A stretch of DNA of 58,530 nt from Caldifarciminota bacterium (lineage in GTDB: Bacteria; Hydrothermota; Tepidihabitantia; Tepidihabitantales; DTDR01), in the NCBI GenBank assembly GCA_025060715.1, contig JANXBG010000007.1:1-58530 (forward strand). The letters run 5' to 3'. Below, piece after piece: positions 1 to 58,530 of this stretch. How positions within the stretch are numbered: the stretch's first letter is position 1; each line of letters opens with the position of its first letter. Under the pieces are notes generated by a model. That model was given only the letters and a program-made list of their open reading frames with translations. It made no database searches and was not told the DNA's origin. The translations under genes were made by a program, and so were the position numbers.

Positions 1-477
1 ATATTTATCAATTTACCAATCATTTAGATTTTAGCAGAGAAAGAGATAGTTATTAAAACCCAATTTAATATATATTCAAAAACTTCATTTGGGTATAATA
101 TGAATAATCTCACTTTAGAAAAATTAAAATCCTTAGGTTTAACTCATTTGGATGAAAACTCTGCTAATTTTCTAAATTGTTTATAGTTGGTAATGATTTT
201 TAAAATTGATATAAACATTTAAAGGTACGAAAATAAAAAACCTACTAAAGTAATATTTAACAAAAGAACAAATTAATTTAATTTTAAACGGGTTAAAAGG
301 ATTATAAAATCTTTGCAAAATAATCTAACCCTAATAATTATAAATAACTTATGGGAAAACAATTCACGGTATCCATTACATTCATATATTGTAGAAGTAA
401 TGGGAAAAAATAGGATATAAGTTAATACCTAAGTATTACCTTTGAATGCATTCTTGACTTTTGGAAACCACCAAAAT
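1..477. other. Gene-poor, probably decayed DNA
   Basis: No open reading frame of useful length is seen on either strand. Short coding-like stretches interrupted by stops occur on the plus strand, for example after the ATG at 101 and around 376-416. They lie just upstream of the restriction-enzyme remnant, so they could be relics of a partner methyltransferase. I cannot recognise any methyltransferase motif, so this is only a positional guess. Confidence 0.35.
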
Positions 478-810
478 GAAATAAAGAAGATGAAATGGAT
501 TAAAACGCATCCTCCTGGACCTACAGGTGTGGGAAAAACTTTAGAGGTTTTTAGGAATTGAAGAAAATAATATTTCTGATCCCCATGTTACAATGATTGA
601 GTTAAAAACTGTAAGAAAAAACTAAAAGATTATAATTACATTAAATCTGATTAATACAGAGAAAGAAATTTTAGGTTATTTTATTATATGTAAAAGCAAA
701 AACCAGAGGCAAGGCAAAGAATTTGATATAATGAAGTTTGGCTTTTATTTAGCCCAAAATTTCGCAGATTTCCGATTATTTGTTTTTCAAATTATTATCC
801 TTTTCACTAT
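478..810 (+). pseudogene. Decayed MvaI/BcnI-type restriction endonuclease remnant
   Basis: The frame from the ATG at 490 reads KWIKTH..GPTGVGKTLE and then hits a stop. Shifting by one base at about 550 continues as LGIEENNISDPH, then IELKTVRKN. The order TG[IV]GKTLE, LGIxENN, ELK matches, from memory, the catalytic core of MvaI/BcnI-family type II endonucleases, where the E and ExK residues are catalytic. A further shift gives a basic stretch, YVKAKTRGKAK, at about 688-720, which could be the downstream basic motif. Multiple stops and at least two frameshifts make an intact product impossible. No adjacent intact methylase is seen. The family call rests on motif recognition only. Confidence 0.5.
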
Positions 811-894
811 TTTTGTAAGGTAAAGGGACACCTCTTTAAATAAACTTCACATTTTTGTTGAAAATTTTATATAAGAATATATGCCTTAATTGTT

Positions 895-1137
895 TTGACA
901 ACAACTTTGGTATTAATTTTTAAAAAGGAATTGCCTAAATCTCTTGTTTTTCTTTTGATTATCTTATGGATACTAGTGATTATTGGTGTTATCTTTTGGT
1001 TGATAATTATTAGACCCGAAATTATTTTAAGTCCCTTAGATTTTTTAAGAGCCCTTTATGTTTTGGGAGGTCCTTTAATTTTTCTTCTTGGCTTTGTTTT
1101 GATTTGGGAGTTAATAAAATTTCTCTGGCGATTATGA
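895..1137 (+). CDS. Small two-helix membrane protein, hypothetical
   Basis: This 80-residue ORF is almost entirely hydrophobic, with helices at roughly residues 18-40 and 52-75 joined by a short polar loop, and ends in a basic LWRL. The only usable start in frame is TTG at 895; the frame is open back to a stop at 859. No family is recognised. It sits between decayed DNA and the convergent RlmD-like gene, 8 bases away. It could be a genuine small inner-membrane protein or the tail of a degraded larger gene. The composition of clean, in-frame hydrophobic codons argues mildly for a real gene. Confidence 0.4.
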   Translation: MTTTLVLIFKKELPKSLVFLLIILWILVIIGVIFWLIIIRPEIILSPLDFLRALYVLGGPLIFLLGFVLIWELIKFLWRL

Positions 1138-1145
1138 ATTTTCTA

Positions 1146-2246
1146 CTAAATAGGTATCAATTCAACAACCAGTTCTAAATTTTTTGTTTGAGGAAAGAAA
1201 TCAAAGAAAGCAACCGATTTTATTTTGTACTTGGTAAGTTCTTTAAGGTCCTTTACTAATTGATTAAGATTACAGGAGATATAGATTATCAATTCTGGTT
1301 TAATTTTATTTAAATAATTTATTGCCTTCGGATGGATACCTGCCCTTGGTGGGTCAGCAAGAACAAATAAAGGATTTTTTAAAGAGATTTCTTTTATGTT
1401 TTTATCTTCTAATAAGATAGGATAGACATTTTTGACCTTATTTATCTCACAATTCTTTTTTACTAAATTTAATGACAAGGGATGGTTATCGATGACAATT
1501 ACTGATTGGAATTTATTGCTGTTCATAATTCCAAAAACTCCCACACCACCATAGAAATCTAAGAGGTTTCCATTGGTAGTATCATATTTTTCTAAAATTT
1601 GGGCAACATATTGATGTAGTTTTTCAGTTAACTCATCATTCACTTGGAAAAATCCTTGAGAATGGAAATAAAATTCTTTTTTATTTACTATTGTATATAA
1701 CAAATCAATTCCTTTAATAACCTGGTAATTTTCCGAAACACTGACATCAGTATTTGGCGGTACCTCACAGATTATAAGATTATCAGCCGAAGTTATAAAA
1801 GCAAAGTTAGCAATAGATTTTATTGCTTCTTCTTTTTTGGGACTTTCTTGATTAATAACAATAGAAATAGTAGAGGTTAAGGCACTGCGGATTACTGCAT
1901 AGCGAAAAGTACCAATATGTTTTCTGATATCAAAGGAATCTACCTCTTTAAAAAAATCTCTTATTTCTTTTAAAAGAGTATTTATTTTTTCTTTGGCAAT
2001 TAAACAATATTCAATATCAACAAATTTATACCATTTTCCCTTTTCTCTTAAACCGATGCCATTTTTAAAAAAGGCAAAATCCATTCGGTTACGATAGTGA
2101 AAAGGTTGAGAAGGAAATACTTCTTTAATATCCGTATTGAGATATTTTTTAATCAAATCAATTTTCTTATTCAACTGCTCTTCATAAGATAAATCTTGGA
2201 AATCGCATCCGCCACATTTATTAAAATAAGGACATATTTTTTCCAT
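1146..2246 (-). CDS. RlmD/TrmA-family rRNA (uracil-C5)-methyltransferase without TRAM domain
   Basis: This is a 366-residue SAM-dependent RNA m5U methyltransferase of the RumA/RlmD/TrmA family. The protein opens directly with C5-x5-C11-x2-C14 (CPYFNKCGGC), and a further Cys near residue 80 (EYCLIAKE) can complete the 4Fe-4S site. The SAM site is DFYGGVGVFG at about residue 230, the DPPRAG motif is at about 299, and the catalytic Cys is in ISCNLNQL. The N-terminal TRAM domain found in RlmD is missing, whereas the paralogue at 27156-28478 has it. It is the last gene of the tadA-nadB-xer unit, 1 base after the recombinase stop. The target base cannot be told from sequence; m5U1939 or m5U747 of 23S rRNA are candidates. 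Confidence 0.85.
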   Translation of the reverse strand: MEKICPYFNKCGGCDFQDLSYEEQLNKKIDLIKKYLNTDIKEVFPSQPFHYRNRMDFAFFKNGIGLREKGKWYKFVDIEYCLIAKEKINTLLKEIRDFFKEVDSFDIRKHIGTFRYAVIRSALTSTISIVINQESPKKEEAIKSIANFAFITSADNLIICEVPPNTDVSVSENYQVIKGIDLLYTIVNKKEFYFHSQGFFQVNDELTEKLHQYVAQILEKYDTTNGNLLDFYGGVGVFGIMNSNKFQSVIVIDNHPLSLNLVKKNCEINKVKNVYPILLEDKNIKEISLKNPLFVLADPPRAGIHPKAINYLNKIKPELIIYISCNLNQLVKDLKELTKYKIKSVAFFDFFPQTKNLELVVELIPI

Positions 2247-2247
2247 T

Positions 2248-3141
2248 TTATCTTCGGGGATGAAAGGTATTATAAATTTGTTTTAAATACTCTTTATTTA
2301 ATTTAGTATAGATTTGGGTTGTAGAAATATTGGAATGGCCTAATAATTCTTGAACAATCCTGAGGTTCGCTCCACCTTCTAAAAGATGGGTAGCAAAAGT
2401 ATGACGAAAAGTATGGGGAGTAACTTTTTTTTCTATACCTGCTAATTTTACATATTTTTTTAGAATTTTCCAAAAACCCATTCTAGTAAGTTTTTTACCT
2501 CTCTGGTTTAAAAATAGATAAGGTGTTGATATTTCTTTTTTATTTAAAAGAGTAGGTCGCACAATATTAAGATATTCCTTTATTGCTAAAATTGCTGGCT
2601 CACCAATTGGAACAATTCTTTCTTTATTTCTTTTACCCATAACTCTTATAAACCCTTCTTCTAAATTTAAATCATTCACCTTTAAATTTAAAAGTTCGGA
2701 AATTCTAATACCAGTGGCATAAAGCAATTCAAACATTGCTTTTGTTCTGATACTTTCTTTATCTTTTTTATACTCTGTGGCATTTAGTAATTTTTCTACT
2801 TCTGAGATAGTTAACACAGTAGGTAACCTTCTTTTTACTTTTGGAAGTTCAATCTCTTCTAAAGGATTTTTTGAGATTATTCCCTCTTTATTTAAAAAAT
2901 AAAAAAAGGATTTCAAAGAAGAAATTTTTCGGGCCACTGTGGAAGAGCTTCTTTTTTTTATTATAAGATAATGAATAAAGCCTTTTATATCTTCTTCAGA
3001 AATATCTGTAAAATCTTTTTTTAACCAATTTAAAAATTCGGTTGTATCCTTTAAATAAAATTCAGAAGAGCTTTTGCTCAATTTTCTTTCTAAAAGAAGA
3101 TAAGAATGAAAACTTTCAATTAGATTATTTAAAGATATCAT
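2248..3141 (-). CDS. xerD: Tyrosine recombinase XerC/XerD
   Basis: This 297-residue protein has the usual Xer layout. An N-terminal SAM-like core-binding domain (about 1-90) is followed by a catalytic domain. Catalytic residues are visible: Arg in TGIRISELL, Lys in MGKRNKER, HxxR in HTFRHTFATHLL, His in LLGHSNIST and the nucleophilic Tyr in TQIYTKLN. It would resolve chromosome dimers at dif with FtsK. No other integrase features or att-like repeats are adjacent, and the gene is embedded in a housekeeping operon (17-base overlap with nadB). A cellular Xer is therefore likelier than a mobile-element integrase. XerC versus XerD, or a single XerH/XerA-like enzyme, cannot be decided here. Confidence 0.88.
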   Translation of the reverse strand: MISLNNLIESFHSYLLLERKLSKSSSEFYLKDTTEFLNWLKKDFTDISEEDIKGFIHYLIIKKRSSSTVARKISSLKSFFYFLNKEGIISKNPLEEIELPKVKRRLPTVLTISEVEKLLNATEYKKDKESIRTKAMFELLYATGIRISELLNLKVNDLNLEEGFIRVMGKRNKERIVPIGEPAILAIKEYLNIVRPTLLNKKEISTPYLFLNQRGKKLTRMGFWKILKKYVKLAGIEKKVTPHTFRHTFATHLLEGGANLRIVQELLGHSNISTTQIYTKLNKEYLKQIYNTFHPRR

Positions 3142-4708
3142 CTTTTGTTAAAATTGTATCTTTCTTAAAGTTTATATCATCTTTTTCTGGATGGTTAATA
3201 TTAAAATGAAGACCGCGCGATTCTTTTCTTAGACTTGCAGAATAAGCAATTAATAAACCACAGAGAATCATATTTTTCGCTTCCAAAGAAGAGATATTAA
3301 CACCTTTCTCTAAAATTTTATAGATCTCTTCTTTTAATTCATGCAACTCTTCTACAGCTGAGGTTAAATCTTTATCATTGCGAACGATTCCAACTTTATC
3401 CCACATCAATTTTTTTAACCTTTTAACTAATTCTTCAATTTTCTTATCCTCTTCACAGAGTTTTTCAACTTTTAAATTAAGGTTTTTTGGTATTCTTTTT
3501 TCTTTTAATAATTCTTTTGATTTTAAATAGGCCCTTTCGGCAAATACTAGAGATTCTAATAATGAATTGGAGGCTAGACGATTAGCACCATGCATTCCAG
3601 AACAGGCCGTTTCACCAGCGGCTAGAAGATTTTTTATGGCAGTCTCCCCATATTCATTTATTAAAATTCCTCCGCAAATATAATGCGCAGCTGGAACTAC
3701 AGGAATTGGTTGTTTAGTAATATCAATTCCAAAATTTAAACAGGTTTCGTATATGTGAGGGAAACGGGTTTTCACTTTTTCAGGATTTAGATGGGTTAGA
3801 TCTAATAGAACATATTCTTCTTTTCTCTTTTTCAATTCCCTATCAATTGCTAAAGCGACAACATCTCTGGGAGCTAAGCAGCCAAGGGGATGATATTTTT
3901 CCATAAAAGTTTTACCATCAATTGTTTTTAAAATTCCTCCCTCTCCTCTTACGGCTTCAGAAATTAGAAAGGCACGATTATTGATTTTCTTTCCAAAAAG
4001 AGAAGTAGGATGAAATTGGATAAATTCCATATTGGCAATTTTTGCTCCCTTTTCAAAAGCGATAGCAATCCCGTCACCGGTAGCGATTGGTGGATTAGTA
4101 GTGTGTAGATAAACCTGACCCAAACCACCGGTTGCTAAAAGGGTGAGATTTGATATTATTTTTATAAATTTCTTCTCTTTTTGGGACAAAGCATAGGCAC
4201 CAAAGCAGGTATTCTCTTCTACAAGAAGATTAGTAAGAAAACAATTTTCTATTATTTTAACATTTTTTTCTTTAACTTTTTTAATTAAAGTTTTTTCAAT
4301 TGCGTAACCGGTATAATCTTTCACATGAACAATCCTTCTCCGAGAATGGCCTCCTTCTTTTCCTAATTCAAATCTTAATTTACCCAAAGAATTATGATAA
4401 GTTAAAAATTCTACACCTAAATGGTATAATTCATAAACAAGCCTTGGGCCTTCTTCGCACACAATTTTAACGATATTTTCTTTTGCTAAACCTTCACCAG
4501 CTTTTATCGTATCTTCATAATGGATAGCCGGTGAATCGTCCTCTCCTAAAGCGGCAGCAATTCCACCTTGAGCATAATTTGTATTACTTTCACTACTCTC
4601 TTTTTTAGTAATTAATAAAACATTACCAAAATCAGCCATCCTGTAAGCATACCATAAACCAGCTATTCCGCTGCCAACAATTAAAACATCAGTTTTTAAA
4701 ATCTCCAT
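3125..4708 (-). CDS. nadB: L-aspartate oxidase NadB
   Basis: This 527-residue flavoprotein oxidises L-aspartate to iminoaspartate for NAD synthesis. The N-terminal FAD site is DVLIVGSGIAGLWYAYRMA. Family signatures follow: SNTNYAQGGIAAAL, HTTNPPIATGDGIAIAFEKG, MEFIQFHPTSL, EAVRGEGGIL, PRDVVALAID, VPAAHYICGG and GMHGANRLASNSLLESLVF. Substrate-binding Arg and His residues typical of the succinate dehydrogenase/fumarate reductase flavoprotein superfamily are present. A C-terminal helical domain (about 430-500) is intact. There is no adjacent sdhB or frdB, which supports NadB over SdhA/FrdA. nadA and nadC are not in this window. Confidence 0.92.
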   Translation of the reverse strand: MEILKTDVLIVGSGIAGLWYAYRMADFGNVLLITKKESSESNTNYAQGGIAAALGEDDSPAIHYEDTIKAGEGLAKENIVKIVCEEGPRLVYELYHLGVEFLTYHNSLGKLRFELGKEGGHSRRRIVHVKDYTGYAIEKTLIKKVKEKNVKIIENCFLTNLLVEENTCFGAYALSQKEKKFIKIISNLTLLATGGLGQVYLHTTNPPIATGDGIAIAFEKGAKIANMEFIQFHPTSLFGKKINNRAFLISEAVRGEGGILKTIDGKTFMEKYHPLGCLAPRDVVALAIDRELKKRKEEYVLLDLTHLNPEKVKTRFPHIYETCLNFGIDITKQPIPVVPAAHYICGGILINEYGETAIKNLLAAGETACSGMHGANRLASNSLLESLVFAERAYLKSKELLKEKRIPKNLNLKVEKLCEEDKKIEELVKRLKKLMWDKVGIVRNDKDLTSAVEELHELKEEIYKILEKGVNISSLEAKNMILCGLLIAYSASLRKESRGLHFNINHPEKDDINFKKDTILTKDDIFK

Positions 4709-4709
4709 A

Positions 4710-5303
4710 TCAAAAATTATAACTTACCTTAAAACCGGAAGGATTAAATTCAAAGGAAATTTTTTTACTCTTACTAAGAAATAAACAGTTCAAAAAAGAA
4801 CCTAATCTTAATAGAATTGAACCTGAAAGAAAGAAAGAAGAAACCATTTTTTTATTTCTTGCTTCCCTTCTTTTTTTAAAATAATCCATTCTTAAAGAAT
4901 CATTTTCCCAGTGCCAACTATCTTTATCAAAATAACCATTCTTTTTTAAATATTCTTTCTGTTTTTCTGGGTCCTCAGGAAATTTATCGCGGGCTTCTCT
5001 TAAAACATCTTTGTTATATTCTTCACTGGAAGAATAAGTTTCTAAAAGGTTGAAATATTTTTCATTTTGTAAAGGATTTGCTTTTGCATACTGGCAGGCA
5101 AAAATTTTGGCGTTCTCATTTTCCTTTTTTGATAAGAAATTAAAGGTTTGATAAAAGGAAAGAAAAATAATATCTGAATAGATAAAATATTCACCCTTTT
5201 TCTCTTTTAAAAGTAATTCACCAGTACCAGGAATAACCAATGAAGATAAGGCATAAAATTGAGGTTTTAAACCAAAAAGATAAGAAAGTAAAAGAAGAAT
5301 CAT
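4710..5303 (-). CDS. Hypothetical membrane-associated protein, DUF5683-like N-terminus
   Basis: This 197-residue protein starts with a hydrophobic signal-like segment (MILLLLSYLFGLKP). Next comes SSLVIPGTGELLLKEKKGEY, which recalls the PGxGqlyxgexxKG motif of DUF5683-type membrane proteins. A central charged, helical region (about 60-150) is rich in Lys, Glu and Asn. A second hydrophobic segment lies at about 153-173, and a short tail ends in aromatic F (KVSYNF), as in outer-membrane strands. It overlaps the preceding repeat-protein gene by 4 bases and is followed 1 base later by nadB, so it is cotranscribed with both. Function unknown. Confidence 0.6.
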   Translation of the reverse strand: MILLLLSYLFGLKPQFYALSSLVIPGTGELLLKEKKGEYFIYSDIIFLSFYQTFNFLSKKENENAKIFACQYAKANPLQNEKYFNLLETYSSSEEYNKDVLREARDKFPEDPEKQKEYLKKNGYFDKDSWHWENDSLRMDYFKKRREARNKKMVSSFFLSGSILLRLGSFLNCLFLSKSKKISFEFNPSGFKVSYNF

Positions 5304-7774
5304 TTTATCGCTCCTTTTAAATAAATAATTTTTTTGAAATTTTTATCTTTTTTTACAAAATAAATCCCTGTCCTTAAATTCTTTTTATAAATCTTTCCAA
5401 TTACAGAAAAAATTTCTTCCTCTTTAAAATCTAATTTAGAAATAATTTTTGTTTTTTTAATATCTTCTAAAAAAAGATAATTTTTCTTCACAATCTTAGC
5501 ATAAACATCCCATCCTTTATGTCTTCTATTATCAATCCAAGAGAAACAGAGAAAATTATTTATTGAAGAAATACTTTGAGATAAAATCCATTGGTTATTT
5601 CCAAAAAACCAATCAGGCTCATGAACCAACCGATTATTACTAATCTTATTACCAAAATAATCAAACCTTTGAGCATAAACATCCACATCACCATATCCTT
5701 TTCTAAAATCACAAAAAGTAATTACAAACTCACCATCAGCAGTAAAACTTATTGATGGAGAATATTGATCATATACGGTATGATCATCATTTACCAATAT
5801 ATTTCTACCAATCCTCTCACCATTAATTTTAAAAATTTGACAATAAATATCAGTATTACCGTTTCTTTCATCTTCCCAACTAACTACAATTATTGAATCC
5901 TTAAAAGCACAAGTAGGATAACCTTGAAAATTATTTGTTATATCATTTACTAAAATACTAGGATTATTGCCAATTTTTAAATAAATATTATATTCACCTA
6001 AACGATTATCCATCCAAGTAAATATTGGCAAAGTATCAGCAAAAGTTATAAATCCATATAATGCGTCCCCTTCATTATTATCACTTATTTTAAAATTATT
6101 ACCAATTTTATTTCCTAAGGAATCAAAAAATTGTCCATATATTGCGCCATTTTCTTCCCTGTGATCAGTCCAAATCACTAAAAATTTCCCTGTGGAAGAA
6201 CTTGCCACAATAGGCCAATCTTGAAAATTGTTATTAGTATCATCATTTATTTTAAAATTCCTACCAATTAAATTTCCAAAAGGGGTTATTATTTGACCAT
6301 AAATATCCGTGTTTCCTTTTCTCAAGGATAACCAAGCAACAAGAGCTTTATTATAGCAGTTTAATCCGAAGGATGGAAAAAAATTATAACTAACTTCACT
6401 TATTTTTTTATTGGGAATTAAAAAATTTCCTAAGGTGTCAAAAAAAGTTGCATAAATATGACACTCTTCTTTCCGCTCATCTTCCCAACAGATTCCAAAG
6501 AATTGTTGATTAGCAGAAATAAAGGGACATCTTTGATGAGAAGAAGCATAATCATTATTGATTTTAAAATTGTTACCAATTTTTATATTATTTTCATCAT
6601 AAAACTGGGCATAAATATCATCGTTTCCTTCTCTTTTATCTTGCCATAAAATTAGATGAGAATTGTTAGAAAGGGAAACAACCCAAGGAGAATTTTGAGA
6701 CAAATTAGACAAGTCATCATTAACTAATTCATTATTTCCAATTCTTATTCCTTCTTGGGTTAATCGTTGTTTATAAATATCCCAATTGCCTCTTCTTTCA
6801 CAACTAAAAGCGATAATGAAATTTCCTAAAGTGTCAGCGGAACAGCTCGGTGAATTTTGATTTGCTAATGTATTATCATCGTTGATAAGAAAATTATTAC
6901 CTATTCTTCGGTTTAAGGAATCAAAAATTTGGGCGTAGATATCCCAATTGCCATTCCTTTCATCTTCCCAGACTACTAACCAATAATTATTTTTGTTTAC
7001 GTAAATTCTTGGAGAAAATTGCCAGGCAGAAGTATTATCGTCATTAATTTTAAAATTATTGCCAATACGATTTCCATAAAAATCAAAAATCTGACAGTAT
7101 ATATCCCAATTACCATTTCTCCCATCCTCCCAAAGGATTATAAATTGACCATTACTTTTTACCCCAATGCTTGCTGAATATTGCCAAGCAAATCCGATAG
7201 GATCATCATTAACTCGTAAATTATTACCTATTTTATTACCATTTTCGTCAAAAATTTGTAGATAAATATCTCCATAATCATTTCGCCAATCTTCCCAAAC
7301 GATTACAAATTTTCTATTTGGTAGGAAGGCTATTGATACCCCTCTTTGGTCTTGGGAAGTATTGTCATCATTTGCTTTCCGATTATTGAAAAGCCTGTTT
7401 CCTAAAGAATCATAAATTTGATAATAAATATCAGAATTACAATTTCTTCTATCTTCCCAAGCAACCGCAATTCGGTTATCAAAAAACGCAACTGCTGGTT
7501 CACCTTTCCATCTTAAACCTCCATCATCACTTACCCTTTCTTCTTCCATTAATCTTTGACCATTCAAATTAAGAATTAAAAAGTAGGGAGAGGAGTTGCC
7601 ATCTCGGAAATCACTAAAGGTAATTGCTATTCTTCCTCCCCAGGAGATACCTTTTGGTAGTTCCTGAGTTGCGCCACCTATATTATCATCGTTTATCAAA
7701 AAATCATTTCTAATAATTGAATCCCTTATCTCTCCTTTCAAGTATAAAATTAATAAAATTAACAAAAGTCTCAT
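5300..7774 (-). CDS. Secreted WEDxRNGxxDIY repeat protein with C-terminal sorting-like tail
   Basis: This 824-residue exported protein has a short signal peptide (MRLLLILLILYL). It is then built of about 13 units of roughly 55 residues following the pattern WEDxRxGxxDIYxQIFD, xGNxIGNNFKINDD. Each unit looks like four strands and suggests beta-propeller-like folding. The units are divergent rather than recent copies. The C-terminus (GKIYKKNLRTGIYFVKKDK and onward) matches the last strands of T9SS-type sorting domains but lacks their full Ig-like part. It overlaps both neighbours by 4 bases. A role in surface adhesion or binding is plausible but not shown. The Asp/Asn-rich loops could bind calcium. 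Confidence 0.75.
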   Translation of the reverse strand: MRLLLILLILYLKGEIRDSIIRNDFLINDDNIGGATQELPKGISWGGRIAITFSDFRDGNSSPYFLILNLNGQRLMEEERVSDDGGLRWKGEPAVAFFDNRIAVAWEDRRNCNSDIYYQIYDSLGNRLFNNRKANDDNTSQDQRGVSIAFLPNRKFVIVWEDWRNDYGDIYLQIFDENGNKIGNNLRVNDDPIGFAWQYSASIGVKSNGQFIILWEDGRNGNWDIYCQIFDFYGNRIGNNFKINDDNTSAWQFSPRIYVNKNNYWLVVWEDERNGNWDIYAQIFDSLNRRIGNNFLINDDNTLANQNSPSCSADTLGNFIIAFSCERRGNWDIYKQRLTQEGIRIGNNELVNDDLSNLSQNSPWVVSLSNNSHLILWQDKREGNDDIYAQFYDENNIKIGNNFKINNDYASSHQRCPFISANQQFFGICWEDERKEECHIYATFFDTLGNFLIPNKKISEVSYNFFPSFGLNCYNKALVAWLSLRKGNTDIYGQIITPFGNLIGRNFKINDDTNNNFQDWPIVASSSTGKFLVIWTDHREENGAIYGQFFDSLGNKIGNNFKISDNNEGDALYGFITFADTLPIFTWMDNRLGEYNIYLKIGNNPSILVNDITNNFQGYPTCAFKDSIIVVSWEDERNGNTDIYCQIFKINGERIGRNILVNDDHTVYDQYSPSISFTADGEFVITFCDFRKGYGDVDVYAQRFDYFGNKISNNRLVHEPDWFFGNNQWILSQSISSINNFLCFSWIDNRRHKGWDVYAKIVKKNYLFLEDIKKTKIISKLDFKEEEIFSVIGKIYKKNLRTGIYFVKKDKNFKKIIYLKGAIK
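5930..7700 (-). repeat. Tandem protein-coding repeats of about 165 bp
   Basis: Recurring DNA blocks encode the DIYxQIFDxxGNxIGNNFxINDD unit. Near-identical short words recur in the plus strand, such as the stretch encoding IGNNF and the ATCATC stretch encoding NDD. Spacing between units is about 150-170 bases and several units are degenerate. This is an internal gene repeat, not a mobile element. Confidence 0.7.
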
Positions 7775-10700
7775 TTCACAATGCCAAATTTATAGTATCT
7801 TACTTCTTTTGTATCAGAAAAACTAATTTCTAATTTTAAAAGATAAACACCGCTTTTAAACTTTTTAATATCAATCTCATATTCATTATCAATCACTTTT
7901 ATGTTCTTTATTTTTCTTTCTAATAATTTCTTAAAGGAGAAATCATAAATTTCAATTTTTGCTTCAATCGCTTCTTTTGTGGTTTTAAATCGTAAATATC
8001 CTCTTTGGTCATTGATTGTAATCGGATTAGGATAAACATAAAAATAATTGATAAGAGATTTATTAGAAATTGCCTCTTTTTCTAATTTTTTTAAAATTCT
8101 TCCATCCCTTTCGGTTGTTGATAATTTTGTCTGCCAAAATATATCTTTCTCTTTTCCAAAAGTATTATATACATATAAATATCTATCCTCAGTAGTTAAA
8201 ATTAATTCAATCAAGGAATCATTATCTAAATCGGTAATAAAAGGAACAGTTTTTATTCCTCCGGTAGTAAATAATCTTTGCTGATTATTTATAGAAACAC
8301 CAAAATTCGGAAGACCAGCAAAGATATCGCAAATTTCGTTACCATCAAAATCACCGATAATTGGCGAAGTATAAAAATAAAAGGGTATTTCTTCATAAAA
8401 AAGATAGCCGTTTAAAATTATTTCTTTAAGATAAATAGAATCAAAAATAATTGGAAAGTTTTCGATTAAGGTAAGATTATAATTAAAAGCAAAAATTTTA
8501 TTTTTGCTGAAAGTTATAATATCATAATTTTTATCGTTGTTCACATCACCAATTGCTATATAAGAAAAAGCAGGATATTCCATAATTTCTTTGGAAGAAT
8601 ACTTAATATCTCCTTCCGGAGAGATAATAAATAATTTATAATTTAAGTTAATGGGAACTAATAAAAGAATCTCTTTATTTTTATCATTATCAAAATCAAA
8701 AACTATTGGAGAAGAAGGAGAAGAAAAAGGAGAATAGGAGAGAGAAATTGGAAAACCATTTTTCATTCTTCCTTCAAAAGATACCAAATGCAATTGATTA
8801 TTATCAGTAAGAATAACAATGTAAGAATCACAAATAGCCGGTGTTAATTTTATTTTTCCGATAAGTTTTATTGGAAAATTCTCTTTTATTCTTCCTTCCC
8901 CATTAATTATATATAAATATCCTTTTTCTGTTCCAACAATGATTTCTTTTTTGTTATTATTATCGATATCATATAGCAATACTTCGCTTTTTATTTCACC
9001 ATTTAAAAACAGATCAAAGAGGACATTACCAAAAGCATCAATAACAACTATTCGTTCGTAGGAAATAACCACAATTTCTAACATACTATCACCCGTAATA
9101 TCACCTATAGATAAATCTGAGGTTATCTCTAAAGGTAATTGACAAAGAATTTCATATCCCAAATAAGGTTCTCCATTGGGTTCGTAAGCATAAATTATTC
9201 CCGTTGAGCAAGGAACAATTACTTCTTTTATTCCATCACAATTTAAGTCCTTTCCTAAAGGAGATAATAAAGGTTCGGAAAAATTTCTTATCAATTCCTT
9301 CTTTAACAATTTGTTTTTAAAAGAAAAATACATAATTGTTTCTGGTTCAGAATGGATATAAAATTGGTAATAAGTTTTCCCATAATAACCATCGCTACTA
9401 GGAGAAGTATTTTCGGTTAGGCTATCTAAAAAACCGCCTTTAAAAAAAGGGTCATATTTAGAACCGACCATCTCATAATAATCTTGATAAATAAATTTAT
9501 CAAAATCCTGAATTCCGTCAGCTTCTACTAAATCAACCCCTTTATGAGAAGGATTGATATTTATGGCATTATAGGGTCCGTATTCCCTAATTATTTTTTC
9601 ATCAATATGCCAGATTAAAATTCCGCTTCCAGCCAGGAAAAAATCATATTCACCGTCTTCAACACCAATAACAACCCCATTTTCTCTTTTAACAACAATC
9701 GTATCTTTTTTACGTATATCTGTTTGACGATTTTCAATCAAAAAATATTCATCTTCAGAAATAGGAATTTTATAAATAAAAGTTAAAGTTTCTCTTTCAG
9801 AAAATAATAAAGAGTCCATACACATTGTAAAACAAGCCAAATTATTAGTTGATAAATTAACAACTTTGGGTTCTACAAAACCAAATAAAATTTTATGAAA
9901 AGGATCAAGAGAAGAAGGAATTGTTCCTGGTGGGCAATCATGACTACCAAGCCAACCGCCATATCCCATTAAACTCCAGCCACCAACTCCCATAGAATGC
10001 CCGGTAACGTCATATAAATCATAACCACCGAGAGGATGAACAAACTCATGGGCAAGAAGCCCCAGCATCCCCATCATTCCGTAATAATTAATCCCTCCTT
10101 CATATAAAGTATCCTGCCTTGTCATTTCGGGCAAAATACAGGCAATATCAATTCTTTTTTTACCATTGTCAACTTCAATATAGGGTTTTCCTAAATAATA
10201 TTCTAAGGCTTCACTGTTAATTGTGGCTGCCCATAAATCAAAAGGCGAATTTTCTTTTATATCAGTTTGGGCACAAGAGCCAGCATGAAAAATTATAAAA
10301 TAGTCATAATCACTAAAATTAATATTAGTATCTTGGTCAGCAATAGTAAAAGCATCTTCCATTAATCGACACAATCCCATTTCTACTCCCCGAAAATCGT
10401 AATTGGGCCATTTCCACATAGTATCACCATAATATTTCATTTCGTATGGTAATTGATAGGCATCTAAAACTCCCTCTGGCATTACTTTAAATTCAATATG
10501 AAGCTTTCCTAAGGAATTATGCCAAAAATAATTTCTTAGTCCTAATAAAAGATTTTCAAAATATTTCTTAGTATGGGGAGGGTCATAATAAAGTCCATCT
10601 TCTTCGGTTAAAAATCCTTTTAAATCCATTTTTCCATTTCCAGTAGTTAAAGTATCGTTATCTTCTTTAAATTCTACTCTAATTGCTAATACTCTTATCG

Positions 10701-10884
10701 TATCAATATTTCTTTTATTTAAAGCAAGTTTTTTGGGTAATGAATATATATTTTTATTTCTTCTTGATTTATACAAGGAAAATCTTTTTATTATTTTGGA
10801 ATAAAAATTTGTTTCTCTAAAATTCTCTTTTCTTTTTAATGTAAGAGTTTGACCGAAAATTAAATTAAAGATAAAAAAAATGAT
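7771..10884 (-). CDS. Secreted M6-family metalloprotease with FG-GAP-like repeats and sorting tail
   Basis: This is a secreted zinc protease of about 1,037 residues. The zinc site is HEFVH within LLAHEFVHPLGGYDLYD, characteristic of the immune-inhibitor-A (M6) family. The C-terminal half carries several D-x-[DN]-x-[DN]-x-x-x-[DE]-I repeats (DLNCDGIKEVIV, DIDNNNKKEIIV, DFDNDKNKEILL, DFDGNEICDIFA, DLDNDSLIELIL), as in FG-GAP/VCBS calcium-binding propeller blades. The last about 90 residues (VYPNPI onward, ending with SGVYLLKLE and KFGIVK) form a T9SS-type sorting domain. The frame is open through the upstream tRNA-Ser to an ATG at 10998, but that extension is tRNA sequence. The signal peptide (FFIFNLIFGQ) begins right after the tRNA, where only ATC (10884) or ATT (10881) can be starts. 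Confidence 0.82.
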   Translation of the reverse strand: MIFFIFNLIFGQTLTLKRKENFRETNFYSKIIKRFSLYKSRRNKNIYSLPKKLALNKRNIDTIRVLAIRVEFKEDNDTLTTGNGKMDLKGFLTEEDGLYYDPPHTKKYFENLLLGLRNYFWHNSLGKLHIEFKVMPEGVLDAYQLPYEMKYYGDTMWKWPNYDFRGVEMGLCRLMEDAFTIADQDTNINFSDYDYFIIFHAGSCAQTDIKENSPFDLWAATINSEALEYYLGKPYIEVDNGKKRIDIACILPEMTRQDTLYEGGINYYGMMGMLGLLAHEFVHPLGGYDLYDVTGHSMGVGGWSLMGYGGWLGSHDCPPGTIPSSLDPFHKILFGFVEPKVVNLSTNNLACFTMCMDSLLFSERETLTFIYKIPISEDEYFLIENRQTDIRKKDTIVVKRENGVVIGVEDGEYDFFLAGSGILIWHIDEKIIREYGPYNAININPSHKGVDLVEADGIQDFDKFIYQDYYEMVGSKYDPFFKGGFLDSLTENTSPSSDGYYGKTYYQFYIHSEPETIMYFSFKNKLLKKELIRNFSEPLLSPLGKDLNCDGIKEVIVPCSTGIIYAYEPNGEPYLGYEILCQLPLEITSDLSIGDITGDSMLEIVVISYERIVVIDAFGNVLFDLFLNGEIKSEVLLYDIDNNNKKEIIVGTEKGYLYIINGEGRIKENFPIKLIGKIKLTPAICDSYIVILTDNNQLHLVSFEGRMKNGFPISLSYSPFSSPSSPIVFDFDNDKNKEILLLVPINLNYKLFIISPEGDIKYSSKEIMEYPAFSYIAIGDVNNDKNYDIITFSKNKIFAFNYNLTLIENFPIIFDSIYLKEIILNGYLFYEEIPFYFYTSPIIGDFDGNEICDIFAGLPNFGVSINNQQRLFTTGGIKTVPFITDLDNDSLIELILTTEDRYLYVYNTFGKEKDIFWQTKLSTTERDGRILKKLEKEAISNKSLINYFYVYPNPITINDQRGYLRFKTTKEAIEAKIEIYDFSFKKLLERKIKNIKVIDNEYEIDIKKFKSGVYLLKLEISFSDTKEVRYYKFGIVK

Positions 10885-10890
10885 AAAAAG

Positions 10891-10979
10891 CGGAGAGGGA
10901 GGGATTCGAACCCCCGACCCACTTTTAAGTGGGTTCGCGATTTCGAGTCGCGCGCCTTCGTCCACTCGGCCACCTCTCC
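10891..10979 (-). tRNA. tRNA-Ser(CGA)
   Basis: On the minus strand this reads GGAGAGGTGGCCGAGTGG at the 5' end. It has a CGCGA/TCGCG anticodon stem around loop CTCGAAA (anticodon CGA), a long variable arm (AACCCACTTAAAAGTGGGT), GGTTCGAATCC in the T arm, a CCTCTCC acceptor 3' strand and discriminator G. Length is 89 nt and CCA is not encoded. It lies between tadA and the M6 protease gene in the same direction, 15 bases after the tadA stop. Confidence 0.96.
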
Positions 10980-10994
10980 TATTTAATCTTATTT

Positions 10995-11444
10995 TCATTT
11001 TCTCTTCTTTTCAAAAAACTTTTTTAACAAAAATTTTGTTTCTTCCTCTTTTATTCCACTAATTACCTCAACTTTTCCCTTAATAGAATTATAAAATTCA
11101 GGGTAATTTGAAAAAAAGCCAAACTTTTCTTCTTTAGTTCCGTATACAATTCTTTTTATTCTTGCTAATAATATTGCTCCCATACACATCAAACAAGGTT
11201 CACAAGTGATATAAATAGTAGCTCCTTTTAATCGCCAATCTTTTAAATAATTACTGGCAGAAGAGAGTGCAATTATTTCTGCATGGGCAGTGGGATCTTT
11301 TAGTTTTTCTACCTGATTATGTCCTCTACCAATAATTTTATTTTTATGAACTATTACCGCACCTATTGGTACCTCATTTTCTTTTAAAGCAAGCTCTGCT
11401 TCTTTTATTGCTTCTTCCATAAAAGAAATGTCTAAAAATTTCAT
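10995..11444 (-). CDS. tadA: tRNA(adenine34) deaminase TadA
   Basis: This 149-residue zinc deaminase converts A34 to inosine in tRNA-Arg(ACG). The catalytic HAE (TAHAEIIAL, zinc His and proton-shuttling Glu) and the PCxxC zinc motif (CEPCLMCMGAIL) are present. So is the N-terminal VPIGAVIVHKNKIIGRGHN signature. Length is typical. It begins only 8 bases after the 3' end of tRNA-Arg(ACG), its known bacterial substrate, with no Shine-Dalgarno site. It is followed by tRNA-Ser(CGA). The tRNA-enzyme-tRNA arrangement strongly suggests one transcript. Confidence 0.93.
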   Translation of the reverse strand: MKFLDISFMEEAIKEAELALKENEVPIGAVIVHKNKIIGRGHNQVEKLKDPTAHAEIIALSSASNYLKDWRLKGATIYITCEPCLMCMGAILLARIKRIVYGTKEEKFGFFSNYPEFYNSIKGKVEVISGIKEEETKFLLKKFFEKKRK

Positions 11445-11452
11445 AAAATCTA

Positions 11453-11526
11453 TGCGCCCGAGAGGACTCGAACCTCCAGCCTACGGATTCGTAGTCCGTC
11501 GCTCTCTCCAATTGAGCTACGGGCGC
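11453..11526 (-). tRNA. tRNA-Arg(ACG)
   Basis: The minus strand reads GCGCCCGTAGCTCAATTGG, anticodon stem ACGGA/TCCGT around CTACGAA (anticodon ACG), T arm GGTTCGAGTCC, acceptor 3' strand CGGGCGC and discriminator A. Length is 74 nt with no encoded CCA. A34 is the wobble base that TadA converts to inosine, and tadA follows directly. Confidence 0.96.
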
Positions 11527-11541
11527 ATTTTTTTAACTATT

Positions 11542-11569
11542 ATTTTACTTAATAATCCTAATTTTTCAA
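11542..11569 (-). promoter_or_regulatory. Promoter for tRNA-Arg(ACG)-tadA unit
   Basis: On the minus strand: TTGAAA (11569-11564), a 16-bp spacer and TAAAAT (11547-11542), with the tRNA 5' end 15 bases beyond the -10 box. This probably drives the long unit that runs down to the RlmD-like gene. Confidence 0.5.
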
Positions 11570-11589
11570 GATTTATTGGTTTTATTTAT

Positions 11590-11618
11590 TTGATTTTTGA
11601 AAGATTTTATTTTATAAT
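11590..11618 (+). promoter_or_regulatory. Promoter of TPR-GNAT-purN-lnt unit, near-leaderless
   Basis: TTGATT (11590-11595), 17-bp spacer, TATAAT (11613-11618). The start ATG is 9 bases after the -10 box, so the predicted 5' leader is only about 2-4 bases and no Shine-Dalgarno sequence fits. Confidence 0.55.
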
Positions 11619-11627
11619 TAACTTTAT

Positions 11628-13130
11628 ATGGAAAATTATGTTTTATTTTTAGAAAAAGAAATAGAAAAAAAGAAAAAAGAAGCAATTGATTTACTTAATA
11701 AAGAGAAAAACGGAATTATTCTATTGAATGAACAGGAAAAGGAGAGATTGAAAAGAATAGCACTGGGTGAAAAATTTTTTTCTGAAGATGAAAAAGAAAA
11801 AATAGAAGAAATTTTAAATCTTTCTTTTTTTTCTTATCAGGAATTTTTAAATCAACCTGAATGTTTCGATGAAAAAATCATCGCAATTGAAAAAGTAATT
11901 GGCAGTGCTTCCAGTTTTATTTATCCTTTAATAATTATTTCTTCTAAAAATTCTCAAGAGGTTTTAGAAATTAGTTCAGAGTTCAGCAAGATTTATTTTT
12001 TAGTAAAAGAAAAATTTAATGAGAAATTTTCTAAACTGAACAAAGGAAAAGAGTATCGGCTTAATTTTCTTATGGCACTAAGGGATATTCTATTAGAATT
12101 ACGACCTCAATTGATCGATGATTTTATTAATTTGAAAGAAGCGATTATTTATTACCAAATGCGAAAAAAAATACCTTTCTTATATCTTTTAATTATTGAA
12201 ATTTATATTTTAAAAATGTTTAACTATTTTTTAAATTTTGTTAAAAGAGAAAAGGATTTTCTTTTAGCAATAAAAGTGGATAATAAATTGCTTTATTGGG
12301 AAGTTGCGTATTCTTCACCCCTTTCTTATGTTCCGGTTGATTTTGGTTTAACAATTTCCTTTCTTCAATTTTTTAGTTATTATGTTAATTTTTATTCCAG
12401 CAAAATAAATAATTACAATTTAGCAATTAGAAATTTGGAATTTTTGAGAAAAATTTTAGAAAGCAAAAAATTATTAGGAAAGGAATATTTTTTAACTTTA
12501 AAAAATCTTTCTTTGCTTTATTTAGGAAAAGAAGATTTAGTGAATGCTAAAAAGATTGCAGAAATTTTTTGTAGAGTTAATCCCAATTCCTATGAAGGTT
12601 ATCTTTTACTTGGTAATATTTTAGCAAAAAAACAGGAATATGAAGAGGCTTTAAAATTATATGAAAAAATTTTGAGTTTTGACTTTTTTGAAGAAGAAAA
12701 AGAAAATGTTCTATCTCAAGTATATTGTAATCAAGGGTATATTTTTTTAAATCTCAATAAAATAGCAGAAGCGATTGAAAGTTTCCAAAAAGCTTTGGAG
12801 TTAAAACCTAATTATTTTGAAGCCTATTTTAATTTGGGCAATGCTTATTTTCAAAAAAGAGATTTTTCCTTAGCTGAAAAAAATTATCAAAAGGCATTGA
12901 AATTAAACAAAAGAATACCAATGGTCTATTTCCAATTAGGAAGGCTTTATACCGAATGGAATAAGAAAGAAAAAGCAATTCAATATTACAAAAAATTGAT
13001 TGCTTTAGAACCTAATAATTATATGGGTTTATATAATTTAGGGCTTTTGTATCGGGATTTGGGAAAGAAGGAAGAAGCAGCAAAATATTTAGAAAAGGCA
13101 ATAAGATTAAATCCTAATTTAGGAAAATGA
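11628..13130 (+). CDS. TPR-repeat protein
   Basis: This 500-residue protein has no signal peptide. Residues 1-280 are helical and unrecognised: a charged N-terminus, then a conserved-looking hydrophobic core with SYVPVDFGLT. From about residue 290 there are five or six tetratricopeptide repeats (for example AIESFQKALELKPNYFEAY, AIQYYKKLIALEPNNYMG, AAKYLEKAIRLNPN). TPRs mediate protein contacts, so it may be a scaffold. Its stop overlaps the GNAT gene start as ATGA, implying coupled translation. The N-terminal region could be a distinct domain; I do not recognise it. Confidence 0.75.
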   Translation: MENYVLFLEKEIEKKKKEAIDLLNKEKNGIILLNEQEKERLKRIALGEKFFSEDEKEKIEEILNLSFFSYQEFLNQPECFDEKIIAIEKVIGSASSFIYPLIIISSKNSQEVLEISSEFSKIYFLVKEKFNEKFSKLNKGKEYRLNFLMALRDILLELRPQLIDDFINLKEAIIYYQMRKKIPFLYLLIIEIYILKMFNYFLNFVKREKDFLLAIKVDNKLLYWEVAYSSPLSYVPVDFGLTISFLQFFSYYVNFYSSKINNYNLAIRNLEFLRKILESKKLLGKEYFLTLKNLSLLYLGKEDLVNAKKIAEIFCRVNPNSYEGYLLLGNILAKKQEYEEALKLYEKILSFDFFEEEKENVLSQVYCNQGYIFLNLNKIAEAIESFQKALELKPNYFEAYFNLGNAYFQKRDFSLAEKNYQKALKLNKRIPMVYFQLGRLYTEWNKKEKAIQYYKKLIALEPNNYMGLYNLGLLYRDLGKKEEAAKYLEKAIRLNPNLGK

Positions 13131-13753
13131 ATGATTATGAGTTAAAAATTTTAGAGTTAAAAAAGGGAGTAAAAATTTCCTTGTTTTTAAACGAAAGACT
13201 AATTGGTGAGGGTTTCGGAGAAATAGATGGTGATAAAGGGATTCTTTATGATGTTTACGTTTTTAAAGAATATCAAAGAAAAGGATTTGGAAAAATTTTG
13301 GTTAAAGAAGTTTTTAAGGAGTTGATAAAAAAGTTTAAAGTAAAAAATTTTTTAGTAAGAATGGTGATGAAAGGAGGACAAAAAGATAGTCTTTTAGAAA
13401 ATGCTGGGATGGGAATTTTAGTTTATAAAATGGGTTTTTCACCCCAAATTGACCCTTATCAACTCTTTTCTGAAGAAAATATTAAGAATATTGAAATAAT
13501 TCCCGAAAAGGATATTTATCCTGCTGGTTATCAAATTACCCTTGCTACAGCTCCTTATATTTTAACAGCAATTGTTCTTGATACTTTTTCTCAAAAACCT
13601 CAACCAGAAAAATTTTATTACCGATTTGTTTCTCATAAAAATTTTATTGAATGGGTTTTGGAAAATAAGGTAATCTTAGGAAATATAAATTATTACCTCA
13701 AAGAGGAGAATAAAGAAAAATTTTATAATTTTTTAGAAATAAAAAATGGTTAA
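13127..13753 (+). CDS. GNAT-family acetyltransferase-like protein
   Basis: In this 208-residue protein the first about 110 residues look like a GNAT fold. DVYVFKEYQRKGFGKILVKE contains the acetyl-CoA pyrophosphate-binding [RQ]xxGx[GA] signature (QRKGFG). YKMGFSP corresponds to the typical C-terminal Y-x-x-x-GF element. Residues 110-208 are unrecognised and may be a partner or dimer domain. It overlaps the TPR gene by 4 bases and the next unknown gene by 8 bases. Substrate unknown; the three genes are probably functionally linked. Confidence 0.65.
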   Translation: MNDYELKILELKKGVKISLFLNERLIGEGFGEIDGDKGILYDVYVFKEYQRKGFGKILVKEVFKELIKKFKVKNFLVRMVMKGGQKDSLLENAGMGILVYKMGFSPQIDPYQLFSEENIKNIEIIPEKDIYPAGYQITLATAPYILTAIVLDTFSQKPQPEKFYYRFVSHKNFIEWVLENKVILGNINYYLKEENKEKFYNFLEIKNG

Positions 13754-14381
13754 AAGAGAAGAAGAGAGATTTTTAGTTATTTCTTCGGAATATTTAAGCG
13801 AAAAAGTTGGTTGTGGCGCAATTTTAAAAAATATTCCTGTTTTTCGGGAGATAATTGGTTTATGGCAGGCCTTTAAAAATTACGGAATAGAGGAAGTTCG
13901 GGCAGATAAACAGTCACAGAAGATTTTACAAAAAGAAGAGATTGTTGGGCCATTTTGTTCAAATGCTTTGGTAAATAAAATTCCTTTAAAACCTAATTTT
14001 AAAACATCTTTTCTTAATCAGGATATCTATTTGATTGTTGATGAATATAAAAAGATAGCTTATTTTATTTCTGAACCGGCAAATAAATTGGCAATTGTGA
14101 ATTATTATCGTGACGCAGTTCCTAATTTAGCAAAGAAGTTAAATATTTTTATTCGGGGTGCTTTAAGTAAGTTGAATCCAAAAGGATATAAAAATCTTTA
14201 TGAACTTTTAAATTCGGAAATAATTCCTTTATTAAAAGAAAAAAATATTAAAAATATTGAGATAATTAGTGCCGGAGTAGGAATATCTATTGTTAATCAT
14301 TCTTTAAGACTAGAAACTGGTTTAGTTAATTTTTCTGATACACCAAAATTGATAGCAGAGATTAAGAAAAATTTAGTTTGA
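13746..14381 (+). CDS. Conserved hypothetical protein
   Basis: This 211-residue soluble protein has no recognised family. It has mixed alpha/beta character, with hydrophobic strands such as IYLIVDEY and a Lys-rich helical C-terminal half. Single Cys residues occur at VGCGAI and GPFCSN. There is no signal peptide. It is wedged between the GNAT gene (8-base overlap) and purN (stop TGA overlaps the purN ATG), so it is translated from the same message. Function is not inferable from sequence. Confidence 0.55.
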   Translation: MVKREEERFLVISSEYLSEKVGCGAILKNIPVFREIIGLWQAFKNYGIEEVRADKQSQKILQKEEIVGPFCSNALVNKIPLKPNFKTSFLNQDIYLIVDEYKKIAYFISEPANKLAIVNYYRDAVPNLAKKLNIFIRGALSKLNPKGYKNLYELLNSEIIPLLKEKNIKNIEIISAGVGISIVNHSLRLETGLVNFSDTPKLIAEIKKNLV

Positions 14382-14992
14382 TGATTAAGATTGCTGTTTT
14401 AGTTTCTGGAAGGGGAACAAATTTACAGGCAATTATTGATGCCTGTGAGAATAATTTTATTCCCGGAAAGGTTGTTTGTGTAATTAGTAATATTGAAAAT
14501 GTTTATGCTTTAGAAAGAGCAAAAAAGCATAATATTCCTAATTTTGTAATCTCGCACAAAAATAAAGAGCGAATCGAGTTTGAAAAAGAATTGATTAAAA
14601 AATTGGAAGAGTTTAAACCGGATTTAATCTGTTTAGCAGGATTTATGAGAATTTTAACTCCTTATTTTATAGAATATTATCGCAATCGTATTATGAATAT
14701 CCATCCCGCTTTATTGCCAGCATTTAAAGGTTTATACGGAGAAAAAGTTCATAAAGCGGTAATTGAAAGTGGTGCAAAATTTTCTGGTTGCACTGTCCAT
14801 TTTGTTACTGAAGAAGTTGATGGTGGACCAATTATTCTTCAAAGGATAGTACCCGTAGAAGATGAAGATACTCCCGAGACTTTGGCTGAAAGGGTTTTAA
14901 AAGAAGAACATATTGCTTATCCAATGGCAATTAGATTATTTGCCGAAGGTAGATTAAAAATTGAAGGAAAAAGGGTCAAAATTCTTTATTAA
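14381..14992 (+). CDS. purN: Phosphoribosylglycinamide formyltransferase PurN
   Basis: This 203-residue enzyme transfers formyl from 10-formyl-THF to GAR in purine synthesis. Signatures: IAVLVSGRGTNLQAII (phosphate-binding loop), LAGFMRILTPYFI, the catalytic MNIHPALLPAFKG (N, H) and the downstream Asp in EEVDGGPIILQ. I chose ATG at 14381, which overlaps the preceding TGA (TGATG), over a TTG one codon earlier. Family length is typical. The lnt gene overlaps its 3' end by about 32 bases. Confidence 0.94.
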   Translation: MIKIAVLVSGRGTNLQAIIDACENNFIPGKVVCVISNIENVYALERAKKHNIPNFVISHKNKERIEFEKELIKKLEEFKPDLICLAGFMRILTPYFIEYYRNRIMNIHPALLPAFKGLYGEKVHKAVIESGAKFSGCTVHFVTEEVDGGPIILQRIVPVEDEDTPETLAERVLKEEHIAYPMAIRLFAEGRLKIEGKRVKILY

Positions 14993-16463
14993 ATTACTCT
15001 TTTTTTTATCTCCTTTAATTCTTAATTTCTCTTATGCACCAATAAGTTTATTTTTTCTTGCTTATTTTTCTTTCTTACCATTATTTTATTATATTGAAAG
15101 GCTAAGTCCTAAAAAAACTTTTATTTATGGTTTTATTTATGGCTTTTTATTTTCTTTTGGTCATCTTTGGTGGCTATATTTTTTAAAACCCCAAATTGCT
15201 TTAAAAACAAAAATTCTCCTATTTATTGGAATTATAATTCTCTTTTTTTATTTTGCTTTCTATTTTGGTTTATTTTCTTATTTAACCAAGATAACTTCTT
15301 TTTACCTTGCTCCTTTTATTTTGCCAATTTTAGAGTTTATTAGAACAAAAGGAGAAATTGGTTTTCCTTGGGGATTAATTGGTTATACCCAAACCACTAA
15401 CTTAATTTTTTTAAATACTGCTTCCCTTTTTGGAATTTATGGAGTTTCTTTTTTGGTTATTTTTATCAACCTTTTGATTTATAAAATAATATTCTCTAAT
15501 AATAAAAAACCTTTTATTTTATTAATAATTGGTGTAATATTTTTAACCACTCTTCATTATTTTTTTCGTTTAAAAGAATTACCCGATTATTTTAAAGTTG
15601 CTCTTTTACAACCGAATGTTTCACCCGAAGAAAAGGGAACAAAAGAAGAACAGATTAGGCTATTAAACCAGTTGATATCTATGACTAAAAAGGCTTCTAA
15701 GGAAAGGCCTTATTTGATAATCTATCCGGAAACTGCTTCTTTAATTGATATTACTGTTGACACTCCTTATAAAGAATTTTTGAAGATGGTTGCTGATACT
15801 TATAACTGCTATCTCTTTATTGGCACTCCTCGTTATGAGGAGGATAAAGATGGATTTAAGTATTATAATGGAGCAGTCCTATTTGCCCCAAAAAAAGGCA
15901 TTGTTAATGAATATCGGAAACTACATCTTGTCCCTTTTTCAGAAAGAATTCCTTATTATGATAAGATAAAAATTTTTAGATTAATTGAAACCCAAGATAT
16001 GGGAAATTATTCCAAAGGTAAAGAGTATACTGTCTTTAACACCGATAAAATCTTTTTCTCTTGTGCTATCTGTTTTGAAGTTATCTTTCCTGATTTAATA
16101 AGAGAGTTTGTTAAGAGAGGTGCTCAAATGATTGTGAATATTACTAATGACGGTTGGTTTGGTAAGACTTTTGGCCCTTATCAACATTGTGAATTAGCTA
16201 TCGCTCGGGCAGTGGAAAACGGTGTTCCTTTAATAAGATGTGCTAATAATGGAATTAGCCTTATTTGCGACCCTTTTGGTAGAGTAAAGAATAAATCAAA
16301 GTTATTTGAAGAGGAAATAATTTTTGGTAATGTAAAAATACCTTTAAAAAATACCATCTATCGGCAGTTCGGAGATTGGTTTATTTATCTTTCGGTTCTT
16401 ATTATTTTTTTCTATTTTATAATTAAAATTTTATACCCTTTATTTCCTTTTAAGAAGAAGTAA
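14961..16463 (+). CDS. lnt: Apolipoprotein N-acyltransferase Lnt
   Basis: This 500-residue inner-membrane enzyme N-acylates the lipoprotein Cys in the last step of lipoprotein maturation. About six N-terminal membrane helices (residues 10-200) precede a nitrilase-like periplasmic domain with the catalytic triad Glu (IYPETAS), Lys (YRKLHLVPFSE) and Cys (CAICFEVIFPD). A final helix lies near 475-495 and the tail is basic. The start is TTG at 14961, inside purN; no ATG precedes the first helix. Its presence implies a diderm envelope with triacylated lipoproteins. The 3' end overlaps the convergent M14 gene by 52 bases. Confidence 0.92.
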   Translation: MKEKGSKFFIKLLFFLSPLILNFSYAPISLFFLAYFSFLPLFYYIERLSPKKTFIYGFIYGFLFSFGHLWWLYFLKPQIALKTKILLFIGIIILFFYFAFYFGLFSYLTKITSFYLAPFILPILEFIRTKGEIGFPWGLIGYTQTTNLIFLNTASLFGIYGVSFLVIFINLLIYKIIFSNNKKPFILLIIGVIFLTTLHYFFRLKELPDYFKVALLQPNVSPEEKGTKEEQIRLLNQLISMTKKASKERPYLIIYPETASLIDITVDTPYKEFLKMVADTYNCYLFIGTPRYEEDKDGFKYYNGAVLFAPKKGIVNEYRKLHLVPFSERIPYYDKIKIFRLIETQDMGNYSKGKEYTVFNTDKIFFSCAICFEVIFPDLIREFVKRGAQMIVNITNDGWFGKTFGPYQHCELAIARAVENGVPLIRCANNGISLICDPFGRVKNKSKLFEEEIIFGNVKIPLKNTIYRQFGDWFIYLSVLIIFFYFIIKILYPLFPFKKK

Positions 16464-18202
16464 ATTCCTTTTTTTAATTCGCCTTTATATCTTTGACCCG
16501 TTGGTAAATAAAGGGAAGCTTTTATATCGTACTTTTTTATATTTTTTATATTTCTTGCTTCTTTTTCTTTCACCACTTGAGAGGATTGGACATAAATCTT
16601 AAATCTTAATGATTGGTTTAAAGGATAACCATCATCAAAATAATTGCAAATCAAATTTATTGGTATGCTTTCTGAAGGAGCATCTGCTTGAAGATAAACT
16701 TTAAAAAAGCCTATTTGACTATCATTCCTCATAATATTTGGAAAATTGAATAAAGTATCAATAATAGTTAAATAAGGATTTTCCGTGATTGGTTTAATAA
16801 AAAGGTTATAAACAGAATCAATTGGATGGATTGCCCGATTTCTAATCTTTAAATAAATATAAGCAGATTCATTAGGATTTAAAACACTATCCCGATTACC
16901 ATAAAAATCATAAATTTTTACATTTTTTAATTCCAAAAAGGCACCACTAACTTTCGTGAGATAGATATTTACTCCCAAATTTCTTTGACATTCTTGTCGT
17001 ATAAAACTGCTATCATTCCAGCCATACCAAAAGTCATTGGTTGAGGCTTCGATCACAAAGGCGTAGGTGATAAACTTTCTCACACCTTCCCATAAAGTAT
17101 CAGCATATTCCCAATCTGCTGAATTGCCATTAGCCGTATATAAAACCTTAGCAATTTGTCCGGTGCGGGAAGTGGAGTAATTATTATATAATCTAAAACT
17201 ATCAACAACTTCTCTTAAAGTTCTAACATCTGGTGGTGTAAAGGTATCATAACCCCAAGGATACATATTATATCTTCCATAAGTATGATAATCAATTTGA
17301 GCTCTTATCTTTTTAGAAAGCATAAAATCTCTTACTACCCTTGTTTCAGGTTCAGAAAACCTTTCTGGACCGCGATAGGCTTCGCTACTAGGATTAGGTG
17401 AAGAGCCAATATTATCATATGCCCATTTATAACCATAATTTCTATTTAAATCAACACCAACATAAGGAGATTGGATAATTCTCCTATTTTTTCGCCAATT
17501 GGCAGAAGCACCGCCAGAATCAGAATTATAAACATAACCATCCGGATTCATAACTGGTATAAAATAGATTTCCCGGTTATTAATAAGCCAAGTGATTAAA
17601 TTAAAAGGATTTGTTGGGTCATAATTGGTCAAAAGATAGGTAATATAATAAATAAGTACGGAAACTCCCATCGGTTCACGGGCATGGGTTGCCGCATTAA
17701 AAAAGACAGCCGGCTCATTCTCATTAGAATCAGGATAATCAGAAATTTTTACACACCATAAAGGACGATTTTGATGGCTTCGCCCAATATCATAAACTCT
17801 TACTAAATTAGGAAAATTATTTGCCAATCTTTGAATTGTGTCAACCATTTCCCAATAAGTAAAAAAATAACCAAAATCTCTCAGAAGTTCCAAATTATCG
17901 GGATCTATTTTAGTAATCTCTCTAAATTTATCTTTAATATTATAATAAGTTATTTCTACTTTAAAACCTTTTTCTCTTATCTTTTCAATCTGTTTTTGAT
18001 TAGTGATAATAACAATAAAACATTCCTCTTCTTCTTCACCAGCCGTGGCAATATCCAATTCCGAAAAAAAATCTCCCAATTTAGTAAAAAGTTCACAAGC
18101 AGTTTTAAAATATACTTTTGCTTCCATTTTTACTTCTTCACTTTTTAAAAAAGAAAAGATAAAAAGAAAAGATAAAAAGACTGCAAGATTTACTTTTCTC
18201 AT
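16412..18202 (-). CDS. Secreted M14 zinc carboxypeptidase with sorting tail
   Basis: This 596-residue protein has a signal peptide (FLSFLFIFSFLKS). The M14 domain spans about residues 115-400: zinc ligands HxxE in NAATHAREPMG, the zinc His in the AQIDYHTYGR region, NPDGYVYN, the substrate-binding GVDLNRNYGYKW and catalytic Glu in FVIEAS. A beta-rich spacer follows, then a terminal GKI-like tail (SLYLPTGQRYKG, KKGIYFFLKG) resembling T9SS-type sorting domains. Translation starts at ATG 18202 with AAGGAGG 4 bases upstream, and a promoter is visible. It would digest extracellular peptides. Confidence 0.9.
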   Translation of the reverse strand: MRKVNLAVFLSFLFIFSFLKSEEVKMEAKVYFKTACELFTKLGDFFSELDIATAGEEEEECFIVIITNQKQIEKIREKGFKVEITYYNIKDKFREITKIDPDNLELLRDFGYFFTYWEMVDTIQRLANNFPNLVRVYDIGRSHQNRPLWCVKISDYPDSNENEPAVFFNAATHAREPMGVSVLIYYITYLLTNYDPTNPFNLITWLINNREIYFIPVMNPDGYVYNSDSGGASANWRKNRRIIQSPYVGVDLNRNYGYKWAYDNIGSSPNPSSEAYRGPERFSEPETRVVRDFMLSKKIRAQIDYHTYGRYNMYPWGYDTFTPPDVRTLREVVDSFRLYNNYSTSRTGQIAKVLYTANGNSADWEYADTLWEGVRKFITYAFVIEASTNDFWYGWNDSSFIRQECQRNLGVNIYLTKVSGAFLELKNVKIYDFYGNRDSVLNPNESAYIYLKIRNRAIHPIDSVYNLFIKPITENPYLTIIDTLFNFPNIMRNDSQIGFFKVYLQADAPSESIPINLICNYFDDGYPLNQSLRFKIYVQSSQVVKEKEARNIKNIKKYDIKASLYLPTGQRYKGELKKGIYFFLKGNKGYKILIIK

Positions 18203-18232
18203 TTTTCCTCCTTAACTAACATCATTAAATAA

Positions 18233-18261
18233 ATTATAAATAAATTTTTATTTTTATTCAA
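18233..18261 (-). promoter_or_regulatory. Promoter of M14 carboxypeptidase gene
   Basis: Minus strand TTGAAT (18261-18256), 17-bp spacer, TATAAT (18238-18233). The -10 box is about 30 bases before the ATG and an AAGGAGG ribosome site (18213-18207) follows. This is a conventional leadered start, unlike the leaderless ones nearby. Confidence 0.6.
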
Positions 18262-18474
18262 TTTTTAAAATATTAATTTTTTAAATTTTTACAATTTTAC
18301 AAAAAGTGTGAATAAAAAAGAGGTTTTTGATATAGATCGCCCAAATCTTTCCTTTGTTGTCAACCTATTTTTTTGCGTATTTCAGCGAGGATAAAGAGGA
18401 TATATTGGTAATTTATCTAATATGGGAGTATAGAAGTAGGATGAAGTTTTTCTACCTAGTAAGTAAATTTTAGA

Positions 18475-18594
18475 GAAAGTGATACAATTGATATTGGTAG
18501 TGATGCCTATATTTATCCTTTTGAAACAGAGAATAAACGATTTAATATTTCTATTAATATCAGCGAGCCAATTTTTAAAGGTCATATCTTATAA
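18475..18594 (+). pseudogene. Possible 39-codon coding remnant
   Basis: In the otherwise empty 18203-18581 interval, one plus-strand frame reads ESDTIDIGSDAYIY then FETENKRFNISINISEP before TAA. It looks protein-like (beta-rich, surface protein style) but has no start codon and a stop just upstream. It overlaps the end of the convergent PP-loop gene by 13 bases. It may be a relic of a lost secreted protein or chance. Confidence 0.25.
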
Positions 18595-19565
18595 ACTTGA
18601 AAATCTTCCTTTTGGGGAGTGCTAGCTATTATAATGTTTTCTTCTTTTATTATCTCTTTTCCTTTTTTTATAATAACTAAAAAATTTTTTTTCTTATCTT
18701 TGGAATAGGCGGAGAGCAAATTAAACATTTTTTCTTCAATTTCCTTATCCGGTGAAAGTAACACAGGTGCATTAAAATTTTGGGGAATAATTAATAGATA
18801 GTTTTTAATCTCACCCAATTTTATTAACCTTTCGTTCTCTTCTTTATTTCGACCAATTACATATTTCTTGCCATCAACCCGAAAATGGCGACCAATTTTT
18901 AGAATTTCAATATCAATTAAATCAAAATCACCTTTTAAATTATCTTTAAAATCTTTTAATCTCTTAGAAAAATTCTCATCCACTAAAAGACAGCCACAAG
19001 AGGTTGGTGGAATCTCAAAAATCCCAAATTCTTGTAATAATCTTATCTGTTCTTTTCTTTCTCTTCCTTTTATGGCGTATAATTTTTCTCTGTCAATCAA
19101 TCCCTTTTCTTCAAAAATTGTTGGCGGTAATAACTTGGCTGATAAGGGCCGCAAAACAATCCCTTTTACCTCTGCTTCCTTTTCAATTATCATTAATTGG
19201 TGAAAATGTTGGCTTTTTGGTCTTTGGGATAAAACCTCACCAGTAATTAATAAATCTCCTTTTATTTCGGCTAAATATTTTTTTGCCTTTTTGAAAAGAT
19301 ATATCCGACAATCAATACAAGGATTCATTCCTCGACCATAACCATATTTTGGTGAAAAAACAACTTCTTTTATGTAATCAATTCCTGCTACTTCTAATTT
19401 TATATTTTTTAAGAAAGTGATTTTATTTCCGCTTGTTTTTGGGCATTTACAAAAAGGTGTTTTTAAATGGTAAGGATAAATTTCTATCCCTAATTTTTCA
19501 CAAATAAGACCAGCTAAAGTAGAATCTAATCCTCCAGAATATAATAACACACCCTTTAATTTCAT
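18582..19565 (-). CDS. PP-loop ATPase, MnmA/ThiI-like, with NFACT-R-like C-terminus
   Basis: This 327-residue protein opens with the PP-loop LLYSGGLDSTLAG, which adenylates a substrate. Conserved Cys residues follow (PFCKCPKTSGN, MNPCIDCRIYLF, PPTSCGCLL), as in tRNA thiolation enzymes. The region GRHFRVDGKKYVIGRNKEEN resembles the NFACT-R (DUF814) RNA-binding segment seen fused to such PP-loop proteins. A tRNA-modification role, probably sulfur insertion, is likely; the exact base is unknown. ATG 19565 lies 6 bases after its -10 box, so the mRNA is predicted leaderless. It is divergent from the DUF763 gene. Confidence 0.72.
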   Translation of the reverse strand: MKLKGVLLYSGGLDSTLAGLICEKLGIEIYPYHLKTPFCKCPKTSGNKITFLKNIKLEVAGIDYIKEVVFSPKYGYGRGMNPCIDCRIYLFKKAKKYLAEIKGDLLITGEVLSQRPKSQHFHQLMIIEKEAEVKGIVLRPLSAKLLPPTIFEEKGLIDREKLYAIKGRERKEQIRLLQEFGIFEIPPTSCGCLLVDENFSKRLKDFKDNLKGDFDLIDIEILKIGRHFRVDGKKYVIGRNKEENERLIKLGEIKNYLLIIPQNFNAPVLLSPDKEIEEKMFNLLSAYSKDKKKNFLVIIKKGKEIIKEENIIIASTPQKEDFQVYKI

Positions 19566-19571
19566 AAATAA

Positions 19572-19600
19572 ATTATATTTTGACTTTTTATTAAATTCAA
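19572..19600 (-). promoter_or_regulatory. Leaderless promoter of PP-loop gene
   Basis: Minus strand TTGAAT (19600-19595), 17-bp spacer, TATAAT (19577-19572), then 6 bases to ATG at 19565. It is interleaved with the divergent DUF763 promoter in a 49-bp intergenic space. Confidence 0.65.
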
Positions 19601-19608
19601 ATTAAAAT
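19580..19608 (+). promoter_or_regulatory. Leaderless promoter of DUF763 gene
   Basis: TTGACT (19580-19585), 17-bp spacer, TAAAAT (19603-19608), then 6 bases to ATG at 19615. No Shine-Dalgarno site is possible if transcription starts at the usual distance. Confidence 0.65.
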
Positions 19609-19614
19609 AAATTA

Positions 19615-20676
19615 ATGCCAAGAATTTGTGAACTTCCTTTACATTACGGTGAGACACCAAGATGGCTTTTTTCTTTAATGGTAAAATTGGGAGCAAAGAT
19701 TATTGAACTTTTCTTAATGGAAAAAAGCCCTTCTTTTCTTTTAGAAAAGCTTTCTGACCCCTTTTGGTTTCAAGCTTTAGGCTCTGTTTTGGGTTTTGAT
19801 TGGCACTCTTCAGGATTAACTACCACACTCTGTGCTGCATTAAAACAGGCAATAAGAGAACTTTCTTTAAAAGAGATAATTATTGCTGGTGGCAAAGGGA
19901 AAGCAGGTTTAAATACTCCACAGGAATTAGATGAAATTGGTTATAAATTGGGAATAGATGTTAGTTCTTTAATCTTTGCCTCCAAAACCACCGCTAAAAT
20001 TGATTCTGTTGCTTTACAAGATGGATACTTTTTATATCACCACACAATTTTTGCTACTAAAGATGGTGAATGGGTGGTTATCCAACAGGGAATGAATACT
20101 GATACTTCTTTGGCAAGAAGATACCATTGGTATTCAAAGGAGTTAAAAGACTATGTGTGTGAGCCTCATAAAGCAGTAGTATCTCTAAAATCGCATAAAA
20201 AAGTGCTAAATTTAGTTGCTTATGAAAATGAAAATATAAGAAAAACGATATCAGAAATTGCTCAACGTAAGCCGGAAAAGAATTTGAAAGATTTATATTA
20301 TATTTTCAGTTTGAAATTACCAAAAGAACATCCAGTGAGAATTGAAGACCTATCTTTAGAAAGATTACATAAGAAATTAAAAAAAATTTATGAAGAAAAA
20401 CCAAAAGATTTTTTATCTTTAATCAACCTTGAGGGAGTAGGGGAGAAGACAATAAGAGCATTAACTTTAATTTCTCATTTAGTATATAAAGAAAATATTA
20501 GTTTCCGAGACGTAAGGATTTTTTCTTATGCCCATGGCGGTAAAGATGGTCATCCCTATCCAATTGTTAAAAAAGATTACGAATTAACAATCAGCCTTTT
20601 AGAAAAAGCAATAAAAGAAAGTAAGATCGGGAGAGAAGAAAAAATCTCTTGCCTTAAAAGATTGTCAACAATTTGA
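19615..20676 (+). CDS. DUF763 domain protein
   Basis: This 353-residue protein matches the DUF763 (COG1415) pattern from its first residues: MPRICELPLHYGETPRWLF, WFQALGSVLGFDWHSSGLTT, then FSYAHGGKDGHPYPI near the end. A helix-hairpin-helix-like segment, LINLEGVGEKTIRALTLI, at about residues 265-282 suggests nucleic-acid binding. The family is common in archaea and thermophiles and has no established function that I know. It overlaps the following m5C methyltransferase by 4 bases, which would fit a nucleic-acid role. Confidence 0.85.
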   Translation: MPRICELPLHYGETPRWLFSLMVKLGAKIIELFLMEKSPSFLLEKLSDPFWFQALGSVLGFDWHSSGLTTTLCAALKQAIRELSLKEIIIAGGKGKAGLNTPQELDEIGYKLGIDVSSLIFASKTTAKIDSVALQDGYFLYHHTIFATKDGEWVVIQQGMNTDTSLARRYHWYSKELKDYVCEPHKAVVSLKSHKKVLNLVAYENENIRKTISEIAQRKPEKNLKDLYYIFSLKLPKEHPVRIEDLSLERLHKKLKKIYEEKPKDFLSLINLEGVGEKTIRALTLISHLVYKENISFRDVRIFSYAHGGKDGHPYPIVKKDYELTISLLEKAIKESKIGREEKISCLKRLSTI

Positions 20677-21596
20677 AACTTCCTGAAAAGTTTATTTTAC
20701 GATATGAAAAAATCATTCCTGAGTTTACACTTTTTTTAAAATCCTTAGAGAAAAAGAGAAAACTTTCTATAAGAATAAATTCTTTAAAAGTCAATAAAAG
20801 AATGATGGAAGAGATTCTTAAAAAATATGACTATGAATCAATCACTTTTTATCCTTATGCTTTTAGATTAAAAAGTGAAAGAGATGAATTTTCTATTGGT
20901 AATACTTTGGAACATTTTTTAGGTTATATCTATGTTCAAGATATTGCTTCAATGATTCCACCGATTGTTTTAGAACCAAAAAAATATGAAAAAGTTTTGG
21001 ATTTAACCGCAGCTCCTGGTTCAAAAACAACTTTAATTTCAGCGATAATGGAGAACACCGGATTAATAGTGGCTAATGATATAAATATAGATAGATTAAA
21101 AGCATTAACCGGTAATATTGATCGCATGGGTTGTTTGAATGTAGTGATTACTAATCTTCACGGCGAAAGATTTGGCAATCTTTTTCCTGAATATTTTGAC
21201 AAAGTTCTTTTAGACGCTCCTTGTAGTAGCGAAGGAACAATCAGCAAAAATTATGAAGTATTAAACCATTGGAATGAGTTATATATTAATAAAATGGCAA
21301 AAATCCAAAAGAATTTAATTATCTCTGCTTTTAAAAGTCTTAAAAAAGATGGTATTTTAGTTTATTCTACCTGCACCTTTGCTCCCGAAGAAAACGAAGG
21401 AGTGATTGATTTTCTTTTAAGGAGATATGATAATGCCCTTTTAGAAGAGATAAATATACCGGGAATAAAAACCTGTGAAGGAATAACCGAATGGGAAGGG
21501 TTTAAAAATGAAGAGTTAAAAAGATGTGTAAGAATTTATCCTCATTATAATGAATGCGAAGGTTTTTTTATTGCCCGAATTAGAAAACTTCCTTAA
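20673..21596 (+). CDS. RsmB/NOP-family RNA m5C methyltransferase
   Basis: This 307-residue SAM-dependent RNA cytosine-C5 methyltransferase has motif I VLDLTAAPGSKTTLIS, motif II VANDINIDRL and motif IV LLDAPCSSEGTISKN. Motif VI is VYSTCTFAPEENEGVIDFLL, with the two Cys residues of the family's catalytic pair (PCS and TCT). It starts at TTG 20673, overlapping the DUF763 stop as TTGA. It lacks the NusB-like N-terminal domain of RsmB and the long C-terminal tail of RsmF, so it resembles the short archaeal/NSUN6-like tRNA or rRNA enzymes. Substrate unresolved. Confidence 0.87.
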   Translation: MKLPEKFILRYEKIIPEFTLFLKSLEKKRKLSIRINSLKVNKRMMEEILKKYDYESITFYPYAFRLKSERDEFSIGNTLEHFLGYIYVQDIASMIPPIVLEPKKYEKVLDLTAAPGSKTTLISAIMENTGLIVANDINIDRLKALTGNIDRMGCLNVVITNLHGERFGNLFPEYFDKVLLDAPCSSEGTISKNYEVLNHWNELYINKMAKIQKNLIISAFKSLKKDGILVYSTCTFAPEENEGVIDFLLRRYDNALLEEINIPGIKTCEGITEWEGFKNEELKRCVRIYPHYNECEGFFIARIRKLP

Positions 21597-21598
21597 AG

Positions 21599-22147
21599 AT
21601 GAAAAATAGCTGGGTAATTATAATCTTAATATTTATTGGTATAATAATTTTAAGTTTGGTTTATCTTTCACAGAAGATAAAGAGAGAAAAATTTAAAATA
21701 GAATATTTCCCCATCTATGGTGTTGATGCCCAAAGAGGAAAAGAGAAAATAAATTTTTATGTTCCTATACCAAAAAATCTTTCTTTAATAAAAAAATTAA
21801 AAATAATTGCTGACCAATTATCTAAATTTAAATTTAATGGCTTACCAATTAATGTTTTAAGGATTGAAGAGAAGAATAACAAAAAGATTGCGATTATTGA
21901 TTTACAAGAAACGGCTTTTTCCGATTCCAAGAATTTTTTACCTTCTTGGCGAACAAAATATTTTCAAGGTTCTACCGGTGGCTATATTACTACCTTAACT
22001 TTAACCAAATCTTTTTTACAAGAAGATTATCAAGGAGAATGGATTGATGGAATAGAATTTTATTACGAAGGAAAACCAATATTAGAAGGTGAATGGGACC
22101 ATATTACACTGTATGGAACAATATACCGATTTAAAAATAAATATTAA
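21599..22147 (+). CDS. Membrane-anchored GerMN-like protein
   Basis: In this 182-residue protein the N-terminal helix (WVIIILIFIGIIILSLVYL) anchors it, with the remainder outside the cytoplasm. The pattern of an early strand (INFYVPIP), a helix (LIKKLKIIADQL), IAIIDL, then a late helix and strand ending in DGIEFYYEGKPI resembles the GerMN fold found in GerM and LpqB-type envelope proteins. The match is weak. It starts 3 bases after the m5C methylase stop and precedes the separate metG promoter. Confidence 0.45.
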   Translation: MKNSWVIIILIFIGIIILSLVYLSQKIKREKFKIEYFPIYGVDAQRGKEKINFYVPIPKNLSLIKKLKIIADQLSKFKFNGLPINVLRIEEKNNKKIAIIDLQETAFSDSKNFLPSWRTKYFQGSTGGYITTLTLTKSFLQEDYQGEWIDGIEFYYEGKPILEGEWDHITLYGTIYRFKNKY

Positions 22148-22154
22148 AAGATTT

Positions 22155-22182
22155 TTGACTTTTTTTTCTTATATTTTATAAT
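22155..22182 (+). promoter_or_regulatory. Leaderless promoter of metG
   Basis: TTGACT (22155-22160), 16-bp spacer, TATAAT (22177-22182), then 5 bases to ATG at 22188. Predicted transcription start coincides with the start codon. Confidence 0.7.
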
Positions 22183-22187
22183 TTTTT

Positions 22188-24164
22188 ATGAAAATTTTAG
22201 TAACTAGTGCTTTACCCTATGCCAATGGTGATATCCATTTAGGCCATTTAGCCGGTTGTTATTTACCTGCTGATATCTATGTCCGTTATCAAAAATCAAG
22301 AAAAAGGGATTGTATTCATATTTGTGGCACTGATGAGCACGGTGTGCCCATTATTATTGCTGCCTTAGAAAAGAAATGTTCGCCAAAAGAAGTAATTGAT
22401 TATTATTATGAAAGAATTAAAAAAGCTTTTGAAGATTTTGGTATTATCTTTGATAACTTCTCAAGAACCTCTCTACCTCTTCATCATAAAATCTCTCAGG
22501 ATTTCTTTTTGAAGATTTACCAAGATGGATATATCTACAAAAAAGAAATGAGTCAATTTTATTGCGAAAGTTGTCAACTATTTTTAGCCGATAGATATAT
22601 TTATGGAATTTGTCCTTTTTGTCATAACCAAAAAGCTCGAGGTGACCAATGTGAACTCTGTGGCCGTTGGCTTGAACCTTTTCAATTAATTTCGCCTAAA
22701 TGTAAAATTTGCAATAGCTCACCAATTGAAAAGAAAACTTTTCACTATTTTTTTGCTTTAAGTAGATTACAAGAAAAATTAAGAGAGTGGCTTTCTACTA
22801 AAGATTTTTGGAAAGATAATGTAAAAAAATTTTCTCTCGGTTTATTAAATCAAGGGTTGGAAGATCGAGCAATTAGTAGAGATTTACCGTGGGGAGTAAG
22901 AATTCCTTTGGAAGAAGCTAAAGATAAAGTTCTTTATGTTTGGTTTGATGCGCCGATTGGTTATATTTCATCCACAGTGGAATGGGCAGAAAAAAATAAT
23001 AAAGGAGATTTGTGGAAAGAGTATTGGCTAAATTCTGATACAAGATTAATCCATTTTATCGGTAAAGATAATATTATCTTCCACGCGTTAATCTGGCCGG
23101 CAATGCTTATCGCTCATGGAGATTATATTCTTCCTTATAATATTCCCGCTAATGAATTTCTCAATTTAGAGGGTAGAAAATTATCTACTTCAGAAAACTG
23201 GGCAGTTTGGCTTATTGATTATTTAAAAGAATTTCCTCCTGATATGCTTCGTTATACCCTGGCGGTAAATCTACCCGAAACCAATGATATTGATTTTACT
23301 TGGAAAGATTTTCAAACAAAAGTGAATAACGAATTGGCTGATATTTTAGGCAATTTTGTTAATCGAGTTTTATTGTTTATTAAAAGAAGTTTAAAAGGAA
23401 AAATCCCCGAAGATTTGGAATTAGATAATAAAGTTTTAGAAACCATTAAAGAAATAAAAACAAAAGTAGAAAATTTGATTGAAAATTTTGAAATCAAAAA
23501 TGGTATAAAAGAATTGATGAAATTACCTTCTTTTGGCAATCAATATTTTGATCATGAAGCTCCTTGGCAGACATTAAAAAGCAATTTTAAAAAATGTGAG
23601 AAAACAATTACTAACTGCTTAATTTTGATTAAAAGTATTGAAGTTCTATTTCGCCCCTACTTGCCTTTTACTTGTGAAAAAATTAGAAATTTTTTGAATT
23701 TAAAAAAATTTGAATGGGATGACGTTTTAGAAAAAGAATTTTTATTAAGCAAACCAATTTTAAAAGAAGTAGAAATATTGTTTAACAAAATTCCTGAAGA
23801 AAAGATTGAGCTACAGTTAAAAAAATTAAAAGGAGGAAAAATGGAGATAACCATTGAGGATTTTAAAAAACTTGATCTAAGGGTCGGAAGAGTTTTAAAT
23901 TGTGAAAGGGTAAAAGGAAGTGATAAACTGTTGGTTTTAGAAATAGATATTGGTAAAGAGTTGCGACAAATAGTTGCTGGCATAGGCAATACTTATGAAC
24001 CTAAAGATTTGATTGGTAAAAATGTTATTGTTATTTGTAATCTCCAACCAGCAAAAATTAAGGGTATTGAGTCTAACGGTATGCTTTTGGCGGTTGGGGA
24101 AGAACGGGCAATTGCTATTTTGACTACGGATAAAGATGTGCCACCGGGAAGTATTGTAAGATAA
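22188..24164 (+). CDS. metG: Methionyl-tRNA synthetase with C-terminal tRNA-binding domain
   Basis: This 658-residue class I synthetase charges tRNA-Met. The HIGH box is HLGH (residues 17-20), CGTDEHGVPI follows, and the KMSKS box is KLSTS. The zinc insertion carries four paired-Cys knuckles (CESC, CPFC, CELC, CKIC), the two-zinc type. After the helical anticodon domain the C-terminus (about 555-658) is a Trbp111/EMAP-like OB fold: KKLDLRVGRVL, LVLEIDIG and SNGMLLA. It is the first gene of metG-tatD-rsmA. Confidence 0.96.
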   Translation: MKILVTSALPYANGDIHLGHLAGCYLPADIYVRYQKSRKRDCIHICGTDEHGVPIIIAALEKKCSPKEVIDYYYERIKKAFEDFGIIFDNFSRTSLPLHHKISQDFFLKIYQDGYIYKKEMSQFYCESCQLFLADRYIYGICPFCHNQKARGDQCELCGRWLEPFQLISPKCKICNSSPIEKKTFHYFFALSRLQEKLREWLSTKDFWKDNVKKFSLGLLNQGLEDRAISRDLPWGVRIPLEEAKDKVLYVWFDAPIGYISSTVEWAEKNNKGDLWKEYWLNSDTRLIHFIGKDNIIFHALIWPAMLIAHGDYILPYNIPANEFLNLEGRKLSTSENWAVWLIDYLKEFPPDMLRYTLAVNLPETNDIDFTWKDFQTKVNNELADILGNFVNRVLLFIKRSLKGKIPEDLELDNKVLETIKEIKTKVENLIENFEIKNGIKELMKLPSFGNQYFDHEAPWQTLKSNFKKCEKTITNCLILIKSIEVLFRPYLPFTCEKIRNFLNLKKFEWDDVLEKEFLLSKPILKEVEILFNKIPEEKIELQLKKLKGGKMEITIEDFKKLDLRVGRVLNCERVKGSDKLLVLEIDIGKELRQIVAGIGNTYEPKDLIGKNVIVICNLQPAKIKGIESNGMLLAVGEERAIAILTTDKDVPPGSIVR

Positions 24165-24923
24165 ATGTTTTGTGATATTCATGCTCATTTAACTGAAGAG
24201 GATTATAAACAAGATCTACCCTTGGTGATTGAACGAGCAAAAATAGAGAATGTGAACTTAATTATTTTAGTTGGAATTGATATAGAAGATAGTAAAAAAT
24301 TAATTGAAATAATAAAAAAGGATAAAATTCTTTATGGTAATGTAGGTATTCATCCCCATGAAGCAGACCGGATAAAAGAAGAGGATATAAAAAAAATTTA
24401 TAATTTATTAAAGGAAGAAAAAATTTGTGGAATTGGTGAAATTGGTTTAGATTTTTATAAAAACTATTCTCAGAGGGAAAATCAGATTAAGGTTTTTAAA
24501 GAACTTGTAAAAATTGCTAAAGAATTCAATTTGCCAATGAATATCCATTTACGAGAAAGTCATAGAGAGGGTTTAAAAATATTAAAAGAAATTAATTATT
24601 TTAAAGGTGTTTTACATTGTTTTTCGGGTAATGAAGAAATTTTAAAATCAGCAATTGATTTGGGATTATACATTTCCTATTCGGGTGTGATAACTTTTGG
24701 TAGTGAAAGATTGGAAAGGCTTTTAAAGAAGACACCCTTAGATAGATTATTATTAGAAACTGACGCTCCTTATCTTACTCCCGTCCCTAAAAGAGGAATG
24801 AGAAATGAGCCTTCTTACATAAAATATATCTATCAAAAAGTAAGTGAAGTTTTAGAAATGGAAATTAAGGAATTAGAAAGAAGAATTGAAGAAAATGTTA
24901 AAAGACTTTTCACAATTAATTAA
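24165..24923 (+). CDS. tatD: TatD-family metal-dependent DNase
   Basis: This 252-residue TIM-barrel hydrolase has metal ligands visible in FCDIHAHL (HxH), GEIGLDF (Glu), NIHLRES (His), LHCFSG (His) and LLETDAPYLTP (Asp). Length is typical of TatD/YcfH. The ATG directly follows the metG stop with no gap, and metG-tatD-rsmA is a widely conserved gene order. Likely role: 3'-5' exonuclease in DNA repair or turnover. Confidence 0.92.
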   Translation: MFCDIHAHLTEEDYKQDLPLVIERAKIENVNLIILVGIDIEDSKKLIEIIKKDKILYGNVGIHPHEADRIKEEDIKKIYNLLKEEKICGIGEIGLDFYKNYSQRENQIKVFKELVKIAKEFNLPMNIHLRESHREGLKILKEINYFKGVLHCFSGNEEILKSAIDLGLYISYSGVITFGSERLERLLKKTPLDRLLLETDAPYLTPVPKRGMRNEPSYIKYIYQKVSEVLEMEIKELERRIEENVKRLFTIN

Positions 24924-25695
24924 AAAAGTTAAATTAAAAAAATCTCTTTCCCAAGTTTTTTTGAAAAATAAAAAGATTGCTGAACGAATAGTTGACTTCT
25001 TAGAGTTAAAAGGTGAAGAAATTGTATTGGAAATCGGTGTCGGTGACGGAATTTTAACAGAGTATTTAATAAAAAAAGCAAAATTTGTTTATGGAGTAGA
25101 AATTGATAAAAGATTAGTTGATTTATTAATAGAAAAATTTAGAGGAGTGGAAAATTTACAATTAATTTGCCAAGATATTTTACAATATGATATTAGTGAT
25201 AAAAAAAATTTAATAATTGTGGGTAATATTCCTTTTAATATTTCTACCCCTTTAATTTTTTGGTTATTAAAATATCACAAGAATTTTCAAAAGGCAATTC
25301 TTTCTTTTCAAAAAGAGTTTGCTTTAAGGTTATTAGCAAAAATAAAAAATAAAAATTATTCACCTATCACAATTTTAACAGATAATTTTTTTATTAAAAA
25401 AAGTCTTTTTGTGATTGACCGAAAATATTTTTTTCCGCCGCCAAAGGTTTCCACAATGGTAATGTTAATTATTCCTAAAGAAGAACCTCTTTATAAAGTA
25501 GAGTATGAAAGTTTCTTTAAATTTTTAAGAATTATTTTTTCTCAGAGAAGAAAAAAATTATTAAATATTATTGTCAATAATTTTGGTAAAGAAAAATTAG
25601 AATTATTAAAAGGATTATCAATCGATCTAACTAAAAGGCCAGAGGAAATTGAACTAAAGGAATTTTATCTTCTTTTTAATCACCTTGCCAAATAA
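24895..25695 (+). CDS. rsmA: 16S rRNA dimethyladenosine transferase RsmA (KsgA)
   Basis: This enzyme dimethylates A1518 and A1519 of 16S rRNA. Signatures: KSLSQVFLKN (KSLGQNFL-type), EIGVGDGILTEYL (SAM motif I), VGNIPFNISTPLIFWLL (NLPYNIS-type motif IV) and the C-terminal FSQRRKKLLNII. I prefer the ATG at 24895 over the TTG at 24886 because it gives the usual distance to the KSLxQ motif. It overlaps tatD by 29 bases and the convergent amidohydrolase gene by 20 bases. Confidence 0.93.
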   Translation: MLKDFSQLIKKVKLKKSLSQVFLKNKKIAERIVDFLELKGEEIVLEIGVGDGILTEYLIKKAKFVYGVEIDKRLVDLLIEKFRGVENLQLICQDILQYDISDKKNLIIVGNIPFNISTPLIFWLLKYHKNFQKAILSFQKEFALRLLAKIKNKNYSPITILTDNFFIKKSLFVIDRKYFFPPPKVSTMVMLIIPKEEPLYKVEYESFFKFLRIIFSQRRKKLLNIIVNNFGKEKLELLKGLSIDLTKRPEEIELKEFYLLFNHLAK

Positions 25696-27154
25696 TCTCA
25701 CCTTTTTTAATTACTGCTTTTATTTTTATATCATAATTATCTATTGGTAAACTTTCTAAGACTACTAAATCTGCTTCATAGTCTTTTTTAATCTCACCTA
25801 TTTTATTTTCTAAGAATATTCCGTAAGCAGCATTTTTGGTAAATAAATTGACTGCTTCTTTTAAATTAATTCTTTCCTTTTCATTAGGATGATTGAGTGC
25901 TGAATAGATTCCTAATAATGGATTAGGTGGTGTGATAGGGGCATCCGAGCCACCAACTAAAATAATATTTTCATTAAGTAAACTACGATAGGGATTAGTA
26001 AATTTTATTCTTTTACCTAATCTTTTTTCATACAATTTATTTTCTCCTCCCCAGTAATATTCAAAAGCTGGTTGACAAGAAATAATTAAATTTAATTTTT
26101 TTATTTTTTTTATTAATTGATTATTTAAAACTTCACAATGTTCAATTCTATGGCGCAAAGAATTATCTTTTAAAAATTTTTCATAAGTATTCACTACTTG
26201 TTCAATTGCTCTATCGCCAATAGCATGAAGGGCAGTTTGTAAATTTTCATCGTTAGCCTTTTTTAAAAAATTATACAGTTCTTCGTCAGAAAAATAGAGA
26301 ATTCCTCTAGTATTAGGATTGTCTTCGTAAGGTTGAGAAAGAGCAGCAGTATAAGAAGATAAGGAACCATCAATGAGAATACACCCACCTATTCTTTTTA
26401 ATCCTAAATTTTTGACTTTATTAATATCTTTTATCTGAGGAAAGATTATGATATCAATTTTAAAACTATTTAAACTTTCTAAAAGAATCTCATAAGAATT
26501 ATCCTCTTCTTCCCCCACCATTGCGCATAAAGTAGTTATACCATTTTTCATTGCTACTTTTTCTGCTTCTTGAAAAGCAAGAATTTTTATATCTCTTGGT
26601 AAATTTTTTTTGTAATATTTATGGACCAATTCATTGGCTTCTCCTCGTAATACTCCAGTTGGTTCTTTATAAGCATCTAATTCCATTCCGGAAACAACAT
26701 TTTTCTCAAAAATTTTTATTAGACCATAAGTATTTAAAATCGTTGTGTGACCATCTCTTTGAGAAATTATTAAAGTTTTTTTATCAACAATTTTATCTAA
26801 TTCTTTTCTTTTAGGATATCTTTTTTCTTTTATTTTTTCTAAATCAAAATTAAAAAATATTAAAAAAGGAAAAAAAGAAAGATTTCTTTTTGTCTCTGCA
26901 ATTACATCAAAAAGGTCATTAAGAGAAGAGATAGAGGAGAGGTCTGGAAAAATATTTAAAAGTCCTAATTCTAAAAGATGAATATGAGAATCAATAAAAC
27001 CTGGTAAAAGATAACAATTTTTATAATCAATTATTGGATAATTAGGCCTCTCTTTTCCTAAGAATATTTCAACAAACTTTTTATTTTTAACCAAAAGAAA
27101 ACCTTCTTGAAAATTATTATCCACATATATTTTTCCTTTAATTAGGTATTCCAT
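25676..27154 (-). CDS. YtcJ-like amidohydrolase (amidohydrolase family 3)
   Basis: This 492-residue metal-dependent amidohydrolase has the first metal motif in FIDSHIHLLELG. The family signatures DGHTTILN, TALHAIGDRAIEQVV, RIEHCEVLN and GGSDAPITPPNPLLGI follow. The small N- and C-terminal strands form the accessory beta-sandwich, closing with KKDYEADLVVLE. There is no signal peptide. These enzymes hydrolyse amide or formyl bonds of diverse small substrates; the substrate here is unknown. It follows the TRAM-type methylase gene by 1 base. Confidence 0.85.
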   Translation of the reverse strand: MEYLIKGKIYVDNNFQEGFLLVKNKKFVEIFLGKERPNYPIIDYKNCYLLPGFIDSHIHLLELGLLNIFPDLSSISSLNDLFDVIAETKRNLSFFPFLIFFNFDLEKIKEKRYPKRKELDKIVDKKTLIISQRDGHTTILNTYGLIKIFEKNVVSGMELDAYKEPTGVLRGEANELVHKYYKKNLPRDIKILAFQEAEKVAMKNGITTLCAMVGEEEDNSYEILLESLNSFKIDIIIFPQIKDINKVKNLGLKRIGGCILIDGSLSSYTAALSQPYEDNPNTRGILYFSDEELYNFLKKANDENLQTALHAIGDRAIEQVVNTYEKFLKDNSLRHRIEHCEVLNNQLIKKIKKLNLIISCQPAFEYYWGGENKLYEKRLGKRIKFTNPYRSLLNENIILVGGSDAPITPPNPLLGIYSALNHPNEKERINLKEAVNLFTKNAAYGIFLENKIGEIKKDYEADLVVLESLPIDNYDIKIKAVIKKGEIIWQGD

Positions 27155-27155
27155 T

Positions 27156-28478
27156 TTATTTCTTTACCAACTTTCCTAACACCTCAATATGATAAGTTTG
27201 GGGAAACATGTCAAAAAGTTCAATTGTTTCAATTTCGTAACCGATTTCTAAAATTCTTTTTAAATCTCGTGAAAAGGTTGCTGGATTACAAGAGATATAT
27301 AAAATAATTTTTGGTTTAATTCTTTTTAAATGAAAAATTACTTTTTCATCAATTCCTTTTCGTGGAGGGTCTAAAATTATCTTATCAATATTATCAAAAC
27401 TATCTAAAACTTCTTCACATTTTCCTAATTGAAAACTTACATTAAAACAATTGTTTATTAATTTATTAAAAATTGCATCATTATAAGCGCTTTTTTCGCT
27501 TTCAATACCAGTTATTTCTTTTACATAGGGAGATAAAACAATACTGAAAACTCCAACACCTGAATATAAATCTAATATTCGATCTGTTTCTTGAGGTTCA
27601 ATTAATTCAATAATTCTCTTAATCAAAAGTTGAGTAGCCTCATAATGATTTTGGAAAAAAGAGTTTACTGATATCCGAAATTTTTTATTAAATAATTCCT
27701 CAAAATAGTAATTCCGACCAAAAATCGATAAAAAATTATTAGTGAGAACCCGGTTTTTAGGGAAAGGATTTATATTAAAAAGAAAACCCACTATTCTCTC
27801 CTTTATCTCTGTTGGTAAGATATCGTAAAATTTATCAATCTTTTTTTCGTAAAATCTTCCCACGATAATTAATAAAATTTCTTTTAATTTATTTGCTTGC
27901 CTTAATACTAAAAATCTTAAATTTCCAGTTTTTTTGTTTTCATCATAAATTTCTAAATTATTGTTATTAAGAAATTGATTAAGATAGTTTTTTATTTCAT
28001 TAAAAATAACAGGGTTAATAAAACAATCAGAAACTTCCACAACCTTATGAGTATTTTTTTGATAATAACCAATATAAATTCTATTATTATTTCTATTAAA
28101 CATCATTTGGACTTTATTACGATAATGCCAGGGATTTACGGGCAAAGGATTTTTGGGAGGGAAAAAAATATTGCTTAAATGTTGTAAACAATCGCTAACC
28201 AAGAGTTTTTTTAAAATTAATTGATAAATGTACTCAGCATGTTGGAAATCACAGCCGCCACATATTTTAAATATTGGACATTTAGGTTCTGTTCTAAAAG
28301 GAGAAGATTCTAATATTTGAGAAATTTCTCCCAACCAATAATGCTTCTTTTTTTCTTTAACTTTCACTAACAATTTTTCTTCCGGTAAAGAATAAGGGAC
28401 AAAAACTTTCATTTTTTGATAATTACCCAATCCAAAACCACCAAAAATAATTTTATCAATTTTTAATTCAATTACCAT
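27156..28478 (-). CDS. rlmD: RlmD-family 23S rRNA (uracil-C5)-methyltransferase with TRAM domain
   Basis: This 440-residue enzyme starts with an N-terminal TRAM domain (residues 1-55: IDKIIFGGFGLG, KKKHYWLGEI). The 4Fe-4S Cys cluster follows (CPIFKICGGCDFQHAEY, plus a later Cys in DCFINP). The SAM site is LDLYSGVGVFSI, then LDPPRKGID, with catalytic Cys in ISCNPATFSRDLK. It is a second member of this family in the window; the copy at 1146-2246 lacks TRAM. It sits between lptE (7-base overlap) and the amidohydrolase gene. Either copy could be the U1939 enzyme. Confidence 0.88.
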   Translation of the reverse strand: MVIELKIDKIIFGGFGLGNYQKMKVFVPYSLPEEKLLVKVKEKKKHYWLGEISQILESSPFRTEPKCPIFKICGGCDFQHAEYIYQLILKKLLVSDCLQHLSNIFFPPKNPLPVNPWHYRNKVQMMFNRNNNRIYIGYYQKNTHKVVEVSDCFINPVIFNEIKNYLNQFLNNNNLEIYDENKKTGNLRFLVLRQANKLKEILLIIVGRFYEKKIDKFYDILPTEIKERIVGFLFNINPFPKNRVLTNNFLSIFGRNYYFEELFNKKFRISVNSFFQNHYEATQLLIKRIIELIEPQETDRILDLYSGVGVFSIVLSPYVKEITGIESEKSAYNDAIFNKLINNCFNVSFQLGKCEEVLDSFDNIDKIILDPPRKGIDEKVIFHLKRIKPKIILYISCNPATFSRDLKRILEIGYEIETIELFDMFPQTYHIEVLGKLVKK

Positions 28479-28957
28479 TGAGAAGAAAGCTGCTGATAAA
28501 TTTCGGAAGCAATTTTTTTCATAATTTCTCTGATTACCTTTTCTTCCGCTTCTTCTATTGGATAATTTAAAGACTTACTTATAGAATTATTAAAAATAAT
28601 CCTTTCGGTATCCCTTTCTTTTCCTTTTACTTGACAAGATATTATTATTTGCCATTCGCTAATATTTTGAAAAGCATCATAAACAGCTGGTTTTTTTTCG
28701 TAATTATCAATTACTCCGGAGATAATCAATTCTGCTTCTTCCAAATTTACTAATTTTATTTGAGGCTGGTTTTTAAAATAATTTTCTAACTCTTCAGTTA
28801 GAATTATTTCTAACATTGGTTTTAAAGTTTTATTTTCTATGAAGGAAAGAGCAATTTTTTTATAAACAATTTGAGAGGGTATCCTGGTGGTATAACCGCA
28901 ACGAAAAGTTATTAAGTTTAATATTAGGCTTAAAAGGAAGAGAAAAATGTATTTCAT
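28472..28957 (-). CDS. lptE: LptE-like outer-membrane LPS assembly lipoprotein
   Basis: This 161-residue protein starts with a hydrophobic signal ending at FRCGYTTR, a lipoprotein-type Cys although the residues before it are an imperfect lipobox. The body has the LptE-superfamily pattern: strand KKIALSFIENKT, helix EIILTEELENYF, strand ELIISGVIDNY, strand WQIIISCQVKG, and a C-terminal helix with IMKKIASEIYQQL. It would plug LptD. It is the first gene of lptE-rlmD-amidohydrolase. Confidence 0.72.
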   Translation of the reverse strand: MKYIFLFLLSLILNLITFRCGYTTRIPSQIVYKKIALSFIENKTLKPMLEIILTEELENYFKNQPQIKLVNLEEAELIISGVIDNYEKKPAVYDAFQNISEWQIIISCQVKGKERDTERIIFNNSISKSLNYPIEEAEEKVIREIMKKIASEIYQQLSSQW

Positions 28958-28968
28958 AAATTATATAA

Positions 28969-28996
28969 ATTATAAAAATTAATAACATTTTATCAA
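28969..28996 (-). promoter_or_regulatory. Promoter of lptE unit
   Basis: Minus strand TTGATA (28996-28991), 16-bp spacer, TATAAT (28974-28969), 11 bases before the ATG; predicted leader about 4 bases. A second TATAAT at 28965-28960 lies 2 bases before the ATG and would be too close to yield a full start. Confidence 0.5.
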
Positions 28997-29027
28997 TAGA
29001 TATTTTTATCAATAGATATTTATTGAT
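28991..29027. repeat. Tandem 15-bp repeat and inverted repeat in divergent promoter region
   Basis: TATCAATAGATATTT occurs at 28991-29005 and again at 29007-29021 (16-bp period). The second copy continues into an inverted repeat, ATCAATA-6 bp-TATTGAT (29008-29027). It overlaps the lptE -35 box and the upstream side of the DUF4870 promoter, as an operator would. Confidence 0.5.
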
Positions 29028-29061
29028 TTTTATCAAAATTTTAGTATTTTTATATATATAA

Positions 29062-29445
29062 ATGGAAAGAAATCAAAAAGAAAGTTTAATACTAGCGGCT
29101 TTAAGTTATTTCCCTTTTTTTGGGCTTATTCCGTTAATTTTTACTAAAGATGATGAATTTGCTTGCCATCATGCGAAGCAGGGTTTAACTCTTTTTATTT
29201 TTTTACTAATTATTACATTTTCAATCTGGATATTCCATTTTATTTTCTCTAATCTTTTAGGACAAATTTTTATTATTGGCTTAATCTTTAAAATCATTGC
29301 TTGGATAATAAAAAATATAATAGGAATAATTGTTGGTTTATTATATCTCTATTTAGTTTTTGTTGGTTTCATAAATGCTTGGCGAGGAAATTACTGGGAA
29401 ATCCCATTTATCAAGCCTTTAAGTGAAAAAATCATAAAAATTTAA
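29062..29445 (+). CDS. DUF4870 small membrane protein
   Basis: This 127-residue protein has about three membrane helices. It matches the DUF4870/Tic20-like pattern: AALSYFPFFGLIPLIF, then the polar DDEFACHHAKQGLTLFIF (H and Q-G motif), and a final FVGFINAWRGNYWEIPFI. Family function is not established. The start lies 5 bases after a TATATA element, again with no ribosome site. It is divergent from lptE and convergent with guaB. Confidence 0.82.
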   Translation: MERNQKESLILAALSYFPFFGLIPLIFTKDDEFACHHAKQGLTLFIFLLIITFSIWIFHFIFSNLLGQIFIIGLIFKIIAWIIKNIIGIIVGLLYLYLVFVGFINAWRGNYWEIPFIKPLSEKIIKI

Positions 29446-29545
29446 AAATTATCAAAAATTTTTTAAGTTCTGATAATATATATTATGTAAACTAAATTAA
29501 AATTAGTATTCAGAATATTCGTGTAGGTTATCCTTATAACTATAT

Positions 29546-29574
29546 AAGCCTTTGATTTATATTTATAAAGGTTT
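29546..29574. terminator. Weak hairpin between convergent DUF4870 and guaB
   Basis: AAGCCTTT (29546-29553) can pair with AAAGGTTT (29567-29574), one G-U included, with a 13-base loop. There is no U-tract immediately after on either strand, so termination is only suggested. The 29446-29621 gap otherwise shows nothing but a short GTTAT/ATAAC inverted repeat. Confidence 0.25.
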
Positions 29575-29621
29575 ATGGATATATACCCCCCTCCTCCTAT
29601 GTCTTTATGATTACTTCATAA

Positions 29622-31486
<1,865 letters not shown>

Positions 31487-31487
31487 T

Positions 31488-31967
31488 TTATTCTAGTAAT
31501 TCTAAAATTTTTAATTCTAATTTTTTTATTCCTTCTTCAGAAAAGCCAACTTCTCTATAATAAATTTTTCCGTTTTTATCCAAAAGAACCAAAGTGGGTA
31601 TCGCTTGAACTTGATAGAATTTAGCAATTTCGTTATTGCCAATTAAGATTGGATATTTGATATTCATCTCCTCTTTCATTTTAATTAACAGCTCTTTTTC
31701 GTCTAAACCAATACCTAAAACAACGAAATTTCTGTTTTCAAATTTTTCGTATAAATTTACTAAATGGGGAATTGCTGCCCGACAAGGTGGACACCAAGTG
31801 GCCCAAAAGTCAATAAGAATTATTTTTCCTTGGTAATTTTTTAAAGAAACCTTTTCGCCAGCAAGATTTTCTAATTGAAAACTTAAAGGGTCTTGAAATC
31901 TTTTTCCACCGCAATAAAATAAAAAAGTAATTATTAAAAAAAATTTAAAAATCTCAAAATACTTCAT
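31488..31967 (-). CDS. TlpA/ResA-like thioredoxin, exported
   Basis: This 159-residue protein has an N-terminal hydrophobic segment ending at FYCGGKRF, giving a membrane anchor or weak lipobox. It is followed by a TlpA-type thioredoxin fold: IILIDFWATWCPPCRAAIPHL (active-site CPPC), VVLGIGLDE and the cis-Pro loop AIPTLVLLDKNGKIYYREVG. It acts outside the cytoplasm in disulfide reduction, perhaps cytochrome or lipoprotein maturation. It overlaps trxA by 4 bases. Confidence 0.86.
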   Translation of the reverse strand: MKYFEIFKFFLIITFLFYCGGKRFQDPLSFQLENLAGEKVSLKNYQGKIILIDFWATWCPPCRAAIPHLVNLYEKFENRNFVVLGIGLDEKELLIKMKEEMNIKYPILIGNNEIAKFYQVQAIPTLVLLDKNGKIYYREVGFSEEGIKKLELKILELLE

Positions 31968-32287
31968 TCTTCCTCCAAAAGTTTATTTAACTTTTCTACT
32001 AAAATTGATTTGGGAACCGCACCAATAACTTTGTCAATTACTTTGCCTTTTTTCATAAAAAGGAATGTGGGAATACTCATTATCATATATTTTTCTGCCA
32101 GTTCATTCTCTTCATCAACATTAACCTTTCCAACTTTAACTTTTTTTTCGTATTCCTTTGCTAGTTCTTCAATAATCGGCATCATCATTTTACAGGGTGG
32201 ACACCATTCTGCCCAAAAATCGATCAATACCGGAATTTCACAATTTAAAATCTCCTTCTCAAAATTTTCTTTGGTAATTTTTAACAT
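31964..32287 (-). CDS. trxA: Thioredoxin with WCPPC active site
   Basis: This 107-residue cytoplasmic thioredoxin has PVLIDFWAEWCPPCKMMMPII, DEENELAEKYMIMSIPTFLF (cis-Pro) and FMKKGKVIDKVIGAVPK. The active site is WCPPC instead of the canonical WCGPC. The frame is open 11 codons upstream, but ATG 32287 gives the family length and lies 5 bases from a -10 box, so I chose it. It is the first gene of the redox-guaB unit. Confidence 0.92.
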   Translation of the reverse strand: MLKITKENFEKEILNCEIPVLIDFWAEWCPPCKMMMPIIEELAKEYEKKVKVGKVNVDEENELAEKYMIMSIPTFLFMKKGKVIDKVIGAVPKSILVEKLNKLLEEE

Positions 32288-32292
32288 ACAAA

Positions 32293-32320
32293 AATATAGC
32301 AAATTTTTTATTAAAATCAA
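32293..32320 (-). promoter_or_regulatory. Leaderless promoter of trxA unit
   Basis: Minus strand TTGATT (32320-32315), 16-bp spacer, TATATT (32298-32293), 5 bases to ATG 32287. Confidence 0.6.
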
Positions 32321-32386
32321 TAATTTTTTGTTTTATTTAAAAAGTTCTTTTATTTTCCGATAAAGCTAATTGCTTCTAAACGGTTT

Positions 32387-33049
32387 TTATTTATTTTTTC
32401 CTATTGAACCTTTTGCGTAAAATAATAGAGCTTTTGTTTCACTATTCTCTTTATATTCGGGATATTTTTTTAATGCTAATTCTAAAAATTCAATTGCCTT
32501 TTTATAATTATTTATTTGAATATAACACCTACCTGCTGATTGTAATGCTTTAGGAGCAAATAAAGATTTTGGATATTTTTTATAAACTTCTTCATAGGTA
32601 TTTGCTGCTTTTTTGAATTCGTTCATTTCTTCATAACAGGCAGCAATGCCCATTAAAGCTCCTGGTGATAAAACAGGATTTTTCTTATTTTTGGCATAAA
32701 ATTTTTCAAAAGCTCTTTTGGCTTCAATATATCTTTGGGTTTGGTAATAAATCTTTCCTAAATAAAAATGGGCTTTTATTCCTAAGGGGGTATTACCAAA
32801 TAATCGGGTTAATTCCAAAAATTGGGTTTCAGCTTGGGAAAGGTTATTAATAGAATATAAACCTAAGGCTTGAGTAAAACGGATTTGGGCTTCAGGATGG
32901 ATTTTGGGTTTACCAGTCAAGGAAATAATGATTATAACAATCCCAGCGATAATTGAACCAAGAATAATGAAAAAATTTCTTTTGTTTTTATAATAATAGC
33001 TAATAATTTTAGTTAAAATATTTTGTAATATATCTTCTTTTATTTTCAT
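32387..33049 (-). CDS. Membrane-anchored TPR protein, YfgM-like
   Basis: This protein is about 220 residues long. A basic N-terminus and one membrane helix (FFIILGSIIAGIVIIIISL) precede four or five TPR units (AEAQ...FLELTRLFG, AKRAFEKFYAKN, AANTYEEVYKKYPKS, AIEFLELALKKYPEY). The layout matches YfgM/BamD-type envelope TPR proteins. The longer frame reaches into tRNA-Arg(CCU), so I take ATG 33049, 14 bases downstream of that tRNA's 3' end. It is probably cotranscribed with the three tRNAs upstream. Confidence 0.72.
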   Translation of the reverse strand: MKIKEDILQNILTKIISYYYKNKRNFFIILGSIIAGIVIIIISLTGKPKIHPEAQIRFTQALGLYSINNLSQAETQFLELTRLFGNTPLGIKAHFYLGKIYYQTQRYIEAKRAFEKFYAKNKKNPVLSPGALMGIAACYEEMNEFKKAANTYEEVYKKYPKSLFAPKALQSAGRCYIQINNYKKAIEFLELALKKYPEYKENSETKALLFYAKGSIGKNK

Positions 33050-33063
33050 ACTATTTTTTACTC

Positions 33064-33137
33064 TGCCCCTGGTGAGATTCGAACTCACGGCCTACAGTTT
33101 AGGAAACTGTCGCTCTTTCCAACTGAGCTACAGGGGC
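33064..33137 (-). tRNA. tRNA-Arg(CCU)
   Basis: The minus strand reads GCCCCTGTAGCTCAGTTGG, anticodon stem ACAGT/ACTGT around TTCCTAA (anticodon CCT), T arm GAGTTCGAATCTC, acceptor CAGGGGC and discriminator A. It is 74 nt with no CCA. It is the last tRNA before the YfgM-like gene. Confidence 0.96.
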
Positions 33138-33150
33138 ATTTTTAAACCTA

Positions 33151-33245
33151 CGGAGAGGGTGGGATTCGAACCCACGGTCCATCCTTTTAGGGATGGACTT
33201 CCGCTTAGCAAGCGGATGCCTTAGACCAATCTCGGCCACCTCTCC
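33151..33245 (-). tRNA. tRNA-Ser(GCU)
   Basis: The minus strand reads GGAGAGGTGGCCGAGATTGG, anticodon stem TCCGC/GCGGA around TTGCTAA (anticodon GCT), a long variable arm (GTCCATCCC/GGGATGGAC type), T arm GGGTTCGAATCCC and acceptor CCTCTCC. Discriminator G, 95 nt, no CCA. Confidence 0.96.
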
Positions 33246-33249
33246 AAGA

Positions 33250-33336
33250 CGGAGGGTGAGGGATTTGAACCCCCATGTCGCTTTTCGCGACGGCGGATTT
33301 CAAGTCCGCTGCCTTACCAGATTAGGCTAACCCTCC
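33250..33336 (-). tRNA. tRNA-Ser(UGA)
   Basis: The minus strand reads GGAGGGTTAGCCTAATCTGG, anticodon stem GCGGA/TCCGC around CTTGAAA (anticodon TGA), a long variable arm (GTCGCGAAAAGCGAC), T arm GGGTTCAAATCCC and acceptor ACCCTCC. Discriminator G, 87 nt, no CCA. It is the first gene of the tRNA cluster. Confidence 0.96.
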
Positions 33337-33354
33337 AAAAATTTTACTATAATA

Positions 33355-33383
33355 ATTATGCCAAGAAAAAAATTTTATGTCAA
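33355..33383 (-). promoter_or_regulatory. Promoter of tRNA-Ser(UGA) cluster
   Basis: Minus strand TTGACA (33383-33378), 17-bp spacer, CATAAT (33360-33355), 18 bases before the tRNA 5' end. Confidence 0.55.
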
Positions 33384-33437
33384 TTAAATTGATTAAGAGT
33401 GTTAGGTTAAATTTATCCGTATAAAAGTTGGCTGTTG

Positions 33438-33465
33438 TTGAAAAATTTATTTTTTTATGTAAAAT
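33438..33465 (+). promoter_or_regulatory. Promoter of tRNA-Gln
   Basis: TTGAAA (33438-33443), 16-bp spacer, TAAAAT (33460-33465), 9 bases before the tRNA 5' end. Confidence 0.5.
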
Positions 33466-33474
33466 TTTATAAAC

Positions 33475-33546
33475 TGGGGGATCGTCTAACTGGCAGGACA
33501 TCTGACTCTGGATCAGATGGTCGGGGTTCGAATCCCTGTCCCCCAG
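33475..33546 (+). tRNA. tRNA-Gln(CUG)
   Basis: It starts TGGGGGATCGTCTAACTGG, as in tRNA-Gln, with anticodon stem TCTGA/TCAGA around CTCTGGA (anticodon CTG). T arm GGGTTCGAATCCC, acceptor TCCCCCA and discriminator G follow; 72 nt, no CCA. The stop codon of the convergent DUF2723 gene abuts its last base. Confidence 0.96.
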
Positions 33547-35226
33547 CTAAAATTTTTTCAATATTTCTCTTATCTCTTTTATTTTTTCTTTTTCACCAAT
33601 TTTTTCTAAAAAATAAATATTAGCATTTATCATTTTTATATAATAATCCAAAATTAAATTTTCTCGCTCATCCAAAATCTTATTTGGCTTTCGATAACGG
33701 AAATTTTTAAACTCATAATATTCATACTCTAAAGTATCTTTAATTTGTAAAGCTAAAAAATAGGGAACAAGTTTTTTATTTAAAAGTACACTTTTTAAAT
33801 CGTAATCATTTAAATTTAAATAGATAAGATAAGCCCTCTCTTTTTTATTTTCAATAAAACTATAAAGTAAATTTATATAAGCCCTCTGAATTCCAAAATT
33901 ATCTTTCAATCTATTATATTCAAACTGGTAAAGATATTTTTCATATTCTTCTAATTCTTTTTTTACTCTGTTTGTCAAATCCGGATAAACTTTTCTTAAA
34001 TAATCTAAATAAAAGGTTCTTCTTAAAAGTTCCTTATCAATGATAATCAAATCTTTACGAAAATTTTTTAAATAACGAAAATATAATGAGGGTGAATAAA
34101 AATCCCACCAATCAGTTAATATTAATGAATTCTCGGGTAAAGATTTCAAAATATTGTAGACAAAATCATAGGCTAAATAAAAATCTCTTTTATTATTTTT
34201 TTGATAATTAAAGATGAGTAATATTAAAAAAGTGATAAAAAAAAATGCTAATTTTATAATTTTTTTAGAGAAAATTTTGATATTTAAAAATCCATAAGAA
34301 GAGAATATGATTAAAGGAATAAAGGCAGGTAAATAATAGGGTTGAATATCAGGAATACTATAATTTATTGAATTTAAAATGCCGATACTAATTGTCAAAA
34401 TTAAAATTATTGCTAATTCCAAATTTTTCTTTAAAAGAAGATAAATTCCCAAAATTGCTAAAAAGAAATAAAGATAAAGCATTTCTTTAATTAAAAAACT
34501 TATTTCGCTAAGAAAATTTTTTATCACTTCGTTAAAAGGTAAAGAAAAAGACCAAACACGATATTGCCGACCACTAATATGCCAAAAAAGTCTTAAAATA
34601 TCCTTCGGGTTTCCCCAATTAAATAATGGTTCGGAATTAGCCCTAATTAAAAGATAAAAATAAAGAGATATACCCAGCAAAAATAAAAAGATAAAAGGTA
34701 AGAGTTTTTTTCTTTTTAAAATAAAATAGAAGAAAATGGGCAAAATTATTGAAAGCAACATTAAATGATGGGTTAAAGCTATACCTAAAATATATGCAAT
34801 AAAAAGAAAATTATTTTTCTCTCTCTTTAAAAATAGATATATTAATAGAATAAGAAAAAAAGCAGTTAAAGAATAGACTTCTATTTCGTTAACGATTGAC
34901 CAAAAAAGATTACTAAAAGAAAAAAGGGTAAGATAAATTAAAGAGACAATTTTATCTTTGGTAATTTCTTTAATCAAAAAATATAGAAGAATAATTGCTC
35001 CAAAACCGACTAAAAAAGAAAAAAGGTTTCCTTTAAAAGCTGGCTCAGAAAAAGGTAAAAGAAAAAATACTTTGCCTAGTAAAGTAAATAAAGGATAACC
35101 GGTGGGATGTAAAATATTTAAGTAGTGAATACTAAAAATAATCTCACCAGAATCAATTAAACCAACTGTTGGTGAAAGGGTAGAAAAAAGAATGAGAAAA
35201 ATGATAAAAAAATAAAGATAAATCAA
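33547..35226 (-). CDS. DUF2723 membrane glycosyltransferase-like protein
   Basis: This 559-residue protein has about ten membrane helices in the first 350 residues. The DUF2723 signature is at the N-terminus: SPTVGLIDSGEIIFSIHYLN, then HPTGYPLFTLLGKVFFLLP, with the acidic D/E after the first helix as in PMT/ArnT-type (GT-C) glycosyltransferases. A soluble C-terminal domain (about 370-559) is Lys/Glu/Tyr-rich. It probably transfers a lipid-linked sugar outside the membrane. It overlaps fabD by 4 bases. Confidence 0.8.
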   Translation of the reverse strand: MIYLYFFIIFLILFSTLSPTVGLIDSGEIIFSIHYLNILHPTGYPLFTLLGKVFFLLPFSEPAFKGNLFSFLVGFGAIILLYFLIKEITKDKIVSLIYLTLFSFSNLFWSIVNEIEVYSLTAFFLILLIYLFLKREKNNFLFIAYILGIALTHHLMLLSIILPIFFYFILKRKKLLPFIFLFLLGISLYFYLLIRANSEPLFNWGNPKDILRLFWHISGRQYRVWSFSLPFNEVIKNFLSEISFLIKEMLYLYFFLAILGIYLLLKKNLELAIILILTISIGILNSINYSIPDIQPYYLPAFIPLIIFSSYGFLNIKIFSKKIIKLAFFFITFLILLIFNYQKNNKRDFYLAYDFVYNILKSLPENSLILTDWWDFYSPSLYFRYLKNFRKDLIIIDKELLRRTFYLDYLRKVYPDLTNRVKKELEEYEKYLYQFEYNRLKDNFGIQRAYINLLYSFIENKKERAYLIYLNLNDYDLKSVLLNKKLVPYFLALQIKDTLEYEYYEFKNFRYRKPNKILDERENLILDYYIKMINANIYFLEKIGEKEKIKEIREILKKF

Positions 35227-36137
35227 TTAGATAAGAAATCTTCTTTTTTAGAAAAATTATATATAATTGCCCTTTCTTCGGTCTTTTTTACAAGCCCACT
35301 TAAAATTTTTCCCGGACCAATTTCATAAAAAATTTGGCAACCATAATTTATTGCTGTTTCAACACTTTTCTTCCATAATACCGGTGAAATCATTTGAATT
35401 TCTAAATTCTTTTTAATTATTTCAATATTTTCACAAACTTCACCATTGGCATTCATCACAATGGGAATCTTAGGTTTATTAAAATTGAATTGAGTAAGAT
35501 ACTCTTTAAATTCCAAATAAGCAGGCTCCATCAATGGTGAATGAAAAGCACCAGAAACCGGTAGCATTACAACTTTCACCTTTTCTTTTGTTAATATTTC
35601 ATATGCCTCTTTTACTGCCGAAACTTCACCAGCAATTACTATTTGGGAAGGGCTATTAAAATTTGCTGGCACACAGATACCAGAAACTTTTTTACAAACT
35701 TCTTTTATTTTCTCTTCGGATAAACCAATAACTGCTGCCATTGTGCCTGCTCTTTCTTTTCCTGCCTTTTCCATTAGCTCTCCCCTCTTTTTTACTAATT
35801 TTAAAACCGTTGGAAAGTCAAAAACTCCACTGGCATAAAGGGCGGTATACTCTCCTAAACTATGGCCCATTACTAAATCAAATTTTTCATCTTTTAAACT
35901 TTTAAAAATTTCTAAAGAGGCTATTGAATGAATTAGAACTGCGGGTTGAGTAATAGAGGTTCTTTTCAATTCTTCTTCACTTCCTTCAAAGGAGATTTTT
36001 TTAATATCAAAGTTTAAAATTTCGCAGGCTTCATCATAAATTCTTTTTGCTATTGAAAATTCTTCATATAAATCTTTTCCCATTCCCACATATTGGGAAC
36101 CTTGTCCGGGAAAAAGAGCACAAATTTTTCTTTCCAT
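35223..36137 (-). CDS. fabD: Malonyl-CoA:ACP transacylase FabD
   Basis: This 304-residue protein loads malonyl groups onto ACP. Signatures: CALFPGQGSQYVGMGKDLY, catalytic Ser in VMGHSLGEYTALYASG, the Arg-containing KRGELMEKAG and catalytic His in PVSGAFHSPLMEPA. I chose ATG 36137 over the upstream in-frame ATG (36152). GGAGGT, lying in the last codons of the M50 gene, is spaced 7 bases from it. It is separated from plsX, which sits at 57.2-58.3 kb. Confidence 0.94.
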   Translation of the reverse strand: MERKICALFPGQGSQYVGMGKDLYEEFSIAKRIYDEACEILNFDIKKISFEGSEEELKRTSITQPAVLIHSIASLEIFKSLKDEKFDLVMGHSLGEYTALYASGVFDFPTVLKLVKKRGELMEKAGKERAGTMAAVIGLSEEKIKEVCKKVSGICVPANFNSPSQIVIAGEVSAVKEAYEILTKEKVKVVMLPVSGAFHSPLMEPAYLEFKEYLTQFNFNKPKIPIVMNANGEVCENIEIIKKNLEIQMISPVLWKKSVETAINYGCQIFYEIGPGKILSGLVKKTEERAIIYNFSKKEDFLSN

Positions 36138-36138
36138 A

Positions 36139-37194
36139 TTAAATACCTCCAAATGGTTTTGGTGGAAAAGTTAATAATAAAATTACAAAAGCAAGTATTG
36201 CTAAAAATATATCCTTCTTAGTTAAAGGAGTAATCTCATCTTGAACGGGTGGATGTTTTAAACTTAATAGAGAAACAATAATTACCCAAAATAACCAACC
36301 CATCCAATATTTGCTTAAATAAATAAGAACCCCTAAAACAGCAATTATAAATATCTTAAAACGACCAAAGATAGCATAGGCGATATGACCACCATCTAAT
36401 TGTCCTAAGGGAATAAGATTTAAGGCGGTTACAAAAAATCCCAACCAACCAGCAAATGCCATCGGATGCAAAACAATATCAACACCTTGGGGAAGATCTT
36501 TAAAAACAATTTTTGTTAATGTGGAAAAAATAAGAGAATTTCCTAAAGATAAACCATATCTTATTTCTTCTAATCTTGCTATTTTGGAAAGTTTTAAACC
36601 AAAATAGGTAATTGGCAAAGCAACTAGAAAGCCGGTTAAAGGACCAGCAATTCCTACTCGAATTAAAGATTTTTTAGAAGGAACAACGGAACGCATTTTT
36701 ATAAAAGCTCCCATTGTGCCAATTAAAGGATGAGGAACTGGTAAAAAATAGGGTAAAGTTACAGAAACTTTTTCTTTCTTTGCTATAAAATAATGTCCCA
36801 ATTCATGAGAACCTAAAATTGCCAGCAAAGAAAAAGAGAAAGGAATTCCCAAAAATATATCACTAATCCTTAAAAAAGGATTGCCTCCTTGATGAAAAGA
36901 ACCAACTAATAAAGTAGTTAAAAGGGTTAAAAGGAATAAAATCAAATTTACCCAATAACTTTCTTTTTTCTCTTCTTTATAAATTTTTCCTGCCAGAGTT
37001 AATATATGAAGATTTTTCTTTTTAGAAAAGAAAGGAATAAAACCATAAGATTCTAATGCCATTTTTAAATTCCTTAAATTTATCTCCCAAGGTTCCCTTA
37101 ATTTGCCAACAAAACTTTTATCATCTATCTGATGAATCTCAAAATAATTATTTATCAAAAATATTAAATCCTCTCTTTGATGATTAGAAGCCAT
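36139..37194 (-). CDS. Site-2 protease family M50 membrane metalloprotease
   Basis: This 351-residue intramembrane protease has six or so helices. The zinc motif HELGH is in LLAILGSHELGHYFIAKK and the third ligand is in LNLIPLGQLDGGHIAYAIFG (family NPDG variant). An N-terminal soluble domain (about 1-75) precedes the membrane part. There is no PDZ domain, so it resembles the EGY1/YwhC-type or archaeal S2P rather than RseP. It overlaps lipB by 11 bases and abuts fabD. Confidence 0.86.
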   Translation of the reverse strand: MASNHQREDLIFLINNYFEIHQIDDKSFVGKLREPWEINLRNLKMALESYGFIPFFSKKKNLHILTLAGKIYKEEKKESYWVNLILFLLTLLTTLLVGSFHQGGNPFLRISDIFLGIPFSFSLLAILGSHELGHYFIAKKEKVSVTLPYFLPVPHPLIGTMGAFIKMRSVVPSKKSLIRVGIAGPLTGFLVALPITYFGLKLSKIARLEEIRYGLSLGNSLIFSTLTKIVFKDLPQGVDIVLHPMAFAGWLGFFVTALNLIPLGQLDGGHIAYAIFGRFKIFIIAVLGVLIYLSKYWMGWLFWVIIVSLLSLKHPPVQDEITPLTKKDIFLAILAFVILLLTFPPKPFGGI

Positions 37195-37804
37195 TTTTAA
37201 AAACCTCTATCAATTCTTTTTTTACATCTTCTATTGAAACATCTTTTTTTAACTCTTCTTTAATGGAAGTCATTTTTAAATCTTTAATTCCGCAGGGATT
37301 GATCAATTGGAAATAGCTCAAATCATTATTAACATTTAAAGCAAATCCGTGAAAAGTGATATTTTTATTAATTGCCATTCCAATAGAACAGATTTTTCTA
37401 TCCTCCACAAAAACACCAATAAATTTCTCTTTTTTTTCACCTTTAATATTAAAAGATTTTAGAACTTGAATAATTAAATCTTCAACTTTATTAATAAAAC
37501 TCTTCATATTCCAAAAACCGTTTTTTAAATAAAAGATTAAATAACCAACCAACTGACCGAGATTATGTATAGTTATATCTCCTCCCCTTTCAATCTGATA
37601 AAATTCTATATTCAATTCCTTCAATTTTTCCTGACCAATTAAAAGATTTTCTATTTTTCCGTTTCTACCAATAGTAATCACTGGTGGATGTTCCACCAAA
37701 ATTAATAAATCTTCTATCTCATTATTCCTTCTTTTTTCTAAATAAAATTTTTGTAATTGATAGGTCTCAAAAAAATTTCTTATTCCCAAGTCAATAATTT
37801 CCAT
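37184..37804 (-). CDS. lipB: Octanoyltransferase LipB
   Basis: This 206-residue enzyme transfers octanoyl from ACP to lipoyl domains. Signatures: EHPPVITIGRNGK, GGDITIHNLGQLVGYLIFYL, the catalytic Lys in DRKICSIGMAI and the catalytic Cys in LINPCGIKDLKMTSI. LipA is not in this window. Start ATG 37804 is 7 bases from a -10 box and is first in the lipB-M50-fabD-DUF2723 unit. Confidence 0.93.
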   Translation of the reverse strand: MEIIDLGIRNFFETYQLQKFYLEKRRNNEIEDLLILVEHPPVITIGRNGKIENLLIGQEKLKELNIEFYQIERGGDITIHNLGQLVGYLIFYLKNGFWNMKSFINKVEDLIIQVLKSFNIKGEKKEKFIGVFVEDRKICSIGMAINKNITFHGFALNVNNDLSYFQLINPCGIKDLKMTSIKEELKKDVSIEDVKKELIEVFKNGF

Positions 37805-37811
37805 TAAATTA

Positions 37812-37839
37812 ATTATAAAAATTTCCTTGAAATTTTCAA
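37812..37839 (-). promoter_or_regulatory. Leaderless promoter of lipB unit
   Basis: Minus strand TTGAAA (37839-37834), 16-bp spacer, TATAAT (37817-37812), 7 bases to ATG 37804. Its -35 box abuts the -35 box of the divergent CofE-like gene, forming the palindrome-like TTGAAATTTTCAA. Confidence 0.65.
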
Positions 37840-37854
37840 ATTTTTAAATATTAT
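37827..37854 (+). promoter_or_regulatory. Promoter of CofE-like gene
   Basis: TTGAAA (37827-37832), 16-bp spacer, TATTAT (37849-37854), 13 bases to ATG 37868 with AAGAGGAA between, so a short leader with a possible ribosome site. Confidence 0.5.
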
Positions 37855-37867
37855 AAAGAGGAATATA

Positions 37868-38548
37868 ATGAAAGAAAAAAAACCTGTAATTGAAATTGGT
37901 GGCAAAAGATATTTGAGGATACCAATAAAAACAGGATTAATCAAAAAGGGTGATAATTTAATAGAGATTATTAAAGAGAAGACCAAAGGGATTTTAAAAG
38001 AGAATGATATCATCACGATTAGTGAAAGTGCGGTTGCTTGTAGCCAAGGAAGGGCAATACCAATAAAGGAGATAAAAGTATCTTTTTTAGCAAAATTATT
38101 ATGGCGATTTGTTAGAAAGGTTCCTTATGGGATTGGTTTAAGAAATCCTTATAGTATGGAATGTGCGATAAGAGAATGTGGAAAAATAAGAATTTTAATA
38201 GCGGCAATCATTGGTGGGATAACTAAACTTTTCGGTAGAAGGGGCGATTTTTATCGGATTGCCGGTAAGCAGGCAGCAATGATTGATGCTCCCTATACCT
38301 CAGGAATAAAAGAATATTACGAATGCGTAATAATGGGACCAAAAAATCCCGAAGAAATGGTAAAAAAAATAAGTTCCTATTTCTCTTTACCCGTAGCTAT
38401 TGTCGATGTTAATGATATCGGTGGTAGTTGGGTTATCGCCTCTTCAGATAGATTGAATAAAACATTGGTAGAAAAAATACTAAAAGATAATCCTGCCGGT
38501 CAGGGTGACGAAATGACACCCATTGTTATTATCAGAGAATTAAAATAA
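37868..38548 (+). CDS. CofE-like (F420-0:gamma-glutamyl ligase family) protein
   Basis: This 226-residue protein has the family pattern: PIKTGLIKKGDNLIEII, then ENDIITISESAVACSQGR, with the downstream DAPYTSG and IVDVNDIG. In CofE these regions bind GTP, metal and the deazaflavin substrate. No other F420 genes are in the window. Bacterial members of unknown role are common, so a different amide-ligase substrate is possible. It stands alone between divergent lipB and a secreted-protein gene. Confidence 0.72.
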   Translation: MKEKKPVIEIGGKRYLRIPIKTGLIKKGDNLIEIIKEKTKGILKENDIITISESAVACSQGRAIPIKEIKVSFLAKLLWRFVRKVPYGIGLRNPYSMECAIRECGKIRILIAAIIGGITKLFGRRGDFYRIAGKQAAMIDAPYTSGIKEYYECVIMGPKNPEEMVKKISSYFSLPVAIVDVNDIGGSWVIASSDRLNKTLVEKILKDNPAGQGDEMTPIVIIRELK

Positions 38549-38711
38549 ATAAAACCTATACTATCTACCATACTGCCCCCTATTTAATAGCGCCTATAAT
38601 ATTATATATAACGAACATACCCCTACTTTGGTTAGCACAATTTTTAATATTGACAAAATTTGAAAAAGTAAATAAAAATTTCCCTTCTTTTCTTATTGAC
38701 TTTTTTTTTCA

Positions 38712-38720
38712 TGTTATAAT
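38712..38720 (+). promoter_or_regulatory. Extended -10 leaderless promoter
   Basis: TGTTATAAT (TG-n-TATAAT, 38712-38720) sits 7 bases before ATG 38728. TTGACT at 38696 is only 13 bases from the -10, too close, so this is best read as an extended -10 promoter. The rest of 38549-38695 shows no gene. Confidence 0.5.
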
Positions 38721-38727
38721 TTATTGT

Positions 38728-39345
38728 ATGAAAAAAATACTTTTAGCTATTTTTATTGTAATTTCTTTTACCTTTACTCAGGAGTATATTCTCTTTAACG
38801 AGTGGAATGTAGATAAAAATATGCCTATGGAAAAAATTATTCCTTCTTACTCCTCATCGGCCGAAGCCGAAGAAGTTGAAGAAGAAACTAAAAGGTATTG
38901 GAAAAAGAAATTATATGTTGATAAAGGAGGAAATGGATATCCCTATTATATTAGGGTTGCGGCTTGGACAAAGAAAACTGGTCTGAGACCTCATTTTCTT
39001 GACCTTTGGTATAACATTATCTGTAATATATTACAATTTAATAACCTTCACAGTGGTTTTAGAAGAAACCCATATTACTATTTATATCCTTTAAGAAATC
39101 CCCAAATTCCTGATGATACTCTTGCGGAGTATATTATGGAGTTTCATTGTTATATGGATGAGCAGGTTGTAGAACTTAGAGACGGAGACCACATCGAATG
39201 GTATTGGTCTAACTCTCCATATTCTCGGACAGTAAGGGTAGCAAGTGGTCATATGGGTTATGAACCGAACACAGCTGGTTTTGAGCTTGATGTTCTCGCT
39301 GCGTATAGTAAAGCGAGATACAACCCTGATAAGTATGTTCGCTAA
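38728..39345 (+). CDS. Secreted protein of unknown function
   Basis: From ATG 38728 the 205-residue product has a clean signal peptide (KKILLAIFIVISFTFTQ). An acidic linker (SSSAEAEEVEEETKRYW) follows, then an aromatic-rich domain (YYIRVAAWTKKTG, YYYLYPLRNPQ, MEFHCYMDEQVVEL). The frame is open to a TTG at 38650, but that would bury the signal peptide. No family is recognised. The LVIVD-repeat gene follows 62 bases later and may be linked. Confidence 0.6.
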   Translation: MKKILLAIFIVISFTFTQEYILFNEWNVDKNMPMEKIIPSYSSSAEAEEVEEETKRYWKKKLYVDKGGNGYPYYIRVAAWTKKTGLRPHFLDLWYNIICNILQFNNLHSGFRRNPYYYLYPLRNPQIPDDTLAEYIMEFHCYMDEQVVELRDGDHIEWYWSNSPYSRTVRVASGHMGYEPNTAGFELDVLAAYSKARYNPDKYVR

Positions 39346-39358
39346 TGATAAAAAGGAA

Positions 39359-39381
39359 GCCGGGGTTATTTTAACTCTGGC
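39359..39381. terminator. Hairpin after secreted-protein gene
   Basis: A 9-bp stem (two G-U pairs), GCCGGGGTT with AACTCTGGC, around a 5-base loop, lies just after the preceding stop. It is followed by TAAAATAAT rather than a T-run. It may attenuate or stabilise the upstream message before the LVIVD gene. Confidence 0.4.
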
Positions 39382-39407
39382 TAAAATAATAATTAATAAT
39401 AATTTAT

Positions 39408-41606
39408 ATGATGAAAAAGTATTTTATTATATTTAATTTTTTGCCTTTATTAGTTTTTTCATCTTTAAGAGATTCCTTAAACATTAGATTAATCGGCGCT
39501 TGGCCCTATGATTTTCCTCGGCAAGTATATCCTATTTCTCATAGCATAGTTTATCTTGCTGTTGGCCATGGTATTTGGATTTATAATACTACAAATCCAC
39601 AAAATCCAATAAAGATAGGTGAAATACCTTTTATTGAAGGAAGGCTTATTTCAGAAATAGAAAGAAAAGATAACCTTCTTTATGTAGCCCATTTGGACGA
39701 AGGTTTTTCAATTTTAGATATCACAAATCCTATTCAACCACAAAGAATAGGCTATGTAGAATTATCTAACACGCAAGATATTTATATTCAAGAAAATAAT
39801 GCTTATATTATTGCTACGGATACCTTTTTTATTTATAATGTTTCTAATCCAAGAAATCCTATTAGAATAAGCGCTACTCCTATTTATGGTGGTTATATAT
39901 GGTCTCGTCAACACATTTTTGTTCTTCAAAATTACGCCTATCTTGGAATAACTGGGATTGGTCTTTTAATTTATGATATTTCAAATCCTTCACAACCAAG
40001 AGAAATTGGCAGACGGAGTATGTCTATGGAAGAAATTATTTCAAACATTTGGATAAAAGATACTTTTGCTTATATTAGCATAAAAAAGGGATGGGATTCA
40101 TGTCGATTAAAAATCTTCAGTGTTTCTAATCCGAGAAATATCTATCAAATTGGTGAGTGGCGACGAATTAGTGAGGATGTTGGTGGACTTTATATAAGGG
40201 ATAGTTTTGCCTATTTTGGCTATACGGGAAAGGTTCGCTTTTCTTTTGGTTTAGATATTATTAATATTGCTAACCCACGCTCTCCTTCATTAATAAGTAA
40301 TTGTAGTATTTTTCCTACGGATATAATAATATTAGATAGTTTAATATATGTTTCTTCTTATCCAGGTTTAGGAATAATAAATATAAAAAACCCTCATCAG
40401 CCGGTAATTTTATGCCACTACCTTTATACTCCCGGCTGGATATTAGGAATGGAAACCTTTAATAATTTTGCCTTTCTTTCTTGTTTTAATGGAATTAGTG
40501 TGATTGATTTTTCTAATCTATCTAATCCGCGGGAAACTACTCATTTATGTTGATGGGCAAGTTGGTGCTATGACATTGCTATTAAAGATACCTTTCTTTA
40601 TACTTCTAGTTTGAAGGATAGCTTGTTAATAATTAACATTGCTAACCCTTATTCAATAAGTTTAATTAATTCTATTCACTATTCTTATGCCCGGGCATTA
40701 TTTATAAAAGATACCTTTCTTTATATGGCACATTCTTGTCTAAATGAATGGACAATTGGATTTAGTGTTTGGAAAATAACTAATCCGGCTTCACCAATCT
40801 TATTAGGCTATGTAGAAAATGAAGATGCTGATGCTTATGGAGTATTTGTAAAAGATAGTTTTGCTTATGTTGGCGATGGCCCATGGGATGCGGGTGAAAA
40901 TTATGGTGGTTTTAGAATTTTTAATATTGCTAACCCTTATTCACCGTATCAAGTATATCATTTTGTTCCCAATTTTATTGCTGGGGGCGCAACCAATGAA
41001 ATTTTTATAAAAGATACGATCGCTTTTGTCTGTGATGATGCTGCCTTATTTATCTTTAATGTTTCTAATCCAAATAATCCAAGACTTTTAACTTATTACG
41101 AAGAGTATGGCCCTTCTGATATTTTAGTAATAGGAAATTTAGCATATCTTGCTGATGGTTATTTTGGTATAAGGGTTTTAGATATTTCTGATGTTTATAA
41201 TATCCGACAACTTGGCTATTATAAAATACCAGGATTCGTTCATACCCTAAGAGTAATGGGAAGATATATTCTTGCTTGTTTAGACCATGGAGGATTTTAT
41301 GTATTTGAATATTATGGAATTGATATTGAAGAAAATCAAACAAGTAAAAAGAGATTAAAATTAGAAAATTTTAAAATAGAAAAAAGAAAATTATCTTTAA
41401 ACTTTTCACTTCCCAAAGAGGAAGATATTCAATTAGAGATTATAAATAATTTAGGAAAAATAGAAAGGATAATTAAATTAGGGAAGATGAAAAAGGGTGA
41501 ATATTCGATAAATTTAAATTTATCTGATTTATCAGCAGGAATGTATTTTATTCGTCTTAAAAAAGAAAAAGAAGTAATTTTAAAGAAATTGATACTTTTA
41601 AAATAA
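39408..41606 (+). pseudogene. LVIVD-repeat secreted protein interrupted by in-frame TGA
   Basis: A signal peptide (KKYFIIFNFLPLLVFSS) is followed by about 12 LVIVD-type beta-propeller units of the form LYVA..xGFSILDITNPxxP. The tail (ISLNLNLSDLSAGMYFIRLKK-like) is a T9SS-type sorting domain. The reading frame is continuous over 733 codons except for TGA at 40551-40553. On either side of it the repeat pattern continues without a shift: NLSNPRETTHLC, stop, WASWCYDIAIKDTFLY. One nonsense mutation, readthrough or a sequence error would explain this. If it is a true stop, the truncated 381-residue product lacks the sorting tail. Confidence 0.75.
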
Positions 41607-41619
41607 CTCATTTAACACT

Positions 41620-41784
41620 CTATTCTTTCTTCTCTTTTCCTTTTACTAACCAGAGATAAACAGACCAGAAGATTATTGAGAATAATAGAAAACCTAAAAT
41701 AAGATAAATAAATCCTAAAAAACCAATCCCCAATCTTCTAATAAAAGATTGAAGAAAAATTTGCTGGGAGATTAAAAAAATCAC
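41620..41784 (-). CDS. 54-residue membrane protein coupled to rpsH
   Basis: A GTG at 41784-41782 overlaps the rpsH TGA stop (GTGA), with GGAGGT just upstream inside rpsH. It begins a 54-residue frame reading (M)[18 protein letters not shown], then two hydrophobic stretches ([28 protein letters not shown]), and a basic tail KGKEKKE ending TAG. Overlap, ribosome site and a helix-plus-basic-tail pattern argue for a real gene. It ends 13 bases from the convergent LVIVD gene. No family is recognised. Confidence 0.6.
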
Positions 41785-42176
41785 CAAACCTCCAAGAGAA
41801 GTTCACCGCCAACATTTTCTTTTCTTGCCTCTCGGTCGGTGAGAATTCCTTTTGGAGTTGAAAGAATAGCAATTCCTAAACCACCTTTTACCTTTGGAAT
41901 CTCTTTTACCCCAACATATACTCTTCTACCGGGTTTGGAAATTCTCTTTAAACCATAAATTACAGGTTTATTGTCTTCAGTATATTTTAAAATAATATTT
42001 ATTTCTTTTTTTACGCCTTCACCAATAATTTGAAAATTGGTAATATATCCTTCTTCTAAAAGAATGCGGGCAATTTCTAATTTCATTTTAGAATAAGGAA
42101 TTTTCACTTCTCTGTGACGCACCATTAAAGCATTTCTTATTCTTGTAAGCATATCACTTATTGGATCAGTAATCAT
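41781..42176 (-). CDS. rpsH: Ribosomal protein S8
   Basis: This 131-residue 30S subunit protein binds 16S rRNA helix 21. Signatures: [26 protein letters not shown] and the C-terminal [20 protein letters not shown] with GGELLLEVW. It is the last ribosomal gene of this cluster. In the common spc order rplF would follow, but here a small membrane ORF follows and the cluster ends. Confidence 0.96.
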
Positions 42177-42193
42177 CTTTTTCCCTCCTTAAT

Positions 42194-42379
42194 TTACCAA
42201 CTTGCCTTTCTTACTCCTGGAATTTCACCTCTTAAAGCCAGTTCCCGAAAACAGATTCGGCAAAGACCAAATTTTCTTAAATAACCTCTTGAACGAAAAC
42301 ACCTTTGGCAGCGAAATTTTATTCTTGTTTTATATTTTGGCTCTCTTTTACTTTTTTCAATTTGACATTTCCTTGCCAT
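42194..42379 (-). CDS. rpsZ: Ribosomal protein S14, zinc-binding type
   Basis: This is a 61-residue short S14 with two CxxC pairs ([20 protein letters not shown]) and the terminal [11 protein letters not shown]. The ORF is open 9 codons further, but ATG 42379 begins MARKCQIEK and has AAAGGGG upstream. The zinc form is not the zinc-free paralogue used under zinc starvation. Confidence 0.95.
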
Positions 42380-42380
42380 A

Positions 42381-42953
42381 TTACCCCTTTTTAAAAACCA
42401 TTCCAAATTCTTCTAATAATGCCTTTGCCTCATCATCCCTTTTTGCTGTAGTAACAATTGCGATATCCATTCCAAAAATTTTTTTCACTTTACTGGCATC
42501 AATTTCGGGGAAAATAACCTGTTCATCAATTCCTAAATTATAATTTCCTCGGGTATCAAAGGAAGAAGGGTTAAAACCTCGAAAATCTCTTATTCTGGGT
42601 GCGGCAAAGTTAAGAAATCTATCTAAAAACTCATACATCCGATAGCCTCTTAAAGTAACTTTACAAGCGATTGGCATACCTTTTCTCAATTTAAATGCTG
42701 AAACCGATCTTTTTGCCCGCACAATCATCGGTTTTTGACCTGTTATTAAACTTAAATCTTCACTAATAATATCCAAAATCTTTGGGTCAGAAATTGCTTC
42801 TCCCGCAGCCACATTTATTACAATCTTCTCTAATTTTGGAACCTGCATTGGGTTTTTATAACCAAATTTCTTCATTAAAATAGGAATAATCCTTTTTCGG
42901 TATTCTTCTAATAACCTAGGAATATATTTACTTTTTTCAGTCGATGATTTCAT
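42381..42953 (-). CDS. rplE: Ribosomal protein L5
   Basis: This 190-residue 50S protein contacts 5S rRNA. Signatures: [35 protein letters not shown]-type region, [21 protein letters not shown] and [15 protein letters not shown]. It overlaps rplX by 17 bases. Confidence 0.96.
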
Positions 42954-43269
42954 TGCATTTTTTACAAATTCTTACTCTACGGTTTTCTATTTTTTCTCTT
43001 CTTACCTTTGTCTTTTGCCCGCATTTAGGGCATATCAAAGCTAACTTACATACTGGTAATGGTAAAGGAATATCAATAATTCCGCCTGGCTGGTCTACTC
43101 CCCTTGGTCTTTGGTGTTTTTTATGTAAATTCACTCCTTCCACAATTGCTCTTATCCGATTTTTTTCTCTTTCATAAAGCATTTTGATAATTTTCCCTCT
43201 TTTGCCTTTCTCTTCGCCAGAAATTACCTCCACAATATCATTTTTTTTGAGATAGGTTTTGAGTCTCAT
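42937..43269 (-). CDS. rplX: Ribosomal protein L24
   Basis: This 110-residue protein has an N-terminal KOW motif, [18 protein letters not shown], and [13 protein letters not shown]. The C-terminus carries two CxxC pairs (CPKCGQK, CKKCNEI), a zinc-ribbon form. It overlaps rplN by 4 bases. Confidence 0.95.
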
Positions 43270-43634
43270 ACCACCTCGGCTGCTAAGGAAATTATTTTGG
43301 TAAACATTTTATCTCTCAATTCCCGGGCAACCGGTCCAAATACTCTTGTACCTTTTGGTTCTCCTTTTTCATCAATCAAAACACAAGCATTATCATCAAA
43401 ACGGATATAAGAACCATCAGGCCGACGATATTCTTTCTTTGTTCGCACAATCACTGCTCTTGCCTTATCACCTTTTTTAATAGGCGCTTGAGGTAAAGCA
43501 TCTTTTATAGTAACCACCACGATATCACCAACATATCCGTATCTTCTTCTTGAACCACCTAAAACCTTTATTAACATTGCTTCTTTGGCACCGGTATTAT
43601 CAGCAACAACTAATCTTGTAAAATCTTGAATCAT
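43266..43634 (-). CDS. rplN: Ribosomal protein L14
   Basis: This 122-residue protein begins [18 protein letters not shown] and ends [22 protein letters not shown] 43634 overlaps the rpsQ stop (ATGA) and gives the standard length, so I prefer it over an in-frame codon 7 residues earlier. Confidence 0.96.
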
Positions 43635-43870
43635 AATTTTTTCACCACCCGCCAACGTTTTAATTTTGATAAAGGCCTTGTTTCCATTAATAAAACCTTA
43701 TCACCAATTTGGCATTCATTATTAGGATCGTGAGCATATAATTTAGTTTTTTTCCTAATATATTTTTTATATTTTGGATGCATTACTAATCTTTCAACCT
43801 CACAGACTACTGTTTTGTCCATTTTATTACTTTTAACTACTGCAATTACTGTTTTTCTACGTCCGCGCAT
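43631..43870 (-). CDS. rpsQ: Ribosomal protein S17
   Basis: This 79-residue OB-fold protein starts [20 protein letters not shown]. It has [19 protein letters not shown] and [19 protein letters not shown]. It overlaps rpmC by 14 bases. Confidence 0.95.
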
Positions 43871-44090
43871 TTTTTCTACCCCATAATAAAACTTTCTCTT
43901 TTGTATACCCTCTCTCTCTTAAAATTGTTAAAACTCGTGCAATTTCCCTTCTTATAGTTCTCAATCGTAAAGGATTAGGAAGAGTTTCTGTTACCTTTCT
44001 TATTCTCAATTTAAAATACTCATCACTCAATTCAAAATATTTTCTTAAAAGCTCTTCGTCAGAAAGCTCACGCAGTTCAAATGGTTTCAT
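43857..44090 (-). CDS. rpmC: Ribosomal protein L29 with extended tail
   Basis: This 77-residue protein starts [19 protein letters not shown] and has the helical core ending [18 protein letters not shown] 44090 has GAGGAG 8 bases upstream, so I prefer it to an earlier TTG. The tail [16 protein letters not shown] makes it slightly longer than usual; part of it overlaps the rpsQ start. Confidence 0.93.
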
Positions 44091-44505
44091 ATACAATCTC
44101 CTCTCTTTTTAATACTCTTGTCTTGCAAGGCAATTTTGCACTCGCCAAACTGAAAGCCCTTTTTGCCTCTTCCTCACTTACTCCCTCTATTTCAAAAATT
44201 ACCCTACCCGGTTTTACCACTGCTACCCAAAAGGCCACATCACCTTTTCCTTTTCCCATTCTTGTTTCTGCTGGTTTTTTTGTCACCGGTTTGTCAGGAA
44301 ATATCCTTACCCATAATTTTCCGCTCTTTTTAAGAGATTTACTAATTGCCACTCGGGCTGCTTCCAATTGAGCTGCAGTAATCCAAGCCGGTTCTAATAC
44401 TTGTAGGCCATATTCACCAAAATCTAATTTATTACCACTTGTAGCCTTTCCTTTTCTTCTTCCTCGGTGATGTTTCCGATATTTTACTCTTTTAGGCATT
44501 AACAT
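44077..44505 (-). CDS. rplP: Ribosomal protein L16
   Basis: This 142-residue protein shows [59 protein letters not shown] and the region [19 protein letters not shown]. It starts at ATG 44505 with AAGGAGGT well spaced; a second ATG follows two codons later. Confidence 0.96.
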
Positions 44506-44507
44506 AT

Positions 44508-45152
44508 TTAACCTCCTTGTGGCATTTCAATATCTCCTTTATAAATCCAAACTTTTACTCCAATAGTTCCGTATACGGTAAAAGCAGTATCGGTTCCATA
44601 ATCAATATCTGCTTTTATTGTCTGTAAAGGAACTCTACCTTCTTGAAGCCATTCTGAACGGGCGATCTCAGCACCACCAATTCTTCCTGAAATCCTTATT
44701 TTTATCCCTTTGGCGCCAAATCTCATTGCCTGACTGATATGTCTTTTCATTGCCCTTCTGTGAGCCACTCTTTTTTCTAATTCTCGTGCCAATTGAAAAG
44801 CAACGATTTTAGCATCCAACTCCGGAACCCTTATCGCTTCACAATCAATGTCTACATCCACTTTCCGATTAATTAATTTTAAAATCTCATTAATCAACTT
44901 ATCTTTACCTCTTCCACCTCGGCCGATAATAAAAGGTGGTCGGGCAGTGTAGATAAAAATATTAATCCTTTCAGGAAATCTTAAAATTTCAATATCAGAA
45001 ATTAAAGCATCTTCATAATTTTTTCTAATAAAATCTTTTATCTTTAAATCCTCTAAAAGATATTGTCGATAATTTCTTTCATCAAACCAATGGGACTTCC
45101 AAGTTTTGGTAATTCCTAAACGAAAACCGTAAGGATGGGTCTTTTGTCCCAT
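44508..45152 (-). CDS. rpsC: Ribosomal protein S3
   Basis: This 214-residue protein starts [14 protein letters not shown]. It has the KH-domain [14 protein letters not shown], then the C-terminal domain with [32 protein letters not shown] and [12 protein letters not shown]. Confidence 0.96.
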
Positions 45153-45511
45153 TATTCCTCCTTTTCCTCTTTTGTTGCTACAGTAATATAGATATGAGAT
45201 GTTCTTCTTCTAATCATCATCGCCCTTCCCATAGGTCCAGCTTGCCATCTTTTTAACATTGGACCGGGAGTAACCCGGGCTTCTTTTACATACAAATCTT
45301 CTTCTTTCAATCTTGCTTTTCCTGATTTATATATAGCATTGGCAATTGCTGATTTTAAAGCCTTTAATATTGGCACTTTATGTCGGGGTTTTGGTAAAAA
45401 ATATAAAATATTTAATGCTTCTTTAGCATTTCTGCCACGAATTAACTCCAATATCCGATTTGCTTTTTTAACCGAAATCCTTTGATACTTACTAATCGCT
45501 CTAGCTTCCAT
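45152..45511 (-). CDS. rplV: Ribosomal protein L22
   Basis: This 119-residue protein shows AISKYQRISVKKANRILELI, LKSAIANA and the exit-tunnel hairpin KRWQAGPMGRAMMIRRRTSH ending in ITVATKE. Confidence 0.96.
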   Translation of the reverse strand: MEARAISKYQRISVKKANRILELIRGRNAKEALNILYFLPKPRHKVPILKALKSAIANAIYKSGKARLKEEDLYVKEARVTPGPMLKRWQAGPMGRAMMIRRRTSHIYITVATKEEKEE

Positions 45512-45519
45512 AATTATTT

Positions 45520-45810
45520 CTATTTTTCTTTTTCTTTACCTTTTTCTTTTCTCTGTCCTGCATGGGCTCTAAATGTCCGGGTCGGAGCAAATTCACCTAA
45601 ACGATGTCCTACCATTCTTTCCGTAATATAGACCGGAATAAATTTTATCCCATTATGAACAGCAATAGTATGACCAACAAATTCTGGTGGAATCACTGAT
45701 GCCCGAGCATAAGTTTTTATTACCTTTTTTATTCCTTTTTCATTCATTTCCATTATTCTTTTATATAATTTTTGGTCAATATAAGGTCCTTTTTTAGAAC
45801 TCCTTCCCAT
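45520..45810 (-). CDS. rpsS: Ribosomal protein S19
   Basis: This 96-residue protein starts [18 protein letters not shown]. It has [40 protein letters not shown] and PTRTFRAH, with a Lys/Glu-rich tail. Confidence 0.96.
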
Positions 45811-45812
45811 AA

Positions 45813-46655
45813 TTACTTTCTTCTTTGGACGATAAACTTATCAGATACTTTTCTTTTCTTTCGGGTCTTTTTACCTTTTGCTAATAAACCGGTTTCTGAA
45901 CAAGGATGTCTTCCACCGTGAGAACGTCCTTCGCCACCTCCCAATGGATGGTCAATTGGATTCATTGCTACTGCTCTTGTTCTTGGTCTTCTTCCCATAT
46001 GTCTCTTTCTACCGGCCTTACCAATAGTCACATCTTTATGTTCAGGTTTAGAAACTTTACCAATTGTTGCCATACAGTCTAAATGGAATTTTCTTATCTC
46101 TCCGGAAGGTAATTTAACAATTGCATATTTCTCTTCTTTTGCCAAAATTTGACAATAAGTCCCGGCTGCTCGGGCGATATAAGATGGATAATTAGGATAG
46201 AGTTGTAAATTATGAATCTCAATACCAACTGGAATAAGTCTTAAAGGCATTGCATTTCCAATCTTTATAGGAATTTCTTTATCTTTTGTAGAAATAATAA
46301 CGTCACCAATTTGTAAACCATCCGGCGCGATAATATATCGATATTCGCCATCTTGATAGCAAACCAAAGCGATCCAAGCTGTTCTATTAGGATCATATTC
46401 AATAGAGACGACCTTTGCTGGTATGTCATATTTATCTCTTTTAAAATCAATAATTCGATAATATCTTTTCTCTCCCCCGCCTCGATATTTTGCCGTAATC
46501 CTACCTAAATTATTCCTTCCAGCTTTACTCTTTTTAATTACCAATAATGGCTTATAAGGTTCCCTTTTTGGAACACCTTCTAATTTAATAACACTATAAA
46601 ATCTCCTTGCTGGTGTAATGGGAGGATATTTTTTAATATAAGTTCTAATTCCCAT
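45813..46655 (-). CDS. rplB: Ribosomal protein L2
   Basis: This 280-residue protein shows [35 protein letters not shown], the peptidyl-transferase-centre region [16 protein letters not shown] and a basic tail. GAGAGG precedes the start. Confidence 0.97.
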
Positions 46656-46657
46656 AA

Positions 46658-46942
46658 TTACCTCTCTAAACCTTCTATTTTTTCACCTTCTTTTAAGGTA
46701 ACAATTGCTTTTTTCCAAGAAGATGTTCTTCCGGAAAATATTCCTAACCTTCTTGGTTTTCCTCGCATATTTATTGTTCTTACCTTTTCTACTTTTACTT
46801 TAAACAATTCTTCTACTGCTCTTTTAATATCAATTTTATTAGCTTCTTTCGCTACCTTGAAAACATATTGATTATACTCTCTCAATCTCAAAGCCTTTTC
46901 ACTTAGGACCGGTTCAATTATTATTTTTCTTGGGTCAAACAT
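46658..46942 (-). CDS. rplW: Ribosomal protein L23
   Basis: This 94-residue protein starts MFDPRKIIIEPVLSEKALRL. It has QYVFKVAKEANKIDIKRAVE and VKVEKVRTINMRGKPRR. It overlaps rplD by 22 bases. Confidence 0.95.
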   Translation of the reverse strand: MFDPRKIIIEPVLSEKALRLREYNQYVFKVAKEANKIDIKRAVEELFKVKVEKVRTINMRGKPRRLGIFSGRTSSWKKAIVTLKEGEKIEGLER

Positions 46943-47556
46943 AATTCTTTTAAACTTTCTAATCCACTTTCTGTAAAAATAATTTTATCATTTACTAAAA
47001 CCTCATAGGCATTTAAACTATTTGCTGGCATTAATGTTAAATTAGGAATATTTCTGGAAGCCAATTTAATATTCCTCTCCATTTCTTTTATTACTAACAG
47101 AACCTTTTCACTATCCATTTTTAAATTCTTTAAAATATTATACATTAACTTTGTTTTTGGCTGTTCTAAATTAAAGTTTTCTAAGAAAAGTATTGCTTTA
47201 TCTTGATAGCGGGCAGAAAGAGCAGAAAGTAAAGCAAGTCTTTTCTTTTTTCTTGGTAAAGAGTAATAATAATCTCTTGGCTTCGGACCAAATACCACTC
47301 CTCCTTTTCGCCAGATGGGTGAACGAATAGAACCGTGTCTTGCCCTTCCGGTATGCTTCTGAGGCCAAGGTTTTCTTCCACCACCTCTTACTTCACCACG
47401 AGTTTTAGTAGAAGCAGTTCCCTGTCTTTGATTATTCAAATAATTGGTAACTACTTCCCAAATTAGTCCCTCATTTATTTCACAGGCAAAAATCTCTTCG
47501 GGTATCTCAATTTCACCTTTTAATTCGCCATTAATTGATAAAAGCTGTGCTTTCAT
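46921..47556 (-). CDS. rplD: Ribosomal protein L4
   Basis: This 211-residue protein has the tunnel loop RQGTASTKTRGEVRGGGRKP and the segment WPQKHTGRARHGSIRSPIWR, followed by GGVVFGPKPRDY and LALLSALSARYQ. In many bacteria L4 also regulates the S10 operon. The very short rpsJ leader here (about 12 bases) leaves no room for such an RNA element. Confidence 0.96.
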   Translation of the reverse strand: MKAQLLSINGELKGEIEIPEEIFACEINEGLIWEVVTNYLNNQRQGTASTKTRGEVRGGGRKPWPQKHTGRARHGSIRSPIWRKGGVVFGPKPRDYYYSLPRKKKRLALLSALSARYQDKAILFLENFNLEQPKTKLMYNILKNLKMDSEKVLLVIKEMERNIKLASRNIPNLTLMPANSLNAYEVLVNDKIIFTESGLESLKELCLTQEK

Positions 47557-47558
47557 AA

Positions 47559-48188
47559 TTATTTAACAGCACTTTTTGCTTTTTTCACAATTACTAAACT
47601 ATTAGAATAACCAGGAATAGCACCAGAGATATAAGCCAAATGATTTTCATCATCAATTTTTACAATACGTAAATTTTTGATAGTTACCCTTTCGCCACCA
47701 TAACGACCTGGCAAAGTTCTTCCTTTCCAAGGTCTTCCTGGATCCGTTCCACTTCCTAAAGAACCTATGCGACGATGGGATTGAGAACCATGAGAAGCAG
47801 GACCACCCTTCCATCCCCATCTTTTCATACCTCCAGCAAAACCTCTTCCTTTTGTCCAACCTGTGACATCTACCAAATCACCCTCTTTGAAAACATCCCG
47901 AATTTTCAACTCCATCCCTAATTCAAATTCATCAATATTATCTACTTTAAACTCTTTTAAATACCTCAAAACTGGTAAATTTGCCTTCTTAAAATGCCCT
48001 GTCATCGGTTTATTACCTTTTTTTGCTTTTTCAAATCCCAATTGAATAGCACAGTATTTATCTTTTTCTTTTGTCTTTTTTTGCACAACATAACAAGGGC
48101 CCAGTTTTACAATTGTACAAGGAATAACCCTACCTTTCTCATCAAATAACTGCGTCATCCTTAATTTTTTACCCAATAGTCCCATCAT
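47559..48188 (-). CDS. rplC: Ribosomal protein L3
   Basis: This 209-residue protein starts MGLLGKKLRMTQLFDEKG after an extra Met. It has DVTGWTKGRGFAGGMKRWGW, SHGSQSHRRIGSLGSGTDPG and RVWKGRTLPGRYGGERVT-like residues. Confidence 0.96.
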   Translation of the reverse strand: MMGLLGKKLRMTQLFDEKGRVIPCTIVKLGPCYVVQKKTKEKDKYCAIQLGFEKAKKGNKPMTGHFKKANLPVLRYLKEFKVDNIDEFELGMELKIRDVFKEGDLVDVTGWTKGRGFAGGMKRWGWKGGPASHGSQSHRRIGSLGSGTDPGRPWKGRTLPGRYGGERVTIKNLRIVKIDDENHLAYISGAIPGYSNSLVIVKKAKSAVK

Positions 48189-48190
48189 AA

Positions 48191-48520
48191 TTAAGTTATT
48201 TTAATTTCCACATCAACCCCTGCCGGCACTTCTAAACGAATTAAGGCATTAATCATATCTGGTGTTGCATTATCAATTTCAATTAACCTTTTATGAATTC
48301 GTAATTCAAATTGCTCCCTTGATTTCTTATCAATAAAAGTAGAGCGTAAAACAGTAAAAAGTGAACGTTTTGTTGGCAAAGGAATAGGTCCAGCCACCTT
48401 ACCACCCAATTGTTTAATAACCTCCACAATCTGCTTTGCCGATTGGTCCAATATCCGATGGTCATAACTTTTTAACTTAATTCTTACTTTTTCTCCTTTA
48501 AGTTCTTCAAAATCTTTCAT
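48191..48520 (-). CDS. rpsJ: Ribosomal protein S10
   Basis: This 109-residue protein shows [29 protein letters not shown], the [12 protein letters not shown] region and [11 protein letters not shown]. It is the first gene of the S10-spc operon; tuf, fusA, rpsG and rpsL are not upstream. No Shine-Dalgarno sequence precedes the ATG. Confidence 0.96.
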
Positions 48521-48539
48521 AATAAAAAATTAGTTAATA

Positions 48540-48567
48540 ATTTTAATAAAAATTTTTGAAAAGTCAA
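48540..48567 (-). promoter_or_regulatory. Promoter of the S10-spc operon
   Basis: Minus strand TTGACT (48567-48562), 16-bp spacer, TAAAAT (48545-48540), 19 bases to the rpsJ ATG, so the predicted leader is about 12 bases. The TGA stop of the upstream PTPS gene lies inside the -35 box. Confidence 0.55.
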
Positions 48568-48911
48568 GAATTTTTTTCTTCATACTCACAGGCGTATTTT
48601 TCATTTTCCCACAATCTAATTTTTACAATTGGATACTTCTCTTTGATCTTATAAAAAAGATATTTAGCAATATTCTCACAAGTTGGCGCAAAATCAAAAA
48701 ACTCATTTAAAAATTTGTGTTCAGGCAAAATGCTTTTTAAAAATTTTTCAACTTCTCGAAAATCAAATTGATAACCCTTCTTATCAACTTTCTCTTCTTT
48801 AATAAAGACTTCTACTAAATAATTATGACCATGAATTTCCTCATCATTCATTAACTCTTTAAGTCTGTGAGCAGCACTAAAATTAGAACGAATAATAATA
48901 TAAAAACTCAT
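48564..48911 (-). CDS. 6-pyruvoyl-tetrahydropterin synthase family (PTPS-III-like)
   Basis: This 115-residue T-fold enzyme has zinc ligands in SAAHRL and HGHNY, and the catalytic His/Glu regions appear as LPEHKFLNEFF and CENIAKYLFY, then IRLWEN. The position of the catalytic Cys in QueD (C-x3-HGH) is Asp, and the motif reads EEIHGH. From memory, E-x-x-HGH defines PTPS-III, which replaces FolB in folate synthesis by making 6-hydroxymethyl-dihydropterin. QueD for queuosine is the alternative but would lack its nucleophile. It follows the outer-membrane protein gene by 18 bases. Confidence 0.75.
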   Translation of the reverse strand: MSFYIIIRSNFSAAHRLKELMNDEEIHGHNYLVEVFIKEEKVDKKGYQFDFREVEKFLKSILPEHKFLNEFFDFAPTCENIAKYLFYKIKEKYPIVKIRLWENEKYACEYEEKNS

Positions 48912-48929
48912 AATATAAAATTTATTAAA

Positions 48930-49619
48930 TTAAAAACCAGATTGAAAAGTTATATAAGCAATTCGATTTAAATGGCAATTATTATAATTATGGTTTTTAA
49001 TAATTTCTCTCAATGCAAAAAGGAACCGAACCTGTTCAGTAAAATTCCAAGCAATGCCAGCGTTTAAAAAACCATAATTTTTAATATCTCTTTCCTTTTC
49101 GTAAAAGGACGATGAATATTCAAATATCACATTAAAATCATTTGGTAATAATTGGGTTATTGATATAAAGAAATTAACCTTATCCTGATAATATACCCCA
49201 CCCGAAAAATTAGTATTGGTAATGTCAATTGTTTTACCTAATAATAAATAAAACATTTTTTCTGGAACTGAATAGCCTTTTTTATTAGTATCATAACTGC
49301 CAAATCCTTGGGAATCAAAACCCAAAATTATATCAGGAAAAACAAAAGTTTCTTCACCAACCAATTTTAAACGAAATTGAAATTCGGGACCTCTTTTTTC
49401 GGGAAAAGTTGGTTTACCACTTCCTAAAATACTCTCACCAGAATAAGAGATACCCATATTTAACCTGTCAAATAATCCAATTCCAAAATTTGCCATTATT
49501 CCATTATTTCCTTGAAGCCGAAACCCAATCAAATACTCACCATGCCCTAAAAAAATTGGCGATGGGTTATCAATAAGATAAGTTTGGTTAAAAATTATTA
49601 AAGATAAAATAAAAATCAT
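48930..49619 (-). CDS. Predicted outer-membrane beta-barrel protein
   Basis: This 229-residue protein has a short signal (MIFILSLIIFNQ). Alternating beta strands follow: YLIGFRLQGNNGIMANFGIG, LNMGISYSG, FQFRLKLVG, TNFSGGVYYQ, VNFFISITQLLP and INA-like FLNAGIAWNF. The C-terminal residue is Phe after YITFQSGF, as for BAM substrates. The pattern of DRLNMGISYSGE recalls YjbH-like barrels. Function unknown. The ATG is 6 bases from a strong -10 box. Confidence 0.65.
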   Translation of the reverse strand: MIFILSLIIFNQTYLIDNPSPIFLGHGEYLIGFRLQGNNGIMANFGIGLFDRLNMGISYSGESILGSGKPTFPEKRGPEFQFRLKLVGEETFVFPDIILGFDSQGFGSYDTNKKGYSVPEKMFYLLLGKTIDITNTNFSGGVYYQDKVNFFISITQLLPNDFNVIFEYSSSFYEKERDIKNYGFLNAGIAWNFTEQVRFLFALREIIKNHNYNNCHLNRIAYITFQSGF

Positions 49620-49625
49620 AAATAA

Positions 49626-49653
49626 ATATTAACAAAAAAATAAATAATGTCAA
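49626..49653 (-). promoter_or_regulatory. Leaderless promoter of outer-membrane protein-PTPS unit
   Basis: Minus strand consensus TTGACA (49653-49648), 16-bp spacer, TAATAT (49631-49626), 6 bases to ATG 49619. Confidence 0.7.
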
Positions 49654-50573
49654 CAAATTTCTAAATGATTTCTAAATGCCGGCCATTGATAAAAATCGTA
49701 TAAAAAGCTAAGAAAACAGCAAGAATAAGACAATATTCATTTCCATTACTTATTATCAATGAGGATGATAAAAGAATAGGAAAAATTGTATTCGAGTATT
49801 ATTGTGTAATATTTATTTTAATTTAAAGAAATTAAATTTTGAAATTTATTAGAAAGTTGGACAGCCTATTATTCTATTATTCTATCTTTTTAAAAATTGG
49901 AAAAAGAAAGAATAACTAACGCTAAAAAAATCTTTATTTATTTTTTTCCTCATTTTCTTTTTTAAATCTTCTTTTATTGTCTTCTTGTCTATCTTTTGTA
50001 TCATATAAATATTTTCTTACCAGTCCCTCAATTTTACTTCATTCCCTACAATACTTTCCCAAAAGAACTTTATTTAATTCCCTTTCTTCACCCCTTCTTT
50101 TTCATCTATATTTTTTCTCTAATTTTGCTAAATAACTTTCACTTTTCTTACAATATTGGGCAATCTCTTAAACTATATCCCTTTTCTATCCGCCATCTCC
50201 TCAACAAGTTCCCCATAAACTTTCTTAACATCGCCTAATTATAAAGATAAAAAACTTATTTTAAGTGTCCTCTAAGGACAGAAATTTTTAAACCGAATTT
50301 CCTTATAAGTCTTTATATTTCAAATATTTATTTAAAATTTAAAATAAAAATAGGGAACAATACCCAGTACGGTCCTATCTTTGTCTTAACAGGTATCTTA
50401 TTATTTATTTTCGTAATTGCTTTATTTTTTGCTTTCATAAGTATATTAACTTTAATCTTTTAAAATGTTTTGTTGTTTATTTTATTTAGTGTATTATTAT
50501 TTGTCTTTAAGAGTGTCTTGTTGATAGTCTTCTTAATTTTAGGGGTATAAACAATGGGATAATATGATATTAA
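49654..50573. other. Long gene-poor interval with possible coding relics
   Basis: About 920 bases without a supported gene, lying between two minus-strand units. On the minus strand around 50235-49900 a broken frame reads DVKKVYGELVEEMADRKG and later SLRD, KVLLGKYCRE and RKYLYDTKDRQ-like pieces with several stops and shifts, so it may be a dead gene. A TGTCCTCTAAGGACA inverted repeat is at 50266-50280, beside a short CTTATTTTAAG palindrome. I see no RNase P, tmRNA, SRP or 6S signature. Confidence 0.35.
50266..50280. repeat. Inverted repeat TGTCCT-CTA-AGGACA
   Basis: A perfect 6-bp inverted repeat with a 3-base loop. On the minus strand it is followed by a second small palindrome and TTTTTT (50250s), so a weak terminator of an upstream transcript is possible. 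A protein-binding site is the alternative. Confidence 0.3.
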
Positions 50574-51137
50574 TTATGAACCACCTAATTTTTCTAAGGG
50601 GATATATTTTTTACAAAGAGGACAATTTCCTTTTTCAAAAACAGGGATTTCTTTTTTGTAAATAGAGTAATATTCAAAGTCTTCTATCTTCTTAACACTG
50701 CGGTCAATTAAAACTGCGATGCCGGCTATTTTACAACCAAAAGGTTTTAAGGCATTTATTGTTTCCCTTATTGAAGCACCGGTAGTTAAAACATCATCAA
50801 CAATTAATACTCGGTCAGTTTTTTTAATAACAAACCCTCTTTTTATTACCCTTTTCTCATTCTCTTTTTCAGCAATTACTAATTTTTTCTTAAATTGCCG
50901 AGCAAGTTCATAGGCAATAATTGCTCCACCAGTTGTCGGTCCACAAACGATGTCAATCTTTTTATCTTTGAAATTCTTTTTGATTAAAGAACAAAATTTA
51001 GTAAGTAAAACAGGGTTTTCAATTATCCTAAACTTTTCAAAGTAGTATTGGGAATGTAAACCTGAAGATAATAAAAAATGGCCTTCTTTTAAAACCTGAT
51101 ATTTTAATAAAAGTTTTTCAATTTTCTCTTTTTTCAT
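50574..51137 (-). CDS. pyrE: Orotate phosphoribosyltransferase PyrE
   Basis: This 187-residue protein makes OMP from orotate and PRPP. Signatures: FLLSSGLHSQYYFEKF, IVCGPTTGGAIIAYELA and the PRPP motif DRVLIVDDVLTTGASIRE. A Cys-rich tail, NCPLCKKYIPLEKLGGS, recalls the family branch whose members end in a CPLC segment. It is the last gene of the pyr unit and overlaps pyrF by 20 bases. Confidence 0.93.
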   Translation of the reverse strand: MKKEKIEKLLLKYQVLKEGHFLLSSGLHSQYYFEKFRIIENPVLLTKFCSLIKKNFKDKKIDIVCGPTTGGAIIAYELARQFKKKLVIAEKENEKRVIKRGFVIKKTDRVLIVDDVLTTGASIRETINALKPFGCKIAGIAVLIDRSVKKIEDFEYYSIYKKEIPVFEKGNCPLCKKYIPLEKLGGS

Positions 51138-51858
51138 TTATTTCTTTAATTTCTTCTTTGATTTTTAATATTAATTCTATTGGGTCTTCCGCTTTTAATA
51201 TTGGGCGACCAATAACAATATAATCAGCGCCGGCTTCTGCTGCCTCTTTTGGTGTCATTGTCCTTTCTTGGTCATCTTTTGCTATTTCTATTTCCGGGAT
51301 TCTAATTCCCGGTGAGATAACTAAAAAATCTTTACCACACTCTTCTTTGATTCTTTTTATGTCTCTTGGCGAAGCGACCACGCCATCTAAATTTGCTTTT
51401 TTAGCAATTAATGACAATTTTACAACCATATCTTGAAATTTTTCTTTTTCTATATTTAATGTCTCCATTAAACTATCTTCTCTAAAACTGGTTAATAAAG
51501 TAACACCAATAATCTTTGGCCTCTCCTTTATTTTCTTTTTCTCACAATAATTGAAAACAAAATCACTTGCCCTTTTTAACATCTCATAACCACCAAGGAT
51601 ATGTAAATTAAACATATCAACCTGCCACTTTAAACAACTTTCACAAGCCTTTTCCACAATTGAAGGGATATCAAAAAATTTTAGGTCTAAAAAAACCTTT
51701 TCATTATATTTTTTTATTGTTTTTAAAATATTAGGACCAGCCCGAGAAAAAAGAAAAAGGCCAACTTTAAACATATCGGCCCAACCTTTTAAACGATTAA
51801 CAAGTTTTCTTGCTTTTTGATGGGAATCTACATCCAAGGCAACTATTATTTTTGTCAT
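51118..51858 (-). CDS. pyrF: Orotidine-5'-phosphate decarboxylase PyrF
   Basis: This 246-residue TIM-barrel enzyme converts OMP to UMP. Signatures: KIIVALDVDSHQKA, the catalytic D-x-K-x-x-D in FLDLKFFDIPSIVEKA, GVVASPRDI, VISPGIRIPE and GADYIVIGRPIL. The start overlaps the pyrD stop (ATGA). Confidence 0.94.
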   Translation of the reverse strand: MTKIIVALDVDSHQKARKLVNRLKGWADMFKVGLFLFSRAGPNILKTIKKYNEKVFLDLKFFDIPSIVEKACESCLKWQVDMFNLHILGGYEMLKRASDFVFNYCEKKKIKERPKIIGVTLLTSFREDSLMETLNIEKEKFQDMVVKLSLIAKKANLDGVVASPRDIKRIKEECGKDFLVISPGIRIPEIEIAKDDQERTMTPKEAAEAGADYIVIGRPILKAEDPIELILKIKEEIKEINEKREN

Positions 51859-52760
51859 ATCTCAATATTTATTCCTTTTATTATCTCTTTTATACTTTTT
51901 ATCTCTTTCTCTTTTCCCCATTTTTTTAAATCTTCAATAATCTTTGCTACTAAAAAAGGATTTAATAAATTTAAAGTGCCAATCTCAACAAGCATTGCTC
52001 CACAAAATAAATATTCTAAAACATCCTTATAATCTCTAATTCCACCACAACCAATTATTGGTATTTTAACAACTTTTTTAATTTTTGCAATAAGATAGAG
52101 AGAATAATATTTCAAAAAAGTGCCAGAAATTCCGCCACTAATTCCGCCTAAAAAAGGTTTTTGTCTTTCAATATCAATAACCAATCCTGGAATAGTATTA
52201 GTAATAGTAATAAAATCAGCACCACCTCTTTCTGCTGCTTTACTAATTTCTATTGGATTACAAAATACTGTTGGTATTTTAGCAATTATTGGTTTTTTAG
52301 TTATTTTTTTTGTTTCTTTACAAATTTCTTCAACTACTTTGGGATTTTGTCCCAAACTAATTCCTCCTTCTTTCACATTTGGACAGGAAAGGTTTAATTC
52401 ATAAGCAGAAATTATTTCATCATCAAGAATTTTTATTACCTTTACTATTTCTTCAATGGAAGTTCCGCCAACACTTAAAATAAGATTAGTATCTAAATTT
52501 TTAAGATTTGGTAAGATTTTGTTTTTAAAGTATATTGCTCCTGGATTTTCTAAGCCGATAGAATTAATAATTCCTCCCTCAAATTCATAAATTCTTGGTG
52601 GCGGATTACCCGTTATTGGAGTAAAAGTGATTGTTTTTGTAATAATTCCACCGGTCAAATTTATTATTTCTTTAAATTTTAAACCAAATCCATAAGTACC
52701 ACTGGCTAATAATATAGGATTTTGGAAATTAATATTTTTAATTTTTTGTGAAAGGTTCAT
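51855..52760 (-). CDS. pyrD: Dihydroorotate dehydrogenase B, catalytic subunit PyrD
   Basis: This 301-residue FMN enzyme of class 1B has NPILLASGTYGFG, the catalytic-loop NLSCPNVKEGGISLGQNP (active-site Cys), ITITNTIPG, GGISGTFLKY and IIGCGGIRDYKDVLEYL. ATG 52760 overlaps the pyrK stop; an in-frame ATG 9 codons earlier is less likely. It works with PyrK to reduce NAD+. Confidence 0.94.
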   Translation of the reverse strand: MNLSQKIKNINFQNPILLASGTYGFGLKFKEIINLTGGIITKTITFTPITGNPPPRIYEFEGGIINSIGLENPGAIYFKNKILPNLKNLDTNLILSVGGTSIEEIVKVIKILDDEIISAYELNLSCPNVKEGGISLGQNPKVVEEICKETKKITKKPIIAKIPTVFCNPIEISKAAERGGADFITITNTIPGLVIDIERQKPFLGGISGGISGTFLKYYSLYLIAKIKKVVKIPIIGCGGIRDYKDVLEYLFCGAMLVEIGTLNLLNPFLVAKIIEDLKKWGKEKEIKSIKEIIKGINIEI

Positions 52761-53530
52761 AATAAAATCTCTTCCAATAATAGACAAGGACCTTCTTCAC
52801 ATAAATGGATATAAGTTCCATCAATTTTTGGTACAGCACAACAAGCACATAAACCAACGCCACAACCCATTCTTTCTTCTAAAAATCCATAAATTTTTAT
52901 TCTTTTTTCTAACATTAATTTTATTTTTCTTAACATCTCAAGAGGACCACTAACATAAGCAATTTTAAATTCTCTCTTTTCAATTAATTGAGGAATTCCA
53001 TCAGTTACTTTACCTTTTATTCCATAACTCCCATCTTCGGTACAAAAGATTAATTTATTTAAATTTAGATTTTCAAATTTTTCTTTTAATATTAACTCTT
53101 CATAATTTTTTGCTCCTAAAATAACAAATAAATTTTTTTTATTTTCTATTAAAGTTTTAGAAAGGAGATAAAGAGGAGCAATTCCTAAGCCACCACCAAA
53201 GATTAAAATATCCTTCTCTTCGGGTATTTCAATCGCTTTTCCCAAAGGTCCTAAAATATCTATCTCATCATTTTTATTTAGCTTACTTAACAAAAAAGTT
53301 CCTTTACCAACAATCCGGAAGATAAAAAAGATTTCACTATCTTTTACATCGGCAATAGAGAAGGGTCGTCGTAAAAGTAGATTACTATTTTCATTGATTT
53401 TTATATGGATAAATTGGCCCATCTTACTATTTTTGCCAATATTTTCCGTTATTAACCAAAAGCCAATAATCTCTTTTGAAAAATTTATTTTCTCTTTAAT
53501 CTTTACTTTTTCCCAAAAGATTTTATTCAT
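52757..53530 (-). CDS. pyrK: Dihydroorotate dehydrogenase B, electron-transfer subunit PyrK
   Basis: This 257-residue protein has an FAD domain with LLRRPFSIADV (RPxS) and a NAD domain, DILIFGGGLGIAPLYLLSK. A C-terminal 2Fe-2S cluster is in RMGCGVGLCACCAVPK, with a later Cys in IHLCEEGP. It overlaps the TPR lipoprotein gene and pyrD by 4 bases each. Confidence 0.94.
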   Translation of the reverse strand: MNKIFWEKVKIKEKINFSKEIIGFWLITENIGKNSKMGQFIHIKINENSNLLLRRPFSIADVKDSEIFFIFRIVGKGTFLLSKLNKNDEIDILGPLGKAIEIPEEKDILIFGGGLGIAPLYLLSKTLIENKKNLFVILGAKNYEELILKEKFENLNLNKLIFCTEDGSYGIKGKVTDGIPQLIEKREFKIAYVSGPLEMLRKIKLMLEKRIKIYGFLEERMGCGVGLCACCAVPKIDGTYIHLCEEGPCLLLEEILL

Positions 53531-54792
53531 AATTTTAAAATCTCTTTTGCCTTTTTAGCATATTCACTATCAGGGGCTTCTTTAATAATCTCTTCAAAAA
53601 GATTTTTACCTTTCTCTTTATCGATCTCTTTATAATAAATATAAGCTGAAGCAAATTTTGCCTTTAAGGCATATCTACTATTAGGATAATTCTTATAAAT
53701 TTTTTCATATTCTTTTAAAGCTGAAGAATAATCCTTTAAGGAAAGAAGATAAACTTCAGCCAATTTAAAATGGTAAAAAGCTGGTTCTAAGGTATCTTCT
53801 TTTGTTGGATTTAATAATTTCTTTATTAGATTTTTTTTCCATTTTACAATTGAACTCAATTCAGTAGTTGGGCCTTTAAGATAAGAAGAATCATAATAAA
53901 TTAAAGCACTATCAAATACTCCTTTTTCTTCCCATCTTTCCCCGATAAGATAATAGGCCCTTTGGGCTTCAGTACCTTTAACTTTTTTGAGATTTAAAAA
54001 GGCATTATTATCATCTTTAAGCCATAAATAAATTTTCCCAATATTTAAATAAAGAAGGTCCCTTAAATCAGAATACTTATCTAAATACTTTTCTAATTTT
54101 CTAAGATAAGTTTTTAAAGTATCTTTGTTTTCAGTATCTAAACAGTCAACTATTTTTATTAAAATCTTAATCTTTTCTTTCTCATCCTTTTCTATTTTAA
54201 ATAACTCATTATAAAAAATTTTTGCTTCGGATAATTTATTCGTCTCTTTTTTAACTTCAGCAATCTTTAACAATCCTTCTTTTCTTAATGGATGTTTTTT
54301 AAAGGTATTAACAAAAGTGAGCATTGAATCTAAAAATATCTGATACTCCTTTTGAAGATAATAAATTAAAGCAATTTGGTATTTTGTTAAGGGGAGATAT
54401 TTTTTAGAAAGTTTTCTTAAAATTTCTATTGCCTTATGATATTCTTTTAATTCCAAATAAGTAAGAGCTTGGTAATATAAAGCATCTTCTCTCTTTTTAT
54501 GATTAGGAAAATAGGATAAGAAAAGTTCAAACTGTTCTAAAGCTTTTTTATACTCTTTAAGATAATAATTACTAACAGCAATAATAAAGAGGGCATCACC
54601 TTCCCATTTAGAATTTGGATATTTCACTAAAAGTAAATTACTTTTTTCTTTTGCCTTATTAAACTTTACCTGGGCCTCACTAATATTTTTTGTTTTTAAA
54701 CCTTCTTGGAAATATTTGTTGGCGTTATAAAAAAGATTAAAATAGGCACAATTAAAAAATAAAAGAGAAATTATTATAAATATTTTTGCCAT
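53527..54792 (-). CDS. TPR-repeat lipoprotein-like protein
   Basis: In this 421-residue protein the N-terminus (IFIIISLLFFNCAYF) looks like a lipoprotein signal with Cys 15, although the lipobox is weak. The remainder is TPR-like repeats: AEVKFNKAKEKSNLLL-type, ALEQFELFLSYFPNHKKRED, AIEILRKLSKKY, ALKEYEKIYKNYPNSRYALK and a final LFEEIIKEAPDSEYAKKAKE. The layout fits BamD/YbgF-type outer-membrane assembly proteins. It begins right after ndk. Confidence 0.75.
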   Translation of the reverse strand: MAKIFIIISLLFFNCAYFNLFYNANKYFQEGLKTKNISEAQVKFNKAKEKSNLLLVKYPNSKWEGDALFIIAVSNYYLKEYKKALEQFELFLSYFPNHKKREDALYYQALTYLELKEYHKAIEILRKLSKKYLPLTKYQIALIYYLQKEYQIFLDSMLTFVNTFKKHPLRKEGLLKIAEVKKETNKLSEAKIFYNELFKIEKDEKEKIKILIKIVDCLDTENKDTLKTYLRKLEKYLDKYSDLRDLLYLNIGKIYLWLKDDNNAFLNLKKVKGTEAQRAYYLIGERWEEKGVFDSALIYYDSSYLKGPTTELSSIVKWKKNLIKKLLNPTKEDTLEPAFYHFKLAEVYLLSLKDYSSALKEYEKIYKNYPNSRYALKAKFASAYIYYKEIDKEKGKNLFEEIIKEAPDSEYAKKAKEILKL

Positions 54793-55188
54793 TTAAAAGA
54801 AAAATTTTATTTCCCTCTCTACATCCTCTTTGGGATTAGCAGCATGAACTACATTTTTTTGAATAGAAGTGCCAAAATCTCCACGAATTGTTCCTTTTTT
54901 AGCTTTTTTTGGGTCAGTATCTCCTACTAATTCTCGCAGTCGCCTTTGAGAATCTTTACCCGCTAAAAGAATAACAACAATTGGTCCGCTTGCCATAAAT
55001 CTACAAAGAGAAGGATAAAAATCTTTTCCTTTATGGATTTTATAAAACTCTTTTGCTTCTTTTATTGTCAATTTTAAAGATTTAATAGCCAAAATATCAA
55101 AACCCTTTTCTTCTATCCGCGAAATTATTTTACCAATTAATTTTCTTTTTACGCCATCAGGTTTAATGATTAACAAAGTTCTCTCAAT
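54793..55188 (-). CDS. ndk: Nucleoside diphosphate kinase Ndk, apparent ATT start
   Basis: This protein transfers gamma-phosphate between NTPs and NDPs. Signatures: LLIIKPDGVKRKLIGKIISR, FYPSLCRFMASGPIVVILL, RRLRELVGDTDPKKA, GTIRGDFG and the catalytic His in NVVHAAN. The first canonical start (TTG 55176) would begin at LLIIKPDG, four residues short of the family N-terminus. The codons just before it read ATT-E-R-T, matching the usual MERTLLIIKPD, so I place the start at ATT 55188. This gives 131 residues. The start lies 4 bases after the upstream stop. Confidence 0.88.
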   Translation of the reverse strand: MERTLLIIKPDGVKRKLIGKIISRIEEKGFDILAIKSLKLTIKEAKEFYKIHKGKDFYPSLCRFMASGPIVVILLAGKDSQRRLRELVGDTDPKKAKKGTIRGDFGTSIQKNVVHAANPKEDVEREIKFFF

Positions 55189-55192
55189 CTTT

Positions 55193-56170
55193 TTAGCTAC
55201 CCCATCTTCTTATTCTTTTTTTCCAAAATTCCTCAAAAAGAATATTAAATTTAAAAGCAAAAATAAATTCTTCTAAATTCTCTTTTTTGTGATAAGAGAT
55301 TATTAATTCCGGATAGAAACTTCCATAATTTTTAATAATAATTTCGGAAAGCAGCCCAAAATTTATCTTTTTTATTTTATTTAAAGAGAAACCAAAGTTT
55401 ATTTTGTTTATCCGATTTAAAAAAAGAAAATCAAAAGCAAAAGAGAAGGTATTTTTTAAAGGAAAAAGTAAACTATCTTTTTGGTAAAAATAATTAAAAT
55501 TTAATTGAGAATTATTTTTTAAATAAAGAGTTAAAAAAAGAGAAAAATCGGGTTTTAAAGAATATTTTTTCAATCTCTTTTTTTCTTTAATCTTTTTAAA
55601 AAATCCTAATTGAAACCCAAAAGAAAATTTTTCTAATTTTCTAATAAACCCAGCTTTAAAATTTCTACCAATATAATCATAAGAAATAGTTTCGCAGGCA
55701 AGAATATTTTTATCTTTCTCAACGGCAAAGATTTCTAAATTATTTCCTAAATTAAAATTTCCTTCGCCAAATAAAAGGAAGCTATTAAAGGATTTTAAAA
55801 AAAGTAAACCTAAATTATAAATTCCTCCTTTTGAACTTACGTGCCAAAAATAATCTTTCTTTTTAAAATTTTCCGATTGATAATAAATATCATAACCTTG
55901 ATTTAAATATTCATCCATTTTCAAACCAATTTGATAACTTTTTAAAAAGGGAATAAAGAGATATAGTTCCTCGGGTTGAAAATTAAAAACTGCTCTTTTT
56001 TCTTTATTTTCTTTTCCTAAAATAAAGTAATTATTAAAAGAGAAAAATACTTTAGTTTTTGGGGCAAATAATATATTCTCTTTTTTTAATAAAAATTTAT
56101 CCTTTTCTTGTCCAAAAAAAAATGGGTTAAAAAAGGAATAATTTAAAAGAAAAAAAACAACTACACTCAT
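55193..56170 (-). CDS. Predicted outer-membrane beta-barrel protein
   Basis: This 325-residue protein has a signal segment (MSVVVFFLLNYSFFNPFFFG). It is then rich in alternating aromatic and polar strands (KVFFSFNNYFILG, GLKMDEYLNQGYDIYYQ, FSFGFQLGFFKK, DFSLFLTLYLKNNSQLNFNY, KINFGFSLNK). No family is recognised. The extreme Phe/Lys/Asn content reflects the AT-rich genome. It sits between a DNRLRE lipoprotein and ndk, overlapping the former by 4 bases. Confidence 0.6.
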   Translation of the reverse strand: MSVVVFFLLNYSFFNPFFFGQEKDKFLLKKENILFAPKTKVFFSFNNYFILGKENKEKRAVFNFQPEELYLFIPFLKSYQIGLKMDEYLNQGYDIYYQSENFKKKDYFWHVSSKGGIYNLGLLFLKSFNSFLLFGEGNFNLGNNLEIFAVEKDKNILACETISYDYIGRNFKAGFIRKLEKFSFGFQLGFFKKIKEKKRLKKYSLKPDFSLFLTLYLKNNSQLNFNYFYQKDSLLFPLKNTFSFAFDFLFLNRINKINFGFSLNKIKKINFGLLSEIIIKNYGSFYPELIISYHKKENLEEFIFAFKFNILFEEFWKKRIRRWGS

Positions 56171-57258
56171 AATCTTTCTTTTGGTTTTAAGAAATAGAAG
56201 ATTTCAATTCTTGGCATTTTTTTATCTTCTTTTTTAATAAGTAGAAAGCGGGGATAGGAATTAAAGGGATAGAGAGAGAGAAATAATCCAAAATTGGAGT
56301 CCGGTTTTTCTTTCCAAAAATTGATTAAACTCTTAATATCAATTTTTATTATTGTATCTCTTCTTAAAATTAATGTTCTTTTATAGATTTCATAGGAGGC
56401 TTTTTCTCTATTTATTAAATAATCACTCGTTAGTTTTAAAATTACAATTTCGTTAGAATCTAAAGGAAAATAAGAACTTTCAGTTTCGGGATACAGAAAT
56501 AAATCAGCATTTATAATATTGGTTTCTTTGGAGAGATTATTTAAATCAAATTTTAGATAACTAAAAAAGGGATAGCCGCTACCGATAACAAAATAATTTT
56601 CAGGAACTTTAAAGAGAGTATCAACAATATAAGCATTGGCTGTAAGATTAAAAATAGTATCTCTATTATTTTTTCTTAAATAGAGTTTTGGTGGTTTAAT
56701 TTCTGTACGACTATAAAATGAAATAAATTTTTCAGTTTTGTTTTGGGGAATTAAAATAACTCCGTAATTAATTTTAAAAAGGGTATCAAAATTATGAGGA
56801 TTTAATTCTATCACTGTTGAATCTTCTTTAGTTTCTCCCTCTCCCAATAAAAGTTCATAATAATCACCACCGTAATTAATCCAACGGACAAAAGAACTTG
56901 CTAATCTCCAGGTAACTTCATTTTCATTCCATTCTAAAATTATCGGATAAACTTTAAAGGTTATTGAAGAATAATATTTAGGATAAAGAATTAGTTTTAT
57001 CTCTTCACTATTTTTAAAAGAGGTATCTAAAGAAAAATTTAATAAAATGCGACATTCATAAAAATCATTTTTTCCTAAAAATAATCCTTGGCCGCCACCG
57101 CAGGGATAAGACTTACCGAATATATCAGAAGTAATGGGGTTAAGAAAAATTAAAGTATCGCTACCAACCCGTTCTTTTACTCCCTCTCTACCAACTTCGT
57201 TGATATGGCAAGAGAAAAAAATTAAAAGGATAAAAAGTGAAAAATTTTTAATTTCCAT
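56167..57258 (-). CDS. DNRLRE-domain lipoprotein-like surface protein
   Basis: This 363-residue protein has a signal ending IFFSCHIN, suggesting lipidation. Around residues 100-135 the text IILEWNENEVTWRLASSFVR followed by WINYGGDYYE matches the DNRLRE pattern (W-x-E-x-x-VTW...W-x-x-PGGD-Y). A related second beta-domain appears near 210-340. DNRLRE domains occur in secreted beta-sandwich proteins. It overlaps plsX by 11 bases. Confidence 0.68.
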   Translation of the reverse strand: MEIKNFSLFILLIFFSCHINEVGREGVKERVGSDTLIFLNPITSDIFGKSYPCGGGQGLFLGKNDFYECRILLNFSLDTSFKNSEEIKLILYPKYYSSITFKVYPIILEWNENEVTWRLASSFVRWINYGGDYYELLLGEGETKEDSTVIELNPHNFDTLFKINYGVILIPQNKTEKFISFYSRTEIKPPKLYLRKNNRDTIFNLTANAYIVDTLFKVPENYFVIGSGYPFFSYLKFDLNNLSKETNIINADLFLYPETESSYFPLDSNEIVILKLTSDYLINREKASYEIYKRTLILRRDTIIKIDIKSLINFWKEKPDSNFGLFLSLYPFNSYPRFLLIKKEDKKMPRIEIFYFLKPKERL

Positions 57259-58261
57259 TTTTTATATTAAGATAAAAAGGTAAATTTTCTTTTAAAAAAG
57301 AGACTAAATTGCTTTGGGCAAAAAAGGCAGCCGTTTGGATAGCATTTTTAATTGCCCTTTCATTACTTCTACCATGGGCGACAACTATTGTGCCATTAAT
57401 TCCTAACAAAATTCCGCCACCTTGTTCTTCATAATTGAGTTTTTCTATAAACTCTTCTAAGACCGGTTTAGAAAACCATCTTCTCATTCGGTATTTGGTT
57501 TCAGAAGAAAGATAATTTTTTAATGCCTGATTTAAGGTTTCTACAATTCCTTCACCAAATTTCAAAAGGATATTACCAACAAAACCATCACAAACGATAA
57601 CATCGACAACTCCTTTAAATATATCACATCCTTCAATATTACCAATAAAATTGAGAGGAGAATTTTTTAATAAATTATAACTCTGCTGATACAACTCAGT
57701 TCCTTTATTTTCTTCTTTCCCAATATTTAATAAACCGATAGTGGGATTTGCCTTTTTGAATAATAATTCATAGGTCAAAGAGCCTAAGATACCAAATTGC
57801 CAAAGGTTAATTGGCTTTACTGTTGGATTGGCCCCAGCATCAATCAAAAGAGAAAAACCCATTTGGGTTGGCAAAAGAATACCAATCGCCGGTCTTAAAA
57901 TTCCTTCTAAAGTTCCTAAAAATTTTAAAGCAATTACTAACAAGGCACCGGTATCACCCGCACTTACTACTGCGGAAACTTTATTCTCCTTCATTAAGGA
58001 AACAGCACTAACTATAGAATTGTTCAGCTTTCTTTTCAATAATTCAACCGGTGAATCAAAGGAGAGAGTAGTGCTCTCACATTCTAAAAATTCAATCCTT
58101 TCTGAAAATTTTTCTTTTAATAAAGAGATGGGAAATAACTCTTTTTTTCCAATAAGGATAATATTTAATTCAGGATTTTCCTCTAATGCCTTTTCTACAC
58201 CTAAAATTTCTGGCTTTGGTGCTTCATCACTTCCTAAACCATCAACTGCAATTTTTATCAT
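57248..58261 (-). CDS. plsX: Phosphate acyltransferase PlsX
   Basis: This 337-residue protein makes acyl-phosphate from acyl-ACP for phospholipid synthesis. Signatures: [15 protein letters not shown] (family MDAMGGDxAP variant), [63 protein letters not shown] and [17 protein letters not shown]. It overlaps rpmF by 4 bases, the classic rpmF-plsX pair. Confidence 0.94.
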
Positions 58262-58449
58262 TCTTTCTCTTTTTTACTAACCACCATCATTTCTCTTCCT
58301 TTATAAAAACCACAATGAGGACAAACAGTGTGAGGCAATTTTAATTGATGACAATGAGGACACTCCACCCATTGAGGAACCTTTAACTTCCAATGGGTTC
58401 TTCTTTTTCTTCCTCTTGATTTAGAATGTCTTCTTTTTGGAACCGGCAT
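58258..58449 (-). CDS. rpmF: Ribosomal protein L32
   Basis: This 63-residue protein starts [20 protein letters not shown] and contains two CxxC pairs ([16 protein letters not shown]), the zinc-binding form. AAGGAG precedes the start at normal spacing. It is the first gene of the rpmF-plsX-ndk-pyr unit. Confidence 0.96.
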
Positions 58450-58478
58450 ATTATCTCCTTCTTTATATTTAAAAAATT

Positions 58479-58506
58479 ATTATAATTATAAATTTAAAAA
58501 TGTCAA
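58479..58506 (-). promoter_or_regulatory. Consensus promoter of rpmF-plsX-ndk-pyr unit
   Basis: Minus strand TTGACA (58506-58501), 16-bp spacer, TATAAT (58484-58479), both perfect consensus. The rpmF ATG is 29 bases downstream of the -10 box with a clear ribosome site. It is a useful leadered reference for the leaderless promoters in this window. Confidence 0.75.
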
Positions 58507-58530
58507 TCTAAACATAAAATAGACAGTAAT

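Follow-up and report, generated by a model that had tools for sequence, protein, structure and literature searches.

The deaminase gene tadA between arginine and serine tRNA genes in WOR-3 bacteria: a probable tRNA-punctuated operon

Mixed tRNA-protein operons and the tadA locus

Operons that combine tRNA genes with protein-coding genes are already known, and the locus described here is best viewed as akin, in a new form, to one of them: the thrU-tyrU-glyT-thrT-tufB operon of Escherichia coli, in which tRNA genes lie directly 5' of, and in line with, the gene for a protein that handles those tRNAs. In the E. coli region metY-rimP-nusA-infB, the initiator tRNA likewise precedes translation-factor genes, including that of IF2, the user of that tRNA, although this region contains no modification enzyme and, in the stretch shown, no tRNA 3' of its coding genes. 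A third E. coli cluster, serV-argVYZQ, joins Ser(GCU) to Arg(ACG), as does the Bacillota cluster described below, but is without tadA; the latter is flanked by mltF and pgpC, at a distance of about 120 kb. Finally, in animal mitochondrial transcripts the messages lie between tRNAs, their ends are set by tRNA excision and their leaders are near zero. A search of the open literature, with subscription papers outside its reach, returned no described tadA-tRNA operon, and the form presented here is apparently undescribed in that literature.

The window, i.e., the whole stretch of 58,530 nucleotides that was analysed, comes from a WOR-3 bacterium with a draft genome of ~1.6 Mb in 86 contigs; a WOR-3 genome is among its nearest named relatives. 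On the minus strand, a promoter-like site, tRNA-Arg(ACG), 8 nt, tadA, 15 nt, tRNA-Ser(CGA) and an M6-like gene follow each other in this order, and another tRNA cluster is found elsewhere in the window:

11542..11569, minus strand: promoter-like site TTGAAA-16-TAAAAT, 15 nt 5' of tRNA-Arg (enrichment across 57 loci)
11453..11526, minus strand: tRNA-Arg(ACG) (ARAGORN; Rfam, 71.5 bits; aligned with relatives)
11445..11452, minus strand: 8-nt gap TAGATTTT between tRNA-Arg and tadA (sequence)
10995..11444, minus strand: tadA, predicted tRNA adenosine(34) deaminase, 149 aa, ATG at 11444 (ORF; domain, family and structure matches)
10980..10994, minus strand: 15-nt gap from the tadA stop to tRNA-Ser
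10891..10979, minus strand: tRNA-Ser(CGA), third member of the cassette (ARAGORN, Rfam; kept in 57 of 70 WOR-3 loci)
7771..10998, minus strand: M6-like protein with type IX secretion system (T9SS) sorting, frame open back through tRNA-Ser (ORF; domain and family matches)
33063..33337, minus strand: Ser(TGA)-Ser(GCT)-Arg(CCT) tRNA cluster (tRNA search; order as upstream of Bacillota tadA)

A sequence-only reading of this DNA had placed tRNA-Arg(ACG) 8 nt before tadA on the same strand, and this placement is correct (tRNA at 11526-11453, ATG at 11444); tRNA-Ser(CGA) does not appear in that reading. The corresponding distance in E. coli tRNA-tufB is 114 nt, and the tadA locus further differs from the tufB operon in that TadA acts on only one of its tRNAs and in that tadA lies between two tRNAs. 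With the mitochondrial transcripts it shares a message enclosed by tRNAs, but in a bacterial genome and with an excision that is here a predicted one. The host genome also carries, on its contig 24 (L319), the conserved tRNAs Thr(TGT)-Tyr-Gly-Thr(GGT), with tuf 57 nt downstream of them and tRNA-Trp next in line. The TPR gene 5' of the cassette points the opposite way and is kept only within the genus. The Rfam search found no signal recognition particle RNA in the window; among the 14 genomes looked up, Dictyoglomus has this RNA close 3' of tadA.

The tadA ORF matches the Pfam family MafB19-deam (3e-36), and TadA is its best curated family with 131.4 bits (RibD comes next with 46). The equivalog cut-off of 150 set for NF008113 is not reached; the name TadA is nevertheless retained, because this cut-off is an annotation rule and not a biochemical feature, and A34-to-I34 activity is predicted. 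The closest solved structure is B. subtilis TadA (7cph), the zinc deaminase motifs HAE and PCxxC are present, and H54, E56, C84, C87 and N43 are invariant across the loci of 66 relatives. The enzyme and its substrate occur in the same genome: the anticodon loop of tRNA-Arg(ACG), CUACGAA, includes the UACG motif edited by TadA, and this tRNA, in which CCA is not encoded, is the sole ACG tRNA among the matches of the tRNA-Arg model, which also include Arg(TCG), Arg(CCG), Arg(TCT) and Arg(CCT).

Conservation of the cassette and the identity of its neighbours

The sample comprised 70 tadA loci of the WOR-3 phylum, with tRNAs counted within 500 nt on the same strand, and 30 loci from each of several other phyla, for which the best-scoring loci were taken, so that these samples lean towards relatives of the query. 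In WOR-3, Arg(ACG) lies 5' of tadA in 57 of 70 loci and Ser(CGA) 3' of it in 57 of 70; two of the 13 loci without Arg are cut by contig ends, which leaves 57 of 68 informative loci, in 14 of 20 families. The Arg(ACG)-tadA pairing thus recurs among relatives, and it is found in two other phyla. Closeness by chance in a compact genome would agree with the fact that 8 nt is not unusual in the window, where tRNA-Arg(CCT) at 33063 is followed by a TPR-like ORF ~13 nt later; this explanation is, for practical purposes, refuted by the fact that the pairing recurs in three phyla and, within WOR-3, in 14 families.

Beyond WOR-3, Omnitrophota have Arg(ACG) 5' of tadA in 19 of 30 loci and Ser(GCT) or Ser(GGA) 3' of it in 21. 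The Clostridia-type Bacillota (Tissierella phylum, 30 loci) carry a longer cluster, with Arg(CCT) (21 loci), Arg(ACG) (16), Ser(GCT) (13) and Ser(TGA) (10) upstream and Ser(CGA) (26) and Ser(GGA) (20) downstream, the nearest tRNA 5' of tadA usually being Arg(CCT). In the deltaproteobacterial phylum (30 loci) only Ser lies beside tadA, with no Arg upstream, and in Bacteroidota (30 loci) Arg(TCG) or Arg(ACG) lies by tadA in four and three loci, respectively. None of the 30 pseudomonadotal loci has a tRNA 5' of tadA, and one has a Ser pair. The link between tadA and the tRNAs is therefore dispensable, as tadA stands alone in the WOR-3 families f7, f11, f16 and f19 and in E. coli, and the pseudomonadotal loci are free of upstream tRNAs.

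The simplest order common to these loci is Ser(TGA)-Ser(GCT)-Arg(ACG)-Arg(CCT)-tadA-Ser(CGA)-Ser(GGA), so that, on sequence comparison, a cluster of Ser and Arg tRNAs is the older arrangement. The Ser(TGA)-Ser(GCT)-Arg(CCT) tRNAs at 33337-33063 are likely the detached half of this old cluster, since they retain the order found upstream of Bacillota tadA. The TadA tree, although poorly resolved, groups mostly by phylum (12 phylum changes over 220 rows, with a minimum of 5); it gives no indication of a recent spread of the cassette between phyla and makes vertical descent likely.

Considered from the point of view of the enzyme, selection might hold tadA next to tRNA-Arg(ACG) in order to fix the ratio of deaminase to substrate, perhaps with feedback through tRNA processing or through TadA that binds the tRNA portion of the transcript from which its own message is made. 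In WOR-3 and Omnitrophota, Arg(ACG) is indeed the one tRNA that has remained immediately 5' of tadA, whereas Arg(CCT), Ser(GCT) and Ser(TGA) are found elsewhere (at 33 kb in the window), and the ratio of TadA to tRNA-Arg2 matters in E. coli, where extra tRNA-Arg2 reduces editing and this tRNA competes with mRNAs for TadA (PMC13170351). However, tRNA-Ser, which is not a known TadA substrate, is kept equally often (57 and 57 of 70), and either neighbour can go first when the trio breaks, families f14 and f25 having kept Arg and lost Ser, and f18 and f21 having kept Ser and lost Arg. Moreover, in Bacillota another Arg tRNA, usually Arg(CCT), intervenes nearest to tadA, and B. subtilis has its four Arg(ACG) genes in other tRNA clusters and a dispensable yaaJ (PMC10454642). 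Specific coupling of enzyme and substrate thus appears rather unlikely as the main explanation, and the enzyme-substrate reading of the pairing applies partly at most.

Genomes that lack tadA bear on the same question. The 14 WOR-3 genomes without a TadA match are also without detectable Arg(ACG) and Ser(CGA). Their joint loss with tadA was considered and rejected, as the full tRNA lists of G043 and G047 lack other needed tRNAs as well (CGU/CGC and AGA are without a tRNA in G047, and the G043 list comes to only 30 tRNAs), which makes assembly gaps the likelier cause of the tadA absences; for G081 and G062, truncation at contig ends is evident. G043 and G047 are single-contig drafts rated 93-96% complete, yet with several needed tRNAs absent they appear incomplete. 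The only likely case of a true loss of inosine decoding among the 14 is family f23 (G089 and G093), in which there is no TadA match and tRNA-Arg(GCG) replaces Arg(ACG), as coupling of enzyme and substrate would lead one to expect.

Promoter placement and the predicted ends of the tadA message

Promoter-like sites were scored as the best TTGACA-16..18-TATAAT match in the 70 nt 5' of an element, out of a maximum of 12, and compared with dinucleotide shuffles. Before the WOR-3 tRNA-Arg, the mean best score is 9.5 against 6.1 in the shuffles, with 77% of 57 loci at p<=0.1, and where the score reaches at least 9 the -10 box lies 7-24 nt 5' of the tRNA. Sites of at least 9 precede the first tRNA in 79% of WOR-3 loci, tadA close behind a tRNA (within 40 nt) in 0% and the downstream tRNA in 9%; the Bacillota values are 73%, 0% and 11%. 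For tadA close behind a tRNA the mean score is slightly above that of its shuffles, though none of the loci reaches 9, and tRNA-Ser downstream of tadA shows no enrichment in WOR-3. The same scoring found no promoter enrichment in Omnitrophota, perhaps reflecting other promoter types there. In the window, the gap TAGATTTT is too short to hold a promoter. It is nevertheless important to mention that 23 WOR-3 loci with a gap of at least 70 nt show a weak signal before tadA (22% at >=9, p=0.014), so that families with a long gap may have a second promoter there.

The locus therefore shows the features expected of a mixed tRNA-protein operon, namely tight spacing on one strand (8 and 15 nt) and, in short-gap WOR-3 loci and in Bacillota, a promoter before the first tRNA with none before the gene. 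Because promoter-like sites are enriched before the first tRNA and not before a close tadA or the downstream tRNA, the joint transcription of tRNA-Arg, tadA and tRNA-Ser is well supported at the sequence level. The single apparent promoter of the sequence-only reading is thus recovered in TTGAAA-16-TAAAAT, a separate tadA promoter inside the tRNA was sought and left no site of at least 9 in short-gap loci, and promoter placement, spacing and conservation all support enzyme and substrate sharing a transcript. The possible dosage link proposed on this basis fares well as far as common strand, single promoter and deep conservation are concerned; its specificity for enzyme and substrate does not, since tRNA-Ser(CGA) is tied to tadA equally often.

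At the 5' junction, tRNA-Arg-tadA gaps, counted from the first residue as placed by alignment, range from -1 to 437 nt and measure at most 25 nt in 28 of 57 WOR-3 loci. In the predicted fold of the precursor, the tadA ATG is unpaired and directly follows the tRNA acceptor stem. The window gap has no Shine-Dalgarno sequence, and few of the loci have one before tadA. Its absence was considered as a sign of special translation of tadA and rejected, 44 of 54 ORFs in the window having none at their first start. At the 3' junction, the tadA stop falls within tRNA-Ser in 15 of 106 loci (among them L014, L022, L025, L097, L098, L108, L121 and L168) and at most 20 nt before it in 37 more. Eight of the stop-in-tRNA loci (seven from WOR-3, one from Bacillota) share the ending FFxxRRDG*, the last residues being encoded by the first bases of tRNA-Ser; judging from these positions, cleavage by RNase P would remove the tadA stop codon. 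This layout is compatible with a tRNA-punctuated mRNA whose ends would be made by RNase Z and RNase P at the predicted cuts.

Junctions of this kind also bear on the possibility that the neighbourhood is a neutral relic, an old Ser/Arg cluster inherited together with a promoterless tadA that cannot easily leave, its neighbours having no regulatory meaning. An order common to several phyla would be expected from such a relic, as would the retention in E. coli of serV(GCU) beside argV(ACG) without tadA and the survival of the Ser(CGA)-M6 pairing in four genomes that have tadA elsewhere. On the other hand, the trio has outlasted at least one neighbour, the upstream TPR gene, and in several lineages the gaps are tight and stop codons lie inside tRNA-Ser, so that a purely neutral relic is conceivable but unlikely.

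The downstream gene and the meaning of the arrangement

The M6-like protein carries a type IX sorting tail, and its gene lies 3' of tRNA-Ser in 40 of 71 WOR-3 loci. In the window and in both other genomes of the genus (L411 and L412), neither ATG nor GTG nor TTG occurs in frame in the stretch that separates tRNA-Ser from the signal-peptide core. Instead, the frame stays open across the entire tRNA-Ser as far back as an ATG sharing bases with the tadA stop codon (ATGA at 10998-10995 in the window) and lying 19, 13 and 10 nt 5' of tRNA-Ser in the three genomes, the lengths differing and the frame remaining the same; the number of genomes is small, and the frame would be preserved by chance with a probability of about 1 in 9. 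Substitution rates (dN about 0.1, dS about 0.8-1.0) show that strong purifying selection acts on the M6 gene. An alternative start candidate is a GTG within tRNA-Ser, 7 nt after GGAGAGG, the gene may also use a rare start codon 3' of tRNA-Ser, and other families include several loci in which an ordinary start codon of the M6 gene follows tRNA-Ser. Maturation of the tRNAs could then act as a switch for the proteins of the operon: cutting of tRNA-Arg would free a nearly leaderless tadA message, cutting of tRNA-Ser would trim its end and in some families remove the stop, and in this genus M6 would be translated through tRNA-Ser from the stop-overlapping ATG or the internal GTG, so that one transcript would yield either mature tRNA-Ser or M6 protein. 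Such a switch seems rather improbable.

The explanation we favour, and consider probable, is that an ancient, tRNA-punctuated Ser/Arg tRNA operon has tadA as its protein-coding member, is read from one promoter before tRNA-Arg and ties TadA output to tRNA synthesis. From the adjacency, its conservation and the position of the single promoter, all three seen in the sequence, we infer the cutting, the near-leaderless translation and the benefit. In the lineage of the window, the operon would have been reduced to tRNA-Arg(ACG)-tadA-tRNA-Ser(CGA), often with the M6-like gene after it, and the whole transcript would start from one promoter 5' of tRNA-Arg. The tadA message would then be cut out by RNase Z, acting on the 3' side of tRNA-Arg, and by RNase P, acting on the 5' side of tRNA-Ser, with 8 nt before its start codon and about 15 nt after its stop codon. 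As one promoter and tRNA excision would together make this message, the amount of TadA would follow both the transcription of the one tRNA that it edits and the growth-dependent synthesis of tRNAs.

If this is true, the cell would set the level of its only A-to-I tRNA editor directly through the synthesis of the substrate. Such a coupling would matter in view of the competition between tRNA-Arg2 and mRNAs for TadA in E. coli (PMC13170351). The full tadA tRNA cluster is carried by culturable Bacillota. Bacteria would, moreover, have an equivalent of the tRNA punctuation known from mitochondria, perhaps a very ancient one, and in it some stop codons, and possibly a start region as well, would lie within tRNA genes.
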